This document shows, piece by piece, positions 1 to 48,097 of a DNA stretch of 48,097 nucleotides (its first letter is position 1; each line of letters begins with the position of its first letter). The stretch covers positions 1-48,097 of the forward strand of contig JAFQJE010000028.1 in the NCBI GenBank assembly GCA_017415145.1, given 5' to 3'. The DNA comes from Clostridia bacterium. Lineage in GTDB: Bacteria > Bacillota > Clostridia > UBA1381 > UBA9506. The notes under the pieces were generated by a model. The model was not told where the DNA came from and did not search any database. It saw nothing but the letters and a program-made list of their open reading frames with translations. The translations under genes were made by a program, and so were the position numbers.

Positions 1-126
1 GGGTCTGTGCTTACCTCTTAAAATGTTAGCCGCTGCTGCTGCAACTCTACCTAAAGGCTTGCCTTCAGCATCTATAATGTACCATTTTCTCTCAACGTCC
101 TGAGCTTTTGCCATAAATGTACTCAT
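1..126 (-). CDS. rplM: 50S ribosomal protein L13, N-terminal part (runs off the window)
   Basis: The first 42 codons of ribosomal protein L13, a large-subunit protein; the rest lies beyond position 1. The reading [20 protein letters not shown] continuing to [18 protein letters not shown] is the conserved L13 start. ATG is at 126-124, with AGGAGG seven bases upstream. A strong promoter sits 58 bp upstream of the start, leaving a leader of about 50 nt. That leader contains a small AACAG/CTGTT hairpin, which could be an L13-type autoregulatory leader, but I cannot match it to that family with confidence. rpsI would be expected next, outside the window. Confidence 0.93.
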
Positions 127-183
127 TATGCTTTCCTCCTAATTTTAAACAGAATTGTCCTGTTCTTTTTTACAACGCTACTT

Positions 184-212
184 ATTATAAACTACATTTT
201 TGCCTGTGTCAA
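184..212 (-). promoter_or_regulatory. Sigma-A promoter of rplM
   Basis: On the minus strand, TTGACA (212-207), a 17-nt spacer and TATAAT (189-184): a perfect consensus in both boxes, as expected for a ribosomal protein gene. Confidence 0.9.
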
Positions 213-342
213 GTACTTTTTTTACAAAATTTAAAATACATTTTACAAACTCTTAAATTCTCTGTTTTTCTCGTTTAAACTCTTAAATACTCAAAGTCTA
301 TTTTTGAAAATAATAAAATGGTGATTGTTGTAATAAGTTTTT

Positions 343-371
343 TTGACATATTATTTTACCTGTGGTATAGT
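343..371 (+). promoter_or_regulatory. Sigma-A promoter of trmB
   Basis: TTGACA (343-348), 17-nt spacer, TATAGT (366-371), 36 bp before the trmB ATG. It diverges from the rplM promoter; the AT-rich stretch between them holds nothing else I can name. Confidence 0.8.
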
Positions 372-407
372 TAATGTGACAATTTATCTAAAGAGGAGCA
401 TTGCGAA

Positions 408-1046
408 ATGAGAATGAGAAAGAAAAAGCACCTGAAAGAAAGATTAGATGCGTGCTCAGATATAATAATATATGATATGGATAAATACGCCGGTGATATC
501 AAAAGTGTATTCAGGAGCGCCAAACCTCTTCATATGGAGATTGGTTGCGGCAAGGGTAGATTTATTACCGAAACTGCTAAATTAAATCCTGATGTGAACT
601 TTATAGCTGTCGAAAAAAACTTAAATGTTTTAGTGCTCGCAGCAGAGAAAATCAAAGCATCAGGTCTTACAAACGTAAAATTCTTTGCTCAGGATGTAAA
701 TCTCTTACGCGGCTTTGAAACTGAATCTCGTGCTGATATAATCTACATAAATTTCTGCGACCCCTGGCACAAGCACTCATACCGCAGACGCCGTCTCACC
801 CACGAACAACACTTGATGATTTGGGAAAAGTTACTTGTTGAAAATGGCGAAATTCACTTTAAAACAGACAATCAAAAGCTCTTTGAGTTTTCTTTAAACT
901 CTTTTTCGGATTACGGGATGAGGCTTAAAAACATCACTCTCGATTTACACAATTCGGATTTTGAGGGAAATATTATGACTGAGTACGAAATGCTGTTTTC
1001 AGAAAAAGGTCAGGCTATATACCGTTGCGAAGCGATATATAGATAA
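408..1046 (+). CDS. trmB: tRNA (guanine-N7-)-methyltransferase
   Basis: Methylates N7 of G46 in the tRNA variable loop using SAM. The 212-residue protein has the SAM-binding loop EIGCGKG at residues 44-50, an acidic AVEK strand end near 67-70, the DPW motif at 118-120 followed by a basic RRRRL run, and a C-terminal TEYE segment, all typical of TrmB. Length is normal. ATG at 408 is chosen because GAGGAG lies about nine bases upstream; a second ATG two codons later is too far from it. The gene is a single transcription unit with its own promoter and a terminator overlapping its stop. Confidence 0.93.
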   Translation: MRMRKKKHLKERLDACSDIIIYDMDKYAGDIKSVFRSAKPLHMEIGCGKGRFITETAKLNPDVNFIAVEKNLNVLVLAAEKIKASGLTNVKFFAQDVNLLRGFETESRADIIYINFCDPWHKHSYRRRRLTHEQHLMIWEKLLVENGEIHFKTDNQKLFEFSLNSFSDYGMRLKNITLDLHNSDFEGNIMTEYEMLFSEKGQAIYRCEAIYR

Positions 1047-1082
1047 AATAAAAGGTGTGGCATTGCCACACCTTTTATTTTA
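1044..1082. terminator. Bidirectional terminator between trmB and tmk
   Basis: Perfect stem of about 16-18 bp (1044-1061 with 1065-1082) and a 3-nt loop. The A-rich left arm and T-rich right arm make it work on both strands. It contains the stop codons of both convergent genes. Confidence 0.9.
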
Positions 1083-1740
1083 TCTTTTCAACTATCGAAA
1101 TTATTTCTTCGTGAATATCCTCTATTGTACGTATGTTAAGACCTTCTGCACACACTACTCTACGCCACCCCTGATTTTCAGCAACGCCTATTGCGTTATT
1201 ATAGGCTGCTGTCAAATAATCTGTATTTTTTTCGTGTATATCTTTTTGGGCATCACCCGTTATTTTATTGGCACGATTTTTCATAAGAAACTGTGCCGCA
1301 ACAGGAGGCATATCTAAAAATATCACCACATCAGGTCTGGGTAGTCCCAACTTTTCATATTCGTAATCTGCAAGCCACTCAATAAAAGCAGTTTTATCGC
1401 CCTTTATTTTCATAGCCTGATGAACGATATTCGAGGTTACATATCTGTCGCAGACAATTATACCGCCCGACTCATAAAATTTACCCCAGTCACGCTTATA
1501 ACTTGCATATCGGTCAATTGCGTAAAATGATGATGCAGCATATGCATTAACATCATCGGGATTGTCACCGAGTTCTCCTGCTAAATACCCTTTTACAGGC
1601 ATACAAAAATCGCTTTCATAATCAGGAAAAGAGATTTTTTTTACGTTCAATCCCTTATTCTGTAAGTATTCAAATAACAGCTTTGTCTGGGTTTCCTTGC
1701 CGCTTGAGTCAACACCCTCAATTACAATAAGCTTTCCCAT
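1075..1740 (-). CDS. tmk: Thymidylate (dTMP) kinase
   Basis: Phosphorylates dTMP to dTDP with ATP. The 221-residue protein has a P-loop GVDSSGKET (residues 9-17), a DRY motif at 98-100 for the nucleoside monophosphate, and a downstream Arg/Lys-rich lid region. The P-loop differs from the textbook GxxGxGKTTQ form. This variant probably belongs to a Clostridial subgroup rather than indicating another kinase, but a related nucleoside monophosphate kinase cannot be fully excluded. ATG at 1740 overlaps the thyX stop by one base (TAATG) with GGAGG seven bases upstream, so translation is probably coupled to thyX, whose product is its substrate. Confidence 0.87.
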   Translation of the reverse strand: MGKLIVIEGVDSSGKETQTKLLFEYLQNKGLNVKKISFPDYESDFCMPVKGYLAGELGDNPDDVNAYAASSFYAIDRYASYKRDWGKFYESGGIIVCDRYVTSNIVHQAMKIKGDKTAFIEWLADYEYEKLGLPRPDVVIFLDMPPVAAQFLMKNRANKITGDAQKDIHEKNTDYLTAAYNNAIGVAENQGWRRVVCAEGLNIRTIEDIHEEIISIVEKIK

Positions 1741-2504
1741 TATTTTGCCTCCGAAAGGTATTTTTCACGCATTGCGAGCGTCTTGCCACAGGTCATCTTA
1801 CCCTCAGGACAAGGTCCTGCAACACAGGAAGGACCTGCTTTTTTAAAGAGTGTGGGTGCAACTTCTTTTACGAGTCTCAACATTTCATCCGCCAAATCTC
1901 TTATTTCCCACTGAGCTCTTGTGCAACAACGATGATGGAAAAAGTTCATTAAGCTTCTTGCATTCATTGTAACTACCATTTTTGTTTCACATGCATTGGG
2001 AAGAACAAATCTTGCATCTTCAATCGCCATCTTCTCTGCCATCTTTGCGGCCGTCTTTTCGTCCTTGCCTTCAGCTAACAATGTAGCATAATGCTTTTTG
2101 TACAAAATATCAGCAAGCTCATCGTAAGCTTTTTGATCCGCTTCCATTGTCTTGATAAATAACTCTTTTGCTTTTTCGTTGTTTTCAATTTCAGGAGGTG
2201 TAATGTATTCAAACATACCTTCTTTTACATATCTTTGGGATTTTACACTGTAGCTTGCGATTCTGTGACGTGTGAACTGAGCAAGCAACGACCTACTTAC
2301 GCCCTCAATACCAAACGTAAAGGTAACATGCTCAATGGGGCTCTGATGACCTAAGCTCATTAACATATTCAAAAACTTTTCGCATCTTTCTTCGTCAAGC
2401 CCTTCTAATATATTTTCCACGCCGCTTTCTGAATAGCAAAGCTTTGCTGCTGCAGCTATAATTTTTTCCGGGTCCGGTGTGTGAGTGAGTAATGTTACCT
2501 TCAT
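1740..2504 (-). CDS. thyX: Flavin-dependent thymidylate synthase
   Basis: Makes dTMP from dUMP using methylene-tetrahydrofolate, NADPH and FAD. The signature RHRx7S is at residues 79-89 ([11 protein letters not shown]), and the C-terminal half keeps the Arg-rich [14 protein letters not shown] segment. The start is set at 2504, where GGGAGG lies eight bases upstream; a longer reading frame (to 2543) has no ribosome binding site and would run into ribF. ribF stops two bases before this start, so the FAD-making enzyme and this FAD-using enzyme are tightly linked. No thyA is seen in the window. Confidence 0.95.
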
Positions 2505-2505
2505 T

Positions 2506-3423
2506 CTATCGTCCTCCCAACTTTCTTTCCTTTTTATCTTCATCCAACTGTAATTTTAACTCTTCTGTATTTGTAAAATTCTTGAATCCACGCATATAAT
2601 ATAAAAACTCTACAGTTATTTCTCTGCCGTAGAGATCTTTCGAAAAATCTATAATGTGAGTTTCTATCCGCATCTTCTCGGGATTATCAAAGCTTGTGCT
2701 GCCAACATTTGTGATAGATTTGTAAGTTATGCCATTTACCTGCGTATTTGTGGCATATACACCACCTTTTATAGTAACACAACGTTCATCGGGAATAATA
2801 TTTGCTGTGGGATAACCGTATGTTCTCCCCAAATGCTTGTCCCCTATAACTGTACCTTTTATGGAATACGGTTTTCCAAGAATCTTTTCACATTTTTCAA
2901 AATCACCATGAGAGATTGCATTTCTTACCTCTGTGCTTGAACAAATTATACCATCTACCGTCACAGGCTCAACTACCAAAACCTCAAAGCCATGCTGTTT
3001 ACCAAGTTTTTTCAAAAGTTCTGCGTTGCCCTGCGAGCGTTTTCCAAATCTCCCGTTTGCACCGATAACTGCCGCTTTTATATTGAATTTATTTACTAAA
3101 ATTTCTGACACAAATTCCTCAGCTTCTAAATCCTTTACCGCTAAAAAATCTTCAAAAAACAAGGTGTGAACACCTGTGTCAGCTATAAGCTTTTCTTTTA
3201 CTTCATTTGTATATAAAAGCTTTTGGCCAATCTGCGACATCACGTTTTTGGGATGCTCCAAAAACGTATACACCACAGAGGGCACACCTTTTTCCTTTGC
3301 CTTATCCTTTAATATACCAAGGAGTTTTTTGTGACCTTTGTGGACTCCGTCAAAATTTCCTATGGCAACTACTGTACCGGCTTCACTATTTACTTTTTTG
3401 TAGTCGGCACAAATTGTTAGCAT
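2506..3423 (-). CDS. ribF: Bifunctional riboflavin kinase / FAD synthetase
   Basis: Converts riboflavin to FMN and then FAD. The N-terminal nucleotidyltransferase domain (about residues 1-180) has [11 protein letters not shown] near residues 21-31 and a STEVRN segment near 165. The C-terminal riboflavin kinase domain (about 183-300) has the GYPTANI motif. The 305 residues are the family's usual length. AGGAGG lies before the ATG at 3423. It sits between truB and thyX; truB-ribF adjacency is common in bacteria, while the direct link to thyX is a plausible cofactor-supply arrangement. Confidence 0.94.
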
Positions 3424-3431
3424 AGTTCCTC

Positions 3432-4325
3432 CTAATAAAAGCTTTTTTCCATTGTGAGCAACATCTTACCGTCGCAATCTTTGATTTTCAGGAGGCATAT
3501 CAGCTCTCCTTTTTCATATATTCTGAAAAGTTGGTTTTCTTCGTACTCTTTGATACCCAATTGCTCCGGACGTAGACGGATGCCGTTTTTAATTTTGCTG
3601 GCATTTTCCTCTGCTACGTCAATTCTTTCATAATCTCCCAAAACAGAATCGGGAGCAAGGATGATATCTTCTATTTTTCCTTCTTTTACTGCCTGCTCTA
3701 TCTCATCAAATGTGTGCGCAGCATCGAGGGTAAACACACCACTCATTGTACGTTCTAATGTATCCATAGCCGCACCGCAACTGAGCGACTCCCCTATATC
3801 ACGGCACAAAGACCTGATATATGTTCCCTTACCACAGTGTACATCCATCATAAAGGATGTCCCGTCAAAATCATAAATATCAATAGAATAAATTTTAATT
3901 TTTCGGGGAGCACGTTCTATTTCCACGCCTTTTCGTGCCAGTTGGTAAAGCTTTTGTCCGTCAACCTTGATAGCAGAATACATAGGCGGAACCTGTTCAA
4001 TATCTCCTACGAATTTTTTTACTGTCTCTTTTAGTTGCTCCTCTGTTACAGACACTTCTTTTCTTTCGATTACTTCGCCTGTGGTGTCCTCTGTATCGGT
4101 AGTAATACCCAGCACAACACGAGCTGTGTACTTCTTCTCATCTGCCATAATTAAATCAGAAAGTCTGGTAGCATTACCTATTAACACAGGTAAGACACCC
4201 ACAGCCTGTGGGTCTAATGTACCTGTATGACCCACTCTTTTAATATTGAGTTGTCGCCTTACAAAGGAAACAACATTATGTGATGTCATACCCTTTGGCT
4301 TATATACATTAAGTATTCCTATCAA
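3432..4325 (-). CDS. truB: tRNA pseudouridine-55 synthase
   Basis: Makes pseudouridine 55 in the tRNA T-loop. The catalytic Asp lies in GHTGTLDPQAVG (D38 with this start). The start needs choosing. The TTG at 4325 gives the canonical beginning MIGILNVYKPKGMTSH and has GGAG nine bases upstream. An ATG at 4340 has no ribosome binding site and sits within about 20 nt of the promoter -10 box, and a longer frame to 4385 would begin inside the promoter. I therefore favour TTG, giving 297 residues. First gene of the truB-ribF-thyX-tmk unit, separated from nudF by a terminator. Confidence 0.92.
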   Translation of the reverse strand: MIGILNVYKPKGMTSHNVVSFVRRQLNIKRVGHTGTLDPQAVGVLPVLIGNATRLSDLIMADEKKYTARVVLGITTDTEDTTGEVIERKEVSVTEEQLKETVKKFVGDIEQVPPMYSAIKVDGQKLYQLARKGVEIERAPRKIKIYSIDIYDFDGTSFMMDVHCGKGTYIRSLCRDIGESLSCGAAMDTLERTMSGVFTLDAAHTFDEIEQAVKEGKIEDIILAPDSVLGDYERIDVAEENASKIKNGIRLRPEQLGIKEYEENQLFRIYEKGELICLLKIKDCDGKMLLTMEKSFY

Positions 4326-4356
4326 ATCTATCTTCTCCATTTGACATATTATAAGT

Positions 4357-4385
4357 ATTCTATCACACTTTAAAACCATTTTCAA
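4357..4385 (-). promoter_or_regulatory. Promoter of truB-ribF-thyX-tmk
   Basis: Minus strand: TTGAAA (4385-4380), 17-nt spacer, TAGAAT (4362-4357) preceded by TGA (extended -10). It predicts a leader of only about 25 nt before the TTG start. Confidence 0.7.
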
Positions 4386-4391
4386 TATAAA

Positions 4392-4418
4392 AAACTGCAG
4401 AATGAAATTCTACAGTTT
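4392..4418 (-). terminator. Terminator of rimM-trmD-nudF
   Basis: On the minus strand, a 12-bp stem (one G-U pair) with a 3-nt loop, followed by a T run. It overlaps the nudF stop codon and precedes the truB promoter. Confidence 0.8.
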
Positions 4419-4943
4419 ATTTTTTGTAAGTAATATGCCTATTACACTTTTTGCGTCTTTTATTTCGCCCTTATTTATCATTTCAATAAGCTCGTCTATA
4501 TGGTATTTTTCACATTCCACAAATTCGTCATCGTCAGGGTCAGCATCTTTCTGATGCAAGCCTGTGGCTAAATATATAGCCAATTTTTCATCACAAAACC
4601 CGGGCGTTGCAAAAAATGTCCCTAAATATTCAACACTATCTGCCACAAGTCCCGTTTCTTCCCTGAGTTCTCTTATTCCGGCATCTTGGGTGTCCTCGCC
4701 TTTGTGGTCAAGTTTTCCTGCAGGAATTTCCAGAGTTGTTTCATAAAAGGGGTATCTGAACTGACGAACCATATAGACAAAACTGTCATCGTCCATCGCC
4801 ACAACACCAACTCCACCGGGATGACGCACTACCTCACGGACGGCCTCTTTACCGTTTTCTAAAACTGCAATATCACGTTCTACCTTGATGATTTTGCCAT
4901 CATATATTGTTTCTGTGGTTTTTGTTGTTTCTTTAAGTTTCAC
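4410..4943 (-). CDS. nudF: NUDIX hydrolase, ADP-ribose pyrophosphatase type
   Basis: Likely hydrolyses ADP-ribose or a related nucleoside diphosphate sugar. The Nudix box is visible (GKLDHKGEDTQDAGIRELRE, then ETGL), with six rather than the canonical five residues between the first Gly and Glu. The flanking sequence (VRQFRYPF, LEIPAGKL, AEYLG-like strand) fits the ADP-ribose subgroup. GTG at 4943 is chosen because GGAG lies nine bases upstream; an in-frame TTG at 4958 lacks one. The start lies inside trmD (11-nt overlap), suggesting translational coupling. About 177 residues; exact substrate is inferred. Confidence 0.85.
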   Translation of the reverse strand: MKLKETTKTTETIYDGKIIKVERDIAVLENGKEAVREVVRHPGGVGVVAMDDDSFVYMVRQFRYPFYETTLEIPAGKLDHKGEDTQDAGIRELREETGLVADSVEYLGTFFATPGFCDEKLAIYLATGLHQKDADPDDDEFVECEKYHIDELIEMINKGEIKDAKSVIGILLTKNKL

Positions 4944-5673
4944 TTTCCAGTTCTCCAATTATTTCATCTAATATTTTTCTGTCTTTATCGGTTAAATCGG
5001 CTTTCCCTAAAAGGTCGGGTCTTTTTATGTAGGTTCGCTTTAAGGCTTCTTTTCTCTTCCATTTTTCAATATTTGCGTGGTGTCCTGAAAGTAACACTTC
5101 AGGAACTTCTCTTCCCATAAATACAGGCGGTCTTGTGTATTGTGGGTGTTCCAGCAAACCTGAGTAGATTGATTCTTCGGTAAAGCTTTCACTTTGAGGT
5201 AAAACACCTTCTACCATTCGTGCAACTGAGTCCACCAAGACTGCTGCAGGTAATTCTCCACCTGTTAGCACGTAATCGCCGATTGATATTTCTTCGTCCA
5301 CTATTTCTTCCAAAACTCGCTCGTCAACACCTTCATAGTGTCCGCACAGGATAACAATTCTATCCTTTTTGGAAAGTTCTATTACCTTGTCCTGTGTTAA
5401 AACCTTGCCCTGAGGGGACATATATACAGTATATGGTTTTTCGCCCTGTGCTACGCTTTCATATGCACGATAAATAGGCGGTGCCTGCATAAGCATTCCA
5501 AATCCGCCGCCGTATGGGTAGTCATCAACAGAATTGTGCTTGTTATTGGCAAAATCTCTTATATTTATGCAGTTTATTTCTAAAATCTCACTTTTTTGTG
5601 CCCTGCCTATGATACTCTCATCTAAAATTGTTCGCATCATATCAGGAAAAAGCGTCAAAATATCAAAACGCAT
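4933..5673 (-). CDS. trmD: tRNA (guanine-37-N1)-methyltransferase
   Basis: Methylates N1 of G37 next to the anticodon, protecting against +1 frameshifts. The 246 residues carry the N-terminal MRFDILTLFPDM and the trefoil-knot SAM site (ILCGHYEGVDER, then IGDYVLTGGELPA). GAGGAG lies six bases before the ATG. rimM is three bases upstream. In many bacteria the order is rpsP-rimM-trmD-rplS; here neither rpsP nor rplS is adjacent, and a Nudix gene overlaps the end instead. Confidence 0.96.
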   Translation of the reverse strand: MRFDILTLFPDMMRTILDESIIGRAQKSEILEINCINIRDFANNKHNSVDDYPYGGGFGMLMQAPPIYRAYESVAQGEKPYTVYMSPQGKVLTQDKVIELSKKDRIVILCGHYEGVDERVLEEIVDEEISIGDYVLTGGELPAAVLVDSVARMVEGVLPQSESFTEESIYSGLLEHPQYTRPPVFMGREVPEVLLSGHHANIEKWKRKEALKRTYIKRPDLLGKADLTDKDRKILDEIIGELESET

Positions 5674-5676
5674 AGC

Positions 5677-6177
5677 CTACTCCTCGTCATCTTCATCTAA
5701 AAGTCCTGCAGGAATTGTTACATAAATCTTTTTATTTTCTAAATCAACATCGCCGATTACGCCGTCAATAACAGGAAGATAAATTCTCTTGCCATCAGGT
5801 GTTCTTATCTCATAGATGTCGTTTGCTCCTGTGTTGAAGACATCTGTCAATTCACCCAGCTTTTCTTCACCCTCAAAAGCTTTAAGACCTATTAAATCTT
5901 TGATATAGTATCTTCCCTCAGGAAGTGGTATTTTTTCTGTGTAGAGGATTTTTCCCTTCATTTTTTCGGCGTCGTTCATAGAGTTTACGCCTGAAAATTT
6001 AATGATAACTACATTTTTATGTACTTTTGATTTTTCTACTTTTAAGACTTTGCCATCTTTTTCATAAAATACATCCAAATCAAGCAAATCGTACAAATCA
6101 TCTGTCCAGGGGTTTAATTTTACTTCTCCCCTTATTCCGTGAGTATTTACAATCTGACCAACTTCTATTAGTTCCAT
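5677..6177 (-). CDS. rimM: 16S rRNA processing protein RimM
   Basis: Assembly factor for the 30S subunit head, binding S19. The 166-residue protein starts MELIEVGQIVNTHGIRGEVK, typical of the N-terminal RimM domain, and has a C-terminal PRC-barrel (KDLIGLKAFEGEEKLGEL onward). The ATG at 6177 has AGGAG six bases upstream; a longer frame to 6231 has no support. First gene of rimM-trmD-nudF. No clear promoter was found in the repeat-filled region upstream. Confidence 0.93.
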   Translation of the reverse strand: MELIEVGQIVNTHGIRGEVKLNPWTDDLYDLLDLDVFYEKDGKVLKVEKSKVHKNVVIIKFSGVNSMNDAEKMKGKILYTEKIPLPEGRYYIKDLIGLKAFEGEEKLGELTDVFNTGANDIYEIRTPDGKRIYLPVIDGVIGDVDLENKKIYVTIPAGLLDEDDEE

Positions 6178-6220
6178 AGTATTCTCCTGTCTCAAAGGGA
6201 ATGTAAAAAAAGTCCAGACC

Positions 6221-6305
6221 GCAAAAGACAAAGTAATATTTTTGTTTTTAAAAGTATGTAGAGAATCGCAATCAGGCGATTCTCCTCTTTCTTAATGTCT
6301 TTTGC
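6221..6305. repeat. Nested inverted repeats between rimM and clpX
   Basis: An exact 10-bp inverted repeat (6221-6230 and 6296-6305, GCAAAAGACA/TGTCTTTTGC) encloses a second perfect hairpin (6261-6269 with 6276-6284, GAGAATCGC/GCGATTCTC). It directly adjoins copy A of the dispersed repeat. There is no coding potential. Function unknown. Confidence 0.6.
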
Positions 6306-6306
6306 T

Positions 6307-6377
6307 ATGGACAAACCTCACCTCTCGGCGTACACCAGTACGCCTTCGGGTAGCCACTTCGTGTTTGGTTTGTCCAT
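6307..6377 (+). repeat. Dispersed hairpin repeat, copy A
   Basis: Core of a repeat present three times in the window. Outer stem of 11 bp (6307-6317 with 6367-6377, TGGACAAACC/GGTTTGTCCA within it). Inner stem of 7 bp (6327-6333 with 6338-6344, GGCGTAC/GTACGCC) with loop ACCA. Conserved bases around the inner stem are CCTCTC before and TTCGGGTA after. A less conserved tail (ATTCTG and a T run) continues to about 6400. Confidence 0.8.
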
Positions 6378-6415
6378 TCTGAAGCATTTTTTCCGATTCC
6401 CGTACTTGTGGAAAT

Positions 6416-6446
6416 GGGACTGTTAAAAAATATTTTTAACAGTCCC
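6416..6446 (-). terminator. Probable terminator after clpX
   Basis: A 14-bp perfect stem (6416-6429 with 6433-6446) just beyond the clpX stop. No clean T run follows on the minus strand, so termination strength is uncertain; it may mainly protect the 3' end. Confidence 0.6.
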
Positions 6447-6451
6447 TTTGA

Positions 6452-7699
6452 TTATGCACTTTGTTCCTGTTTTTCTTCTAAGACTGGTTCTTTTTTATCT
6501 GTAACACATTCCTTTGTTACTGTACACTTTGATACGTTTTCTTTTGACGGAATCTCATACATTATATCAAGCAGTGTTTCTTCCATAATGGAACGAAGAC
6601 CACGGGCACCTGTTTTGCGGTCGAGTGCCTTTTGTGCGATTGCCTCAATTGCCTCATCTTCCACAACAAGCTCAACACCGTCTAAGTCTAAAAGCTTCGT
6701 GTATTGCTTTAAAATTGCATTTTTGGGTTCTTTTATGATACGAACCAAAGATGCTTTATCCAGCATATCAAGGCTTGCGATTACAGGGAGTCTGCCTATG
6801 AGTTCAGGGATAATTCCGAACTTCAATAAATCCTGAGGTTCTATCTTTGAAAGAACTTCACCAACATTTACATCGGTTTTGCTCTTTACTTCTGCACCAA
6901 AGCCCATTGATTTTTCCTGTGTTCTGCGGCTGATGATTTTTTCGATGCCGTCAAACGCACCGCCACATATAAACAAGATGTTTGTGGTGTCTATCTGCAA
7001 GAACTCCTGGTGGGGGTGCTTTCTGCCCCCTGTGGGAGGAACATTGGCAACTGTTCCTTCTAAGATTTTCAAGAGTGCCTGCTGAACGCCCTCACCTGAT
7101 ACATCACGGGTAATTGATGTATTTTCTGACTTTCTCGTTATTTTATCTATTTCATCAATGTAGATAATTCCGCGTTGTGCTGCGTCAACATCGCCGTCTG
7201 CTGCCTGAATGAGCTTTAATAAAATATTTTCAACATCCTCACCTACATAACCTGCTTCAGTCAATGTTGTAGCATCCGCTATTGCGAAAGGAACATTTAA
7301 TATTTTTGCTAAAGTCTGTGCCAAAAGCGTCTTGCCTGAGCCTGTGGGACCCAAAAGTAAGATATTTGACTTTTGTATATCAACATCTTTTGAAGATTTT
7401 TTATTTTCTATTCTTTTATAGTGGTTGTAAACGGCAACAGACAGGGTTTTTTTCGCCTTATCCTGACCGATTACATACTGGTCCAGAATTTCCTTTATCT
7501 CGCGGGGTTTAGGAAGTGCACCTAGTTCGATATCGGGTTCTGAAATATCATAATTGTCGCCCATATAGCGATTGCAAAGGGAAATACACTCATTGCAAAT
7601 GAACGCATCGGGGCCTTCAAACATTCGTATTACTTCGTTTTCACATTTTCCGCAGAAACTGCATCGAAGCATAGGTCTGCCTTCGTTGATTGTTGACAT
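6452..7699 (-). CDS. clpX: ATP-dependent Clp protease ATP-binding subunit ClpX
   Basis: AAA+ unfoldase that feeds substrates to ClpP. The 415 residues include the N-terminal zinc-binding domain (C13, C16, C35, C38), Walker A GPTGSGKT, Walker B IIYIDEID, a PPTGGRKHP pore-region segment, and the C-terminal small AAA domain ([10 protein letters not shown]). Length is typical. AAAGG lies before the ATG. Gene order tig-clpP-clpX is standard, but a strong hairpin separates clpP from clpX, so clpX expression may depend on read-through or on a promoter I could not identify in the 66-bp gap. Confidence 0.97.
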
Positions 7700-7733
7700 A
7701 TATGATATACCTTTGCCTTTCTTGATTTTGTTA

Positions 7734-7761
7734 AAAAGGGACTGATAATTCAGTCCCTTTT
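7734..7761 (-). terminator. Terminator between clpP and clpX
   Basis: A 12-bp stem (7734-7745 with 7750-7761), 4-nt loop, T-rich on the minus-strand 3' side. Placed to limit transcription from clpP into clpX. Confidence 0.8.
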
Positions 7762-7765
7762 AACT

Positions 7766-8359
7766 TTATAATATTTCATTTCTTGATTCGATTACTTTAT
7801 CGATGAGTCCATATTCCATAGCCTCATATGCTGACATAAAGTTATCTCTTTCTGTGTCTGCCTGGATTGTTTCCAACGGCTTTCCTGTACGCTTTGACAA
7901 AATTTCATTCAAGGTGTTCTTGATACGGATAATTCTGTCAGCGTGGATTTTGATATCCGTTGCCTGACCCTGCATACCACCCAAAGGCTGGTGAATCATA
8001 ATTTCACTGTTGGGCAACGCGAGTCTTTTTCCGGGTGTGCCTGCCGCCAGTAAAAACGCACCCATAGATGCTGCCATTCCTACACAGATTGTTGATACGT
8101 CGCATTTAATATACTGCATTGTATCATAAATTGCCATTCCGGAAGTAATTGAGCCGCCGGGGCTGTTGATGTAAAACTGAATATCTTTATCAGGGTCTTC
8201 GCCCTCTAAAAATAACATCTGTGCTACAACCAAGCTTGCAGTAACATCATTCACTTCTTCGCTCAAAAATATAATTCTGTCTTTTAATAATCTGGAATAG
8301 ATGTCATAAGAGCGTTCTCCTCTACTTGTCTGTTCCACTACTACCGGTACTAAGCTCAT
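7766..8359 (-). CDS. clpP: ATP-dependent Clp protease proteolytic subunit
   Basis: Serine peptidase that forms the tetradecameric proteolytic chamber. The triad is readable: S98 in [10 protein letters not shown]123 in MIHQPLGG, D172 in TERDNFMSA. The 197 residues are the normal length. AAAGG lies before the ATG at 8359. It follows tig by 43 bp. Confidence 0.97.
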
Positions 8360-8402
8360 AATTATTTCCTTTCTGTTTTATGAAACGGAAGCCTTCGATT
8401 TA

Positions 8403-9845
8403 TTATTTATCTTCAGCCTTTTTTGTTGTTTTTTTTGCTGCAGGTTTCTTTTCTGCTGCATCTTTGTCTGCTGCCTTTGTTGTTGTAGACTTCTTTGTTG
8501 TTGTCTTCTTGGGTGCTTCCTCTGCTGTTTCTTTTTTAGCAGTTGTTTTCTTTTCAGCCTTTACCCATGTTGTATTTTCAACCAGGAAGTCCATAGCTTT
8601 CTGAATCTTTAAATCTGACTTTAATGACTCGATATCCTCGTCACGCATAAACTTTTTAACTTCTTCGAGCTTCATGTTGTAAGCATCTGCCATCTTTGTC
8701 AACTGTTCGTCGATTTCAGCTTCTGCTACCTCTAAGTTTTCAAGCTTTGCGATTTCTTCTAAAGCTAATGTGCCCTTAACCTGAAGTTCAGCATTGGGGC
8801 GAATCTGTTCTTTGAACTGATCTACTGTCGTGCCCATATAGCCTAAGTACTGCTCGAATGAAATGCCCTGCTGAGCCATTCTTGCATTGTTTTCACGGAT
8901 TGTGTTTTCAATACGTGAATCAACCATACAATCAGGAATGTCTGCTTCCATCTTTTCGATTACAGCGTCGATTGCTGCATTTTCTTTTTCCTGCTTAGCA
9001 CGAGCGTCTGCTGATTCCTGAAGTTTCTTTTTGATATCTTTTTTGAGTTCTGCTAATGTATCAAATTCACTTACGTCTTTTGCAAATTCATCATCTAATG
9101 CAGGTAATTCTTTTACAAAGATAGAGTTAACCTTTGTTTTGAAAGTTGCAGGCTTTCCCTTTAATTCTTCAGCGTGGTAATCTTCGGGGAATGTAACTTC
9201 TACGTCAAATTCTTCACCGATAGCTTTGCCCACAATCTGTTCTTCAAAACCGGGGATAAAGCTTCCGCTACCGATTGTTAAATCGTAGTTTTCACCCTTG
9301 CCACCGGGGAATGCCTTGCCGTCTACAAAACCTTCAAAGTTGATGTTGGCAATATCGCCTTTTTTAACCTTGCGGTCTTCTACTGCAACCTGTCTTGCAT
9401 TTCTTTCCTGACGGCGAGCTAACTCTTCGTTAACTTCCTTTGCACTTACAGTATGGTCAACTTCATCTAATTTTAAACCTTTATATTTACCAAGTTTAAC
9501 CTCAGGCTTAACTGTAACTGTGCCTTTGATTACTAAATCCTTGTCTTTACCGATGTCAGCAATGTCTATTTTAGGCATATCAACGGGGTCGATACCCATT
9601 TCTTTTACTGCTGCTTCATAAGCATCAGGTAAAAGAGCGTCTACTGCTTCTTCATAGAATACGCCTTCACCGTATGTTTTTTCGATTAATTTTCTGGGTG
9701 CTTTACCCTTTCTGAATCCGGGAACGGTAATTTTCTTTACATTCTTTCTGAACGCTGCGTCTACCGCTTGAGCGAATTCCTCTGCTGATACTGTAATAGT
9801 AAATTCAACAGTATTTTTTTCTTTGTTGTCTAATTTTGCTGCCAA
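8403..9845 (-). CDS. tig: Trigger factor, with a Lys/Ala/Thr-rich C-terminal tail
   Basis: Ribosome-associated chaperone and peptidyl-prolyl isomerase at the exit tunnel. The N-terminal ribosome-binding domain includes the GFRKGKAP signature, followed by an FKBP-type PPIase domain (about residues 160-245) and the helical C-terminal domain. The start is TTG at 9845, with GGGAGG eight bases upstream. Residues 429-480 form a low-complexity tail almost entirely of Lys, Ala, Thr, Glu and Asp, beyond the usual length of about 430. Such tails occur in some Clostridia; function unknown. Heads the tig-clpP-clpX group. Confidence 0.95.
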   Translation of the reverse strand: MAAKLDNKEKNTVEFTITVSAEEFAQAVDAAFRKNVKKITVPGFRKGKAPRKLIEKTYGEGVFYEEAVDALLPDAYEAAVKEMGIDPVDMPKIDIADIGKDKDLVIKGTVTVKPEVKLGKYKGLKLDEVDHTVSAKEVNEELARRQERNARQVAVEDRKVKKGDIANINFEGFVDGKAFPGGKGENYDLTIGSGSFIPGFEEQIVGKAIGEEFDVEVTFPEDYHAEELKGKPATFKTKVNSIFVKELPALDDEFAKDVSEFDTLAELKKDIKKKLQESADARAKQEKENAAIDAVIEKMEADIPDCMVDSRIENTIRENNARMAQQGISFEQYLGYMGTTVDQFKEQIRPNAELQVKGTLALEEIAKLENLEVAEAEIDEQLTKMADAYNMKLEEVKKFMRDEDIESLKSDLKIQKAMDFLVENTTWVKAEKKTTAKKETAEEAPKKTTTKKSTTTKAADKDAAEKKPAAKKTTKKAEDK

Positions 9846-9882
9846 GATTTTGTCCTCCCTGTTTAAAACTTCTCGTCATAGT

Positions 9883-9912
9883 ATTATAGCACAATGTATC
9901 CATATTTTTCAA
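9883..9912 (-). promoter_or_regulatory. Sigma-A promoter of tig
   Basis: Minus strand: TTGAAA (9912-9907), 18-nt spacer, TATAAT (9888-9883) with an extended -10 TGC. It gives a leader of about 35 nt. Confidence 0.85.
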
Positions 9913-9999
9913 GTGTTATTTTCAATTTATTAACGGATTTTTAAGTTTTTAGAATATTTACTCAAAAAAACATAAAAATAAGTATCAGGAGGTGTCAAT

Positions 10000-10137
10000 A
10001 TGTACAACTTTTTGACCAAAAAAACAGCAAGATTTTTATCTGTTGCCGTCATAATATTTTTTATCCTTTGCGGTATATGGGTAAATTATGCTCTATACGG
10101 TGGAGGCAATTCTGCAGTTGTGGCTTTTATGGTCTGA
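10000..10137 (+). CDS. Small membrane protein upstream of spoVAC
   Basis: A 45-residue frame beginning MYNFLTKKTARF with AGGAGG about eight bases before the ATG. A basic N-terminus is followed by one hydrophobic segment (about residues 13-32), then a short Gly-rich tail. I do not recognise the family. The good ribosome binding site, same strand as spoVAC and 34-bp spacing suggest a two-gene sporulation unit; a role in the spore membrane is only a guess. It could also be a non-coding leader with a fortuitous ORF. Confidence 0.6.
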   Translation: MYNFLTKKTARFLSVAVIIFFILCGIWVNYALYGGGNSAVVAFMV

Positions 10138-10171
10138 TTCATTATATTCATTTTTTAAAAAGGAGTGTGCT

Positions 10172-10609
10172 ATGACTAACAAAGAATATCAAAAATATGT
10201 AGACAAAATGACTCCAAATTCGCCTATCATAAAGGATGTGCTTTTAGCCTTTTTGTTTGGCGGTGCAATATGCACAATAGGGCAGGTATTTTTCAACCTG
10301 TATGATTATGTAGGCTTTTCTAAAGACCATACCTCCATGCTAACATCTTCTACAATGGTTTTTCTGGGTGCTTTTTTAACAGGCCTCGGTGTATATGATA
10401 ACCTTGCAAAATATGCAGGCGCAGGTACTATTGTGCCCATAACGGGATTTGCTAATGCCGTTGCATCCCCTGCCATAGAGTTCAAATCAGAAGGTATGGT
10501 TCTAGGACTTGCAGTAAAAATGTTTACTGTTGCAGGGCCTGTATTGGTTTACGGCATAACCTCAGGATTTGTCGCAGGTATAATCTACTATGTAATGTCA
10601 TTATTTTAA
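10172..10609 (+). CDS. spoVAC: Stage V sporulation protein AC
   Basis: Membrane protein of the SpoVA channel, which in sporeformers moves dipicolinic acid into the forespore. The 145 residues contain the family segments KDVLLAFLFGGAICTIGQ, FLGAFLTGLGVYDN, GAGTIVPITGFANAVASPA and GPVLVYGITSGF, with four or five membrane spans. The ATG at 10172 has AAGGAG upstream; a frame extending back to 10088 lacks support. Normally spoVAC is followed by spoVAD and spoVAE; here it is followed at once by a terminator and murA on the other strand, so the gene stands apart from the usual operon. Confidence 0.92.
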   Translation: MTNKEYQKYVDKMTPNSPIIKDVLLAFLFGGAICTIGQVFFNLYDYVGFSKDHTSMLTSSTMVFLGAFLTGLGVYDNLAKYAGAGTIVPITGFANAVASPAIEFKSEGMVLGLAVKMFTVAGPVLVYGITSGFVAGIIYYVMSLF

Positions 10610-10611
10610 AA

Positions 10612-10637
10612 AGCTCCTTTGCTACTGCAAAGGAGCT
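10612..10637. terminator. Bidirectional terminator between spoVAC and murA
   Basis: An 11-bp stem (10612-10622 with 10627-10637) with a 4-nt loop. On the minus strand it is followed by a five-T run, so it is strongest for murA; on the plus strand the tail is weaker. It includes the murA stop codon. Confidence 0.85.
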
Positions 10638-11899
10638 CTTTCTATTCTTTCGATAACAGCACCAAGGTTTTGAAGTTTTACATCAAGATTTTCGTATCCG
10701 CGGTCAATGTGACGAATGTCATACACTTGGGTTTCTCCTTTGGCGGCTAAACCTGCCAAAACAAGTGCCGCTCCCGCCCGAAGGTCTGATGCAGAAACCT
10801 TAGCACCTGACAAGGATCGTTTGCCTTCCACAATAGCACAATGACCTTCCACCTTAATTTGCGCACCCATACGGCACAATTCTCCCACATGCATAAAACG
10901 GTTTTCAAATATAGTTTCTGTTACTATACCCGTTCCTTTAGACAACGTAAGCAATGACATCATTTGCGCCTGCATATCAGTAGGAAATCCCGGAAACGGC
11001 AGGGTTTTTACATCCTTTGCACTACAGGGTCTTTGTGCACATACACGAATACTGTTTGCATTTATTTCGATATCTGCACCCATCTCCAAAAGCTTTGCTG
11101 TAAGGGGCTTTACATGTTCGGGAACAATGTCTTTTATAACTATATCGCCCGTGGTAATTGCAGATGCTATCATAAATGTTCCTGCCTCAATTCTGTCGGG
11201 CATTATGGAATATTTTACTCCCTTGAATTTTTCCACACCCTGGATAGTTATTGTATCAGTTCCGGCACCCGAAATTTTTGCACCCATTTTATTTAAAAAA
11301 TTTGCCAGGTCTGCAATCTCAGGTTCTGCTGCTGCATTTTCTATAGTTGTTTTCCCTTTTGCCGCTACTGCCGCCATTAAAATGTTTTCCGTCGCTCCTA
11401 CACTGGGAAAGTCAAGGTAAATTTTTGTACCAATAAGCTCATCGCATTTTACCTCAACAAAGCCTGAGCCTTTCGTGATTGTAGCACCTAAAGCCGCAAA
11501 GCCTTTTAAGTGTAAATCTACAGGTCGTGCACCAATAGGACAACCGCCGGGAAGGGACAGCCTTACCTTTTTCATTCGTGCGAGCATAGGCCCCATTACT
11601 AAAAATGAACCTCTTAATTTACAAGTCAAATCATAGGGTGCTATTGTGTGATAAATTTTTTCGGTATCAATAGTTATTTCATTTTTATTTGTTGATGTAA
11701 TCTTTGCCCCAAAACACCCTAAAATTTCACACATATTGCGAACATCAGTCAAGTCAGGAACATTTTTTAAAGTAGTTTTTCCGCCCGAAAGTATAGTTGC
11801 TGCCATTATGGGAAGAGCTGCATTTTTGCATCCCGAAACTGACACCTCTCCACGCAAGCCATCACATTTTTTGATTATAAAAAAGTCTTTGTTTTCCAT
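10622..11899 (-). CDS. murA: UDP-N-acetylglucosamine 1-carboxyvinyltransferase
   Basis: First committed step of peptidoglycan synthesis: transfers enolpyruvate from PEP to UDP-GlcNAc. The 425-residue protein has the active-site Cys in PGGCPIGARPVDLH (the fosfomycin target), an N-terminal SGCKNAALPIMAA segment, and the C-terminal DLRAGAALVLAGLAA and IDRGYENL motifs. The ATG at 11899 has GGAGAG upstream; a frame extending to 12016 is AT-rich and unsupported. A single-gene unit; no convincing promoter found upstream. Bacillus and many Clostridia carry two paralogues (murA and murZ); I cannot tell which this is. Confidence 0.95.
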   Translation of the reverse strand: MENKDFFIIKKCDGLRGEVSVSGCKNAALPIMAATILSGGKTTLKNVPDLTDVRNMCEILGCFGAKITSTNKNEITIDTEKIYHTIAPYDLTCKLRGSFLVMGPMLARMKKVRLSLPGGCPIGARPVDLHLKGFAALGATITKGSGFVEVKCDELIGTKIYLDFPSVGATENILMAAVAAKGKTTIENAAAEPEIADLANFLNKMGAKISGAGTDTITIQGVEKFKGVKYSIMPDRIEAGTFMIASAITTGDIVIKDIVPEHVKPLTAKLLEMGADIEINANSIRVCAQRPCSAKDVKTLPFPGFPTDMQAQMMSLLTLSKGTGIVTETIFENRFMHVGELCRMGAQIKVEGHCAIVEGKRSLSGAKVSASDLRAGAALVLAGLAAKGETQVYDIRHIDRGYENLDVKLQNLGAVIERIERAPLQ

Positions 11900-12037
11900 T
11901 TTTCTCTCCGATTTTTTTCTTTCAGTTCTATTATTGACGAAATATAATTTTAAATACAAGCATTTAAATTTAAAAATGGAAAAAATTGAAAAAATAACGT
12001 TGAAACATTTTGTCAATGAAACGAAACATAAAAAGAC

Positions 12038-12066
12038 TTGTAATTTAATGAAATTTATGGTATATT
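12038..12066 (+). promoter_or_regulatory. Promoter of the structured RNA and SLOG-like gene
   Basis: TTGTAA (12038-12043), 17-nt spacer, TATATT (12061-12066) preceded by TGG (extended -10). The predicted start, about 12072, coincides with the first base of the long stem, which supports a dedicated RNA. Confidence 0.7.
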
Positions 12067-12070
12067 GGTT

Positions 12071-12222
12071 TTGCAGTCAACAGTTAAATATTTGTGCCAA
12101 TATGGGGTTACACTGTCAAAAAGTGTAGCTCTGATTCAACGACCCATGTTGGTACAAACTGTTGACTGCAAGTCGGACGCTACGCTTTTATGGTGCGTTG
12201 CTCCGGCTTCGCACCTTTTTTT
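12071..12222 (+). ncRNA. Candidate structured leader RNA with alternative 3' hairpins
   Basis: About 150 nt. P1: 15 perfect pairs (12071-12085 with 12157-12171). A 7-nt bulge AAATATT follows on the 5' side, then P2: 14 pairs including two G-U (12093-12106 with 12143-12156). The apical region holds a 6-bp hairpin P3 (12109-12114 with 12122-12127) and about 15 unpaired bases. Downstream, 12170-12177 can pair with 12202-12209 (8 bp), but the same 3' bases form the loop of a terminator stem (12192-12197 with 12210-12215) followed by seven T. The two folds exclude each other, as in an expression platform. It lies 66 nt before the SLOG-like gene. It matches no RNA family I know (not 6S, SRP, tmRNA, T-box or a familiar riboswitch). 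Confidence 0.6.
12192..12222 (+). terminator. Rho-independent terminator at the end of the structured RNA
   Basis: Stem GGTGCG/CGCACC with a 12-nt loop and seven T (12216-12222). The loop bases are those that pair upstream in the alternative fold. Confidence 0.75.
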
Positions 12223-12288
12223 ATTTTCCGGAAAAAAATAATTCGTGCAAACAAATAAATTTTTTAAAAAAGAAACGAGGAATTTATT

Positions 12289-12585
12289 ATGGTTTGTTGT
12301 TTTATGAACTTTCACGAACAAGAAAATGCAAAAGATTTAAAAAAACACTTTGATGGAGAGATAGACAATGCAATTTCCCGTGGGTGCACCACGTTCGTTA
12401 CAGGAAAAAGGTATCCCGAGGACGAGCTTTTTGCCGAGAGGCTTCTTGCCGCTGCAAAGGAATATCCTGATAAGGATATTAGGCTTGTCTTTGCAAATTC
12501 CGAACTTAAATCCGACGAAGAATTAGAAAAATATTTTATTAACATAGCTGATTGGGAAATATATAGCTATTATGTTGAATATTAA
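12289..12585 (+). CDS. Short SLOG-like (DUF1273/YpsA-type) protein
   Basis: A 98-residue protein with GAGG eight bases before ATG. It resembles the front half of DUF1273/YpsA proteins: an N-terminal CCF strand, a helix ending IDNAISRGCTTFVTG, then ERLLAAAKEYPDKDIRLVF and a final IADWEIYSYYVEY. Full-length relatives (about 170-190 residues) read TGHRP at the start and GMAxGxD after the second strand; here these are NFHEQ and TGKRYPED, so the presumed nucleotide-binding residues are altered and the C-terminal part is absent. SLOG proteins are thought to bind nucleotide-like ligands. It may be a reduced functional form or a degenerate relative. It follows a structured RNA with a terminator. Confidence 0.55.
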   Translation: MVCCFMNFHEQENAKDLKKHFDGEIDNAISRGCTTFVTGKRYPEDELFAERLLAAAKEYPDKDIRLVFANSELKSDEELEKYFINIADWEIYSYYVEY

Positions 12586-12674
12586 AAAAATGAGGCTGTT
12601 CCTCACTGTCAAGGTTCCTTTCAGATTGGACGAATGAAACCAAAAGTCCGAGGCTGAGAAAAAAAGATGCAGAA

Positions 12675-12743
12675 TAAACGAACCGAACCCGCAGGGGATA
12701 CCCGAAGGCGTACAAAGGTACGCCGAGAGGTAAGGTTCGTTTA
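12675..12743 (-). repeat. Dispersed hairpin repeat, copy B
   Basis: Same element as copies A and C, here reading in the minus direction. Outer stem of 10 bp (12675-12684 with 12734-12743, TAAACGAACC/GGTTCGTTTA) differs from copy A at several positions on both arms, yet pairing is kept. Inner stem GGCGTAC/GTACGCC (12707-12713 with 12718-12724). It lies between the SLOG-like gene and the ppdK terminator. A partial echo of the tail (CGTCCAATCTG on the minus strand) occurs near 12637-12647. Confidence 0.8.
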
Positions 12744-12744
12744 A

Positions 12745-12828
12745 GCTCAAAACATTTATATAAAAAGGCACTCGGGATAACCCGAGTGCCTACTGTTATT
12801 TAACAATAATTTAATTATTGTTTTGAGC
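12745..12828. repeat. Inverted repeats around the ppdK terminator
   Basis: An exact 10-bp inverted repeat (12745-12754 and 12819-12828, GCTCAAAACA/TGTTTTGAGC) encloses the ppdK terminator and a 9-bp AT-rich palindrome (12802-12822). It probably forms a folded 3' end on the ppdK mRNA. Confidence 0.5.
12766..12791 (-). terminator. Terminator of ppdK
   Basis: An 11-bp stem rich in G-C (12766-12776 with 12781-12791), 4-nt loop, followed on the minus strand by five T. It lies 74 bp after the ppdK stop. Confidence 0.88.
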
Positions 12829-12864
12829 GTTTATGCGCTTTTTTTAAAGCCGTTACCAGCCGAA

Positions 12865-15489
12865 TTATTTGTTATCTTTAATAGCTGCCTGTGCTGCTGC
12901 AAGTCTTGCAATCGGAACACGGAAAGGTGAGCAAGATACGTAATCTAAACCAATCTTGTGGCAGAATTCTACTGATACGGGGTCGCCGCCGTGTTCACCG
13001 CAGATACCGCAGTGAATTTCAGGACGAACCTGCTTACCTAATTTAACTGACATTTCCATAAGCTTACCAACACCTGTCTGGTCGAGCTTAGCGAAAGGAT
13101 CGTTTTCAAAGATCTTTGCATCGTAGTAAGCGTCTAAGAACTTACCTGCATCGTCTCTTGAGAAACCATATGTCATCTGTGTTAAGTCGTTTGTACCGAA
13201 GCAGAAGAATTCAGCTTCTTTTGCAATGTCATCAGCAGTTAAGCACGCTCTGGGGATTTCGATCATTGTACCTACTTCGTAAGCAAGGTCTGCACCTGCA
13301 GCTGCGATTTCAGCGTCAGCTGTTGCAACAACAACGTCTTTTACATATTTTAATTCCTTAACTTCGCCAACTAAGGGAATCATGATTTCAGGCTTTAAGT
13401 TCCAGTCAGCGTGAGCTTTCTTCACATTGATAGCCGCACGGATAACAGCTCTAGTCTGCATCTTTGCAATTTCGGGGTATGTTACAGCAAGACGGCAACC
13501 ACGGTGACCCATCATGGGGTTGAATTCGTGGAGTGAAGCAATGATAGCTTTAATGTCAGCAACTGTCTTACCCTGAGCATCTGCTAATGCTTTGATGTCA
13601 GCTTCTTCTGTGGGAACGAACTCGTGAAGCGGGGGATCTAAGAAACGGATTGTAACGGGGTTACCTTCCAATGCTTCGTAGAGTGCTTCAAAGTCGCCCT
13701 GCTGATAGGGAAGAATCTTCTCTAAAGCTGCTTCTCTTTCTTCTAATGTGTCAGCACAAATCATTTCTCTGAATGCTGCAATTCTGTCAGCTTCAAAGAA
13801 CATATGCTCTGTACGGCAAAGACCGATACCTTCAGCACCGAGTTCAACTGCCTTCTTAGCGTCAGCAGGTGTATCTGCGTTTGTACGAACCTTTAATGTT
13901 CTGAACTCGTCAGCCCATTCCATAATTCTGCCGAATTCGCCTGCGATTTCAGCGTCAACTGTAGGAATGATACCATCGTAGATGTTACCTGTTGAACCGT
14001 CGATTGAGATAAAGTCGCCCTCAACAAATGTCTTTCCACCTAATGTGAACTTCTTATTAGCTTCGTCCATATTGATATCGCCGCAACCAGATACACAGCA
14101 TGTACCCATACCACGAGCAACAACGGCTGCGTGTGATGTCATACCACCACGAACAGTTAAGATACCCTGTGAAGCCTTCATACCTGTAATATCTTCAGGT
14201 GATGTTTCTAAACGAACGAGAATAACCTTTTCGCCTCTTGAGTTCCAAGCGTCTGCATCTTCTGCTGTAAATACAACCTTACCGCAAGCAGCACCGGGAG
14301 AAGCACCAAGACCACGACCCATGGGAGTTGCTGCCTTTAATGCCTTTGCATCAAACTGAGGATGTAAGAGTGTGTCTAAGTTTCTGGGATCGATCATAGC
14401 AACAGCCTGTTTCTTATCGATCATACCCTCGTCAACTAAGTCGCAAGCAATCTTTAAAGCAGCTTTAGCTGTTCTCTTACCGTTTCTTGTCTGAAGCATG
14501 TAGAGCTTTTTATTTTCAATTGTAAATTCCATATCCTGCATATCTCTGTAGTGGTCTTCCAAGATTTTGCAAACCTTATTGAACTCAGCGAATGCTTCGG
14601 GGAATTTTTCTGCCATTTCAGCAATAGGCATAGGTGTACGAACGCCTGCAACAACGTCTTCACCCTGAGCGTTTACTAAGAATTCACCCATTAAGCCCTT
14701 GTCACCTGTAGCGGGGTCACGTGTGAACGCAACACCTGTACCACAGTCATCACCCATGTTACCGAAAGCCATCATCTGTACGTTAACAGCTGTACCCCAT
14801 GAGTAAGGGATATCGTTGTCACGACGGTAAACATTAGCTCTGGGGTTGTCCCATGAACGGAATACTGCTTCTACTGCACCCATTAACTGTTCAACGGGAT
14901 CTGTGGGGAAGTCTTTACCAATTTTATTCTTGTACTCAGCCTTGAACTGACCCGCTAAAACTTTTAAGTCCTCCGCTGTGAGTTCAACGTCCTGAGTAAC
15001 GCCTTTTTCTTCTTTCATTTCGTCGATAAGCTCTTCAAAATACTTCTTACCAACTTCCATAACTACATCAGAATACATCTGGATGAATCTTCTGTAGCAA
15101 TCCCAAGCCCAACGGGGGTTGCCAGATTTAGCTGCCATAGCTTCTACAACGTCTTCGTTAAGACCAAGGTTCAATATTGTGTCCATCATACCGGGCATAG
15201 ATGCTCTTGCGCCTGAACGAACAGATACTAATAAGGGATTTTCCTTATCACCGAACTTCTTGCCGCAAACAGCCTCCATCTTTGTGATGTTTTCCATAAT
15301 TTCTGCTTTGATAGCGTCATTAATGTTTCTGCCATCTTCATAGTACTGAGTACAAGCCTCTGTTGATACTGTGAAGCCCTGAGGAACAGGCAGACCGATT
15401 TTTGTCATTTCTGCAAGGTTCGCGCCTTTACCGCCGAGAAGTTCTCTCATTGAAGCGTCGCCTTCACTGAACTGATAAACAAACTTCAT
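12865..15489 (-). CDS. ppdK: Pyruvate, phosphate dikinase
   Basis: Interconverts pyruvate, ATP and Pi with PEP, AMP and PPi; in anaerobes it often works in glycolysis or gluconeogenesis linked to PPi. The 874 residues show the N-terminal ATP-grasp region (LLGGKGANLAEM, SVRSGARASMPGMMDTILN), the swivelling phosphohistidine domain (GGMTSHAAVVARGMG), and the C-terminal PEP/pyruvate barrel (HRGCRLAVTYPE, CGICGEHGGDP). Length matches the family. AGGAGG precedes the ATG. Single-gene unit with its own promoter and terminator. With the PPi pump HppA elsewhere in the window, it hints at PPi-dependent energy use. Confidence 0.97.
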   Translation of the reverse strand: MKFVYQFSEGDASMRELLGGKGANLAEMTKIGLPVPQGFTVSTEACTQYYEDGRNINDAIKAEIMENITKMEAVCGKKFGDKENPLLVSVRSGARASMPGMMDTILNLGLNEDVVEAMAAKSGNPRWAWDCYRRFIQMYSDVVMEVGKKYFEELIDEMKEEKGVTQDVELTAEDLKVLAGQFKAEYKNKIGKDFPTDPVEQLMGAVEAVFRSWDNPRANVYRRDNDIPYSWGTAVNVQMMAFGNMGDDCGTGVAFTRDPATGDKGLMGEFLVNAQGEDVVAGVRTPMPIAEMAEKFPEAFAEFNKVCKILEDHYRDMQDMEFTIENKKLYMLQTRNGKRTAKAALKIACDLVDEGMIDKKQAVAMIDPRNLDTLLHPQFDAKALKAATPMGRGLGASPGAACGKVVFTAEDADAWNSRGEKVILVRLETSPEDITGMKASQGILTVRGGMTSHAAVVARGMGTCCVSGCGDINMDEANKKFTLGGKTFVEGDFISIDGSTGNIYDGIIPTVDAEIAGEFGRIMEWADEFRTLKVRTNADTPADAKKAVELGAEGIGLCRTEHMFFEADRIAAFREMICADTLEEREAALEKILPYQQGDFEALYEALEGNPVTIRFLDPPLHEFVPTEEADIKALADAQGKTVADIKAIIASLHEFNPMMGHRGCRLAVTYPEIAKMQTRAVIRAAINVKKAHADWNLKPEIMIPLVGEVKELKYVKDVVVATADAEIAAAGADLAYEVGTMIEIPRACLTADDIAKEAEFFCFGTNDLTQMTYGFSRDDAGKFLDAYYDAKIFENDPFAKLDQTGVGKLMEMSVKLGKQVRPEIHCGICGEHGGDPVSVEFCHKIGLDYVSCSPFRVPIARLAAAQAAIKDNK

Positions 15490-15565
15490 TAATTATACCT
15501 CCTATTTTTATCGGAAAACCGATTATTTAACACATTTTAGGTGTAAAGTTATCACACCACTCTAT

Positions 15566-15593
15566 ATTATAACACAGTTTTTAGAAAAATCAA
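15566..15593 (-). promoter_or_regulatory. Promoter of ppdK
   Basis: Minus strand: TTGATT (15593-15588), 16-nt spacer, TATAAT (15571-15566) with extended TGT. The leader of about 70 nt contains a small CGGTTTTCCG hairpin just before the ribosome binding site. Confidence 0.75.
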
Positions 15594-15621
15594 TGATTTT
15601 TGCATAATTTTACTAAAAAAA

Positions 15622-15643
15622 GGCACTTGGTTTCCCAAGTGCC
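15622..15643 (-). terminator. Terminator of the nhaC-type gene
   Basis: A 9-bp stem GGCACTTGG/CCAAGTGCC (15622-15630 with 15635-15643) with a 4-nt loop, followed on the minus strand by seven T (15620-15614). Confidence 0.88.
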
Positions 15644-15656
15644 CAAAAATATTTAT

Positions 15657-17435
15657 TTACTGCGCTATTCTTTTGTTTGTTACTGCCTTGATTACAAAAA
15701 GTGTTGCAACCATAGCTACAATTGCCAAAGGCAATACGATTAACCAGCTTTGTACAAAGCCTGCAACAACATATGCAACAAATGATACTGCGGCAACTGT
15801 CAAAGCATAAGGCAACTGTGTTGAAACGTGGTTGATATGGTTACTTTTAGCACCTGCAGATGACATAATTGTTGTATCTGAAATAGGTGAGCAATGGTCA
15901 CCGCAAACTGCACCAGCAAGACACGCTGAAATACCTATTGTAAGGATTTCTGAGTTAGCTGAGAACACCGATACAACGATAGGAATTAAAATACCGAATG
16001 TTCCCCATGATGTACCTGTTGAGAACGCAAGACCAATTGCAACCAAGAAAATGATAGCAGGTAAAAGGTTCGTTAACCCTGCTGCTGCACCTTCCATAAG
16101 CTCTGCAACATAAACATCAGCACCAAGCATACCTGTAAGACCAGAGAGTGTCCATGCAAATGTTAAAATCAAGATGGGAGGTACCATGGCCTTAAAACCT
16201 TCGGGTACACATTCCATTGCTTCTTTAAATGTTAATACCTTTCGACAAAGGAGATAAATGATACTGATTACCAATGCAATAATAGCACCCCAAGAAAGAG
16301 CAACTGATGCGTCACATCCTGCAAAAGCATCGATGAATGATGCTCCGTCTGTGAAGAATCCGCCTGAATATAACATACCTACTACACATGAAACAATCAA
16401 TACAATAACAGGGAGAACCAAATCCCATACGCTGAGTTTTTTACCGTCAGCAACCACTTCTTCTGTTTCTTCTGTTGCATCAGGGTCTGAGTGAAGGTCG
16501 CCGTTTAATGCATTCCATTCGTGCTTTCTCATGGGACCGTAATCAAACTTCATCAATGAAATCGCAATTATCATAACGATTGTGAGCAATGAATAGAAGT
16601 TATAAGGAATAGCACTGATGAAAAGTTCTAAGCCGTTCTGTCCTTCCACAACGCCTGAAACTGCTGCCGCCCATGATGAAATGGGAGCAATCATACATAT
16701 AGGCGCTGCTGTTGCATCAATTAAATATGCAAGCTTTGCACGTGAGATTTTCTGATTATCTGTAACAGGACGCATAACTGAACCAACTGTTAAGCAGTTG
16801 AAATAGTCATCTACGAAAATCAAAATACCTAAAGCAAATGTAGCAAGCTGAGCTCCCACTTTTGTCTTTACGTGCTTTTTGGTCCATTCGCCGAACGCAC
16901 GGGAACCGCCTGCTTTATTAACAAGTGCAACAATGATACCCAATAATACTAAGAATATTAAGATACCAACATTCCATGAGTCTGCAAGACTTGAAATAAA
17001 TCCGTCATTTAATACTGTATTTAATGTTGCAATAGGTTTAAAGTCTGTAACAAGCAGTGCTGCTGCCACAATACCTACAAAAAGTGAGCTGTAAACTTCC
17101 TTTGTAACAAGTGCTAAAATAATAGCAATTACAGGAGGCATAAGTGCCATAATGGTCTTATAGTACCCGCTTATCGCATCTACTGCACCTGTGCCCGCAC
17201 AAGCACCACATTGTGTTTTGCCTACTCCGCCATTACCTGCACACTTAGAGCACATTTCTCCATCAATTTCGCCTGTTGACTCACAGGCGTTACAGCTGTA
17301 TTCCGAAACAACACCTGCACCTGCACAAGTATCACATTCAACTGTTGAAGCCTGAGAAAGTGTCATAGCACAAACTACGAATACAACGAGGACAACTGCT
17401 ACGGTAATAAGATTTACCAGAGTTTTTTTCTTCAT
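15657..17435 (-). CDS. NhaC-family Na+/H+ antiporter with N-terminal DnaJ-type zinc-finger segment
   Basis: A 592-residue membrane protein. From about residue 95 it follows the NhaC antiporter family (MPPVIAIILALVTKEV, FVDDYFNCLTVGSVMRP, STGTSWGTFGILIPI, GDHCSPISDTT), which exchanges Na+ for H+ or related substrates. Before that come a membrane span (about 7-27) and a segment with four CxxCxGxG-like units: Cys 34/37, 48/51, 62/65 and 76/79, the pattern of the DnaJ zinc-binding domain. By the positive-inside rule this segment lies outside the cell. The ATG at 17435 has AAAGGGG upstream; a frame to 17537 would cover the promoter. The transported substrate is inferred from the family only. Confidence 0.88.
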   Translation of the reverse strand: MKKKTLVNLITVAVVLVVFVVCAMTLSQASTVECDTCAGAGVVSEYSCNACESTGEIDGEMCSKCAGNGGVGKTQCGACAGTGAVDAISGYYKTIMALMPPVIAIILALVTKEVYSSLFVGIVAAALLVTDFKPIATLNTVLNDGFISSLADSWNVGILIFLVLLGIIVALVNKAGGSRAFGEWTKKHVKTKVGAQLATFALGILIFVDDYFNCLTVGSVMRPVTDNQKISRAKLAYLIDATAAPICMIAPISSWAAAVSGVVEGQNGLELFISAIPYNFYSLLTIVMIIAISLMKFDYGPMRKHEWNALNGDLHSDPDATEETEEVVADGKKLSVWDLVLPVIVLIVSCVVGMLYSGGFFTDGASFIDAFAGCDASVALSWGAIIALVISIIYLLCRKVLTFKEAMECVPEGFKAMVPPILILTFAWTLSGLTGMLGADVYVAELMEGAAAGLTNLLPAIIFLVAIGLAFSTGTSWGTFGILIPIVVSVFSANSEILTIGISACLAGAVCGDHCSPISDTTIMSSAGAKSNHINHVSTQLPYALTVAAVSFVAYVVAGFVQSWLIVLPLAIVAMVATLFVIKAVTNKRIAQ

Positions 17436-17490
17436 TTGTAATTCCCCTTTATGTAATTTCTTGATAAGTAAATTTTTACCTAACACTCTA

Positions 17491-17519
17491 ATTATAGTAT
17501 TTTCTGTCGATATTGTCAA
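17491..17519 (-). promoter_or_regulatory. Sigma-A promoter of the nhaC-type gene
   Basis: Minus strand: TTGACA (17519-17514), 17-nt spacer, TATAAT (17496-17491). Perfect boxes imply strong vegetative expression. Confidence 0.88.
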
Positions 17520-17554
17520 TGTTTTTCGGTATTTCAAAAAAACAAAGACAAACA

Positions 17555-17583
17555 GTCATAATGTGAAATTCTCCACATATCAT
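17555..17583 (+). promoter_or_regulatory. Sigma-E-like promoter of spoIVA
   Basis: GTCATAAT (17555-17562), 13-nt spacer, CATATCAT (17576-17583). This fits the mother-cell sigma-E pattern (-35 with ATA core, -10 CATANNNT), as expected since spoIVA is sigma-E controlled in Bacillus. No good sigma-A promoter faces this way. Confidence 0.55.
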
Positions 17584-17622
17584 ATAACAAACATCAAATT
17601 ACAAGCAATGGAGGAATTGGAA

Positions 17623-19101
17623 ATGTCAGAATACAACATCTATAAAGATATCGCCGAACGTACAGGCGGAGATGTTTACCTTGGCGTGGTAGGACCTGTG
17701 AGAACAGGTAAATCTACTTTTATAAAGAAGTTTATGGATTTGTTCGTAATTCCAAACATGGAGGACGAAAATGAAATTCAGCGTGCAAACGATGAGCTTC
17801 CTCAAAGCGCAGGCGGCAAAACCATCATGACAACAGAACCGAAATTTATTCCCAATGAGGCAGTGGAAATAAACGCTACCGATGCTGCCAAAATGCGCGT
17901 ACGTCTTATTGACTGCGTAGGTTACATAGTTCCACAGGCACTGGGACACACCGAAGACGGCAAAGAACGCCTTGTGAACACTCCATGGAGCGAGGAGCCT
18001 ATGGAATTTGGCAAAGCTGCTGAAATAGGTACAAAAAAGGTCATTTGTGACCATTCCACCATAGGGCTTTTAGTCACAACTGACGGAAGTATAACAGACA
18101 TTGCCCGTGATGATTATGTCGAGGCAGAAGCACGTGTTGCAAATGAATTAACCGCTCAGGGCAAGCCCTTTGTAATCATTTTAAACACCCGCTACCCCAC
18201 TATGCCAGAAACGGAAGAGCTCCGTGCTTTTCTTTCGCAAAAGTACAACGCTCCCGTGGTTGCAGTAAACTGTCTTGAACTTGATGATGCCGGAATTAAA
18301 AAAATATTAGAGCAGGTATTAATGTCATTCCCTGTTACAGAAATTGCAATAAAGCTCCCCGAATGGGTTGAAGCATTACATGACGACCACGATATCAAAA
18401 ACGTACTATTTTCAAATTGTTTTGGCGCAACACAGAATGTTGCAACTCTCAATGATTTGGAATATTCTTTGAATCTCATGTGCCAATGCGACTATGTAGA
18501 TAACGCATCAATTTCAAATATTGACTTAGGGTGCGGAAAAGCGGAAATAGAAATTACCGTTCCCAAGGACTTATATTACAAGGTAGTACGCGAAATCTCA
18601 GGCTTTGACGTTTCAAGCGAGAGCAAGCTATTAAACCTGCTTTCTGAATTATCTGATGTAAAACGTAAATATGACAAAATTCAGATTGCACTTACCGAGG
18701 TTGAAAATAAGGGTTATGGTATCGTCACACCCTCAATTGATGAAATGAGCTTAGAAGAGCCTGAAATCGTACGTCAGGGCAGTCGTTTCGGCGTAAAACT
18801 CAAGGCTTCAGCTCCTTCAATTCATATGATTAAAGCTGATATTGAAACCGAGGTTTGTCCTATTGTAGGAACAGAAAAACAGTCTGAAGAGCTTGTTCGC
18901 TATCTTCTTTCTGAATTTGAATCTAATCCTGCTGAAATCTGGCAATCAAACATTTTCGGAAAATCTTTACACGAGCTTGTAAACGAAGGGCTTAACAACA
19001 AGTTAAACCGTATGCCTGATGAAGCTCAAATCAAACTTCAGGAAACCTTACAGAAAATTATCAACGAAGGCTCAGGCGGACTTATCTGCATAATTTTATA
19101 A
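17623..19101 (+). CDS. spoIVA: Stage IV sporulation protein A (spore coat morphogenetic ATPase)
   Basis: Mother-cell protein that hydrolyses ATP and polymerises on the forespore surface to found the coat basement layer. The 492 residues equal the Bacillus protein's length. It starts with the typical EYNIYKDIAERTGGDVYLGV segment; the Walker A GPVRTGKS is at 24-31, a DCVGY-type segment follows, and the C-terminal GGLICIIL is the conserved membrane-anchoring end. The ATG at 17623 has GGAGG eight bases upstream; a longer frame from 17461 would begin inside the divergent promoter. Strong evidence for spore formation. Confidence 0.97.
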   Translation: MSEYNIYKDIAERTGGDVYLGVVGPVRTGKSTFIKKFMDLFVIPNMEDENEIQRANDELPQSAGGKTIMTTEPKFIPNEAVEINATDAAKMRVRLIDCVGYIVPQALGHTEDGKERLVNTPWSEEPMEFGKAAEIGTKKVICDHSTIGLLVTTDGSITDIARDDYVEAEARVANELTAQGKPFVIILNTRYPTMPETEELRAFLSQKYNAPVVAVNCLELDDAGIKKILEQVLMSFPVTEIAIKLPEWVEALHDDHDIKNVLFSNCFGATQNVATLNDLEYSLNLMCQCDYVDNASISNIDLGCGKAEIEITVPKDLYYKVVREISGFDVSSESKLLNLLSELSDVKRKYDKIQIALTEVENKGYGIVTPSIDEMSLEEPEIVRQGSRFGVKLKASAPSIHMIKADIETEVCPIVGTEKQSEELVRYLLSEFESNPAEIWQSNIFGKSLHELVNEGLNNKLNRMPDEAQIKLQETLQKIINEGSGGLICIIL

Positions 19102-19140
19102 ATCAAAAGAACTCGTGATGTCACGAGTTCTTTTGATTTA
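19099..19140. terminator. Bidirectional terminator between spoIVA and nadE
   Basis: About 20 perfect base pairs around a TG centre (19099-19118 with 19121-19140), with A-rich and T-rich outer arms. It spans the nadE stop codon. Confidence 0.9.
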
Positions 19141-19881
19141 TATTTCAGGCTCAAATATTGGCATCATTTCTAATTTGAAAAGATTGTTCTTGTGCTTTGT
19201 ATCAATAAGCTCTTTGGTCTTTTCGTCATCAATTTTTCCTTCACGTATATATCTGTCCAAAACCGCGTAAGTAAAACCTAAGTTTTCTTCATCGGTTTTG
19301 CCGCAAAGCCCATCAATAGGCACCTTATCCACAAGCACATCGGGAAGTCCTAAAATTCTGCCGATTTGTTTTACTTCTGTTACTGTAAGCTTTGACATAG
19401 GAGAAAAATCTCCTGCCGCATCGCCATAGCGGGTTGAGTACCCTACCCAATCCTCTGAAAGATTGCAGGTGTTTACTACTCTTCCGTTATTGCTCTGTGA
19501 TACAGCATAAAGAGTTGTCATCCTGATTCTGGGCGGAATGTTTGTTCGCGTCTGAGTTGATATTTCCATTGAGCCTTCAAGACTTTTTATTACTCCGTCA
19601 ACAGCTTCTTTTACATTTATGACAAAATGTTTTATTCCAAGATGTTTTACTAAAAGCTCTGCCATGTCTATATCGTGTTGCTCACCGCATGGCATCAAAA
19701 CACCTATAACACGCTCACGACCTAGGGCTTCAACACAAAGTGCCGCCGCAACAGAGGAATCCTTTCCACCTGAAATACCGATTATTGCGTTACATCCCTT
19801 ACCGTTTTCTTCAAAGAACTTTCTTATCCATTCTACACAATCATTTTTTACCTTTACTGCATCAAACATAAAATCACTCAC
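19138..19881 (-). CDS. nadE: NH3-dependent NAD+ synthetase
   Basis: Amidates deamido-NAD to NAD+ with ATP and ammonia. The PP-loop SGGKDSS is at residues 37-43; further family motifs are TRYGDAAGDFSPMSKLTVTEV and GLCGKTDEENLGFTY. At 247 residues it has no glutaminase domain, so it is the ammonia-dependent short form. The frame begins at GTG 19881; an ATG four codons later (19869) is an alternative, and neither has a strong ribosome binding site. It follows the LTA-synthase-like gene by two bases, so translation may be coupled. Confidence 0.92.
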   Translation of the reverse strand: MSDFMFDAVKVKNDCVEWIRKFFEENGKGCNAIIGISGGKDSSVAAALCVEALGRERVIGVLMPCGEQHDIDMAELLVKHLGIKHFVINVKEAVDGVIKSLEGSMEISTQTRTNIPPRIRMTTLYAVSQSNNGRVVNTCNLSEDWVGYSTRYGDAAGDFSPMSKLTVTEVKQIGRILGLPDVLVDKVPIDGLCGKTDEENLGFTYAVLDRYIREGKIDDEKTKELIDTKHKNNLFKLEMMPIFEPEI

Positions 19882-19883
19882 TT

Positions 19884-21392
19884 TTAATTAATCATAAACT
19901 TTTTTATATAATAATTTGAACTAAACAGAAGCTCACGGTCAAACTCTTCATATCCCATTTTTTCCGCCAACGTGGGTAAATCAGAAAACAGGTTAGTACC
20001 AAGTCCCAATCTGTTTCCTTTTATTTCACATCCCATAGCTGCAAGAGTCGTAGGAAATAAATCAAGGCTTGTAAATGTTCTGTTATTATAATTTTTTCCT
20101 GCTACTGATGAATTTATAAAACAATTATATACTCTTCGGTCATAATTATCACTGACATTTTTCCTTATATACTGATAATCCATGCTCAAATGGTCGCCGC
20201 ATATCACTATTGTTGTATTCTCATAAAAATCTTGTTTCGTTATCCAATTTATAAAATTTTCAACCTGTCGGCTGGCACAGGAAATTACGTTATCATAGGG
20301 CTCTTCATAGATATCTCTACACAATTCACAGTTATAACCATCAGGAAAATGGGTATCAGCTGTGAGCAAAGTAAATGAAAAAGGTTCACCCGACTTTGCA
20401 AGCTCACCGAGCTTATCCTTTGCATATTCATAAACATATCTATCTTCCATGCCCCACCAGACGTAATAATCATCATCAACTACATTATCTTTTTTTGCCG
20501 TTGTAATATCATATATGTAGTCTGTTTTGTGTCCTTTATAATATACATCTCTGTTAGCATATGAGCTGTCCGAACCCATCATAACCGCTTGCGTATAGCC
20601 GTTTTGGTGCAAAATATCAGAAAGAGCAACTATTCCGGGCATAAATACATCTTTTCCATATTCGTTATTTTCAAGCACACCAGATGAGCCTTTTAATGGA
20701 ATGCCTGAGCTTTGTGCAACCATTCCCGCTACCGTCCAGCCTGTACCGCTTGGAGTTAAAAAACCGCCAACATCCTCATTATGGGAAAAGCATATATTCT
20801 CTTCTGCAAGCCGTGATAACTCAGAAATAATATTTTCCGGCAATGCACCACCTTCTGCTGACGCCAAATATGTAGTTTCCATAGATTCTAAGAATATATA
20901 AATAAGATTTCTCTTTTCCTCGGGAAAAACTATATTATCTTTATCAGGTTCAACAAAATATTCTTCATAAATAGTTGATTGGTGCATCAGCTTATTGATA
21001 TACCCAAAGATATTTACCTTATTTCCAGCAACCGTAAAAAATATAAATGCTATGACGAGAGCAATCACATTCTTACACCAATGCTCTATTTGTATGAAAT
21101 ATATCAAAAAAATCAGCAATCCACCACAGAGCACAGAAGGGATGAGGCTCTCTTTTAAAAAGCTTGCCAACAATCCTCCGTCTACACCCTGCATATTGGA
21201 TAGAAGAGTGAATAACACCGAATCAAAACCGGTATCTCCGTAATGTCTGATATACCACATAGCAGAAAAAGATAACAAAAGTGCAAAAAACGTAACTGTT
21301 GAACATACAATACCTAAGATAACACCTAAAATGTTTCCCTGTTTTCTACATACATCGTTTCCTACTGCCAACTCCGTTTTTGACACCACCAT
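19884..21392 (-). CDS. LTA synthase / phosphoglycerol transferase family membrane sulfatase-fold enzyme
   Basis: A 502-residue protein with four or more N-terminal membrane spans (to about residue 125), then an extracellular alkaline-phosphatase/sulfatase-fold domain. The domain starts with NLIYIFLESMETTY (metal-binding Glu) and has TPSGTGWTVAGM, where a Thr nucleophile is expected, plus GSDSSYANRD and TADTHFPDGY and ICGDHLSM for metal ligands. The family polymerises glycerol phosphate from phosphatidylglycerol or decorates surface glycans; which applies here is unknown. AGGAGG precedes the ATG. It shares a unit with nadE and diverges from aroB. Confidence 0.87.
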   Translation of the reverse strand: MVVSKTELAVGNDVCRKQGNILGVILGIVCSTVTFFALLLSFSAMWYIRHYGDTGFDSVLFTLLSNMQGVDGGLLASFLKESLIPSVLCGGLLIFLIYFIQIEHWCKNVIALVIAFIFFTVAGNKVNIFGYINKLMHQSTIYEEYFVEPDKDNIVFPEEKRNLIYIFLESMETTYLASAEGGALPENIISELSRLAEENICFSHNEDVGGFLTPSGTGWTVAGMVAQSSGIPLKGSSGVLENNEYGKDVFMPGIVALSDILHQNGYTQAVMMGSDSSYANRDVYYKGHKTDYIYDITTAKKDNVVDDDYYVWWGMEDRYVYEYAKDKLGELAKSGEPFSFTLLTADTHFPDGYNCELCRDIYEEPYDNVISCASRQVENFINWITKQDFYENTTIVICGDHLSMDYQYIRKNVSDNYDRRVYNCFINSSVAGKNYNNRTFTSLDLFPTTLAAMGCEIKGNRLGLGTNLFSDLPTLAEKMGYEEFDRELLFSSNYYIKKFMIN

Positions 21393-21424
21393 TATCCCTC
21401 CTTTACTGCTGGATATTCATACAC

Positions 21425-21453
21425 ATAATAGCACACGAGCAGACAAAATTCAA
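21425..21453 (-). promoter_or_regulatory. Promoter of the LTA-synthase-like gene and nadE
   Basis: Minus strand: TTGAAT (21453-21448), 17-nt spacer, TATTAT (21430-21425) with extended TGC. Confidence 0.72.
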
Positions 21454-21460
21454 GTTAATA

Positions 21461-21489
21461 TTGTGTTTTATGTTGGTATATGATATAAT
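21461..21489 (+). promoter_or_regulatory. Promoter of aroB
   Basis: TTGTGT (21461-21466), 17-nt spacer, TATAAT (21484-21489) with extended TGA. Its -35 lies only 7 bp from the -35 of the divergent promoter, so the two may compete. Confidence 0.75.
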
Positions 21490-21538
21490 ACCTTTAATAT
21501 TTTAAAAGGGAATATATTATCGGAAAGAAAGTGCGTTA

Positions 21539-22603
21539 ATGAAACTAGATGTTAAAACGAAGGAACATAGCTATGATATCATAATAGGCAAAGGTATTTT
21601 AAAAAACTGTGCCTCTTATATAGTAAACACAGGAAAATCTCCTGCTAAAATTTTAATAGTAACCGATGAGAACGTGGCACAGTTTTATGGCGATACAGTT
21701 TGCGAGTCACTTAAAACAATTGCCGAAGTTAAGCTTGTTGTATTACCTGCAGGAGAAACTACAAAATCTTTAGGGTATTTAAGCGACTTATATGACGAAG
21801 CTTTTTCCTTCGGTATGACCCGCACTGACTTAGCGGTGGCATTGGGCGGCGGTGTTATAGGTGACCTTACCGGTTTTTTTGCTTCGACTGTTTTAAGGGG
21901 TATCGACGTTGTGCAAATTCCCACCACCCTTTTATCACAGGTGGACAGTTCCGTAGGAGGGAAAACCGCCATAGATGTTTCCTGGGGTAAAAATTTAGTA
22001 GGAACATTTTACCAACCCTCGCTGGTTATTGCAGATACTGCCACTCTTGATACTCTTCCCGATGAAGAATTTTCTTCAGGTCTTGCAGAGGTTATAAAAT
22101 ACGGATGTATCTGGGACAAAGATTTCTTTGATAAAATAAATTCAGCGGCTGACCGCAAAGGTCTGATGAAAATAATTGACGAAATCGTATATACGTGTTG
22201 TGACATCAAGCGTCAGGTGGTAGAACAGGATGAACTCGACACAGCACTTCGTATGATTTTAAACTTTGGTCACACAGCAGGTCACATTGTGGAAAAGGCC
22301 TACAACTACACTGGCTACACCCACGGCGAAGCAGTGGCATTTGGTATGATAATCGCTGCACGCTTAGGTGAAAGGTTAGGAATTACGGAAGAGGGTACAA
22401 CAAAAAGAATTGAAGAAACTATTAAAAAATTTCAACTTCCCTATGACATAAAAATAACTCACGAGGCTTTGTCAGGAATCACACTTGACAAAAAAACCTC
22501 AGGAAACAGTATTTCTGTAATACTCCTTGACAAAATTGGAAAATTCAATATGCACAAAATGTCCACGACAGAGTATGTGGAGCTTTTAAAAGAAATATGG
22601 TAA
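21539..22603 (+). CDS. aroB: 3-dehydroquinate synthase
   Basis: Second step of the shikimate pathway: cyclises DAHP to 3-dehydroquinate with NAD+ and a divalent metal. The 354 residues contain ALGGGVIGDLTGFFAST, IPTTLLSQVDSSVGGKTAID, the LNFGHTAGHIVE metal ligands and YTHGEAVAFGM. Length is typical. The ribosome binding site is weak (GGAAAG about 11 bases upstream). It stands alone; no other aro gene is nearby. Confidence 0.96.
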   Translation: MKLDVKTKEHSYDIIIGKGILKNCASYIVNTGKSPAKILIVTDENVAQFYGDTVCESLKTIAEVKLVVLPAGETTKSLGYLSDLYDEAFSFGMTRTDLAVALGGGVIGDLTGFFASTVLRGIDVVQIPTTLLSQVDSSVGGKTAIDVSWGKNLVGTFYQPSLVIADTATLDTLPDEEFSSGLAEVIKYGCIWDKDFFDKINSAADRKGLMKIIDEIVYTCCDIKRQVVEQDELDTALRMILNFGHTAGHIVEKAYNYTGYTHGEAVAFGMIIAARLGERLGITEEGTTKRIEETIKKFQLPYDIKITHEALSGITLDKKTSGNSISVILLDKIGKFNMHKMSTTEYVELLKEIW

Positions 22604-22610
22604 AAAAGAT

Positions 22611-22643
22611 GCGGCAAAACAAAATTGTTTTGCCGCGATTTTT
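22611..22643 (+). terminator. Terminator of aroB
   Basis: A 10-bp stem GCGGCAAAAC/GTTTTGCCGC (22611-22620 with 22627-22636), 6-nt loop, followed by a five-T run. It lies between the convergent aroB and GH28-like genes. Confidence 0.87.
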
Positions 22644-22657
22644 ATTCGTATATTTTC

Positions 22658-24925
22658 TTATATAAACTGTACATTCTCAGCATCTTCTGTGTATATTTCA
22701 TCTCTGATATCAGGAGCTTTGTAGGTGAGCTCCACATTTTCAATAGTAACACCTGATGCATGTCGAATATAAATACCCTTAGCAGGAACAGGGTCAAATC
22801 GATGGAATTCAGGATAAAGGGTACCCATTTCACGAACATTGAATTCCCAGTTTTCGTCCGTAAATCCTCCGGGAAGGTCTATTTCCATATTCTTTAGTGA
22901 TATATTCTGAATTTTTGCTTTTTCGGAGCCTGATATAATGATTCCGCCCAAAGCTTCACACCAGTCGCCGTAATCATAGAGGCTCTTTAAAAATTCTTCA
23001 GGATCTCCTTCTTTTCCGCCATCTATACCAATATTGTAGTATCCTCTTGATGGTGCCTTGATAACGTCGGCAATAAGTCCGTCAATCTCTAAATTTATAA
23101 TGTTTGAGGGTGTGTCCTTCTTTTCTCCTGCATATTCACGTTGTCTTAACCCCGCCGAGATAAAGATAGGACCTGTACAATTATCCATTTTTACATTTTT
23201 TATTTTTACGTCCTTGGCAACAGCACCGTCAGTAACAGTAATTTTGATACCACACGCCAAAACATCATAGAAATAACAATCTTCACATACAATGTTTTCG
23301 TAATCTCCCACAGATTCCGTACCTATTTTAAAACCACCACATTCTGTTGAAATCTTACAGTTTTTCACATATATATCACGGCACACACGTCTGGATGTGG
23401 ATTTTAAACAGATAGCATCATCTCCTGACGACACGTCACAATTGATAAGTGTTACATTTTCTGACGAGTCTATATCGATACCGTCATTGTTTTCATTACC
23501 GCGGTTATATACCTTTATACCATGAACATAGACATTTTTACACTTATCAATATGGAAACACCATGAAACTGATTCTTCCATTCTTATATCTGATACCTTT
23601 ATGTCTTCACTGTTTACAAAACGTACTAAAAAAGGTCTGTCGTTGGTTTCTTTATCAAATTCGTGTCCGTTTCCGGTTATTTTTCCGTGTCCGGAAATCT
23701 CAATATTTTTAACATCACAAGCAACTAAAATCGCTTTGCCTCTTATTCTGTTTACAGCATCGACAAAGGTTCCGCCGTAATTAGCATATGCCGAAAGCTC
23801 CGGTATACCTGAGATAACCGCTCCGCGTTTTATAACAATTTTTGAGTTATCTCTTAAGAAGATTGTACCTGTTCTGTAAATACCCGGAGAAAATTTCAGC
23901 ACTGTACCGGTTGCCGCACATTCGTCAATCGCTTTCTGAAGACTCTCAGTATCATCTGTCTTGCCATCGCCTGTTGCACCAAAATCACGCACATCACGCA
24001 TAGTTTCTCTTTTTTTGCGTTTACTGATGACAAAAACAACAATTGCAAGCATGATTAATACAGCAATTCCACCAAATGCAAACACCTTATAATGTCGCAT
24101 CTGAGGCATTCCCTGCGATGCTGATACTAAGTCTATTAATGCATTTATTGAAGCAACAGATGTAATATACTGTCTTGCGGGAAGTCTGCTGAAAATGTGG
24201 TAGTAATTGTCTACCTCGCCTTTTTCTGAAATATATGCCCAGCTACGTTCCCCTGACATTCTCTGCACGTCAACATATATACCGGTTTTTGCCGCCTGGG
24301 CACCTGTCTCGGTTTTCTTTAAAACTATAGAATCGGAAACCTCTAAAAAAGCATCTATATCCATAACCTGTTCTCTTGAATAATCTGTTGCACAAATATA
24401 TATCTTTTCCACATCAGATGTGTCCTCAAGGTTTAAGAACTCAGTAAGCGTTATTTCCTCGCCAGTCAGCTTAATATCTGCATTTAACGCGTCTCTTCTA
24501 ACTGCATCTGCTGCTTCAAATTTTCCTTCATTGAGCATCTTTTCAAAGCGTTCCCACATATCACCTGTGGTTCCCTTTAGCTTCAGTTCTTTAGTATCAT
24601 AACTTGTGGCATTAAAAACATAAATAGGATTATTTTCATCAAAATAAGCAAAAAGATATACATTTTTTGCCATGGGGATAAAGTTCCCCACCACACAGGG
24701 TTTTGAGAAATTTACCCATTCACGTTCATCCATATCTCCCTTAATTACCTTAAAGGGACTGACTAAAACCTGTTCCTTGTCGTATGAAATAAGCTCTGCA
24801 AAAAACACCTTAGCCCCGTCATGAGAAAGCAAATCCTCAGGAACACTTCCGGCAAATGCCGTCATTGGTGTAAGCAAAACCATCATCATAACAATGACAC
24901 TCATAAAACATCTTAATCTTCTCAT
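22658..24925 (-). CDS. Membrane-anchored protein with C-terminal GH28-like (polygalacturonase-type) beta-helix
   Basis: A 755-residue composite. Residues 1-25 are a signal peptide; 26-280 form an unrecognised, probably extracytoplasmic domain; 281-300 is a membrane span followed by KRKKR (302-306). From about 308 the sequence is a complete GH28-like module: VRDFGATGDGKTDDTESLQ, then NNDGID (479-484) and GDD (501-503), which carry the acidic residues, and a FKIGTES segment. The His and Arg-x-Lys motifs of true polygalacturonases are not evident, so activity may differ. Charges predict the beta-helix faces the cytoplasm, which is odd for a pectinase. AGGAGG precedes the ATG. The next gene is a ZIP transporter, 33 bp upstream. 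Confidence 0.8.
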   Translation of the reverse strand: MRRLRCFMSVIVMMMVLLTPMTAFAGSVPEDLLSHDGAKVFFAELISYDKEQVLVSPFKVIKGDMDEREWVNFSKPCVVGNFIPMAKNVYLFAYFDENNPIYVFNATSYDTKELKLKGTTGDMWERFEKMLNEGKFEAADAVRRDALNADIKLTGEEITLTEFLNLEDTSDVEKIYICATDYSREQVMDIDAFLEVSDSIVLKKTETGAQAAKTGIYVDVQRMSGERSWAYISEKGEVDNYYHIFSRLPARQYITSVASINALIDLVSASQGMPQMRHYKVFAFGGIAVLIMLAIVVFVISKRKKRETMRDVRDFGATGDGKTDDTESLQKAIDECAATGTVLKFSPGIYRTGTIFLRDNSKIVIKRGAVISGIPELSAYANYGGTFVDAVNRIRGKAILVACDVKNIEISGHGKITGNGHEFDKETNDRPFLVRFVNSEDIKVSDIRMEESVSWCFHIDKCKNVYVHGIKVYNRGNENNDGIDIDSSENVTLINCDVSSGDDAICLKSTSRRVCRDIYVKNCKISTECGGFKIGTESVGDYENIVCEDCYFYDVLACGIKITVTDGAVAKDVKIKNVKMDNCTGPIFISAGLRQREYAGEKKDTPSNIINLEIDGLIADVIKAPSRGYYNIGIDGGKEGDPEEFLKSLYDYGDWCEALGGIIISGSEKAKIQNISLKNMEIDLPGGFTDENWEFNVREMGTLYPEFHRFDPVPAKGIYIRHASGVTIENVELTYKAPDIRDEIYTEDAENVQFI

Positions 24926-24958
24926 TTCATCCTCCTGGTTTATATATCCTAATTTTAA

Positions 24959-25714
24959 TTATCTCAGTAAAACATCAGACACTAACATCACACAAAAACC
25001 TATCAAAAGTGCATATGTAGCTCCTCGCTCGCTTCCGTGAGCATGAGTCTCAGGTATCATTTCATCGCTGATTACATAAAGCATCGTTCCCCCTGCAAAA
25101 GCAAGTGCAAAAGGAAGTATCACGGTAGACACACTAACTGCAAAGTATCCCAATAAAGTGCCTATGACCTCTACAATACCTGTTGCTGCAGCAATCAAAA
25201 ATGTTCGCCATGGTTTTACGCCTGCAGAAAGCATTGGTCCTATAATTACCATGCCCTCAGGGATGTTCTGCAGGGCAATACCCCCTGCAATTAAAAGGGC
25301 TTCACCTATATTTTCAGAACCAAAGCCTACACCTGCCGCAATCCCCTCAGGAAGATTGTGTATGGCGATTGCCATAACGAACAGCAGTATACTATTCAGG
25401 TTTTTGTTATCGTTGTGTTTTTCTATATCAACGCCCGCCAATTTATGAAGATGGGGAACAAGCTTGTCAATAACATTTAAAAAGGCAGCTCCCGCAAAAA
25501 TACCCGCAACAGTTATTAGAAGTGCAAATTTACCACCATAATCTAATGACGGCAAAATAAGTCCCAAAATTGCCGCTGCAAGCATTACACCCGCTGCAAA
25601 TGATAACACAATATCACTGAATTTATGAGAAATATCTTTAAATACAAATCCTAATATAGCACCAAAAAGAGTTGCTCCACCAACACCTATGGCAGTAAGC
25701 AATACCATTTCCAT
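24959..25714 (-). CDS. ZIP family metal transporter
   Basis: Imports Zn2+ or other divalent cations across the cytoplasmic membrane. The 251 residues have about eight membrane spans, with the metal-site motifs AIHNLPEGIAAG and ALQNIPEGM in successive spans, and a cytoplasmic loop with His residues (PHLHKLAG, EKHND). This resembles the GufA/ZupT branch. AAGGAG precedes the ATG. It heads a unit with the GH28-like gene. Confidence 0.92.
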   Translation of the reverse strand: MEMVLLTAIGVGGATLFGAILGFVFKDISHKFSDIVLSFAAGVMLAAAILGLILPSLDYGGKFALLITVAGIFAGAAFLNVIDKLVPHLHKLAGVDIEKHNDNKNLNSILLFVMAIAIHNLPEGIAAGVGFGSENIGEALLIAGGIALQNIPEGMVIIGPMLSAGVKPWRTFLIAAATGIVEVIGTLLGYFAVSVSTVILPFALAFAGGTMLYVISDEMIPETHAHGSERGATYALLIGFCVMLVSDVLLR

Positions 25715-25741
25715 AATATCACTCCTTACGTATACAGGTGT

Positions 25742-25770
25742 ATTTTACCATATCTAAGGTGTAAGTTCAA
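25742..25770 (-). promoter_or_regulatory. Promoter of the ZIP transporter
   Basis: Minus strand: TTGAAC (25770-25765), 17-nt spacer, TAAAAT (25747-25742) with extended TGG. The leader is short. No obvious zinc-repressor operator was recognised. Confidence 0.72.
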
Positions 25771-25784
25771 TAGAATTTTGCAAA

Positions 25785-25819
25785 AAAAGGCGGTAATTTC
25801 CCTAAAATTACCGCCTTTT
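25785..25819 (-). terminator. Terminator of the carD-to-SDR gene group
   Basis: Stem of about 15 bp (25785-25799 with 25805-25819) around GGCGG/CCGCC with a 5-nt loop, and a long T run on the minus strand. Ten bases after the SDR stop. Confidence 0.9.
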
Positions 25820-25828
25820 ACACTATTT

Positions 25829-26629
25829 TTACGGACGGAGTCCCATACCGCCTTCTAATGTTAAGGTTTCACCATTTAAGTATTTAAAGTCAGGAGATGC
25901 TAACTGCACGCAAACTCTGCCGATTTCGGTCTCCGGATCGCCAAAATGTCCCGCAGGAGGCATTTTAACATTCGCCTTAAATGCATCGGGGTATGCCTTT
26001 TCAAAGTTTTCAAGCTGTGCTGTCCATGCAATGGGACATACAACGTTTGTGTTAATGCCATCAATTGCCCATTCTGTTGCCGCAACTCTTGACAAACCTC
26101 TTATTCCTTCCTTTGCCGCAGCATAAGAGCACTGACCGTAGTTACCGAAAAGTCCCGCACCTGATGCGAAGTTGATAATTGAACCCTGTGTTTCCTTTAA
26201 GTAGGGATAACACGCCTTCATATAGTAGAAGGTTGCATAAAGTCCTGAGTACATAGCAAGATTAAACTGCTCTGTTGTGTGGTCCTGGATTGTTACGCCT
26301 GAAGCTGAGGCTTGTGCGTTGTTTATCAATACGTCAATTCTGCCAAAAGCCTCGATTGTAGCGTCAACTACACCCTTTGCAACTGCTTCGTTGTCTGCTC
26401 CTGCAGAAATGTCAGCAGCAAGAGCCAAAACTTTAATTCCGTAATTCTTCTCCAACTCTTCCTTTGCTTTCTCAAGCTTTCCCACGTTACGTCCTGTGAT
26501 TACAAGGTTTGCTCCCTCTTTTGCGTAAGCTGTTGCTATACCATAACCGATAGAGCCACATCTTCCGTCCGAAAGTGCCGCAAAGCCTGCTCCTGTGATA
26601 ATTGCTGTTTTACCTGTTAAAAAACCCAT
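25829..26629 (-). CDS. Short-chain dehydrogenase/reductase
   Basis: An NAD(P)-dependent oxidoreductase of 266 residues. The Rossmann start TGAGFAALSDGRCGSIGYGIA has a longer glycine loop than the usual TGxxxGIG; NNAQ replaces the common NNAG; the catalytic Ser and YAAAK motif are present (NFASGAG, YAAAKEG), and a GG near the end (LTLEGGMGLRP) is typical. The ATG at 26629 has GGAGG eight bases upstream; TTG codons two steps earlier are less likely. Substrate cannot be told from sequence. Last gene of the carD-zapA-sfsA-pncA series. Confidence 0.88.
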   Translation of the reverse strand: MGFLTGKTAIITGAGFAALSDGRCGSIGYGIATAYAKEGANLVITGRNVGKLEKAKEELEKNYGIKVLALAADISAGADNEAVAKGVVDATIEAFGRIDVLINNAQASASGVTIQDHTTEQFNLAMYSGLYATFYYMKACYPYLKETQGSIINFASGAGLFGNYGQCSYAAAKEGIRGLSRVAATEWAIDGINTNVVCPIAWTAQLENFEKAYPDAFKANVKMPPAGHFGDPETEIGRVCVQLASPDFKYLNGETLTLEGGMGLRP

Positions 26630-26676
26630 CAACAAACCCTCCTTGATTTTTTATATATTTAAATATAAGGATTTAA

Positions 26677-27186
26677 CTATTTTATTTCAATCTGACATAC
26701 TTTCATTGCATCAAGTGCTCTTTTGTGACTGTCAGTTGTTACACCTGCACAGCATTTTTCTATAACAGAAATCTTAACCTCAGGAAGATATGCCTTTATA
26801 AGCATTGCATTGGAAATTACGCATATGTCAGTACATAGTCCAATAATGGTAACCTCATCAACATCTCCCTGTTTTTTTAAATATTCTGCAAGGTGCGTGC
26901 TTCCAAAAGTAGTTTTGTCAAAAATCTTTCTTCCCTGTGCAAGTGGACTTAATTCTTTTGCGATCTGCCACCCTTCTGTATCTTTTATGCAATGAGGTAC
27001 AGGTAGATTCCTACCCTCTTGTGTGTTCATATAATCATCATGGTGAGTATCTCTTGTAAAAATAATTTCTCCGCAAAAATTTTCTATATATTCCTTTACT
27101 GCAGGCACTATTGACACAGCCTCAGGTGACCCCAGTGCTCCGTCAATAAAATCCTTTTGCATATCCACTACTATTAAGTGTTTCAT
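26677..27186 (-). CDS. pncA: Nicotinamidase / isochorismatase-family amidase
   Basis: Probably deamidates nicotinamide to nicotinate for NAD salvage. The triad is visible: D8 (VDMQKDF), K91 (FDKTTFGS) and C122 (GLCTDICVISNA), with metal-binding RDTHHDDY near 45-52 and PVPHC near 62-66. The 169 residues are on the short side but complete. The ATG overlaps the sfsA stop (ATGA), with GGAGG upstream. Together with nadE in this window it supports a nicotinamide-to-NAD route. Confidence 0.9.
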   Translation of the reverse strand: MKHLIVVDMQKDFIDGALGSPEAVSIVPAVKEYIENFCGEIIFTRDTHHDDYMNTQEGRNLPVPHCIKDTEGWQIAKELSPLAQGRKIFDKTTFGSTHLAEYLKKQGDVDEVTIIGLCTDICVISNAMLIKAYLPEVKISVIEKCCAGVTTDSHKRALDAMKVCQIEIK

Positions 27187-27869
27187 TGATTTTCCTCCAG
27201 TATTACCTCTATAAAATCATCTATTTTAAGTGTATCAGGCGTTACATTACAATCCACACAAACTACATTTACACCTGATTTTTTTGCCCTTACAAGTGCT
27301 TCACCAAAAGCTCTGTGTGTTTTATAATTCGGTGTAAAATATGAAATACCCTTCATCTGTACCACGAAGAACATATATGCCTCGTATCCATTTTCTACAG
27401 CGTCAATCAGTTCCTCTATATGCTTTATCCCTCTCTCGGTGGGTGCATCAGGAAATTTTGCCACTCCTTTTTTCTCCAGAGTAACACCCTTTACCTCAAC
27501 AAATATTTTTCGCTCTCCCACTTCAATATAACAGTCAAAGCGTGAATTTTTATACCTGGTTTCAGGACGAAGAACTGACAACTCTCCAAAATATTGCTTT
27601 GCCCATTCATAAAAAATTTTATTTGGTGCCTGAGAATCAATATTTACAAGCTTATCTTTCTTATAAACTGCAACAAGGTCATACTCTGTTTTCCGTGCAG
27701 GGTTTTTGCTTTGCTCTAAAAAAACCTTCGCACCTGGAATTAATAGTTCACGGCACCTGCCTGTGTTCTTTACATGGCAGACTTCCTCACTACCCGATAT
27801 TTCAACATGTGCTATAAATCTGTTGGGGCGGGATACGAATCTACCCTCAACAATATTTTGATATTTCAT
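27183..27869 (-). CDS. sfsA: SfsA family DNA/RNA nuclease-like protein
   Basis: Named for sugar fermentation stimulation in E. coli; the family has a nuclease-like fold with reported DNA binding and nuclease activity. The 228 residues carry FVSRPNRFIAHV, HVKNTGRCRELLIPG, SRFDCYIEV, FVEVKGVTLE and FPDAPTERGIKHIEEL, all family signatures. The ATG at 27869 has GAGG upstream; a frame extending to 27911 runs into the hairpin. It overlaps pncA by four bases. Confidence 0.93.
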   Translation of the reverse strand: MKYQNIVEGRFVSRPNRFIAHVEISGSEEVCHVKNTGRCRELLIPGAKVFLEQSKNPARKTEYDLVAVYKKDKLVNIDSQAPNKIFYEWAKQYFGELSVLRPETRYKNSRFDCYIEVGERKIFVEVKGVTLEKKGVAKFPDAPTERGIKHIEELIDAVENGYEAYMFFVVQMKGISYFTPNYKTHRAFGEALVRAKKSGVNVVCVDCNVTPDTLKIDDFIEVILEENQ

Positions 27870-27892
27870 ATTCGACCTCATATAAATAAAAT

Positions 27893-27941
27893 GCATCTGA
27901 AATATGCTCAAAAATTTATAAGGGACGCATATTTCAGATGC
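27893..27941 (-). terminator. Long-armed hairpin between zapA and sfsA
   Basis: An exact 15-bp inverted repeat (27893-27907 and 27927-27941) with a 19-nt loop, followed on the minus strand by an ATTTTATTT tail. Probably a terminator or attenuator after zapA; the long loop is unusual for a simple terminator. Confidence 0.65.
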
Positions 27942-27959
27942 TGACAGTAATAAACAAAA

Positions 27960-28313
27960 TTATTTTTTATAAGGCGGTGTCTGCAGACGTGACTGATTCT
28001 GCACAGGCGTAGCAACATTATGGTTCTGTACAAATGTGCGTGCCGCTTCTAACTTCTTATTAAGCTCCTGGTTCTCTGCAGTTAACTCTGCAATTTTCGC
28101 CTCGTATGTCTGCTTTGCTTTTGTCATATCGTCTGCCATATTCAAAGCTGTAAGCATAGCTGCCATAGCTGAGCTGAGTCTAGAATTCTGAATCTTTACA
28201 TCACAAAGCTTTTTGTTAACAAGATCGGAAATTTCCAGCATATATTCTCTGCTCTCTTCTGAAACTATTGTGTATTCCTGACCGTCTAATTTTACGGTTA
28301 ACTTATTCGCCAT
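27960..28313 (-). CDS. zapA: Cell division protein ZapA
   Basis: Small FtsZ-associated protein that bundles FtsZ filaments. The 117 residues show the N-terminal NKLTVKLDGQEYTIVSEES domain, then a helix and a coiled coil (about 65-95, with KAKQTYEAKIAELTAENQEL). The C-terminal tail (QNHNVATPVQNQSRLQ) is low complexity. AAGGAG precedes the ATG. It lies 12 bp after carD, apparently the same transcript. Confidence 0.9.
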   Translation of the reverse strand: MANKLTVKLDGQEYTIVSEESREYMLEISDLVNKKLCDVKIQNSRLSSAMAAMLTALNMADDMTKAKQTYEAKIAELTAENQELNKKLEAARTFVQNHNVATPVQNQSRLQTPPYKK

Positions 28314-28325
28314 ACAGACACTCCT

Positions 28326-28817
28326 TTATGATAGTTCTGCATTAACTATTTCATTCATTATGTTCTCAATTTCACTTTGGCGAGCTGATTTTGCCATAAC
28401 AAGCTCTGAGACCATAATCTGCTTAGCACTGTTAAGCATTTTACGTTCTCCTGTGGAAAGACCGCGAGTCTTATCACGGAACATAAGACTTTTTACGACC
28501 TGGGCAACTTCGTAGATATTACCACTCTTTATCTTTGCAGAATTCTCCCTGCAACGTTTGTTCCAGTTCGCGTCCATTTCCGTTGAGCATTCGCGAAACT
28601 TTGCAATGACCTTGTCGGCTTCTGCTTTGTCAATAACGTCCCTGATGCCAATTTCTTTAGCATTTGCCACAGGTATCATAACCTTCATATCGCCTATAGG
28701 CATCCGCATAATATAGTATTCTTGCTTCGCGCCCATAATTTCACGTTCCTCAATGGACTCAATCACTCCGGCGCCGTGCACAGGATAAACAATATTATCC
28801 CCTATATTATAATTCAT
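28326..28817 (-). CDS. carD: CarD/CdnL family RNA polymerase-binding regulator
   Basis: Binds the RNA polymerase beta subunit and stabilises open promoter complexes at housekeeping and rRNA promoters. The N-terminal Tudor-like domain (NIGDNIVYPVHGAGVIESIEE, then YYIMRMPIGDMKVMIPV) and the helical C-terminal DNA-binding part (LSTGERKMLNSAKQIMVSEL) are clear; 163 residues, normal length. GGGAGGG precedes the ATG. A G-C rich hairpin (28832-28836 with 28844-28848) sits three bases from the ribosome binding site and could limit initiation. First gene of the group ending with the SDR. Confidence 0.94.
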   Translation of the reverse strand: MNYNIGDNIVYPVHGAGVIESIEEREIMGAKQEYYIMRMPIGDMKVMIPVANAKEIGIRDVIDKAEADKVIAKFRECSTEMDANWNKRCRENSAKIKSGNIYEVAQVVKSLMFRDKTRGLSTGERKMLNSAKQIMVSELVMAKSARQSEIENIMNEIVNAELS

Positions 28818-28874
28818 TTTGAACCCTCCCTGCAGGACCCCGCCCTGCTGGTAAATATAATATGCCTTACTTAT

Positions 28875-28903
28875 ATTTTAACGCAATAGTGCCCAAAAGT
28901 CAA
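28875..28903 (-). promoter_or_regulatory. Promoter of carD-zapA
   Basis: Minus strand: TTGACT (28903-28898), 17-nt spacer, TAAAAT (28880-28875). Confidence 0.82.
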
Positions 28904-28945
28904 GAAAAATCTAGCTTACAAAACTTTACACTTTTGTTACAAAAC

Positions 28946-28974
28946 TTGAATATTTGTCGCGTTTATGTTATTAT
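28946..28974 (+). promoter_or_regulatory. Promoter of walJ-like gene and rlmH
   Basis: TTGAAT (28946-28951), 17-nt spacer, TATTAT (28969-28974) with extended TGT; 28 bp before the start codon. Confidence 0.72.
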
Positions 28975-29001
28975 TTTTTTAGTTATTCTCCGGAGGATAT
29001 T

Positions 29002-29787
29002 ATGATTAAATTTCAACCCTTGCTTTCCAGTTCATCTGGAAACTCCATCTTTATTACCGACGATACTACTCACATATTAATAGATTGCGGGGCACCTATC
29101 CGCTATATAGAAAAATGTCTTGCCCGCCTGGGCGTTGAACCCTCCTGTCTTTCGGGCGTTTTTATCACTCATGCGCATTCTGACCACGTGGCTGCAGCTG
29201 GAACCCTCACCAAAAAATACAACATACCCGTTTTTGCAACAGAAGAAACATTTGCTCTTTCCGGCAGGTATCTTTCCACCATCAGCCGAAAAGCTGCACG
29301 AATTATTTCAGCAGGGGATGATATAATCATCGGCGATATGGTCGTACACGCGTTTAAAATACCCCACGACGCAGCAGGTTCAATCAGCTACACAGTTGCA
29401 GATTCTGACACCAAATTCGGCATTGCCACAGACTCAGGACATGTGAGCAACGAAATTATAGAAAATCTTTCAGGATGCGAAAGTGTCATAGTTGAAGCTA
29501 ATCATGATGTGGATATGCTGATAGGAGGACCTTATCCGTATCCTTTAAAAAGGCGAATACTAAGCGATAAGGGGCATTTGTCAAACGAACTTTGCGGGGA
29601 GCTTTGCGTGACCCTTGCAAAGAATGGCACAAAATCGTTCTGGCTTGGACACTTGTCAGAAAAAAACAACTTACCCGAAACCGCTTACCGTACAGTATAT
29701 GAAATACTTTACAGCAAAGGATACAGGGTAGGCACAGATGTTGCCTTAAACGTAATTCCTAAAATGTGGATAGAGGACAAAATATGA
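29002..29787 (+). CDS. MBL-fold metallohydrolase, YycJ/WalJ type
   Basis: A metallo-beta-lactamase-fold hydrolase of 261 residues. It begins MIKFQPLLSSSSGNSIFIT, as in YycJ/WalJ, with the metal motif THAHSDH (56-62) and IPHDAAGSISY, ATDSGHV and LSEKNN segments. WalJ is linked to cell-wall/DNA replication coordination in some Firmicutes, often near walRK; here no walRK genes are present and the neighbour is rlmH. Substrate unknown. GGAGG is seven bases before the ATG. Its last bases overlap the rlmH start (ATGA). Confidence 0.9.
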   Translation: MIKFQPLLSSSSGNSIFITDDTTHILIDCGAPIRYIEKCLARLGVEPSCLSGVFITHAHSDHVAAAGTLTKKYNIPVFATEETFALSGRYLSTISRKAARIISAGDDIIIGDMVVHAFKIPHDAAGSISYTVADSDTKFGIATDSGHVSNEIIENLSGCESVIVEANHDVDMLIGGPYPYPLKRRILSDKGHLSNELCGELCVTLAKNGTKSFWLGHLSEKNNLPETAYRTVYEILYSKGYRVGTDVALNVIPKMWIEDKI

Positions 29788-30263
29788 ACATAAATATAGT
29801 TGCAGTAGGAAAAATAAAAGAAAAATACTTAAAAGAAGCAATAGAAGAATATTCAAAGCGTCTTTCCCGCTTTTGCAAATTAAAAATCACAGAGGTTCCT
29901 GACGAGCCTATGAGTGACAGACCTAATGATGCCGAAAAAGCAGCTGTCTTAAAAAAAGAAGCAGAAAAAATCACCTCAGCTATCAGCACAACTGATGTTT
30001 TGGTTACCCTGTGTGTAGAGGGAAAGCAATTATCAAGTGAAAAATTCGCTGACTTTTTTGCCAACGGGACTGTTTCAGGTGCATCCACGTTTACTTTTGT
30101 AATAGGCGGAAGTCTTGGGCTTTCTGATGAAATCAAAGCCAAAAGCAAGTTGCGTCTTTCCTTTTCGGAAATGACCTTTCCCCATCAATTGATGAGAGTA
30201 ATACTTTTAGAGCAGGTTTATCGTGCATTTAAGATAAACTCTAATGAAAACTATCACAAATAA
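29784..30263 (+). CDS. rlmH: 23S rRNA (pseudouridine-1915-N3)-methyltransferase
   Basis: Methylates pseudouridine 1915 in helix 69 of 23S rRNA, acting on whole 70S ribosomes. The 159 residues are exactly the usual length: MNINIVAVGKIKEKYLKEAI at the start, the SPOUT-knot VIGGSLGLSDEIK and the end MTFPHQLMRVILLEQVYRAF. The start at 29784 overlaps the upstream stop by four bases; an in-frame ATG at 29766 would add six residues and is not favoured. Confidence 0.96.
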   Translation: MNINIVAVGKIKEKYLKEAIEEYSKRLSRFCKLKITEVPDEPMSDRPNDAEKAAVLKKEAEKITSAISTTDVLVTLCVEGKQLSSEKFADFFANGTVSGASTFTFVIGGSLGLSDEIKAKSKLRLSFSEMTFPHQLMRVILLEQVYRAFKINSNENYHK

Positions 30264-30274
30264 CAAAAAAACAG

Positions 30275-30303
30275 TTGACAAATGAGAAAAAGAGGAATAA
30301 AAT
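30275..30303 (+). promoter_or_regulatory. Promoter of the trpB T-box transcript
   Basis: TTGACA (30275-30280), 17-nt spacer, TAAAAT (30298-30303), immediately before the T-box leader. Confidence 0.85.
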
Positions 30304-30553
30304 ATAAGAAACTGTTGAGGCAGAAAAAAGGCAGACAAAACTTTTTCGAGCGAGCGGATTATGGTGTGAGTTCCGCAAAAGTTCCTGCGTAATATGGACT
30401 GCTGAGGGCGGCGTCAAATGCGCCGACGTAAGACTTACGTTACAAGTCAGGAGTATGACTGTACTCCCAAAGCGCACGAGCGAATCGTGAATCAAGGTGG
30501 CACCGCGGATAGTTAATTCGTCCTTGACAGTTATTCTGTCGGGGACTTTTTTA
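30304..30553 (+). promoter_or_regulatory. Tryptophan T-box riboswitch
   Basis: A tRNA-sensing leader that lets transcription continue when uncharged tRNA-Trp binds. The T-box sequence AAGGTGGCACCGCGG is at 30494-30508. Its TGGC bulge would pair with an acceptor end GCCA, meaning discriminator G, as in tRNA-Trp. A likely specifier TGG (Trp) is at 30395-30397, followed by A. The terminator (30520-30530 with 30536-30546, then seven T) competes with the antiterminator that uses the TTCGTCC segment. TAT and ATG overlap the specifier, but the discriminator base and the downstream trpB favour Trp. Confidence 0.93.
30520..30553 (+). terminator. T-box regulated terminator
   Basis: An 11-bp stem with two G-U pairs, 5-nt loop, then seven T (30547-30553). 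It ends 25 bp before the trpB start. Confidence 0.88.
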
Positions 30554-30578
30554 TTTGCTCGCTTAGGAGGAAATTATT

Positions 30579-31799
30579 ATGAAATTAGGAAATGTAGATT
30601 TTGAAACTTATTTTAACAACTACCCCAACAAAGAGGGGTATTTTGGAAAATATGGCGGCGTGTTTGTTGACGAAAAATTAAAGGCTGCCATGGCAGAAAT
30701 TACAGAAGCATATTTTTCGATCTGCCAGTCAAGAAAGTTTATTGCAGAACTCAGAAGAATAAGAAAAGAATTTCAGGGACGTCCCACACCCGTTACACAT
30801 TTAGAAAGACTCTCGGATTACTTGGGCGGTAAGGTTCAGCTTTACGCTAAGCGTGAAGATTTAAATCATTCAGGCGCACACAAATTAAACCATTGTATGG
30901 GTGAAGCACTTCTTGCTCACTACATGGGCAAGAAAAAGGTCATTGCCGAAACAGGCGCAGGTCAGCATGGTGTAGCCTTAGCTACAGCGGCTGCATACTT
31001 CGGTCTTGAGTGTGATATTTATATGGGTTCTGTCGATATTAAAAAACAGGCTCCCAACGTTGCAAGAATGAAAATTCTTGGTGCAAATGTTATTGAAGTA
31101 ACCCACGGATTAAAGACTCTAAAAGAAGCGGTTGACGCAGCATTTGATGCATATAGTAAAGAATACAACGATGCAATTTACTGCATTGGTTCAGTTTTAG
31201 GACCTCATCCCTTCCCCATGATGGTTAGAGATTTCCAGAGTGTTGTTGGTATTGAAGCAAGAGAACAGTTTATTGATATGACAGGACACTTGCCCAACTC
31301 CATCGTTGCATGTGTAGGCGGCGGTTCAAACGCTGCTGGACTTTTTGCAGGATTCCTAAACGACCCTGTTGATATTTACGGCATCGAGCCTTTAGGTCGC
31401 GGACCTAAAATGGGCGACCACGCTGCAAGCTTAAAATACGGTACAGAAGGTATCATGCACGGCTTTAACAGTATAATGTTAAAGGACGAGAACGGCGAAC
31501 CTGCTCCCGTTTATTCAGTTGCCAGCGGTCTTGACTATCCCTCCAGCGGTCCTGAGCACGCATTCTTACAGGAAATCGGCAGAGTAAAATACGATGTAAT
31601 CGACGACGAAGAAACAATTGACGCTTTCTTCCGTCTTGCAAGACTTGAGGGTATCATTCCCGCAATTGAAAGCGCTCACGCTGTGGCTTACGGCATGAAA
31701 TTAGCTAAAACTATGGACCACGGTTCAATTTTGATTAACTTATCAGGTCGCGGTGATAAAGATATGGATTACATTATCGAAAATTACGGCATAAGATAG
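30579..31799 (+). CDS. trpB: Tryptophan synthase beta chain
   Basis: Condenses indole with L-serine to tryptophan using PLP. The 406 residues have the PLP Lys in HSGAHKLNH (K102), catalytic Glu in AETGAGQHG (E124), the phosphate-binding VGGGSNAAG and SGRGDKD. The change from the usual HTGAHKINN to HSGAHKLNH is mild. AGGAGG precedes the ATG. There is no trpA or other trp gene next to it, and it has its own T-box and terminator, so it may use free indole or work with a distant trpA. Confidence 0.96.
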
Positions 31800-31807
31800 A
31801 TAAGGCG

Positions 31808-31838
31808 TCAAAAAACGCACACAACAAGCAAGGCAAAA
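31808..31838 (+). repeat. 31-bp direct repeat, copy 1
   Basis: Starts nine bases after the trpB stop. Identical over 31 bases to 32004-32034 and begins TCAAAAAACGCACACAACAA. In this copy GCGT just upstream can pair with ACGC inside. Confidence 0.85.
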
Positions 31839-31863
31839 TAATTGTTTAAATAATATATTTTGG

Positions 31864-31892
31864 TAGGAATTCGCAAAGCGAATTCCTATTTT
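31864..31892 (+). terminator. Terminator of trpB
   Basis: An 11-bp stem TAGGAATTCGC/GCGAATTCCTA (31864-31874 with 31878-31888), 3-nt loop, then TTTTATT. It lies between the two 31-bp direct repeats. Confidence 0.8.
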
Positions 31893-31910
31893 ATTATAGC
31901 CTTGCTTTTT

Positions 31911-31975
31911 GAACAATCCTCACCTCTCGGCGTACAACAGTACGCCTTCGGGTATCCCTTCGGTTCGGTTTGTCC
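31911..31975 (+). repeat. Dispersed hairpin repeat, copy C
   Basis: Same element as copies A and B. Inner stem GGCGTAC/GTACGCC at 31929-31935 and 31940-31946 with loop AACA; conserved CCTCTC and TTCGGGTA flanks; tail GGTTTGTCCAATCTG. The outer stem is decayed (7 of 9 pairs). It lies inside the segment bounded by the 31-bp direct repeats. Confidence 0.8.
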
Positions 31976-32003
31976 AATCTGTACTGTTTTTTCTCCGCCT
32001 GCA

Positions 32004-32034
32004 TCAAAAAACGCACACAACAAGCAAGGCAAAA
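32004..32034 (+). repeat. 31-bp direct repeat, copy 2
   Basis: Second copy, 196 bp after the first and seven bases before the HAD-gene terminator. The similarity extends three bases upstream with one mismatch (GCA versus GCG). Confidence 0.85.
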
Positions 32035-32040
32035 ACACAT

Positions 32041-32078
32041 AAATACGGCAGTTCAAATTCTGAACTGCCGTATTTTTT
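32041..32078. terminator. Terminator of the serpin-HAD unit
   Basis: A 15-bp stem (32041-32055 with 32061-32075), 5-nt loop, A-rich before and T-rich after, so it can act from both sides. It touches the HAD stop codon. Confidence 0.88.
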
Positions 32079-32874
32079 ATAATCTTTCTATTAAATCCGC
32101 TATTGCTCCTTCTTCATTGGAGCAGGTAATAATATCAGCACAAGTTTTCACGTCATCGTGGGCATTCGCAACAGCTACTGCCGTTCCCGCCGCCTTGAGC
32201 ATTGATATATCATTCTCGTTGTCACCAACTGCAATGACATTTTTAGGATTTATACCGTAAATATTACACAATTTTTTAAGAGCCGTTCCTTTTGTGGCAG
32301 ATTTGTTGAATATTTCGTAGTAAAATTTATGGGTTTTGAGCATATTGTATTTTTCTCTGAAAGGAGAATCTAAGAGTTTCTCCCTTATGGCATCCACCAT
32401 ATCAGGGTCTTCTGCTGCAACCATTTTTATCCAGGGTTTCGGAGTATTTTTCACACCATCTGTAATTATTGCTTCAATCTTTTCATACTCTGCATGGCGG
32501 TCTGTTGCAAAATTTCGTCTTGCAGCACACAAGCCCTCTTTGTTCATCACCTCAATACCAACAGAGGGAAAAAGACGTATAATTTCATCAATTACCGATA
32601 CTACTTCGTCGTCCAATGGTATTATCTCTACATATTCCATTTTCAAAAGGTCATATAAACTGCACCCATTATGGCATATACATGGAAAATCAGGCAAAAA
32701 CCCGTCTATCGCGGGGAGCACAGCTTCAGGAAATCTTCCTGTTGCAAACATTATCTTGCCTCCGTGAGCACGAAAATACTCTATTGCCTCTATATTCTCC
32801 TTTGGTATTGCATTCTGCTCATTAAGCAATGTTCCGTCAAGGTCAGAACAAATAACTAAATCTGTAAATTTCAT
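32077..32874 (-). CDS. Cof-type HAD-IIB hydrolase (sugar-phosphate phosphatase family)
   Basis: A 265-residue phosphatase of the HAD superfamily. Motif I is SDLDGTLLN with the two catalytic Asp, motif II lies in FATGR, motif III has a Lys in SATKGTAL, and motif IV is AVGDNENDISML. The cap domain between motifs II and III is of the IIB type. The family dephosphorylates sugar phosphates, PLP or flavin precursors; substrate cannot be assigned. It follows the serpin gene by ten bases, with only a weak ribosome binding site, so it is likely co-transcribed. Confidence 0.92.
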   Translation of the reverse strand: MKFTDLVICSDLDGTLLNEQNAIPKENIEAIEYFRAHGGKIMFATGRFPEAVLPAIDGFLPDFPCICHNGCSLYDLLKMEYVEIIPLDDEVVSVIDEIIRLFPSVGIEVMNKEGLCAARRNFATDRHAEYEKIEAIITDGVKNTPKPWIKMVAAEDPDMVDAIREKLLDSPFREKYNMLKTHKFYYEIFNKSATKGTALKKLCNIYGINPKNVIAVGDNENDISMLKAAGTAVAVANAHDDVKTCADIITCSNEEGAIADLIERL

Positions 32875-32884
32875 AATTACCCGC

Positions 32885-34660
32885 CTATTCTACATAAGCA
32901 AATTCTCCCACAAATAATGTTATACCATTTTTATTGTCACGGATGACAAAGGTAAAGGGTGTATCATAAGAAATCTTAACGGGTTCCGGTCTCATAGCTG
33001 ATGTTGCATCCATTGTGATTGCCGTCACTGCCGCCGCTTCTGTACCCTTTTCGTCTACGCTTATGTATGTTTTATGTATTGCGTCTGTTATATACATATT
33101 GCCGCCTGTTACCATTTTGGTAAAATCGGCATACTTTTTGTCAAACGCTGTATTTATTCCTAAATTTTTCATTATGTCAGAAATTCCCGCAGAGTATTCT
33201 ACGCAAAATTTTGGCATAGAAAAATTCATATATGTACTCGTTAATTTGTTATCTTCTATACACTTTGTAAGCATTTCGTCCTGATATTCAAAACGGTTAC
33301 GCACCAAATACATAGAAATATCTGTATCATATCTTTTAAATTCATCACATTTTTCGTTATAGGTATAGTTTCTGTACGGAAGCTCTACGACCTCTATGAA
33401 TTCATCTTTAAAATAGTTTATACTATCCGTTTTAGTCATAAAATCAATACTGTGCTTTTTGCCATTTTTATCAGTGAAATCATTGGGCAAGGTAGCATGC
33501 TCAGAAAATTCATCCGCCCACGCTCCCTTAAAATATATAGCATTTAAAAGTATAGCTGTAAAATCGGGGTCATCAATTATAGTAGGTATTTTCCCCTTTG
33601 TCTTATCATTTACCCAGTCATTTACATCATTTACGATTTTTTTGTTATCCGAGATTGAAACCTTTGCCTCAAAATATTGATTCAGTATATCTGTATAATC
33701 TTTATCAAACACAAAATCCGTATTATCTTCATTGAGCCATATTGCATTTGCAATATTTAATTCCACCGCACCTGAATTTTTGTATTCTGAAATCAACACT
33801 TTTGCCATTTCATTATACTCATTTTTATTGGAAATTTCAAGAGCTTTTAGTATTTCATTTAAAGTTTCACCCGTGGCTCCGTTTGCAGCCATCATAAATG
33901 CCATCTGTATTGACAAAGGAGAAAACATATAGTTTTTAGCATCTGGCATCTGGGCATTGATTTTGTCCACAAAATTAGGATTGATTGCAGCAGGTGTACC
34001 GCAACCCACATAAAGAGTCCCGTTAAAATCTCCTTCTTTGAACTTGCCTGAATGAACCAATCTCTCTTTATACATTGAACCCTCAGGGGTCCGTGCTAAA
34101 AACATTCCCCACAAAAGTCGTGCTGCATCCCCGCGGAGTAATGTCATATTTCCCGCAACTACACTTTTTGCATAGTTATTCATAAGGAGTTCTGCTTCTA
34201 TTGCCCTATCATATACATTATCAATTGTAACATCCGTGTATCCAAGAGTGGACATAAGCATTTTCGCAAATTCTTTGCCGGAAACTACTCTGTCAGGCTC
34301 AAATTTGCCATTGCCCACACCTTCCACAATACCCATTTTTTTAGCGGCGGTTACCTCTTTATATGCCCAATGTCCGTCTAAATCCAAAAATTCAGGAGAT
34401 GGCATACCTATAGCACAGACATTTTCGTAATGAATACGGAAGATGAGTGCCACAGCTTCAGCACGTGTAGTGTTTCTTTCAAGCTCTAAGCTGCCACCCG
34501 TTCCTTTTAATATTCCTAATTTCACCAACCCCTGTGCCGTAGCGTCCTCCTCCAGCATTACAGGAATTTCTTCACGCTCAAGGTATGTAGCCGATACTCC
34601 GCATCCTGCAACAGATAACACTACCATTGCCAAGACCAACAAACTGATAAACTTTTTCAT
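32885..34660 (-). CDS. SLH-domain lipoprotein with C-terminal serpin (protease inhibitor) domain
   Basis: A 591-residue surface protein. Residues 1-20 are a lipoprotein signal with lipobox VAGC (C20). Residues about 40-190 hold two or three S-layer homology repeats (for example FLDLDGHWAYKEVTAAKKMG with GKFEPDRVVSG). From about 226 to the end is a full serpin (FSPLSIQMAFMMAANGATG, LLNAIYFKGAWADEF). The reactive-centre hinge EKGTEAAAVTA (537-547) matches inhibitory serpins, so it probably traps serine proteases outside the cell. The scissile bond is not certain, probably within MDATSAM. AGGAGGAGG precedes the ATG at 34660. A weak promoter (TTGTTG, 18 nt, TATACA) may lie near 34727-34756. Confidence 0.9.
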   Translation of the reverse strand: MKKFISLLVLAMVVLSVAGCGVSATYLEREEIPVMLEEDATAQGLVKLGILKGTGGSLELERNTTRAEAVALIFRIHYENVCAIGMPSPEFLDLDGHWAYKEVTAAKKMGIVEGVGNGKFEPDRVVSGKEFAKMLMSTLGYTDVTIDNVYDRAIEAELLMNNYAKSVVAGNMTLLRGDAARLLWGMFLARTPEGSMYKERLVHSGKFKEGDFNGTLYVGCGTPAAINPNFVDKINAQMPDAKNYMFSPLSIQMAFMMAANGATGETLNEILKALEISNKNEYNEMAKVLISEYKNSGAVELNIANAIWLNEDNTDFVFDKDYTDILNQYFEAKVSISDNKKIVNDVNDWVNDKTKGKIPTIIDDPDFTAILLNAIYFKGAWADEFSEHATLPNDFTDKNGKKHSIDFMTKTDSINYFKDEFIEVVELPYRNYTYNEKCDEFKRYDTDISMYLVRNRFEYQDEMLTKCIEDNKLTSTYMNFSMPKFCVEYSAGISDIMKNLGINTAFDKKYADFTKMVTGGNMYITDAIHKTYISVDEKGTEAAAVTAITMDATSAMRPEPVKISYDTPFTFVIRDNKNGITLFVGEFAYVE

Positions 34661-34748
34661 AAGATGACCTCCTCCTTTGTGATTGTTACTGTTTAGACGT
34701 ATATCTAAGAAAAAAGTTCCACATTCTGTATAATCTTTCACAATTTTA

Positions 34749-34802
34749 TGCAACAAATGCATAATATTCATAATATTTTGCATAAAGTTGCAATTTTATG
34801 CA
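34749..34802. promoter_or_regulatory. Array of TGCA half-sites between argG and the serpin gene
   Basis: TGCA occurs at 34749, 34758, 34779, 34789 and 34799, with TTCA at 34767, giving six half-sites 9-12 bp apart in AT-rich DNA, just upstream of the argG -35. Pairs form imperfect palindromes such as TTGCATAAAGTTGCAA. ArgR boxes (TGAAT-type half-sites in tandem) are the nearest known model and would fit argG, but the match is loose. Confidence 0.4.
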
Positions 34803-34821
34803 TTTTTATTTACAAAAACAC

Positions 34822-34849
34822 TTGACAAACGTGTAAAGTGATGTATAAT
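34822..34849 (+). promoter_or_regulatory. Promoter of argG
   Basis: TTGACA (34822-34827), 16-nt spacer, TATAAT (34844-34849), 41 bp before the ATG. Confidence 0.87.
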
Positions 34850-34890
34850 AATACTTATGTAAATTATTTATTTGAAGGGAAGTCATTAAT

Positions 34891-36114
34891 ATGAAAAAAT
34901 ACAACAAGGTAGTCCTCGCTTATTCAGGCGGTCTTGACACATCAATAATCATTCCGTGGTTAAAGGAAAACTATGGCTGTGAAGTTATTGCAGTTGCAGC
35001 TGACGTTGGTCAGGATTCAGAGCTTGAAGGCTTAGAAGAAAAGGCTATAAAGACAGGTGCTAGCAAATTATACATAGAAGACCTTAAGAAGGAATTCGTA
35101 GAAGAATACATCTGGCCCACATTAAAGGCAGGTGCAAAGTACGAGGGATATCTCCTAGGTACATCATTTGCTCGTCCTTTAATTGCAAAAAGAATTGTAG
35201 AAATAGCTTTAGCTGAAGGTGCTGATGCAATTTGTCACGGTTGCACAGGTAAGGGTAATGACCAGGTTCGTTTTGAATTAAGCATCAAAGCTTTAGCTCC
35301 TGATATGGACATTATCGCTCCCTGGAGAATCTGGGATTTAAAATCTCGTGACGACGAAATTGATTACGCAGAAGCTCATAACATTCCCTTGAAAATTTCA
35401 AGAGAAACAAACTACTCTAAAGATATGAACCTCTGGCACTTATCACACGAAGGTTTAGACTTAGAAGACCCCGCTAATGAACCCGATTACGAAAAAATCT
35501 TAGAGCTTGGTGTATCTCCTGAGTCTGCTCCCGATAAAGCTGAATATGTTACAATTACATTTGAAAAGGGTATCCCCACAAAGTTAAATGGCGAAGCTTT
35601 AGACGGTGTAACAATGATAAGAAAATTAAATGAAATCGGCGGAAGAAATGGTATCGGTATCTTTGACGTAGTAGAAAACCGTCTTGTTGGTATGAAGAGT
35701 CGTGGTGTATACGAAACACCAGGTGGCACAATTCTCTACCACGCTCACGAAGTTTTAGAAACAATTTGTCTCGATAAAGAAACATCACACTTTAAGGCAA
35801 TTGTTGCTCAGAAAATGGCAGATTTAGTTTACAACGGCCAGTGGTTTACAAAGCTCAGAAAATCAATCGATGCTTTCGTTGACGAAACACAGGCAACTGT
35901 TACAGGCGATGTAAAGTTAAAGCTTTATAAGGGCAACATTATGAATGCAGGAGTGAAGAGCCCCTACACACTCTATGATGAAGTAACTGCTTCATTCGGT
36001 GAAGACGAGGATTACAACCAGAAGGATGCAGAAGGTTTCATCAACCTCTTTGGTCTTCCCCTTCAGGTTAAAGCAAAGCTTGATAAAAAAGCTGGCAGAA
36101 AGTGTGAATTTTAA
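34891..36114 (+). CDS. argG: Argininosuccinate synthase
   Basis: Joins citrulline and aspartate with ATP to argininosuccinate in arginine synthesis. The 407 residues carry the PP-loop AYSGGLDTS (9-17), the [13 protein letters not shown] segment and [14 protein letters not shown], at normal length. AAGGGAAG precedes the ATG. argH, the usual partner, is not adjacent. Codon use looks highly biased (many GAA, AAA, GGT), suggesting good expression. Confidence 0.97.
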
Positions 36115-36150
36115 GTCATAAATTCTATCCCTCACAATAGAATAGTAATA

Positions 36151-36187
36151 AAAATGCGTTATGGTAGTTTCATAACGCGTTTTTATT
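36151..36187 (+). terminator. Terminator of argG
   Basis: An 8-bp stem GCGTTATG/CATAACGC extended by A-T pairs (36151-36163 with 36171-36183), 7-nt loop, T-rich tail. It separates argG from the deacetylase gene. Confidence 0.85.
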
Positions 36188-36208
36188 TTATACTTTGGAG
36201 GTCTTATT

Positions 36209-36973
36209 ATGAAAGTTTTTGTTCTTAATAAAAGTCGTGCAGTTATGTATCTGTCACTTTTGTTCTGTGCTGTGATTATGGTAGTTGCAGGATTTTCTAC
36301 CTCAACCGATGTGTATTCCGACGGCGGCGACAAACTCTTACCCATATATTCCGTTGAAAAGGGCAAGGAAAAGGTTTGTGCTCTCACCTTTGACGCGGCG
36401 TGGGATGATACTGACACAGATATTTTGATTGATATTTTAAAAAAATATGATGCACCTGCTACGTTTTTTATGGTAGGAAGCTGGGTTGAAAAATACCCCG
36501 ATTCTGTAAAGAAGTTCCACAATGCAGGACACGAGATTATGAATCACTCTGACACACATCCTCATATTGACAAGCTGTCTGATGTAAAGATTGCAGCTGA
36601 ACTTAAAAACTGCTCCGACAAAATCGAAGCAGTTACAGGCGTGCGCCCGATACTTTTTCGCGGACCTTACGGCGAATACAACAACGCCGTAATAAAGGAA
36701 GCCACAAATCAGAATATGTTTACTGTTCAATGGAACATTGATAGTCTTGACTGGAAAAATTTATCTGCCAATGAAATTGAAAAGCGTGTTACAAACAGAA
36801 TTGCACCGGGGTCAATTATCCTCTTTCACAACGGCGCAAAAAACACCCCTGAGGCTCTGCCAAAAATTTTAGAAAAACTGACATCTGCAGGCTATAAATT
36901 CGTAAAAGCTTCAGACCTCATCTATAAAGAAAATTATACAATAGACCATTCAGGCAAGCAGATTGCAGGCTAA
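36209..36973 (+). CDS. Polysaccharide deacetylase, sporulation PdaB type
   Basis: A 254-residue CE4 (NodB-domain) protein with a signal anchor (about residues 10-30). Motif 1 is TFDAAWDD (60-67) rather than the usual TFDDGP, as in PdaB/YlxY-type sporulation proteins. The metal motif HSDTHPH is at 113-119, followed by RGPYGEYN and a LFHNG. This suggests a role in spore peptidoglycan, although the altered motif 1 leaves catalysis uncertain. GGAGG precedes the ATG. Its C-terminal IDHSGKQIAG lies in a 33-bp sequence repeated in the end of feoB. Confidence 0.9.
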   Translation: MKVFVLNKSRAVMYLSLLFCAVIMVVAGFSTSTDVYSDGGDKLLPIYSVEKGKEKVCALTFDAAWDDTDTDILIDILKKYDAPATFFMVGSWVEKYPDSVKKFHNAGHEIMNHSDTHPHIDKLSDVKIAAELKNCSDKIEAVTGVRPILFRGPYGEYNNAVIKEATNQNMFTVQWNIDSLDWKNLSANEIEKRVTNRIAPGSIILFHNGAKNTPEALPKILEKLTSAGYKFVKASDLIYKENYTIDHSGKQIAG

Positions 36974-36977
36974 GTTT
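36945..36977 (+). repeat. 33-bp direct repeat, copy 1 (end of the deacetylase gene)
   Basis: Encodes the last nine residues and stop of the deacetylase. Matches 38160-38192 with a single mismatch (C versus T at base 26). Begins ACCATTCAGGCAAGCAGATT. Confidence 0.9.
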
Positions 36978-37095
36978 TTAGAATTTATATGGTCATTAAC
37001 AAACTTAAGCGGATTGGTCTTAAGGATAAAAATAATTTAAAATTTATTTGCCTTGTGCTTCAATATTGTGCCGAATATTAGTTTTACAGCTATGT

Positions 37096-37137
37096 CAAAG
37101 GGGAAAGGGACTGTTGCGGCAGTCCCCTTCCCCTTTG
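37096..37137. repeat. Long G-rich/C-rich hairpin, left
   Basis: Seventeen base pairs with one A-C mismatch (37096-37113 with 37120-37137), 6-nt loop. No T run follows on either strand, so it is not an obvious terminator. Confidence 0.75.
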
Positions 37138-37385
37138 CATCCTCTTCCTCTAACGCTTGTTGCAAAAACAAACTCGCTATCGCTTAAACACGTTTTTGCA
37201 ACCGCATACGACGCTTTGGGCGCAAAGAACTTAAGTTTTTGCAAAACTTATGGGAGTGCGGAATTTATCGTAAACAACGTAGTTGTTTTAGAAAATACTG
37301 TTTGAGCGCATATAATGTGCGAGTTTGTATTTTCTAAGATAAATTTTGCACGACGTTGCTATGCGTTTTAGGGGAGAGAGGATTC

Positions 37386-37433
37386 CAAAAGGAGAGAGGG
37401 GGCAACTCGCAAAATGCCCCCTCTCTCCTTTTG
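37386..37433. repeat. Long G-rich/C-rich hairpin, right
   Basis: Nineteen perfect pairs (37386-37404 with 37415-37433) around AAGGAGAGAGGGGGCA, with a 10-nt loop. The left arm is preceded by a near copy of GGGGAGAGAGG (37371-37381). It could stop transcription from the Gre-like gene, but lies 90 bp beyond its stop. Confidence 0.75.
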
Positions 37434-37522
37434 ATCAAATTAATTTAAGATTTATTTTCGCTATATATACTTTGTGCGATATGATTAATTCCTAAGATAC
37501 ACCCTCATATGCCCAAGTTTTT

Positions 37523-38065
37523 TTATTTTATGCTCAATATTTTATATGTCGCAATCTTTCCATCTCTCTCCGTTACCGAAAAAGTATCTCCGCTCTTTTT
37601 CCCTAATATACTTCTTCCCATAGGAGATTCAATGCTGATATTATATACTCCGTTTTTTTCTCCCACTCCATTCCCAACATATGAAACATCCGTCTGATTC
37701 CCATAATATGAACCACCCATTCGTTTATATGTTTTATTTTGATGAACACCCACTATTTTTACCGTTAAAAGTTCTTTGTTAGAGCAATCCTTAAGCTTTA
37801 CTACATGCCCGATTTTTATACTGTTTGAAGTGCCCACATTTTTCTTCGATGCATTTTTTCTCTTTTTTACTATATCTACATCTATGTTTAATATATCTTT
37901 TAAGTATTCTTTTGTTGTTATATCCATAGGAAAGAGTTTTGTTCCAAACACATCAAAATTCCGTCTGTACCCTTTTCCCTTATAGTGAACCGTGACAAAA
38001 GAGTCATGACTGGTAAAATTTTCGACCAAAACTTCTTCTCTTGTAAGAGTTATAAATTTTTTCAT
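37523..38065 (-). CDS. GreA/GreB C-terminal-domain protein lacking the coiled coil
   Basis: A 180-residue protein. Residues about 85-180 resemble the FKBP-like C-terminal domain of Gre factors, ending ISIESPMGRSILGKKSGDTF and a final YKILSI strand. Residues 1-80 are not the acidic coiled coil that enters the RNA polymerase channel; they are Lys-rich and of unknown fold. So it probably binds RNA polymerase without stimulating transcript cleavage, or competes with GreA. AGAGG lies nine bases before the ATG. It is alone in the segment bounded by direct repeats, with its own promoter. Confidence 0.75.
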   Translation of the reverse strand: MKKFITLTREEVLVENFTSHDSFVTVHYKGKGYRRNFDVFGTKLFPMDITTKEYLKDILNIDVDIVKKRKNASKKNVGTSNSIKIGHVVKLKDCSNKELLTVKIVGVHQNKTYKRMGGSYYGNQTDVSYVGNGVGEKNGVYNISIESPMGRSILGKKSGDTFSVTERDGKIATYKILSIK

Positions 38066-38108
38066 TCAACATAACCTCTTGTAAAAAGTGCAATCAATCT
38101 GTTTTTAT

Positions 38109-38137
38109 ATTTTAGCACGTTTTCATAGAATTTACAA
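38109..38137 (-). promoter_or_regulatory. Promoter of the Gre-like gene
   Basis: Minus strand: TTGTAA (38137-38132), 17-nt spacer, TAAAAT (38114-38109) with extended TGC. It lies wholly within the inserted segment. Confidence 0.7.
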
Positions 38138-38159
38138 CCCATTTTTCTGATTGACCTGT

Positions 38160-38192
38160 ACCATTCAGGCAAGCAGATTGCAGGTTAAGTTT
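38160..38192 (+). repeat. 33-bp direct repeat, copy 2 (end of feoB)
   Basis: On the minus strand this encodes the last residues of FeoB (VNLTCNLLA) and its stop. One mismatch to 36945-36977. Confidence 0.9.
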
Positions 38193-40066
38193 ACAACCAT
38201 GCACAATATAACACCGATTACTGTGGGCAGTGCGCAGGAAAGTGCTGTCCACTTTATGCTTTTTGTTTCTTTGTAAATGGTAATAAGCGTAGTTGCACAG
38301 GGCCAGTGAAACAGGAAAAATATAATGATGTTTATAGCAGTTACCATATCCCAGCCGTTTAAAATCAACATATCACGGAGTTGGGCGAGGCTGCCAAAAT
38401 CCGTTAAAACATTACCCGACATATATCCCATTATCATTATGGGCACTACTGTTTCATTTGCTGAAAATCCTAAAATAAATGCCGCAAGAATTACACCATC
38501 TAAACCCATAAGATTTCCTAAAGGGGAAACAGCATTGCAAAAGTGCGAAAACAGACTGACCCCGCCCACGTTTATATTTGCCAAAAGCCACAAAAGAAGT
38601 CCTGCAGGAATTGCCGACACTACTGCACGCCCAAGGACAAACAGGGTTCTGTCAAATATTGAGCGTACTATAACCTTGCCTATTTGAGGACACCTATATG
38701 GCGGAAGCTCCAAAGCAAAGGATGAGGGCTCTCCTTTTAAAAAAGTTCTTGATAAGATTTTTGAAGCTAAAAGCGTGATTAATACTGACAGGGCAATAAA
38801 ACCCGTCAGGAAAACCGCCGGCATAACGTTTTGCGAAATTATCCCTGTTCCCGTAATCAAAAAAACACAAATCACTGAAATGAGAGCAGGAAATCTGCCG
38901 TTACAAGGTACTAAACTGTTGGTAACAATCGCAATAAGGCGTTCCCTCGGACTGTCTATAATACGTGCACCTACTACACCTGCGGCATTACAACCTAAAC
39001 CCATACACATAGTGAGAGCCTGTTTTCCGCAGGCACCGCAACATTTGAAGCATTTATCCATATTAAACGCAAGTCTCGGCAACACCCCTGCATCCTCCAA
39101 CAAAGTAAAAAGCGGAAAGAAGATTGCCATGGGCGGAAGCATAACTGATACAACCCACACAAGCATCCTGTAGCCTCCAAAGACAATCATCTCACGCAAA
39201 AATTTCGGAATGTTAATTGCCCTGAGAGCAAAATCTAACCATTCTTCAGTCTTAAAAAGCCATCGGGATAGCACCTCAGACACTGCGTTTGCGCCTGTTA
39301 TTGTCAGCCAGAAAACCCCTAAAAGCATCACTGCCATGACTAAATATGCATATTTCCCTGTCAGAATGCGGTCAATTTTTCTATCTCTTAACAAATAATT
39401 TTCGTTTTTATATGTAACACTCTGACCGGCTATTCTCTGTGCCATTTCAACCGTTTCTTTTACCTTTTCTTCGTTATCTTCTATGGTTTTTTTCTTGATT
39501 TTGTTGGTTCCCTTTTCTATCTTTACTATTTGCTGCAGAAGTTTTGTGACCCCTTTTCCGCTCCGTGCAGATGTCGTAATAACTGGAATATTCAATCTTT
39601 CTTCAAGAATTTTCTTATTTATCTTTATTCCTCTTTTTTCTGCTTCATCAACCAGATTTATACACACAATAACATTCTTACTGACTTCAACAGTCTGCAA
39701 GACCAGTATCAAATTTCTTTCAAATGACGTGGCGTCACACACCACAACTGTAACATCCGCTTCCCCCGAGCACACAAAGTCCCTAGCCACCTCTTCTTCT
39801 GCTGAATGACAAAGAAGAGAGTAACTCCCGGGCAAATCAACAAATGTGATCTTTTTCTCCTTATATTTGCAGTTACCCACAGCACCTGTTACAGTTTTTC
39901 CGGGCCAATTGCCTGTGTGCTGGTGCATTCCCGTTAAATAATTAAAAAGCGTAGACTTTCCTACGTTTGGATTTCCCATTAATGCGACTGTTAGATTCTC
40001 ACTTTTAGTTTCATTTATAAAACGGTCCTGAGCCCTCGCCCCCGTTGAAGCCTTTGTCAATCCCAT
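38165..40066 (-). CDS. feoB: Ferrous iron transport protein B
   Basis: GTP-binding membrane importer of Fe2+. The N-terminal G domain has GNPNVGKST (31-39), a DLPGSYSL switch region and INLVDEAEKRG, where the usual NMxD is NLVD. Then comes a transmembrane part with two Gate repeats (ALTMCMGLGCNAAGVVGARI, FILGFSANETVVPIMIMGY). The Cys-rich KCFKCCGACGK precedes the first gate. The 633 residues are slightly shorter than most. AAGGAG precedes the ATG. feoA lies upstream with a hairpin between. The last codons and the stop lie in the 33-bp repeat. Confidence 0.95.
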   Translation of the reverse strand: MGLTKASTGARAQDRFINETKSENLTVALMGNPNVGKSTLFNYLTGMHQHTGNWPGKTVTGAVGNCKYKEKKITFVDLPGSYSLLCHSAEEEVARDFVCSGEADVTVVVCDATSFERNLILVLQTVEVSKNVIVCINLVDEAEKRGIKINKKILEERLNIPVITTSARSGKGVTKLLQQIVKIEKGTNKIKKKTIEDNEEKVKETVEMAQRIAGQSVTYKNENYLLRDRKIDRILTGKYAYLVMAVMLLGVFWLTITGANAVSEVLSRWLFKTEEWLDFALRAINIPKFLREMIVFGGYRMLVWVVSVMLPPMAIFFPLFTLLEDAGVLPRLAFNMDKCFKCCGACGKQALTMCMGLGCNAAGVVGARIIDSPRERLIAIVTNSLVPCNGRFPALISVICVFLITGTGIISQNVMPAVFLTGFIALSVLITLLASKILSRTFLKGEPSSFALELPPYRCPQIGKVIVRSIFDRTLFVLGRAVVSAIPAGLLLWLLANINVGGVSLFSHFCNAVSPLGNLMGLDGVILAAFILGFSANETVVPIMIMGYMSGNVLTDFGSLAQLRDMLILNGWDMVTAINIIIFFLFHWPCATTLITIYKETKSIKWTALSCALPTVIGVILCMVVNLTCNLLA

Positions 40067-40096
40067 AACATCATCTCCTTATAATTAGATTATGTA

Positions 40097-40123
40097 AAAA
40101 ACCGCCACTACGTGACGGTTTTT
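40097..40123 (-). terminator. Hairpin with T run between feoA and feoB
   Basis: An 11-bp stem with one mismatch (40097-40108 with 40112-40123) and six T on the minus strand. It overlaps the feoA stop and should reduce read-through into feoB. Confidence 0.75.
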
Positions 40124-40344
40124 TATTCCAATATAATATTTGACGAGTCATCACTCCGAAGAGCAATCAGTGCACCACGGACAAAGTATGCCTTTGGGTC
40201 TCCTAGAGGTGCTCTATATATACAGGTTATTTTTGTACCCGGTACAATCCCTAAATCATAAAGACGCCTTTTCATACTCTGTTCGCAGGTCACAGTTTTT
40301 ACCACGCCGCACTCGTCGGGATTTAAAATTGATAGAGTACGCAT
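40123..40344 (-). CDS. feoA: Ferrous iron transport protein A
   Basis: Small SH3-like partner of FeoB. The 73 residues begin MRTLSILNPDECGVVKTVTC and include RRLYDLGIVPGTKITCIYRA, the family core. The ATG at 40344 has AAAGGAGG upstream; a frame seven codons longer is not supported. It is transcribed with feoB from a promoter just upstream. Confidence 0.93.
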   Translation of the reverse strand: MRTLSILNPDECGVVKTVTCEQSMKRRLYDLGIVPGTKITCIYRAPLGDPKAYFVRGALIALRSDDSSNIILE

Positions 40345-40363
40345 AGCTGCCTCCTTTAGTAAC

Positions 40364-40393
40364 AATATATGAATTTTGTCGTATAAGGTGCAA
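40364..40393 (-). promoter_or_regulatory. Probable promoter of feoAB
   Basis: Minus strand: TTGCAC (40393-40388), 18-nt spacer, TATATT (40369-40364). The -35 overlaps the T run of the hppA terminator. I could not identify a clear Fur or IdeR operator. Confidence 0.5.
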
Positions 40394-40395
40394 AA

Positions 40396-40420
40396 AAGGC
40401 ACCCACAATGTGAGTGCCTT
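40396..40420 (-). terminator. Terminator of hppA
   Basis: A 9-bp stem plus A-T pairs (40396-40406 with 40410-40420), 3-nt loop, and T run on the minus strand. Confidence 0.87.
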
Positions 40421-40433
40421 AACGAAGTTCTAA

Positions 40434-42512
40434 TTAGAACAAACCAAAACCACCATATGTTATAATTAAACCTGCAAATACGATTGATACCATAGATAAA
40501 AGCTTAATTAAAATATTAACAGAAGGACCTGATGTATCCTTAAAGGGGTCACCTACTGTATCACCAACAACGGCTGCTTTGTGATTTTCTGAGCCTTTAC
40601 CGCCATGGTTACCTGCTTCAATATACTTTTTAGCATTGTCCCACGCACCGCCTGAGTTTGCCATCATAACAGCAAGTACAAAGCCTGACACAAGTGCCCC
40701 TGCAAGCATTCCAACTACACCGTTTACACCTAATACCAAACCTACAACAACAGGAGCAAAAACGCCTAATGCTGCAGGTAGTATCATTTCTTTAAGTGAT
40801 GATTTTGTACAGATGTCAACACATGTTTCGTAGTCTGCCTCAGCCGTTCCATCTAACAGACCTTTAATTTCTTTGAACTGGCGGCGAACTTCGATTACAA
40901 TTTTGTGAGCCGCACGGCCTACTGCCTGCATTGTCATAGCACTGAACAAGAAAGGCAGCATAGCACCAACAAAAAGACCTATTAAAACTGTAGGATTTGT
41001 GATTACAAGATTCAATTTATCGGGTGCTATTTCTTTTATTTTGTCCGTATATGAAACTATTAAAGCAAGGGCGGTTAATGCCGCAGAACCGATAGCAAAA
41101 CCCTTACCTGTAGCTGCTGTTGTATTACCAAGTGAATCGAGCGCGTCTGTACGTTCACGAACCTCAGGCTCAAGTCCGCTCATTTCTGCAATACCGCCTG
41201 CATTATCTGCAACAGGACCGTATGCGTCTGTTGCCAATGTGATGCCAAGTGTAGATAGCATACCAACTGCTGAAAGGCCAATACCGTAAAGTCCGCTTTC
41301 AAATGAACCCATACCACCTGCAATAAAGTAACTTAACAGAACAGATACGCCAACGATTATAACAGGAATTGCTGTAGATTTCATACCAAGTGCCATGCCA
41401 TCAATAATGATGGTAGCAGAACCTGTTTCTGAAGAGCCAGCTAACTTCTGTGTGGGCTTATATGAATCTGATGTATAGTATTCTGTAAAGTAACCAATTA
41501 ACACACCCGCTAAAAGTCCCGATAATACAGCACCGAAAAGACCTACGCTATCAGGCATTAACACTAAGATAAGTACTAATGATGCTATGGCTGAAATAAC
41601 CGCTGCTGAATATGTTCCGCGGCGAAGCGAGCCTAATAACTTCTTCTGCGTTGCACCTTCTTTTGTTGATACAAAAAAGGTAGAAATAATAGATGCTACA
41701 ATACCTACCGCCGCAATAAGCATAGGCAAAATTACGCCATTAAAACCATAGCCTGCCGCAACTGCCAGAGCACCACAGGAAAGAATTGAACCGACATATG
41801 ATTCGTAAAGGTCTGCACCCATACCTGCAACATCACCAACATTGTCGCCAACATTATCTGCGATGCACGCAGGGTTTCTGGGGTCATCTTCAGGGATACC
41901 TGCTTCAACCTTACCTACAAGGTCAGCACCAACATCAGCAGCTTTTGTAAATATTCCTCCACCAACACGGGCAAAGAGTGCCATTGAACTTGCGCCCATA
42001 CCAAATGTCAGCATAGCAGACGCAATTTCACCGATTTCAAGTTTAAATACAAATTTTAAAAGGATAAACCAGGTACTAATATCTAAAAGTCCGAGACCAA
42101 CAACGGTCATACCCATAACTGCACCTGATGAAAAGGCAATCTTTAAGCCTTTGTTTAAGCTCTCACGAGCACCGTTTGCTGTACGTGAGTTAGCATATGT
42201 TGCAATCTTCATACCGATAAAGCCTGAAAGACCTGAAAACAGTCCGCCTGTAATAAAAGCAAAGGGTACAAAGGGCGTAATGAGTCCTGAGAGCGCCAGA
42301 ATACCTAAAATTACAAACATAACTGCAAAGAAAATTCCAACTGTTTTATACTGGCGTTTTAAGTACGCCATAGCACCTGAACGAATCTTCGAAGAAATAG
42401 ATGCCATGCCTGACGTTCCTTCAGGAAGCTTTTTTACAACATTGAACTTATATGCTGCAAATATTATTGCAGCAATTGCCGCTGCAAGGACAAAAAATGG
42501 TGCATATTCCAT
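40434..42512 (-). CDS. hppA: K+-dependent membrane-bound pyrophosphatase (ion pump)
   Basis: Couples PPi hydrolysis to H+ or Na+ export. The 692 residues have about sixteen membrane spans and the substrate motifs AADVGADLVGKVEAGIPEDD (about 191-210) and NVGDNVGDVAGMGADLYES. Ala at 467 in GNTTAATGKG marks the K+-dependent class, in which the K+-independent form has Lys. Whether it pumps Na+ or H+ is not settled by my reading. GAGAGGAG precedes the ATG. Single-gene unit; PPi from PpdK and biosynthesis would be its fuel. Confidence 0.96.
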   Translation of the reverse strand: MEYAPFFVLAAAIAAIIFAAYKFNVVKKLPEGTSGMASISSKIRSGAMAYLKRQYKTVGIFFAVMFVILGILALSGLITPFVPFAFITGGLFSGLSGFIGMKIATYANSRTANGARESLNKGLKIAFSSGAVMGMTVVGLGLLDISTWFILLKFVFKLEIGEIASAMLTFGMGASSMALFARVGGGIFTKAADVGADLVGKVEAGIPEDDPRNPACIADNVGDNVGDVAGMGADLYESYVGSILSCGALAVAAGYGFNGVILPMLIAAVGIVASIISTFFVSTKEGATQKKLLGSLRRGTYSAAVISAIASLVLILVLMPDSVGLFGAVLSGLLAGVLIGYFTEYYTSDSYKPTQKLAGSSETGSATIIIDGMALGMKSTAIPVIIVGVSVLLSYFIAGGMGSFESGLYGIGLSAVGMLSTLGITLATDAYGPVADNAGGIAEMSGLEPEVRERTDALDSLGNTTAATGKGFAIGSAALTALALIVSYTDKIKEIAPDKLNLVITNPTVLIGLFVGAMLPFLFSAMTMQAVGRAAHKIVIEVRRQFKEIKGLLDGTAEADYETCVDICTKSSLKEMILPAALGVFAPVVVGLVLGVNGVVGMLAGALVSGFVLAVMMANSGGAWDNAKKYIEAGNHGGKGSENHKAAVVGDTVGDPFKDTSGPSVNILIKLLSMVSIVFAGLIITYGGFGLF

Positions 42513-42559
42513 ATTTTATCGCTCCTCTCAATTTTCCGATTAGTATTAACCACTATATT

Positions 42560-42588
42560 ATTCTATCACCTTTACCCTTTTTTGTAAA
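42560..42588 (-). promoter_or_regulatory. Promoter of hppA
   Basis: Minus strand: TTTACA (42588-42583), 17-nt spacer, TAGAAT (42565-42560) with extended TGA. Confidence 0.72.
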
Positions 42589-42621
42589 GGTTAAATTTTT
42601 AATGAATACTGTTTATCTTTT

Positions 42622-45447
42622 TTAACGAATTTTGTTTATAGCATTATCCAGACTTTCTAAATCCTTGCCCATCTGCTGCCAGTTATTTTGTCCGCTGGAT
42701 TTTCTGAAAGCATCATATGCATCTACAACTTCCTTAACATAGTCGACAACCTCAGGAATATCCTGAGCTCCCCCATCATCAGGAGTTGTCTCAGGTGCCT
42801 CCAAAAGATTTCCCGCGCTCATTCCGTCAGAGCTTTTTATCACCTGAGATAACGCTTCTTCCAGTGTCGGTGCCATTACAACAGCATCTTTGTAAGCCAC
42901 TATAATTCGCTTGATTTCAGGGAGCGATGCATTGTTTTGAGATGTGATATAAACAGGCTCTACATAGAATATTGAGTTTTTAAAAGGAATAACCAAAAGG
43001 TTTCCTCGTATTACCGTAGAACCACCTTGCCCCCAGAGAGTCATCTCTCTTGAAATATCAGGGTCATTGTCAATCTTGTTTTCTATCTGCATAGGACCGT
43101 AGACTGTGTCGGATTTCGGTATTCTGTAAAGCACCAGCTCACCATAATGGTCAATGTCTGTACGCTTCATTAATATTCCTACCATGTTGTACTTATCTCC
43201 TAAAACATAAGGCATATTGAGTACAAGCTCAGGTTGGCTCTCCCCTTCTAGCGTGAAAATGTTAAAATAGGGATTTACCACTATTTCATCATTTTCATAT
43301 TTTTCTGTAGCCACTCTCCACACATCTGCCTGGTCATAAAACTGCCCCGCATCCTCTAAGTGATATCTCTGATACACCTGTGTCTGGAGTTTAAATAACC
43401 CCTCAGGTGTGGTTATATGTGAAGCTAAATTTTCAGGGAAAGCTTCATCCGTAAACAATTTCGGATAAATCTTTTTATATGTGTTTACAACGGGGTCGGT
43501 ATCATCTATGATATAGAATTTGATATTTCCCGTATATGCATCAACTACTGCTTTTACAGAGTTTTTAATATAGTTTACTCCGTTAAAGTTTTGTGCAAAT
43601 GGATATTTGTCAGAATATGTGTAGGCATCAATTATCCACTTGATTTCGCCATTGTCGTCAACCACTATCTGCGGGTCTTCCTCGTACATTAAAAATGGTG
43701 CAACCATACGCACTCTGTCCATTACATTTCTGTTGATTAAGATTTTGCTTTCTGAGTCAACATTTCCCGAGAAGAACATCTTATAGTCCTTATAATAGAG
43801 TGAAAACATAAGCTTTTTGAAAAAGCTCAGCTTAACACCTGAATCACCCGTATAGGTGTATTCAACATCAGTATATCCTTCTGAATAATCAAGTTCTAGA
43901 TTATCAGAGCCTACGATTACATAATCATTTGTACTTTCACCATAATAAATTCTCGGTTGTGTCAGTTCAGGCATTCCGTTTGTGGAAACTACAGGAATAT
44001 CCTTTATACAAAAATACGGCTGACCATCTTCAGTAACCCTGTCAATAGGGCTTGCAACCACGCCGAAGCCGTGTGTGTAACGGAATTTTTCGTTTGTATA
44101 TGAACGGGCAGTTTCTTCAAGATTGTCTTTATTTAATTCACGGGCTGACATAAACGCACCTGTCAGTTCTCCGTCAATTTCATAAGGCACTACGTCAATA
44201 TCATTAAATGTATAGTATTTTCTCAAGTATTGTAACTGATTGTATGCAGTGAGTGACGCCGAAAAGTCGATAATTCTTGTATTGGTAAGTTCTGCACTAT
44301 TCTGAGCAATTGCATCTGCCGTTAATTCCTGTGAAAAGTCAAACTGCACTTCGTCTATATTTTCAAGACCAAAACCCGCTTTTGTAGCATTCATATTGTG
44401 CTCAATATAAGGTGTCTGGTAAGTTCTTTCGTCAGGTGCAACCACTAACTGCTGAGTTATAAATGCCACAACTGCTACTACGATATAGATTGCAGGCACA
44501 GCCAAAACTGCAACAAGCGTAAGCTTGAACTTTTTACGCCATATAAAAATTACTGCAAAAATAACTGCCAAAAGCAGAACATACGGTGCAAATTTATAGT
44601 AATTGAGCCATATATTTGCTTCAATGAAGCCCGCACCAGCTAGGCTATCCTTACCAAAAGTTCCGTACATTAATTCTTCTGCTGTAAGTCTGTAAGAGAA
44701 AATCATCATAATATAGTAAATCAAAATACTTACTAAAATATGAGTGAGAGCTCCCTTTTCCTGAGTTATCATTTCTTTTATCTTCTTTGTTCCGGATACA
44801 TAAAAAGAAACATAGTAAATTAGTGCTACCGCTATTGTCTGGAATAAAAATACGTCCTTTAACCCATTGACAACAGCAGATAAAAAGGGTCTTACAAAAA
44901 TGTAATAGCTTATATCCTTTGAAAATAAGGGGTCTTTAACACCAAATTCTGTTGCATTCATGGCAGTCAAAAGCTCTAAATATGAGCTTTGTCCCATTAT
45001 TCCGCCAAACAGTGCAGATACAACTAAAGCCGTTACAATATAAGGGTATTTCTTTTTAAACAGTTTGTTTTCAAGGTGTTTTGCGAGTGCCAGTCGTCTT
45101 ACTAAAAACAGGTTGATTAAAGCCAACACAAACACCACAACAAAACCCGAAGACGAAACTGCAAGCTTAGTAATAAGGCTTTTCCAGAAAACCGTATCAT
45201 ATCCTGCACCGATTTCTTTGATTTGCCAGATGTCCATTACGAAATTAAGTGCTGCACCGAGTAAGGCAAGCAGCACTATTAAACCTATGACAACACCCAA
45301 CAGAATCTTTTTACCGCCTGTTAAGTTGTTTTTTTGTTTTCTGAATTTTTCCGCAAAATCTTCTTTATTAAATCCGCCAAAGCCCTGTCCTTTTTCGCCA
45401 TTATCGAATCCGCCAAAGCCACCAAAATTTGTAAATTGTCCGTTCAT
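42622..45447 (-). CDS. UPF0182 family large membrane protein
   Basis: A 941-residue protein of unknown function found in many Gram-positives and cyanobacteria. A Gly/Phe-rich N-terminus (FGGFGGFDNGEKGQGFGGF) is followed by about seven membrane spans up to residue 340, then a large probably extracellular domain with family segments (YNQLQYLRKYY, TRSYTNEKF-like region, THGFGVVASP, PRIYYGE). The C-terminal end is Asp/Glu-rich and helical. AGGAGG precedes the ATG, ten bases after the ftsY stop, so both share a transcript. No function is assigned. Confidence 0.92.
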   Translation of the reverse strand: MNGQFTNFGGFGGFDNGEKGQGFGGFNKEDFAEKFRKQKNNLTGGKKILLGVVIGLIVLLALLGAALNFVMDIWQIKEIGAGYDTVFWKSLITKLAVSSSGFVVVFVLALINLFLVRRLALAKHLENKLFKKKYPYIVTALVVSALFGGIMGQSSYLELLTAMNATEFGVKDPLFSKDISYYIFVRPFLSAVVNGLKDVFLFQTIAVALIYYVSFYVSGTKKIKEMITQEKGALTHILVSILIYYIMMIFSYRLTAEELMYGTFGKDSLAGAGFIEANIWLNYYKFAPYVLLLAVIFAVIFIWRKKFKLTLVAVLAVPAIYIVVAVVAFITQQLVVAPDERTYQTPYIEHNMNATKAGFGLENIDEVQFDFSQELTADAIAQNSAELTNTRIIDFSASLTAYNQLQYLRKYYTFNDIDVVPYEIDGELTGAFMSARELNKDNLEETARSYTNEKFRYTHGFGVVASPIDRVTEDGQPYFCIKDIPVVSTNGMPELTQPRIYYGESTNDYVIVGSDNLELDYSEGYTDVEYTYTGDSGVKLSFFKKLMFSLYYKDYKMFFSGNVDSESKILINRNVMDRVRMVAPFLMYEEDPQIVVDDNGEIKWIIDAYTYSDKYPFAQNFNGVNYIKNSVKAVVDAYTGNIKFYIIDDTDPVVNTYKKIYPKLFTDEAFPENLASHITTPEGLFKLQTQVYQRYHLEDAGQFYDQADVWRVATEKYENDEIVVNPYFNIFTLEGESQPELVLNMPYVLGDKYNMVGILMKRTDIDHYGELVLYRIPKSDTVYGPMQIENKIDNDPDISREMTLWGQGGSTVIRGNLLVIPFKNSIFYVEPVYITSQNNASLPEIKRIIVAYKDAVVMAPTLEEALSQVIKSSDGMSAGNLLEAPETTPDDGGAQDIPEVVDYVKEVVDAYDAFRKSSGQNNWQQMGKDLESLDNAINKIR

Positions 45448-45456
45448 AGCCGCCTC

Positions 45457-46479
45457 CTATTCTTCAGGGAATAACGCTCCTGCAAATTCCTGGGGGTCAA
45501 ACTTTTGCAGGTCATCAATTCCTTCGCCTACACCGATAAACTTTACACCGATATTTTGCTCACGACAAAGGGCAATTATTACACCGCCTTTTGCTGTACC
45601 GTCAAGTTTTGTAAGTACTACGCCTGTAATAGAGGCTGCATTTTTAAACTCACGTGCCTGAATTAATGCGTTTTGTCCTGTTGACGCATCTAAAACTAAA
45701 AGCACCTCGCTGGCAGGTTTTCCTGTTTCACGTTCAATTACACGGGCAGTTTTTGCAAGCTCGTCCATCAGATGTTTTTTGTTGTGGAGTCTTCCTGCAG
45801 TGTCACATATTACAATGTCCGTACCCCGCGCTTTTGCAGCAGCAATTGCATCATATACAACCGCTGACGGGTCTGAACCTTCCTGATGTTTTACGATTTC
45901 TACACCTGCACGCTGTGCCCAGATTTCCAACTGGTCAATAGCCGCAGCACGAAAAGTGTCTGCTGCCGCCAAAAGCACCTTTTTCCCCGCATGTTTATAG
46001 TAGTTTGCAATTTTTCCTATTGATGTTGTTTTTCCCACGCCGTTTACGCCAATAACCATAATTACAGCAGGGCTACCATCTATATTACATTCTGTATTTT
46101 GCTCACTCAAAATCTTTCCGATTATATCCTTTAATTCTGTCTTTAACATTTCAGGCTCAGTTATGTGTTTTTCACGAGACACACGGCGCAGCTCATTAAT
46201 TATATAAACAGATGTATCAACGCCGATATCTGCAGTAATCAGGACTTCTTCAAGCTCCTCAAAAAGCTCCTCGTCTACTGATTTAAAAGCAAAAAACACA
46301 TCGTCAATTCTTCCGAAAACTGCCGTTCTTGTTTTTTCTAACCCTTCCTTCAGCTTTGCAAAAAAGCTTTTCTTTGGCTTCTCAGCAGGAGTTTCGATAT
46401 TTTCTGTTATTTCATTTTCTTGCGTTGGCACTAAAATTTCTTCTGTTTCTTCTTTTTTGCCTCTGCCAAACCATTTCAT
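45457..46479 (-). CDS. ftsY: Signal recognition particle receptor FtsY
   Basis: GTPase that docks the SRP-ribosome complex at the membrane. The acidic A region (about 1-45) is followed by the N domain ([18 protein letters not shown]) and the G domain ([53 protein letters not shown]). The 340 residues are typical. The ATG at 46479 has AGGAGG seven bases upstream; earlier TTG and GTG codons fit less well. gpsA lies 11 bp upstream; the usual smc neighbour is absent. Confidence 0.96.
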
Positions 46480-46490
46480 CACTTTTCCTC

Positions 46491-47495
46491 CTATGCCCAA
46501 AAGCCATGTTCGAGCTCGTGTCTTTTTTCTCTTGTCATCAATGACATAACAGCATCTTTCGCCGCTTTTCCCTCGAAAACAATTTTATAGGCTTCTTCTA
46601 CAATAGGCATTTCCACATTATATTTTTTAGACAATTTATATGCTTCCTTTGTGGCATATACACCCTCAACCACCATGTTTACTTCTTTCATGGCTTCATC
46701 TGCAGTTTTTCCCTGACCGATCAATATTCCTGCTCTGCGGTTTCTTGAGTGCATACTTGTACAGGTAACAATTAAATCACCCATACCTGACAATCCGCTA
46801 AAAGTTTCAACACGAGCACCCATAGCAGTACCTAACCGTGCAATTTCCGACATTCCTCGTGTCATCAGTGCCGCCTTAGAGTTATCACCTAAACCAAGTC
46901 CGTCACAAATACCTGCACAAAGAGCAATAACGTTCTTTAATGCACCGCCTATTTCTACACCCAGTATATCTTCGTTTGTATAAATTCTTAATGTATCTGT
47001 CATGAAAAGCTCCTGTATCATTTCAGAAACCTTTAAATCTTCACATGCAGAGACCAAAGATGTAGGAATATTTTTTGCCACCTCTTCTGCGTGAGAAGGG
47101 CCAGACAAAGCTGCCACAGTACATTGGGGAATTTTATCCTTTATCGTGTCTGTGAGTGTCATCTGAGTTTCTCCGTCAAAACCTTTTGATGCACAGACAA
47201 CTACCGCACCAGGCTTTACGAACTTACTCATATTTTCTGCAGTTTTACCTATAACGGCAGAGGGTGTAACCATAACGATTACGTCCTTATCCTTTACTGC
47301 AACCTCTAAATCGTTCGTGTATGTTACGTTTTCTGGCATCACAAAATCAGGAAGATTCGGAGCAGTTCTTGTCTTTGCAAGATTTTCGCTTTCTTCCTTG
47401 AAGTATGACCACAGTACAACGTCATTGCCTTTATTCGCTAAAATTGCACACAGAGCACAACCCCATGTACCTGAACCTACAACGGATATATTCAT
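46491..47495 (-). CDS. gpsA: NAD(P)-dependent glycerol-3-phosphate dehydrogenase
   Basis: Reduces dihydroxyacetone phosphate to sn-glycerol 3-phosphate, the phospholipid backbone. It starts MNISVVGSGTWGCALCAILA with the dinucleotide motif GSGTWG (7-12); further motifs are SGPSHAEEVA, GGALKNVIALCAGICDG and FSGLSGMGDLIVTC. The 334 residues are normal. The ATG at 47495 has GGTGGAG upstream (short spacing); a frame to 47528 would overlap plsY. plsY, which uses its product, is directly upstream. Confidence 0.96.
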   Translation of the reverse strand: MNISVVGSGTWGCALCAILANKGNDVVLWSYFKEESENLAKTRTAPNLPDFVMPENVTYTNDLEVAVKDKDVIVMVTPSAVIGKTAENMSKFVKPGAVVVCASKGFDGETQMTLTDTIKDKIPQCTVAALSGPSHAEEVAKNIPTSLVSACEDLKVSEMIQELFMTDTLRIYTNEDILGVEIGGALKNVIALCAGICDGLGLGDNSKAALMTRGMSEIARLGTAMGARVETFSGLSGMGDLIVTCTSMHSRNRRAGILIGQGKTADEAMKEVNMVVEGVYATKEAYKLSKKYNVEMPIVEEAYKIVFEGKAAKDAVMSLMTREKRHELEHGFWA

Positions 47496-47511
47496 AAACT
47501 CCACCGCCTGT

Positions 47512-48097
47512 CTATTTCTTTTCGCCAATTTTATGTTCTGTTCCCGACATTAGTTTTTTGATGTTGCTCTTGTGACGCCATACGCCTAATGCACCTAAAA
47601 ATGCTGCAGGAATTATTATCAGAGATTCATAAGAATATGGTACATCCATATATTTTGCAATGCAAAAAAGCGGAAAAATCACACATCCTATCAAAGAACC
47701 GAGGGAAACAAATCGGGTAAGTACGATACATAAAACACCTGTTCCCAAAACCATAATACCCAATCTCCAATCAAGGGCAAAAATAATAGCAACTGATGTT
47801 ACAATGCCCTTTCCGCCACGAAAACCGAAATACAAAGGGAAATCATGACCGATAACTGCAAAAATTACAGCCAGATATTTAAGTATCAGAGTATAAGGAG
47901 ATAAAATTCCTAACCATTTGCCGATTAACGCTGCTATACCTACTGCAACAAATGCCTTTGCCGCATCACCAATTACTACCAACGCCGCTGCCGCTTTTCC
48001 CATTACACGAAGTACGTTTGTTGCTCCTGCATTGCCGCTGCCGTGGGTACGGATGTCGTTTTTCTTTGCCTTTGAAAGTATGATTGATGTATTGATA
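47512..48097 (-). CDS. plsY: Acyl-phosphate glycerol-3-phosphate acyltransferase (5' end outside window)
   Basis: Membrane enzyme that acylates glycerol 3-phosphate with acyl-phosphate, the first step of phosphatidic acid synthesis. Reading on beyond the internal Met at 48003 gives an uninterrupted upstream sequence, including INTSIILSKAKK, then THGSGNAGATNVLRVMGK, the conserved active-site loop, so the gene continues past 48097. A further motif is FPLYFGFRGGKG. Several membrane spans are evident. About 195 residues are in view; only a short N-terminus is missing. It precedes gpsA by 16 bp. Confidence 0.95.
   Translation of the reverse strand, partial: INTSIILSKAKKNDIRTHGSGNAGATNVLRVMGKAAAALVVIGDAAKAFVAVGIAALIGKWLGILSPYTLILKYLAVIFAVIGHDFPLYFGFRGGKGIVTSVAIIFALDWRLGIMVLGTGVLCIVLTRFVSLGSLIGCVIFPLFCIAKYMDVPYSYESLIIIPAAFLGALGVWRHKSNIKKLMSGTEHKIGEKK

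Follow-up and report, generated by a model that had tools for sequence, protein, structure and literature searches.

What does the structured RNA that lies upstream of a short SLOG-like gene in a Clostridia genome do, and is it confined to that gene? The window, that is, the whole stretch of 48,097 nucleotides analysed here, comes from Clostridia bacterium (UBA1381; UBA9506) and corresponds to positions 1-48,097 of the forward strand of contig JAFQJE010000028.1 (assembly GCA_017415145.1). An earlier note on this DNA, made from the letters alone, had described a promoter, a 15-bp stem, a 14-bp stem with G-U pairs and a small hairpin, followed by a terminator with seven Ts and, 66 nt further on, a gene. 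We recovered all of these by reading and folding the sequence, with the T tract at 12216-12222 and the ORF starting at 12289. The elements of the leader are as follows.

12038-12066, + strand: promoter read in the sequence, with -35 TTGTAA (12038-12043), a 17-nt spacer and -10 TATATT (12061-12066)
12072-12085, + strand: 5' arm of P1 and predicted transcript start, pairing with 12157-12170 in the fold (P1 has 15 bp if 12071/12171 is counted)
12086-12092, + strand: A-rich one-sided bulge AAATATT between P1 and P2
12093-12106, + strand: 5' arm of P2, pairing with 12143-12156 in the fold (14 bp with G-U pairs)
12107-12114, + strand: segment U, the 5' arm of the inner hairpin P3, from the fold and from U:X covariation (columns A16:A33)
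12119-12136, + strand: segment X, whose 5' half (12122-12129) forms P3 with U and which as a whole can pair instead with D
12143-12170, + strand: 3' arms of P2 (12143-12156) and P1 (12157-12170), from the fold
12171-12189, + strand: segment D, pairing with X or, through 12171-12185, with 12195-12208 as an antiterminator
12192-12215, + strand: intrinsic terminator hairpin T5':T3', from fold energy and covariation
12216-12222, + strand: T7 tract of the terminator, read in the sequence
12277-12281, + strand: likely ribosome-binding site GAGGA, read in the sequence
12289-12585, + strand: gene for a reduced YpsA/SLOG-like protein of 98 aa, probably the target of the regulation, from the ORF, hhalign and the ortholog in a sister genome

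The region 12069-12224 folds far more stably than shuffled versions of it: its minimum free energy is -69.9 kcal/mol, while shuffles average -35.9 (z -8.5), and none of 200 shuffles was as good. At its 3' end, two mutually exclusive states had been proposed in the earlier note, and these were borne out: bases 12201-12208 either pair with 12171-12177, as part of a larger antiterminator hairpin (12171-12208, with -18.0 kcal/mol), or become loop bases of the terminator at 12192-12215 (-14.0 kcal/mol), each hairpin excluding the other. What that note overlooked is a second conserved alternative pairing, in which X (12119-12136) is complementary to D (12171-12189) over 18 bp (-22.9 kcal/mol). The leader thus contains two competitions, that of U (in P3) and D for X, and that of X and T5' for D.

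A BLAST search with the window RNA found a paralog in its own genome and copies in genomes G002, G008 and G012; a match in G021 spans only 25 bases and was left out of the count. A covariance model, R1, built from three of the copies found by BLAST, had matches in 14 of 20 genomes of the family and in 54 of 95 genomes of the order, representing 23 of its 27 genera. With a broader covariance model, R2, matches were obtained in at least 91 genomes of a class-wide draw of 391 (at least 23%; 52 of 223 genera), a count that is a lower bound with seven candidates scored per genome. When 150 candidates were scored, single genomes carried up to 23 copies, the window genome carried five, and three other Clostridia genomes had none. 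A phylum-wide draw of 299 genomes (E 1e-5, ten candidates scored per genome) matched the window's own genome only, indicating that the model is specific and that the family is limited to part of the Clostridia. The records recovered by a pattern scan were metagenome-assembled genomes labelled uncultured Monoglobus, uncultured Clostridia or Oscillospiraceae; two further pattern matches, in Marinobacter, were taken as chance. Some copies stand in tandem, two or three in a row, and every one of these has a promoter and a terminator to itself (L058 in G008:C9, L030 in G008:C16 and L140 in G036:C59). The RNA is a member of a large family, apparently not yet described, that is widespread in gut Clostridia.

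The earlier note knew of no RNA family matching this architecture and proposed a comparison with Rfam, and none emerged either for the window RNA or for the 36 relatives scanned. At the gathering threshold, nothing in Rfam 15 matches the window, and at an E-value threshold the interval 12030-12300 gave chance-level matches only. Among 20 further loci searched at the gathering threshold, the sole match was a separate c-di-GMP-I riboswitch, and among 16 class-wide loci searched at an E-value threshold there were scattered chance-level matches, with only a separate tRNA reaching the gathering score. The c-di-GMP-I riboswitch (RF01051, 61.6 bits) lies at L112:1343-1422 (G034:C29), a few hundred bases from a family copy and on the opposite strand. 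Like the family described here, c-di-GMP-I is a multi-copy leader class in Clostridia, but it has another fold and its Rfam model matches none of the family's RNAs.

We found no description of the family in the main texts of open papers on RNA discovery. PMC8040213 reports 3161 uncharacterised RNA candidates, which could include fragments of the family. A published candidate with a similar context is the SLH motif (Stav et al. 2019, PMC6429828), for which 80 examples are reported, in Clostridia and other hosts including Synergistaceae and Negativicutes, about 60% of them before genes for SLH surface proteins. As described there, this riboswitch candidate is also a leader found in Clostridia, upstream of SLH surface-protein genes and without a known ligand; however, SLH accounts for only 4 of 91 downstream proteins in our family. 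The SLH motif could be related to the family.

The earlier note had called for a covariation test in homologues, and P1, the inner hairpin, the terminator and the antiterminator are all supported by it. Since the P1 and P2 arms are too variable for a full-length MAFFT/RNAalifold alignment, we used covariance models and anchored alignments. In the order-wide anchored alignment of 129 copies, average-product-corrected mutual information was compared with column shuffles, which ignore phylogeny except through an identity filter. The strongest covariation is that of the terminator pair B68:B89, with six pair types and 99% of copies paired (100% in a divergent set of 50 sequences below 70% identity). 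The antiterminator pair B46:B68 (D:T5') takes six canonical pair types and scores 0.349 against a shuffle maximum of 0.164, a maximum also exceeded by P3 (A16:A33, 0.346) and by X:D (A43:B42, 0.197). The terminator and antiterminator pairs share the same T5' base, and D:T5' and T5':T3' both covary, supporting the idea that they are exclusive. In the divergent set, four D:T5' pairs (B46:B68, B47:B67, B42:B72 and B44:B70), two X:D pairs (A43:B42 and A35:B48) and the P3 pair A16:A33 were above permutation, and several other X:D columns showed no individual covariation above permutation.

The two P1 arms of one copy pair at -19.8 kcal/mol, compared to -9.7 when an arm is combined with those of other copies and -10.4 with those of other copies in the same genome; both P1 and P2 vary greatly among the copies of one genome and at orthologous loci, with their pairing kept. 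For X:D, the average energy is -19.1 kcal/mol when both strands come from one copy and -16.3 when D is taken from another copy of the same genome. An AATA motif (AAUA in the bulge) occurs within nt 10-45 in 80% of copies, against 36% in shuffles, and an AAAAA run in 75%. Outside D and the terminator, few columns exceed 90% identity, in an alignment that is uncertain at the variable stems. Metabolite aptamers are usually more conserved than this part of the RNA, so that its modest conservation leaves room for a classical metabolite aptamer without making a strong case for one. P1 and P2 have mean lengths of 15.0 and 15.1 bp; we rejected this equality as proof of a hinge, since the lengths of the two stems correlate only weakly (Spearman 0.25).

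Sequence comparison and covariation show the helices, the competition between antiterminator and terminator and the complementarity of X and D, and also where the copies lie relative to genes and how the family is distributed. From these, we consider it probable that the RNA attenuates transcription in cis: as a riboswitch-like orphan leader, representing a new RNA family, it would determine whether RNA polymerase halts ahead of the gene that follows. The competition would be among five segments, U, X, D, T5' and T3'. By default, P3, P2 and P1 would fold first, after which D would either invade X from the unpaired 3' half of X or capture T5'. If X:D (18 bp) forms, D cannot hold T5', the T5':T3' terminator would fold and transcription would stop; if X is kept by U, D would capture T5' as the antiterminator and the SLOG-like gene would be transcribed. 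A signal favouring X:D would then turn the gene off. P1, P2 and the A-rich bulge would be the scaffold that holds U and X, and presumably carry the sensing site. In summed energies, X:D plus terminator lies on average about 9 kcal/mol below P3 plus antiterminator, a figure that does not include a pseudoknot penalty, and this gap could be bridged by a signal or by the order in which the segments are synthesised. A point against this model is the geometry of X:D, a pseudoknot across about 28 bp of P1 and P2 that can form only with a bend at the bulge or with stretched linkers. We infer that such a switch works in living cells, that it has this direction and that its trigger is a diffusible ligand rather than a protein or an RNA.

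The genomic context of the copies is consistent with a role in cis. A -10 hexamer lies just 5' of P1 in 150 of 159 copies, with an extended TG in 107. Among the 134 copies with enough sequence for an ORF test (heuristic calls, ORFs of at least 40 codons), 91 (68%) are followed by a ribosome-binding site and an ORF within 130 nt of the terminator, at a median distance of 28 nt, against a background of 22% at random positions and 32% on the divergent side. About one third of the copies have no codirectional gene in this test. Two such stand-alone copies are in the window genome, L211 (G000:C9:11362-11522) and L212 (G000:C17:10456-10618), with nothing codirectional behind the terminator. A division into two sequence types, leader and stand-alone, was rejected, since an ORF follows 58% of copies with a GCTC-type X and 76% of those with a GCTT-type, which is no clean split. 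A Pfam analysis of the 91 downstream proteins gave 40 families in all, and among the 25 listed are BspA-type LRR_5 (16 proteins), copper amine oxidase N (5), YpsA (5) and SLH (4), together with DUF6273, CHAP, RCC1, HTH, lectins and dockerins. Several unannotated microprotein families also recur downstream.

The gene in the window had been read as encoding a reduced SLOG-like protein, and its resemblance to YpsA/SLOG holds in a profile-profile comparison, while the 98-aa protein has no direct match in Pfam. Against the YpsA-like proteins that follow other copies of the family, hhalign gave a probability of 95.4% with an E-value of 1.6e-8 (for a single comparison) over 68 columns. As in YpsA/SLOG (PF06908), the protein has a CCF-GHR-like start and a central TFxTG-like motif, but it is truncated to 98 aa and GHR is replaced by N-F/L-H-E. 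At the syntenic locus of the sister genome G002, the neighbouring genes are kept, and the protein is 88% identical and the RNA 58%. A short SLOG-like gene follows most copies in the window's genus. On the 3' side of the paralogous SLOG gene there is a 184-aa ORF (L002:2096-2650, G000:C25), whose C-terminal part, we presume, recalls DUF6883-type domains.

The earlier note had proposed a test for conserved placement of the RNA before SLOG genes. The placement just upstream of genes stood, but SLOG is only one recurrent target and not the defining partner of the family. A leader specific to SLOG and acting only in cis was rejected, because elsewhere the majority of genes behind the RNA are of other kinds; in relatives, most leaders stand ahead of genes for surface proteins or for other small proteins. 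Homologues away from SLOG genes, which that note would have taken as a sign of an independent small RNA, do occur, but most of them still precede another gene and so are no argument for a small RNA that is wholly independent.

Alternatively, the family might consist chiefly of stable small RNAs that function independently, each under a promoter and a terminator of its own, the downstream genes being incidental or served by occasional read-through. The promoter directly at P1, the full terminator in nearly every copy, the third of copies without a codirectional gene (two of them in the window genome) and the tandem arrays all fit such an RNA; the 68% of copies with a ribosome-binding site and ORF at a tight median distance, compared to 22% at random positions, do not, and a purely structural small RNA needs no antiterminator that covaries with the 5' arm of its terminator. 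We regard this as unlikely. It is also improbable, in our judgement, that the RNA is an attenuator controlled by a protein or by a further RNA, for instance by stand-alone copies whose X or D pairs in trans with a leader, rather than by a small ligand. The low sequence conservation of the putative sensor, the coexistence of stand-alone copies with leaders and the still fairly stable cross-copy X:D pairing within a genome (-16.3 kcal/mol) speak for it, but X forms its more stable duplex with the D of the same copy, compared to the D of other copies, and the P1 arms differ so strongly among copies that cross-pairing is disfavoured.

We give very little weight to the idea that the RNA is a MITE- or REP-like non-autonomous mobile element, with inverted repeats that would merely resemble RNA stems. 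Such an element would account for the many dispersed copies per genome and for some tandem arrays, but not for strongly diverged copies that keep their pairing, for syntenic orthologous copies or for a consistent orientation relative to genes, promoter and terminator; in addition, the queries used found no related sequence in viral contigs, phages or plasmids. A phage, plasmid or viral origin was rejected, as two RNAs, the DNA pattern and the protein had no matches there. The order of promoter, structured RNA, terminator and small ORF also recalls an RNA-antitoxin/toxin pair (type III toxin-antitoxin-like) with the short SLOG protein as toxin. This hardly seems credible, as the downstream genes belong to many unrelated families, large surface proteins included, the RNA is a single long hairpin and not a repeat array, and no ToxN/CptN/TenpN-like family turned up, either for the short SLOG-like protein or in the list of 25 out of 40 families of downstream proteins.

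The attenuator reading relates the RNA to the SAM-I, preQ1 and trp-leader platforms, which likewise have an exclusive antiterminator and terminator, an upstream segment that sequesters the antiterminator strand, and a position directly before genes. Here, in contrast, five segments compete, X:D forms a pseudoknot across a long two-part hairpin, conservation of the sensor is weak, and many copies are stand-alone or in tandem. Conditional terminators in leaders are a known mode of regulation; for this particular family, no entry was found in Rfam and no description in the open papers searched. On a wider reading, which we put forward tentatively and would not favour at present, the family would be a widespread, unnamed orphan riboswitch class that responds to a general signal and, by a two-step strand exchange, coordinates surface, SLOG and microprotein genes through up to about 20 units per genome.

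If confirmed, the family would be among the more abundant undescribed cis-regulatory RNAs of gut Clostridia (at least 23% of the 391 genomes sampled), defining a regulon of surface, SLOG and microprotein genes without a known regulator and offering a shared control signal for many small proteins to which no function is assigned. It would also be a compact system for mutating and testing two strand-exchange decisions that follow one another.

Three groups of small proteins recur behind the RNA. A microprotein family of about 37-59 residues (for example MEETNYKELYYSLSQTVADVIEKLTEKQIELEELYI) lies directly 3' of it in several genera, at loci L058, L051, L053, L067, L129, L140, L073 and L203. A second small-protein family (MNIKLELLRNYISDF...ADTTAIQMLSEIQ...) recurs 3' of the RNA at L021, L059, L052, L081, L082, L105 and L136, and a cysteine-rich small protein (MIIDITGIELIPGN.GKDCPGNGE...CCCDECNYMCCC) follows it in different genomes, at L195, L201 and L204.
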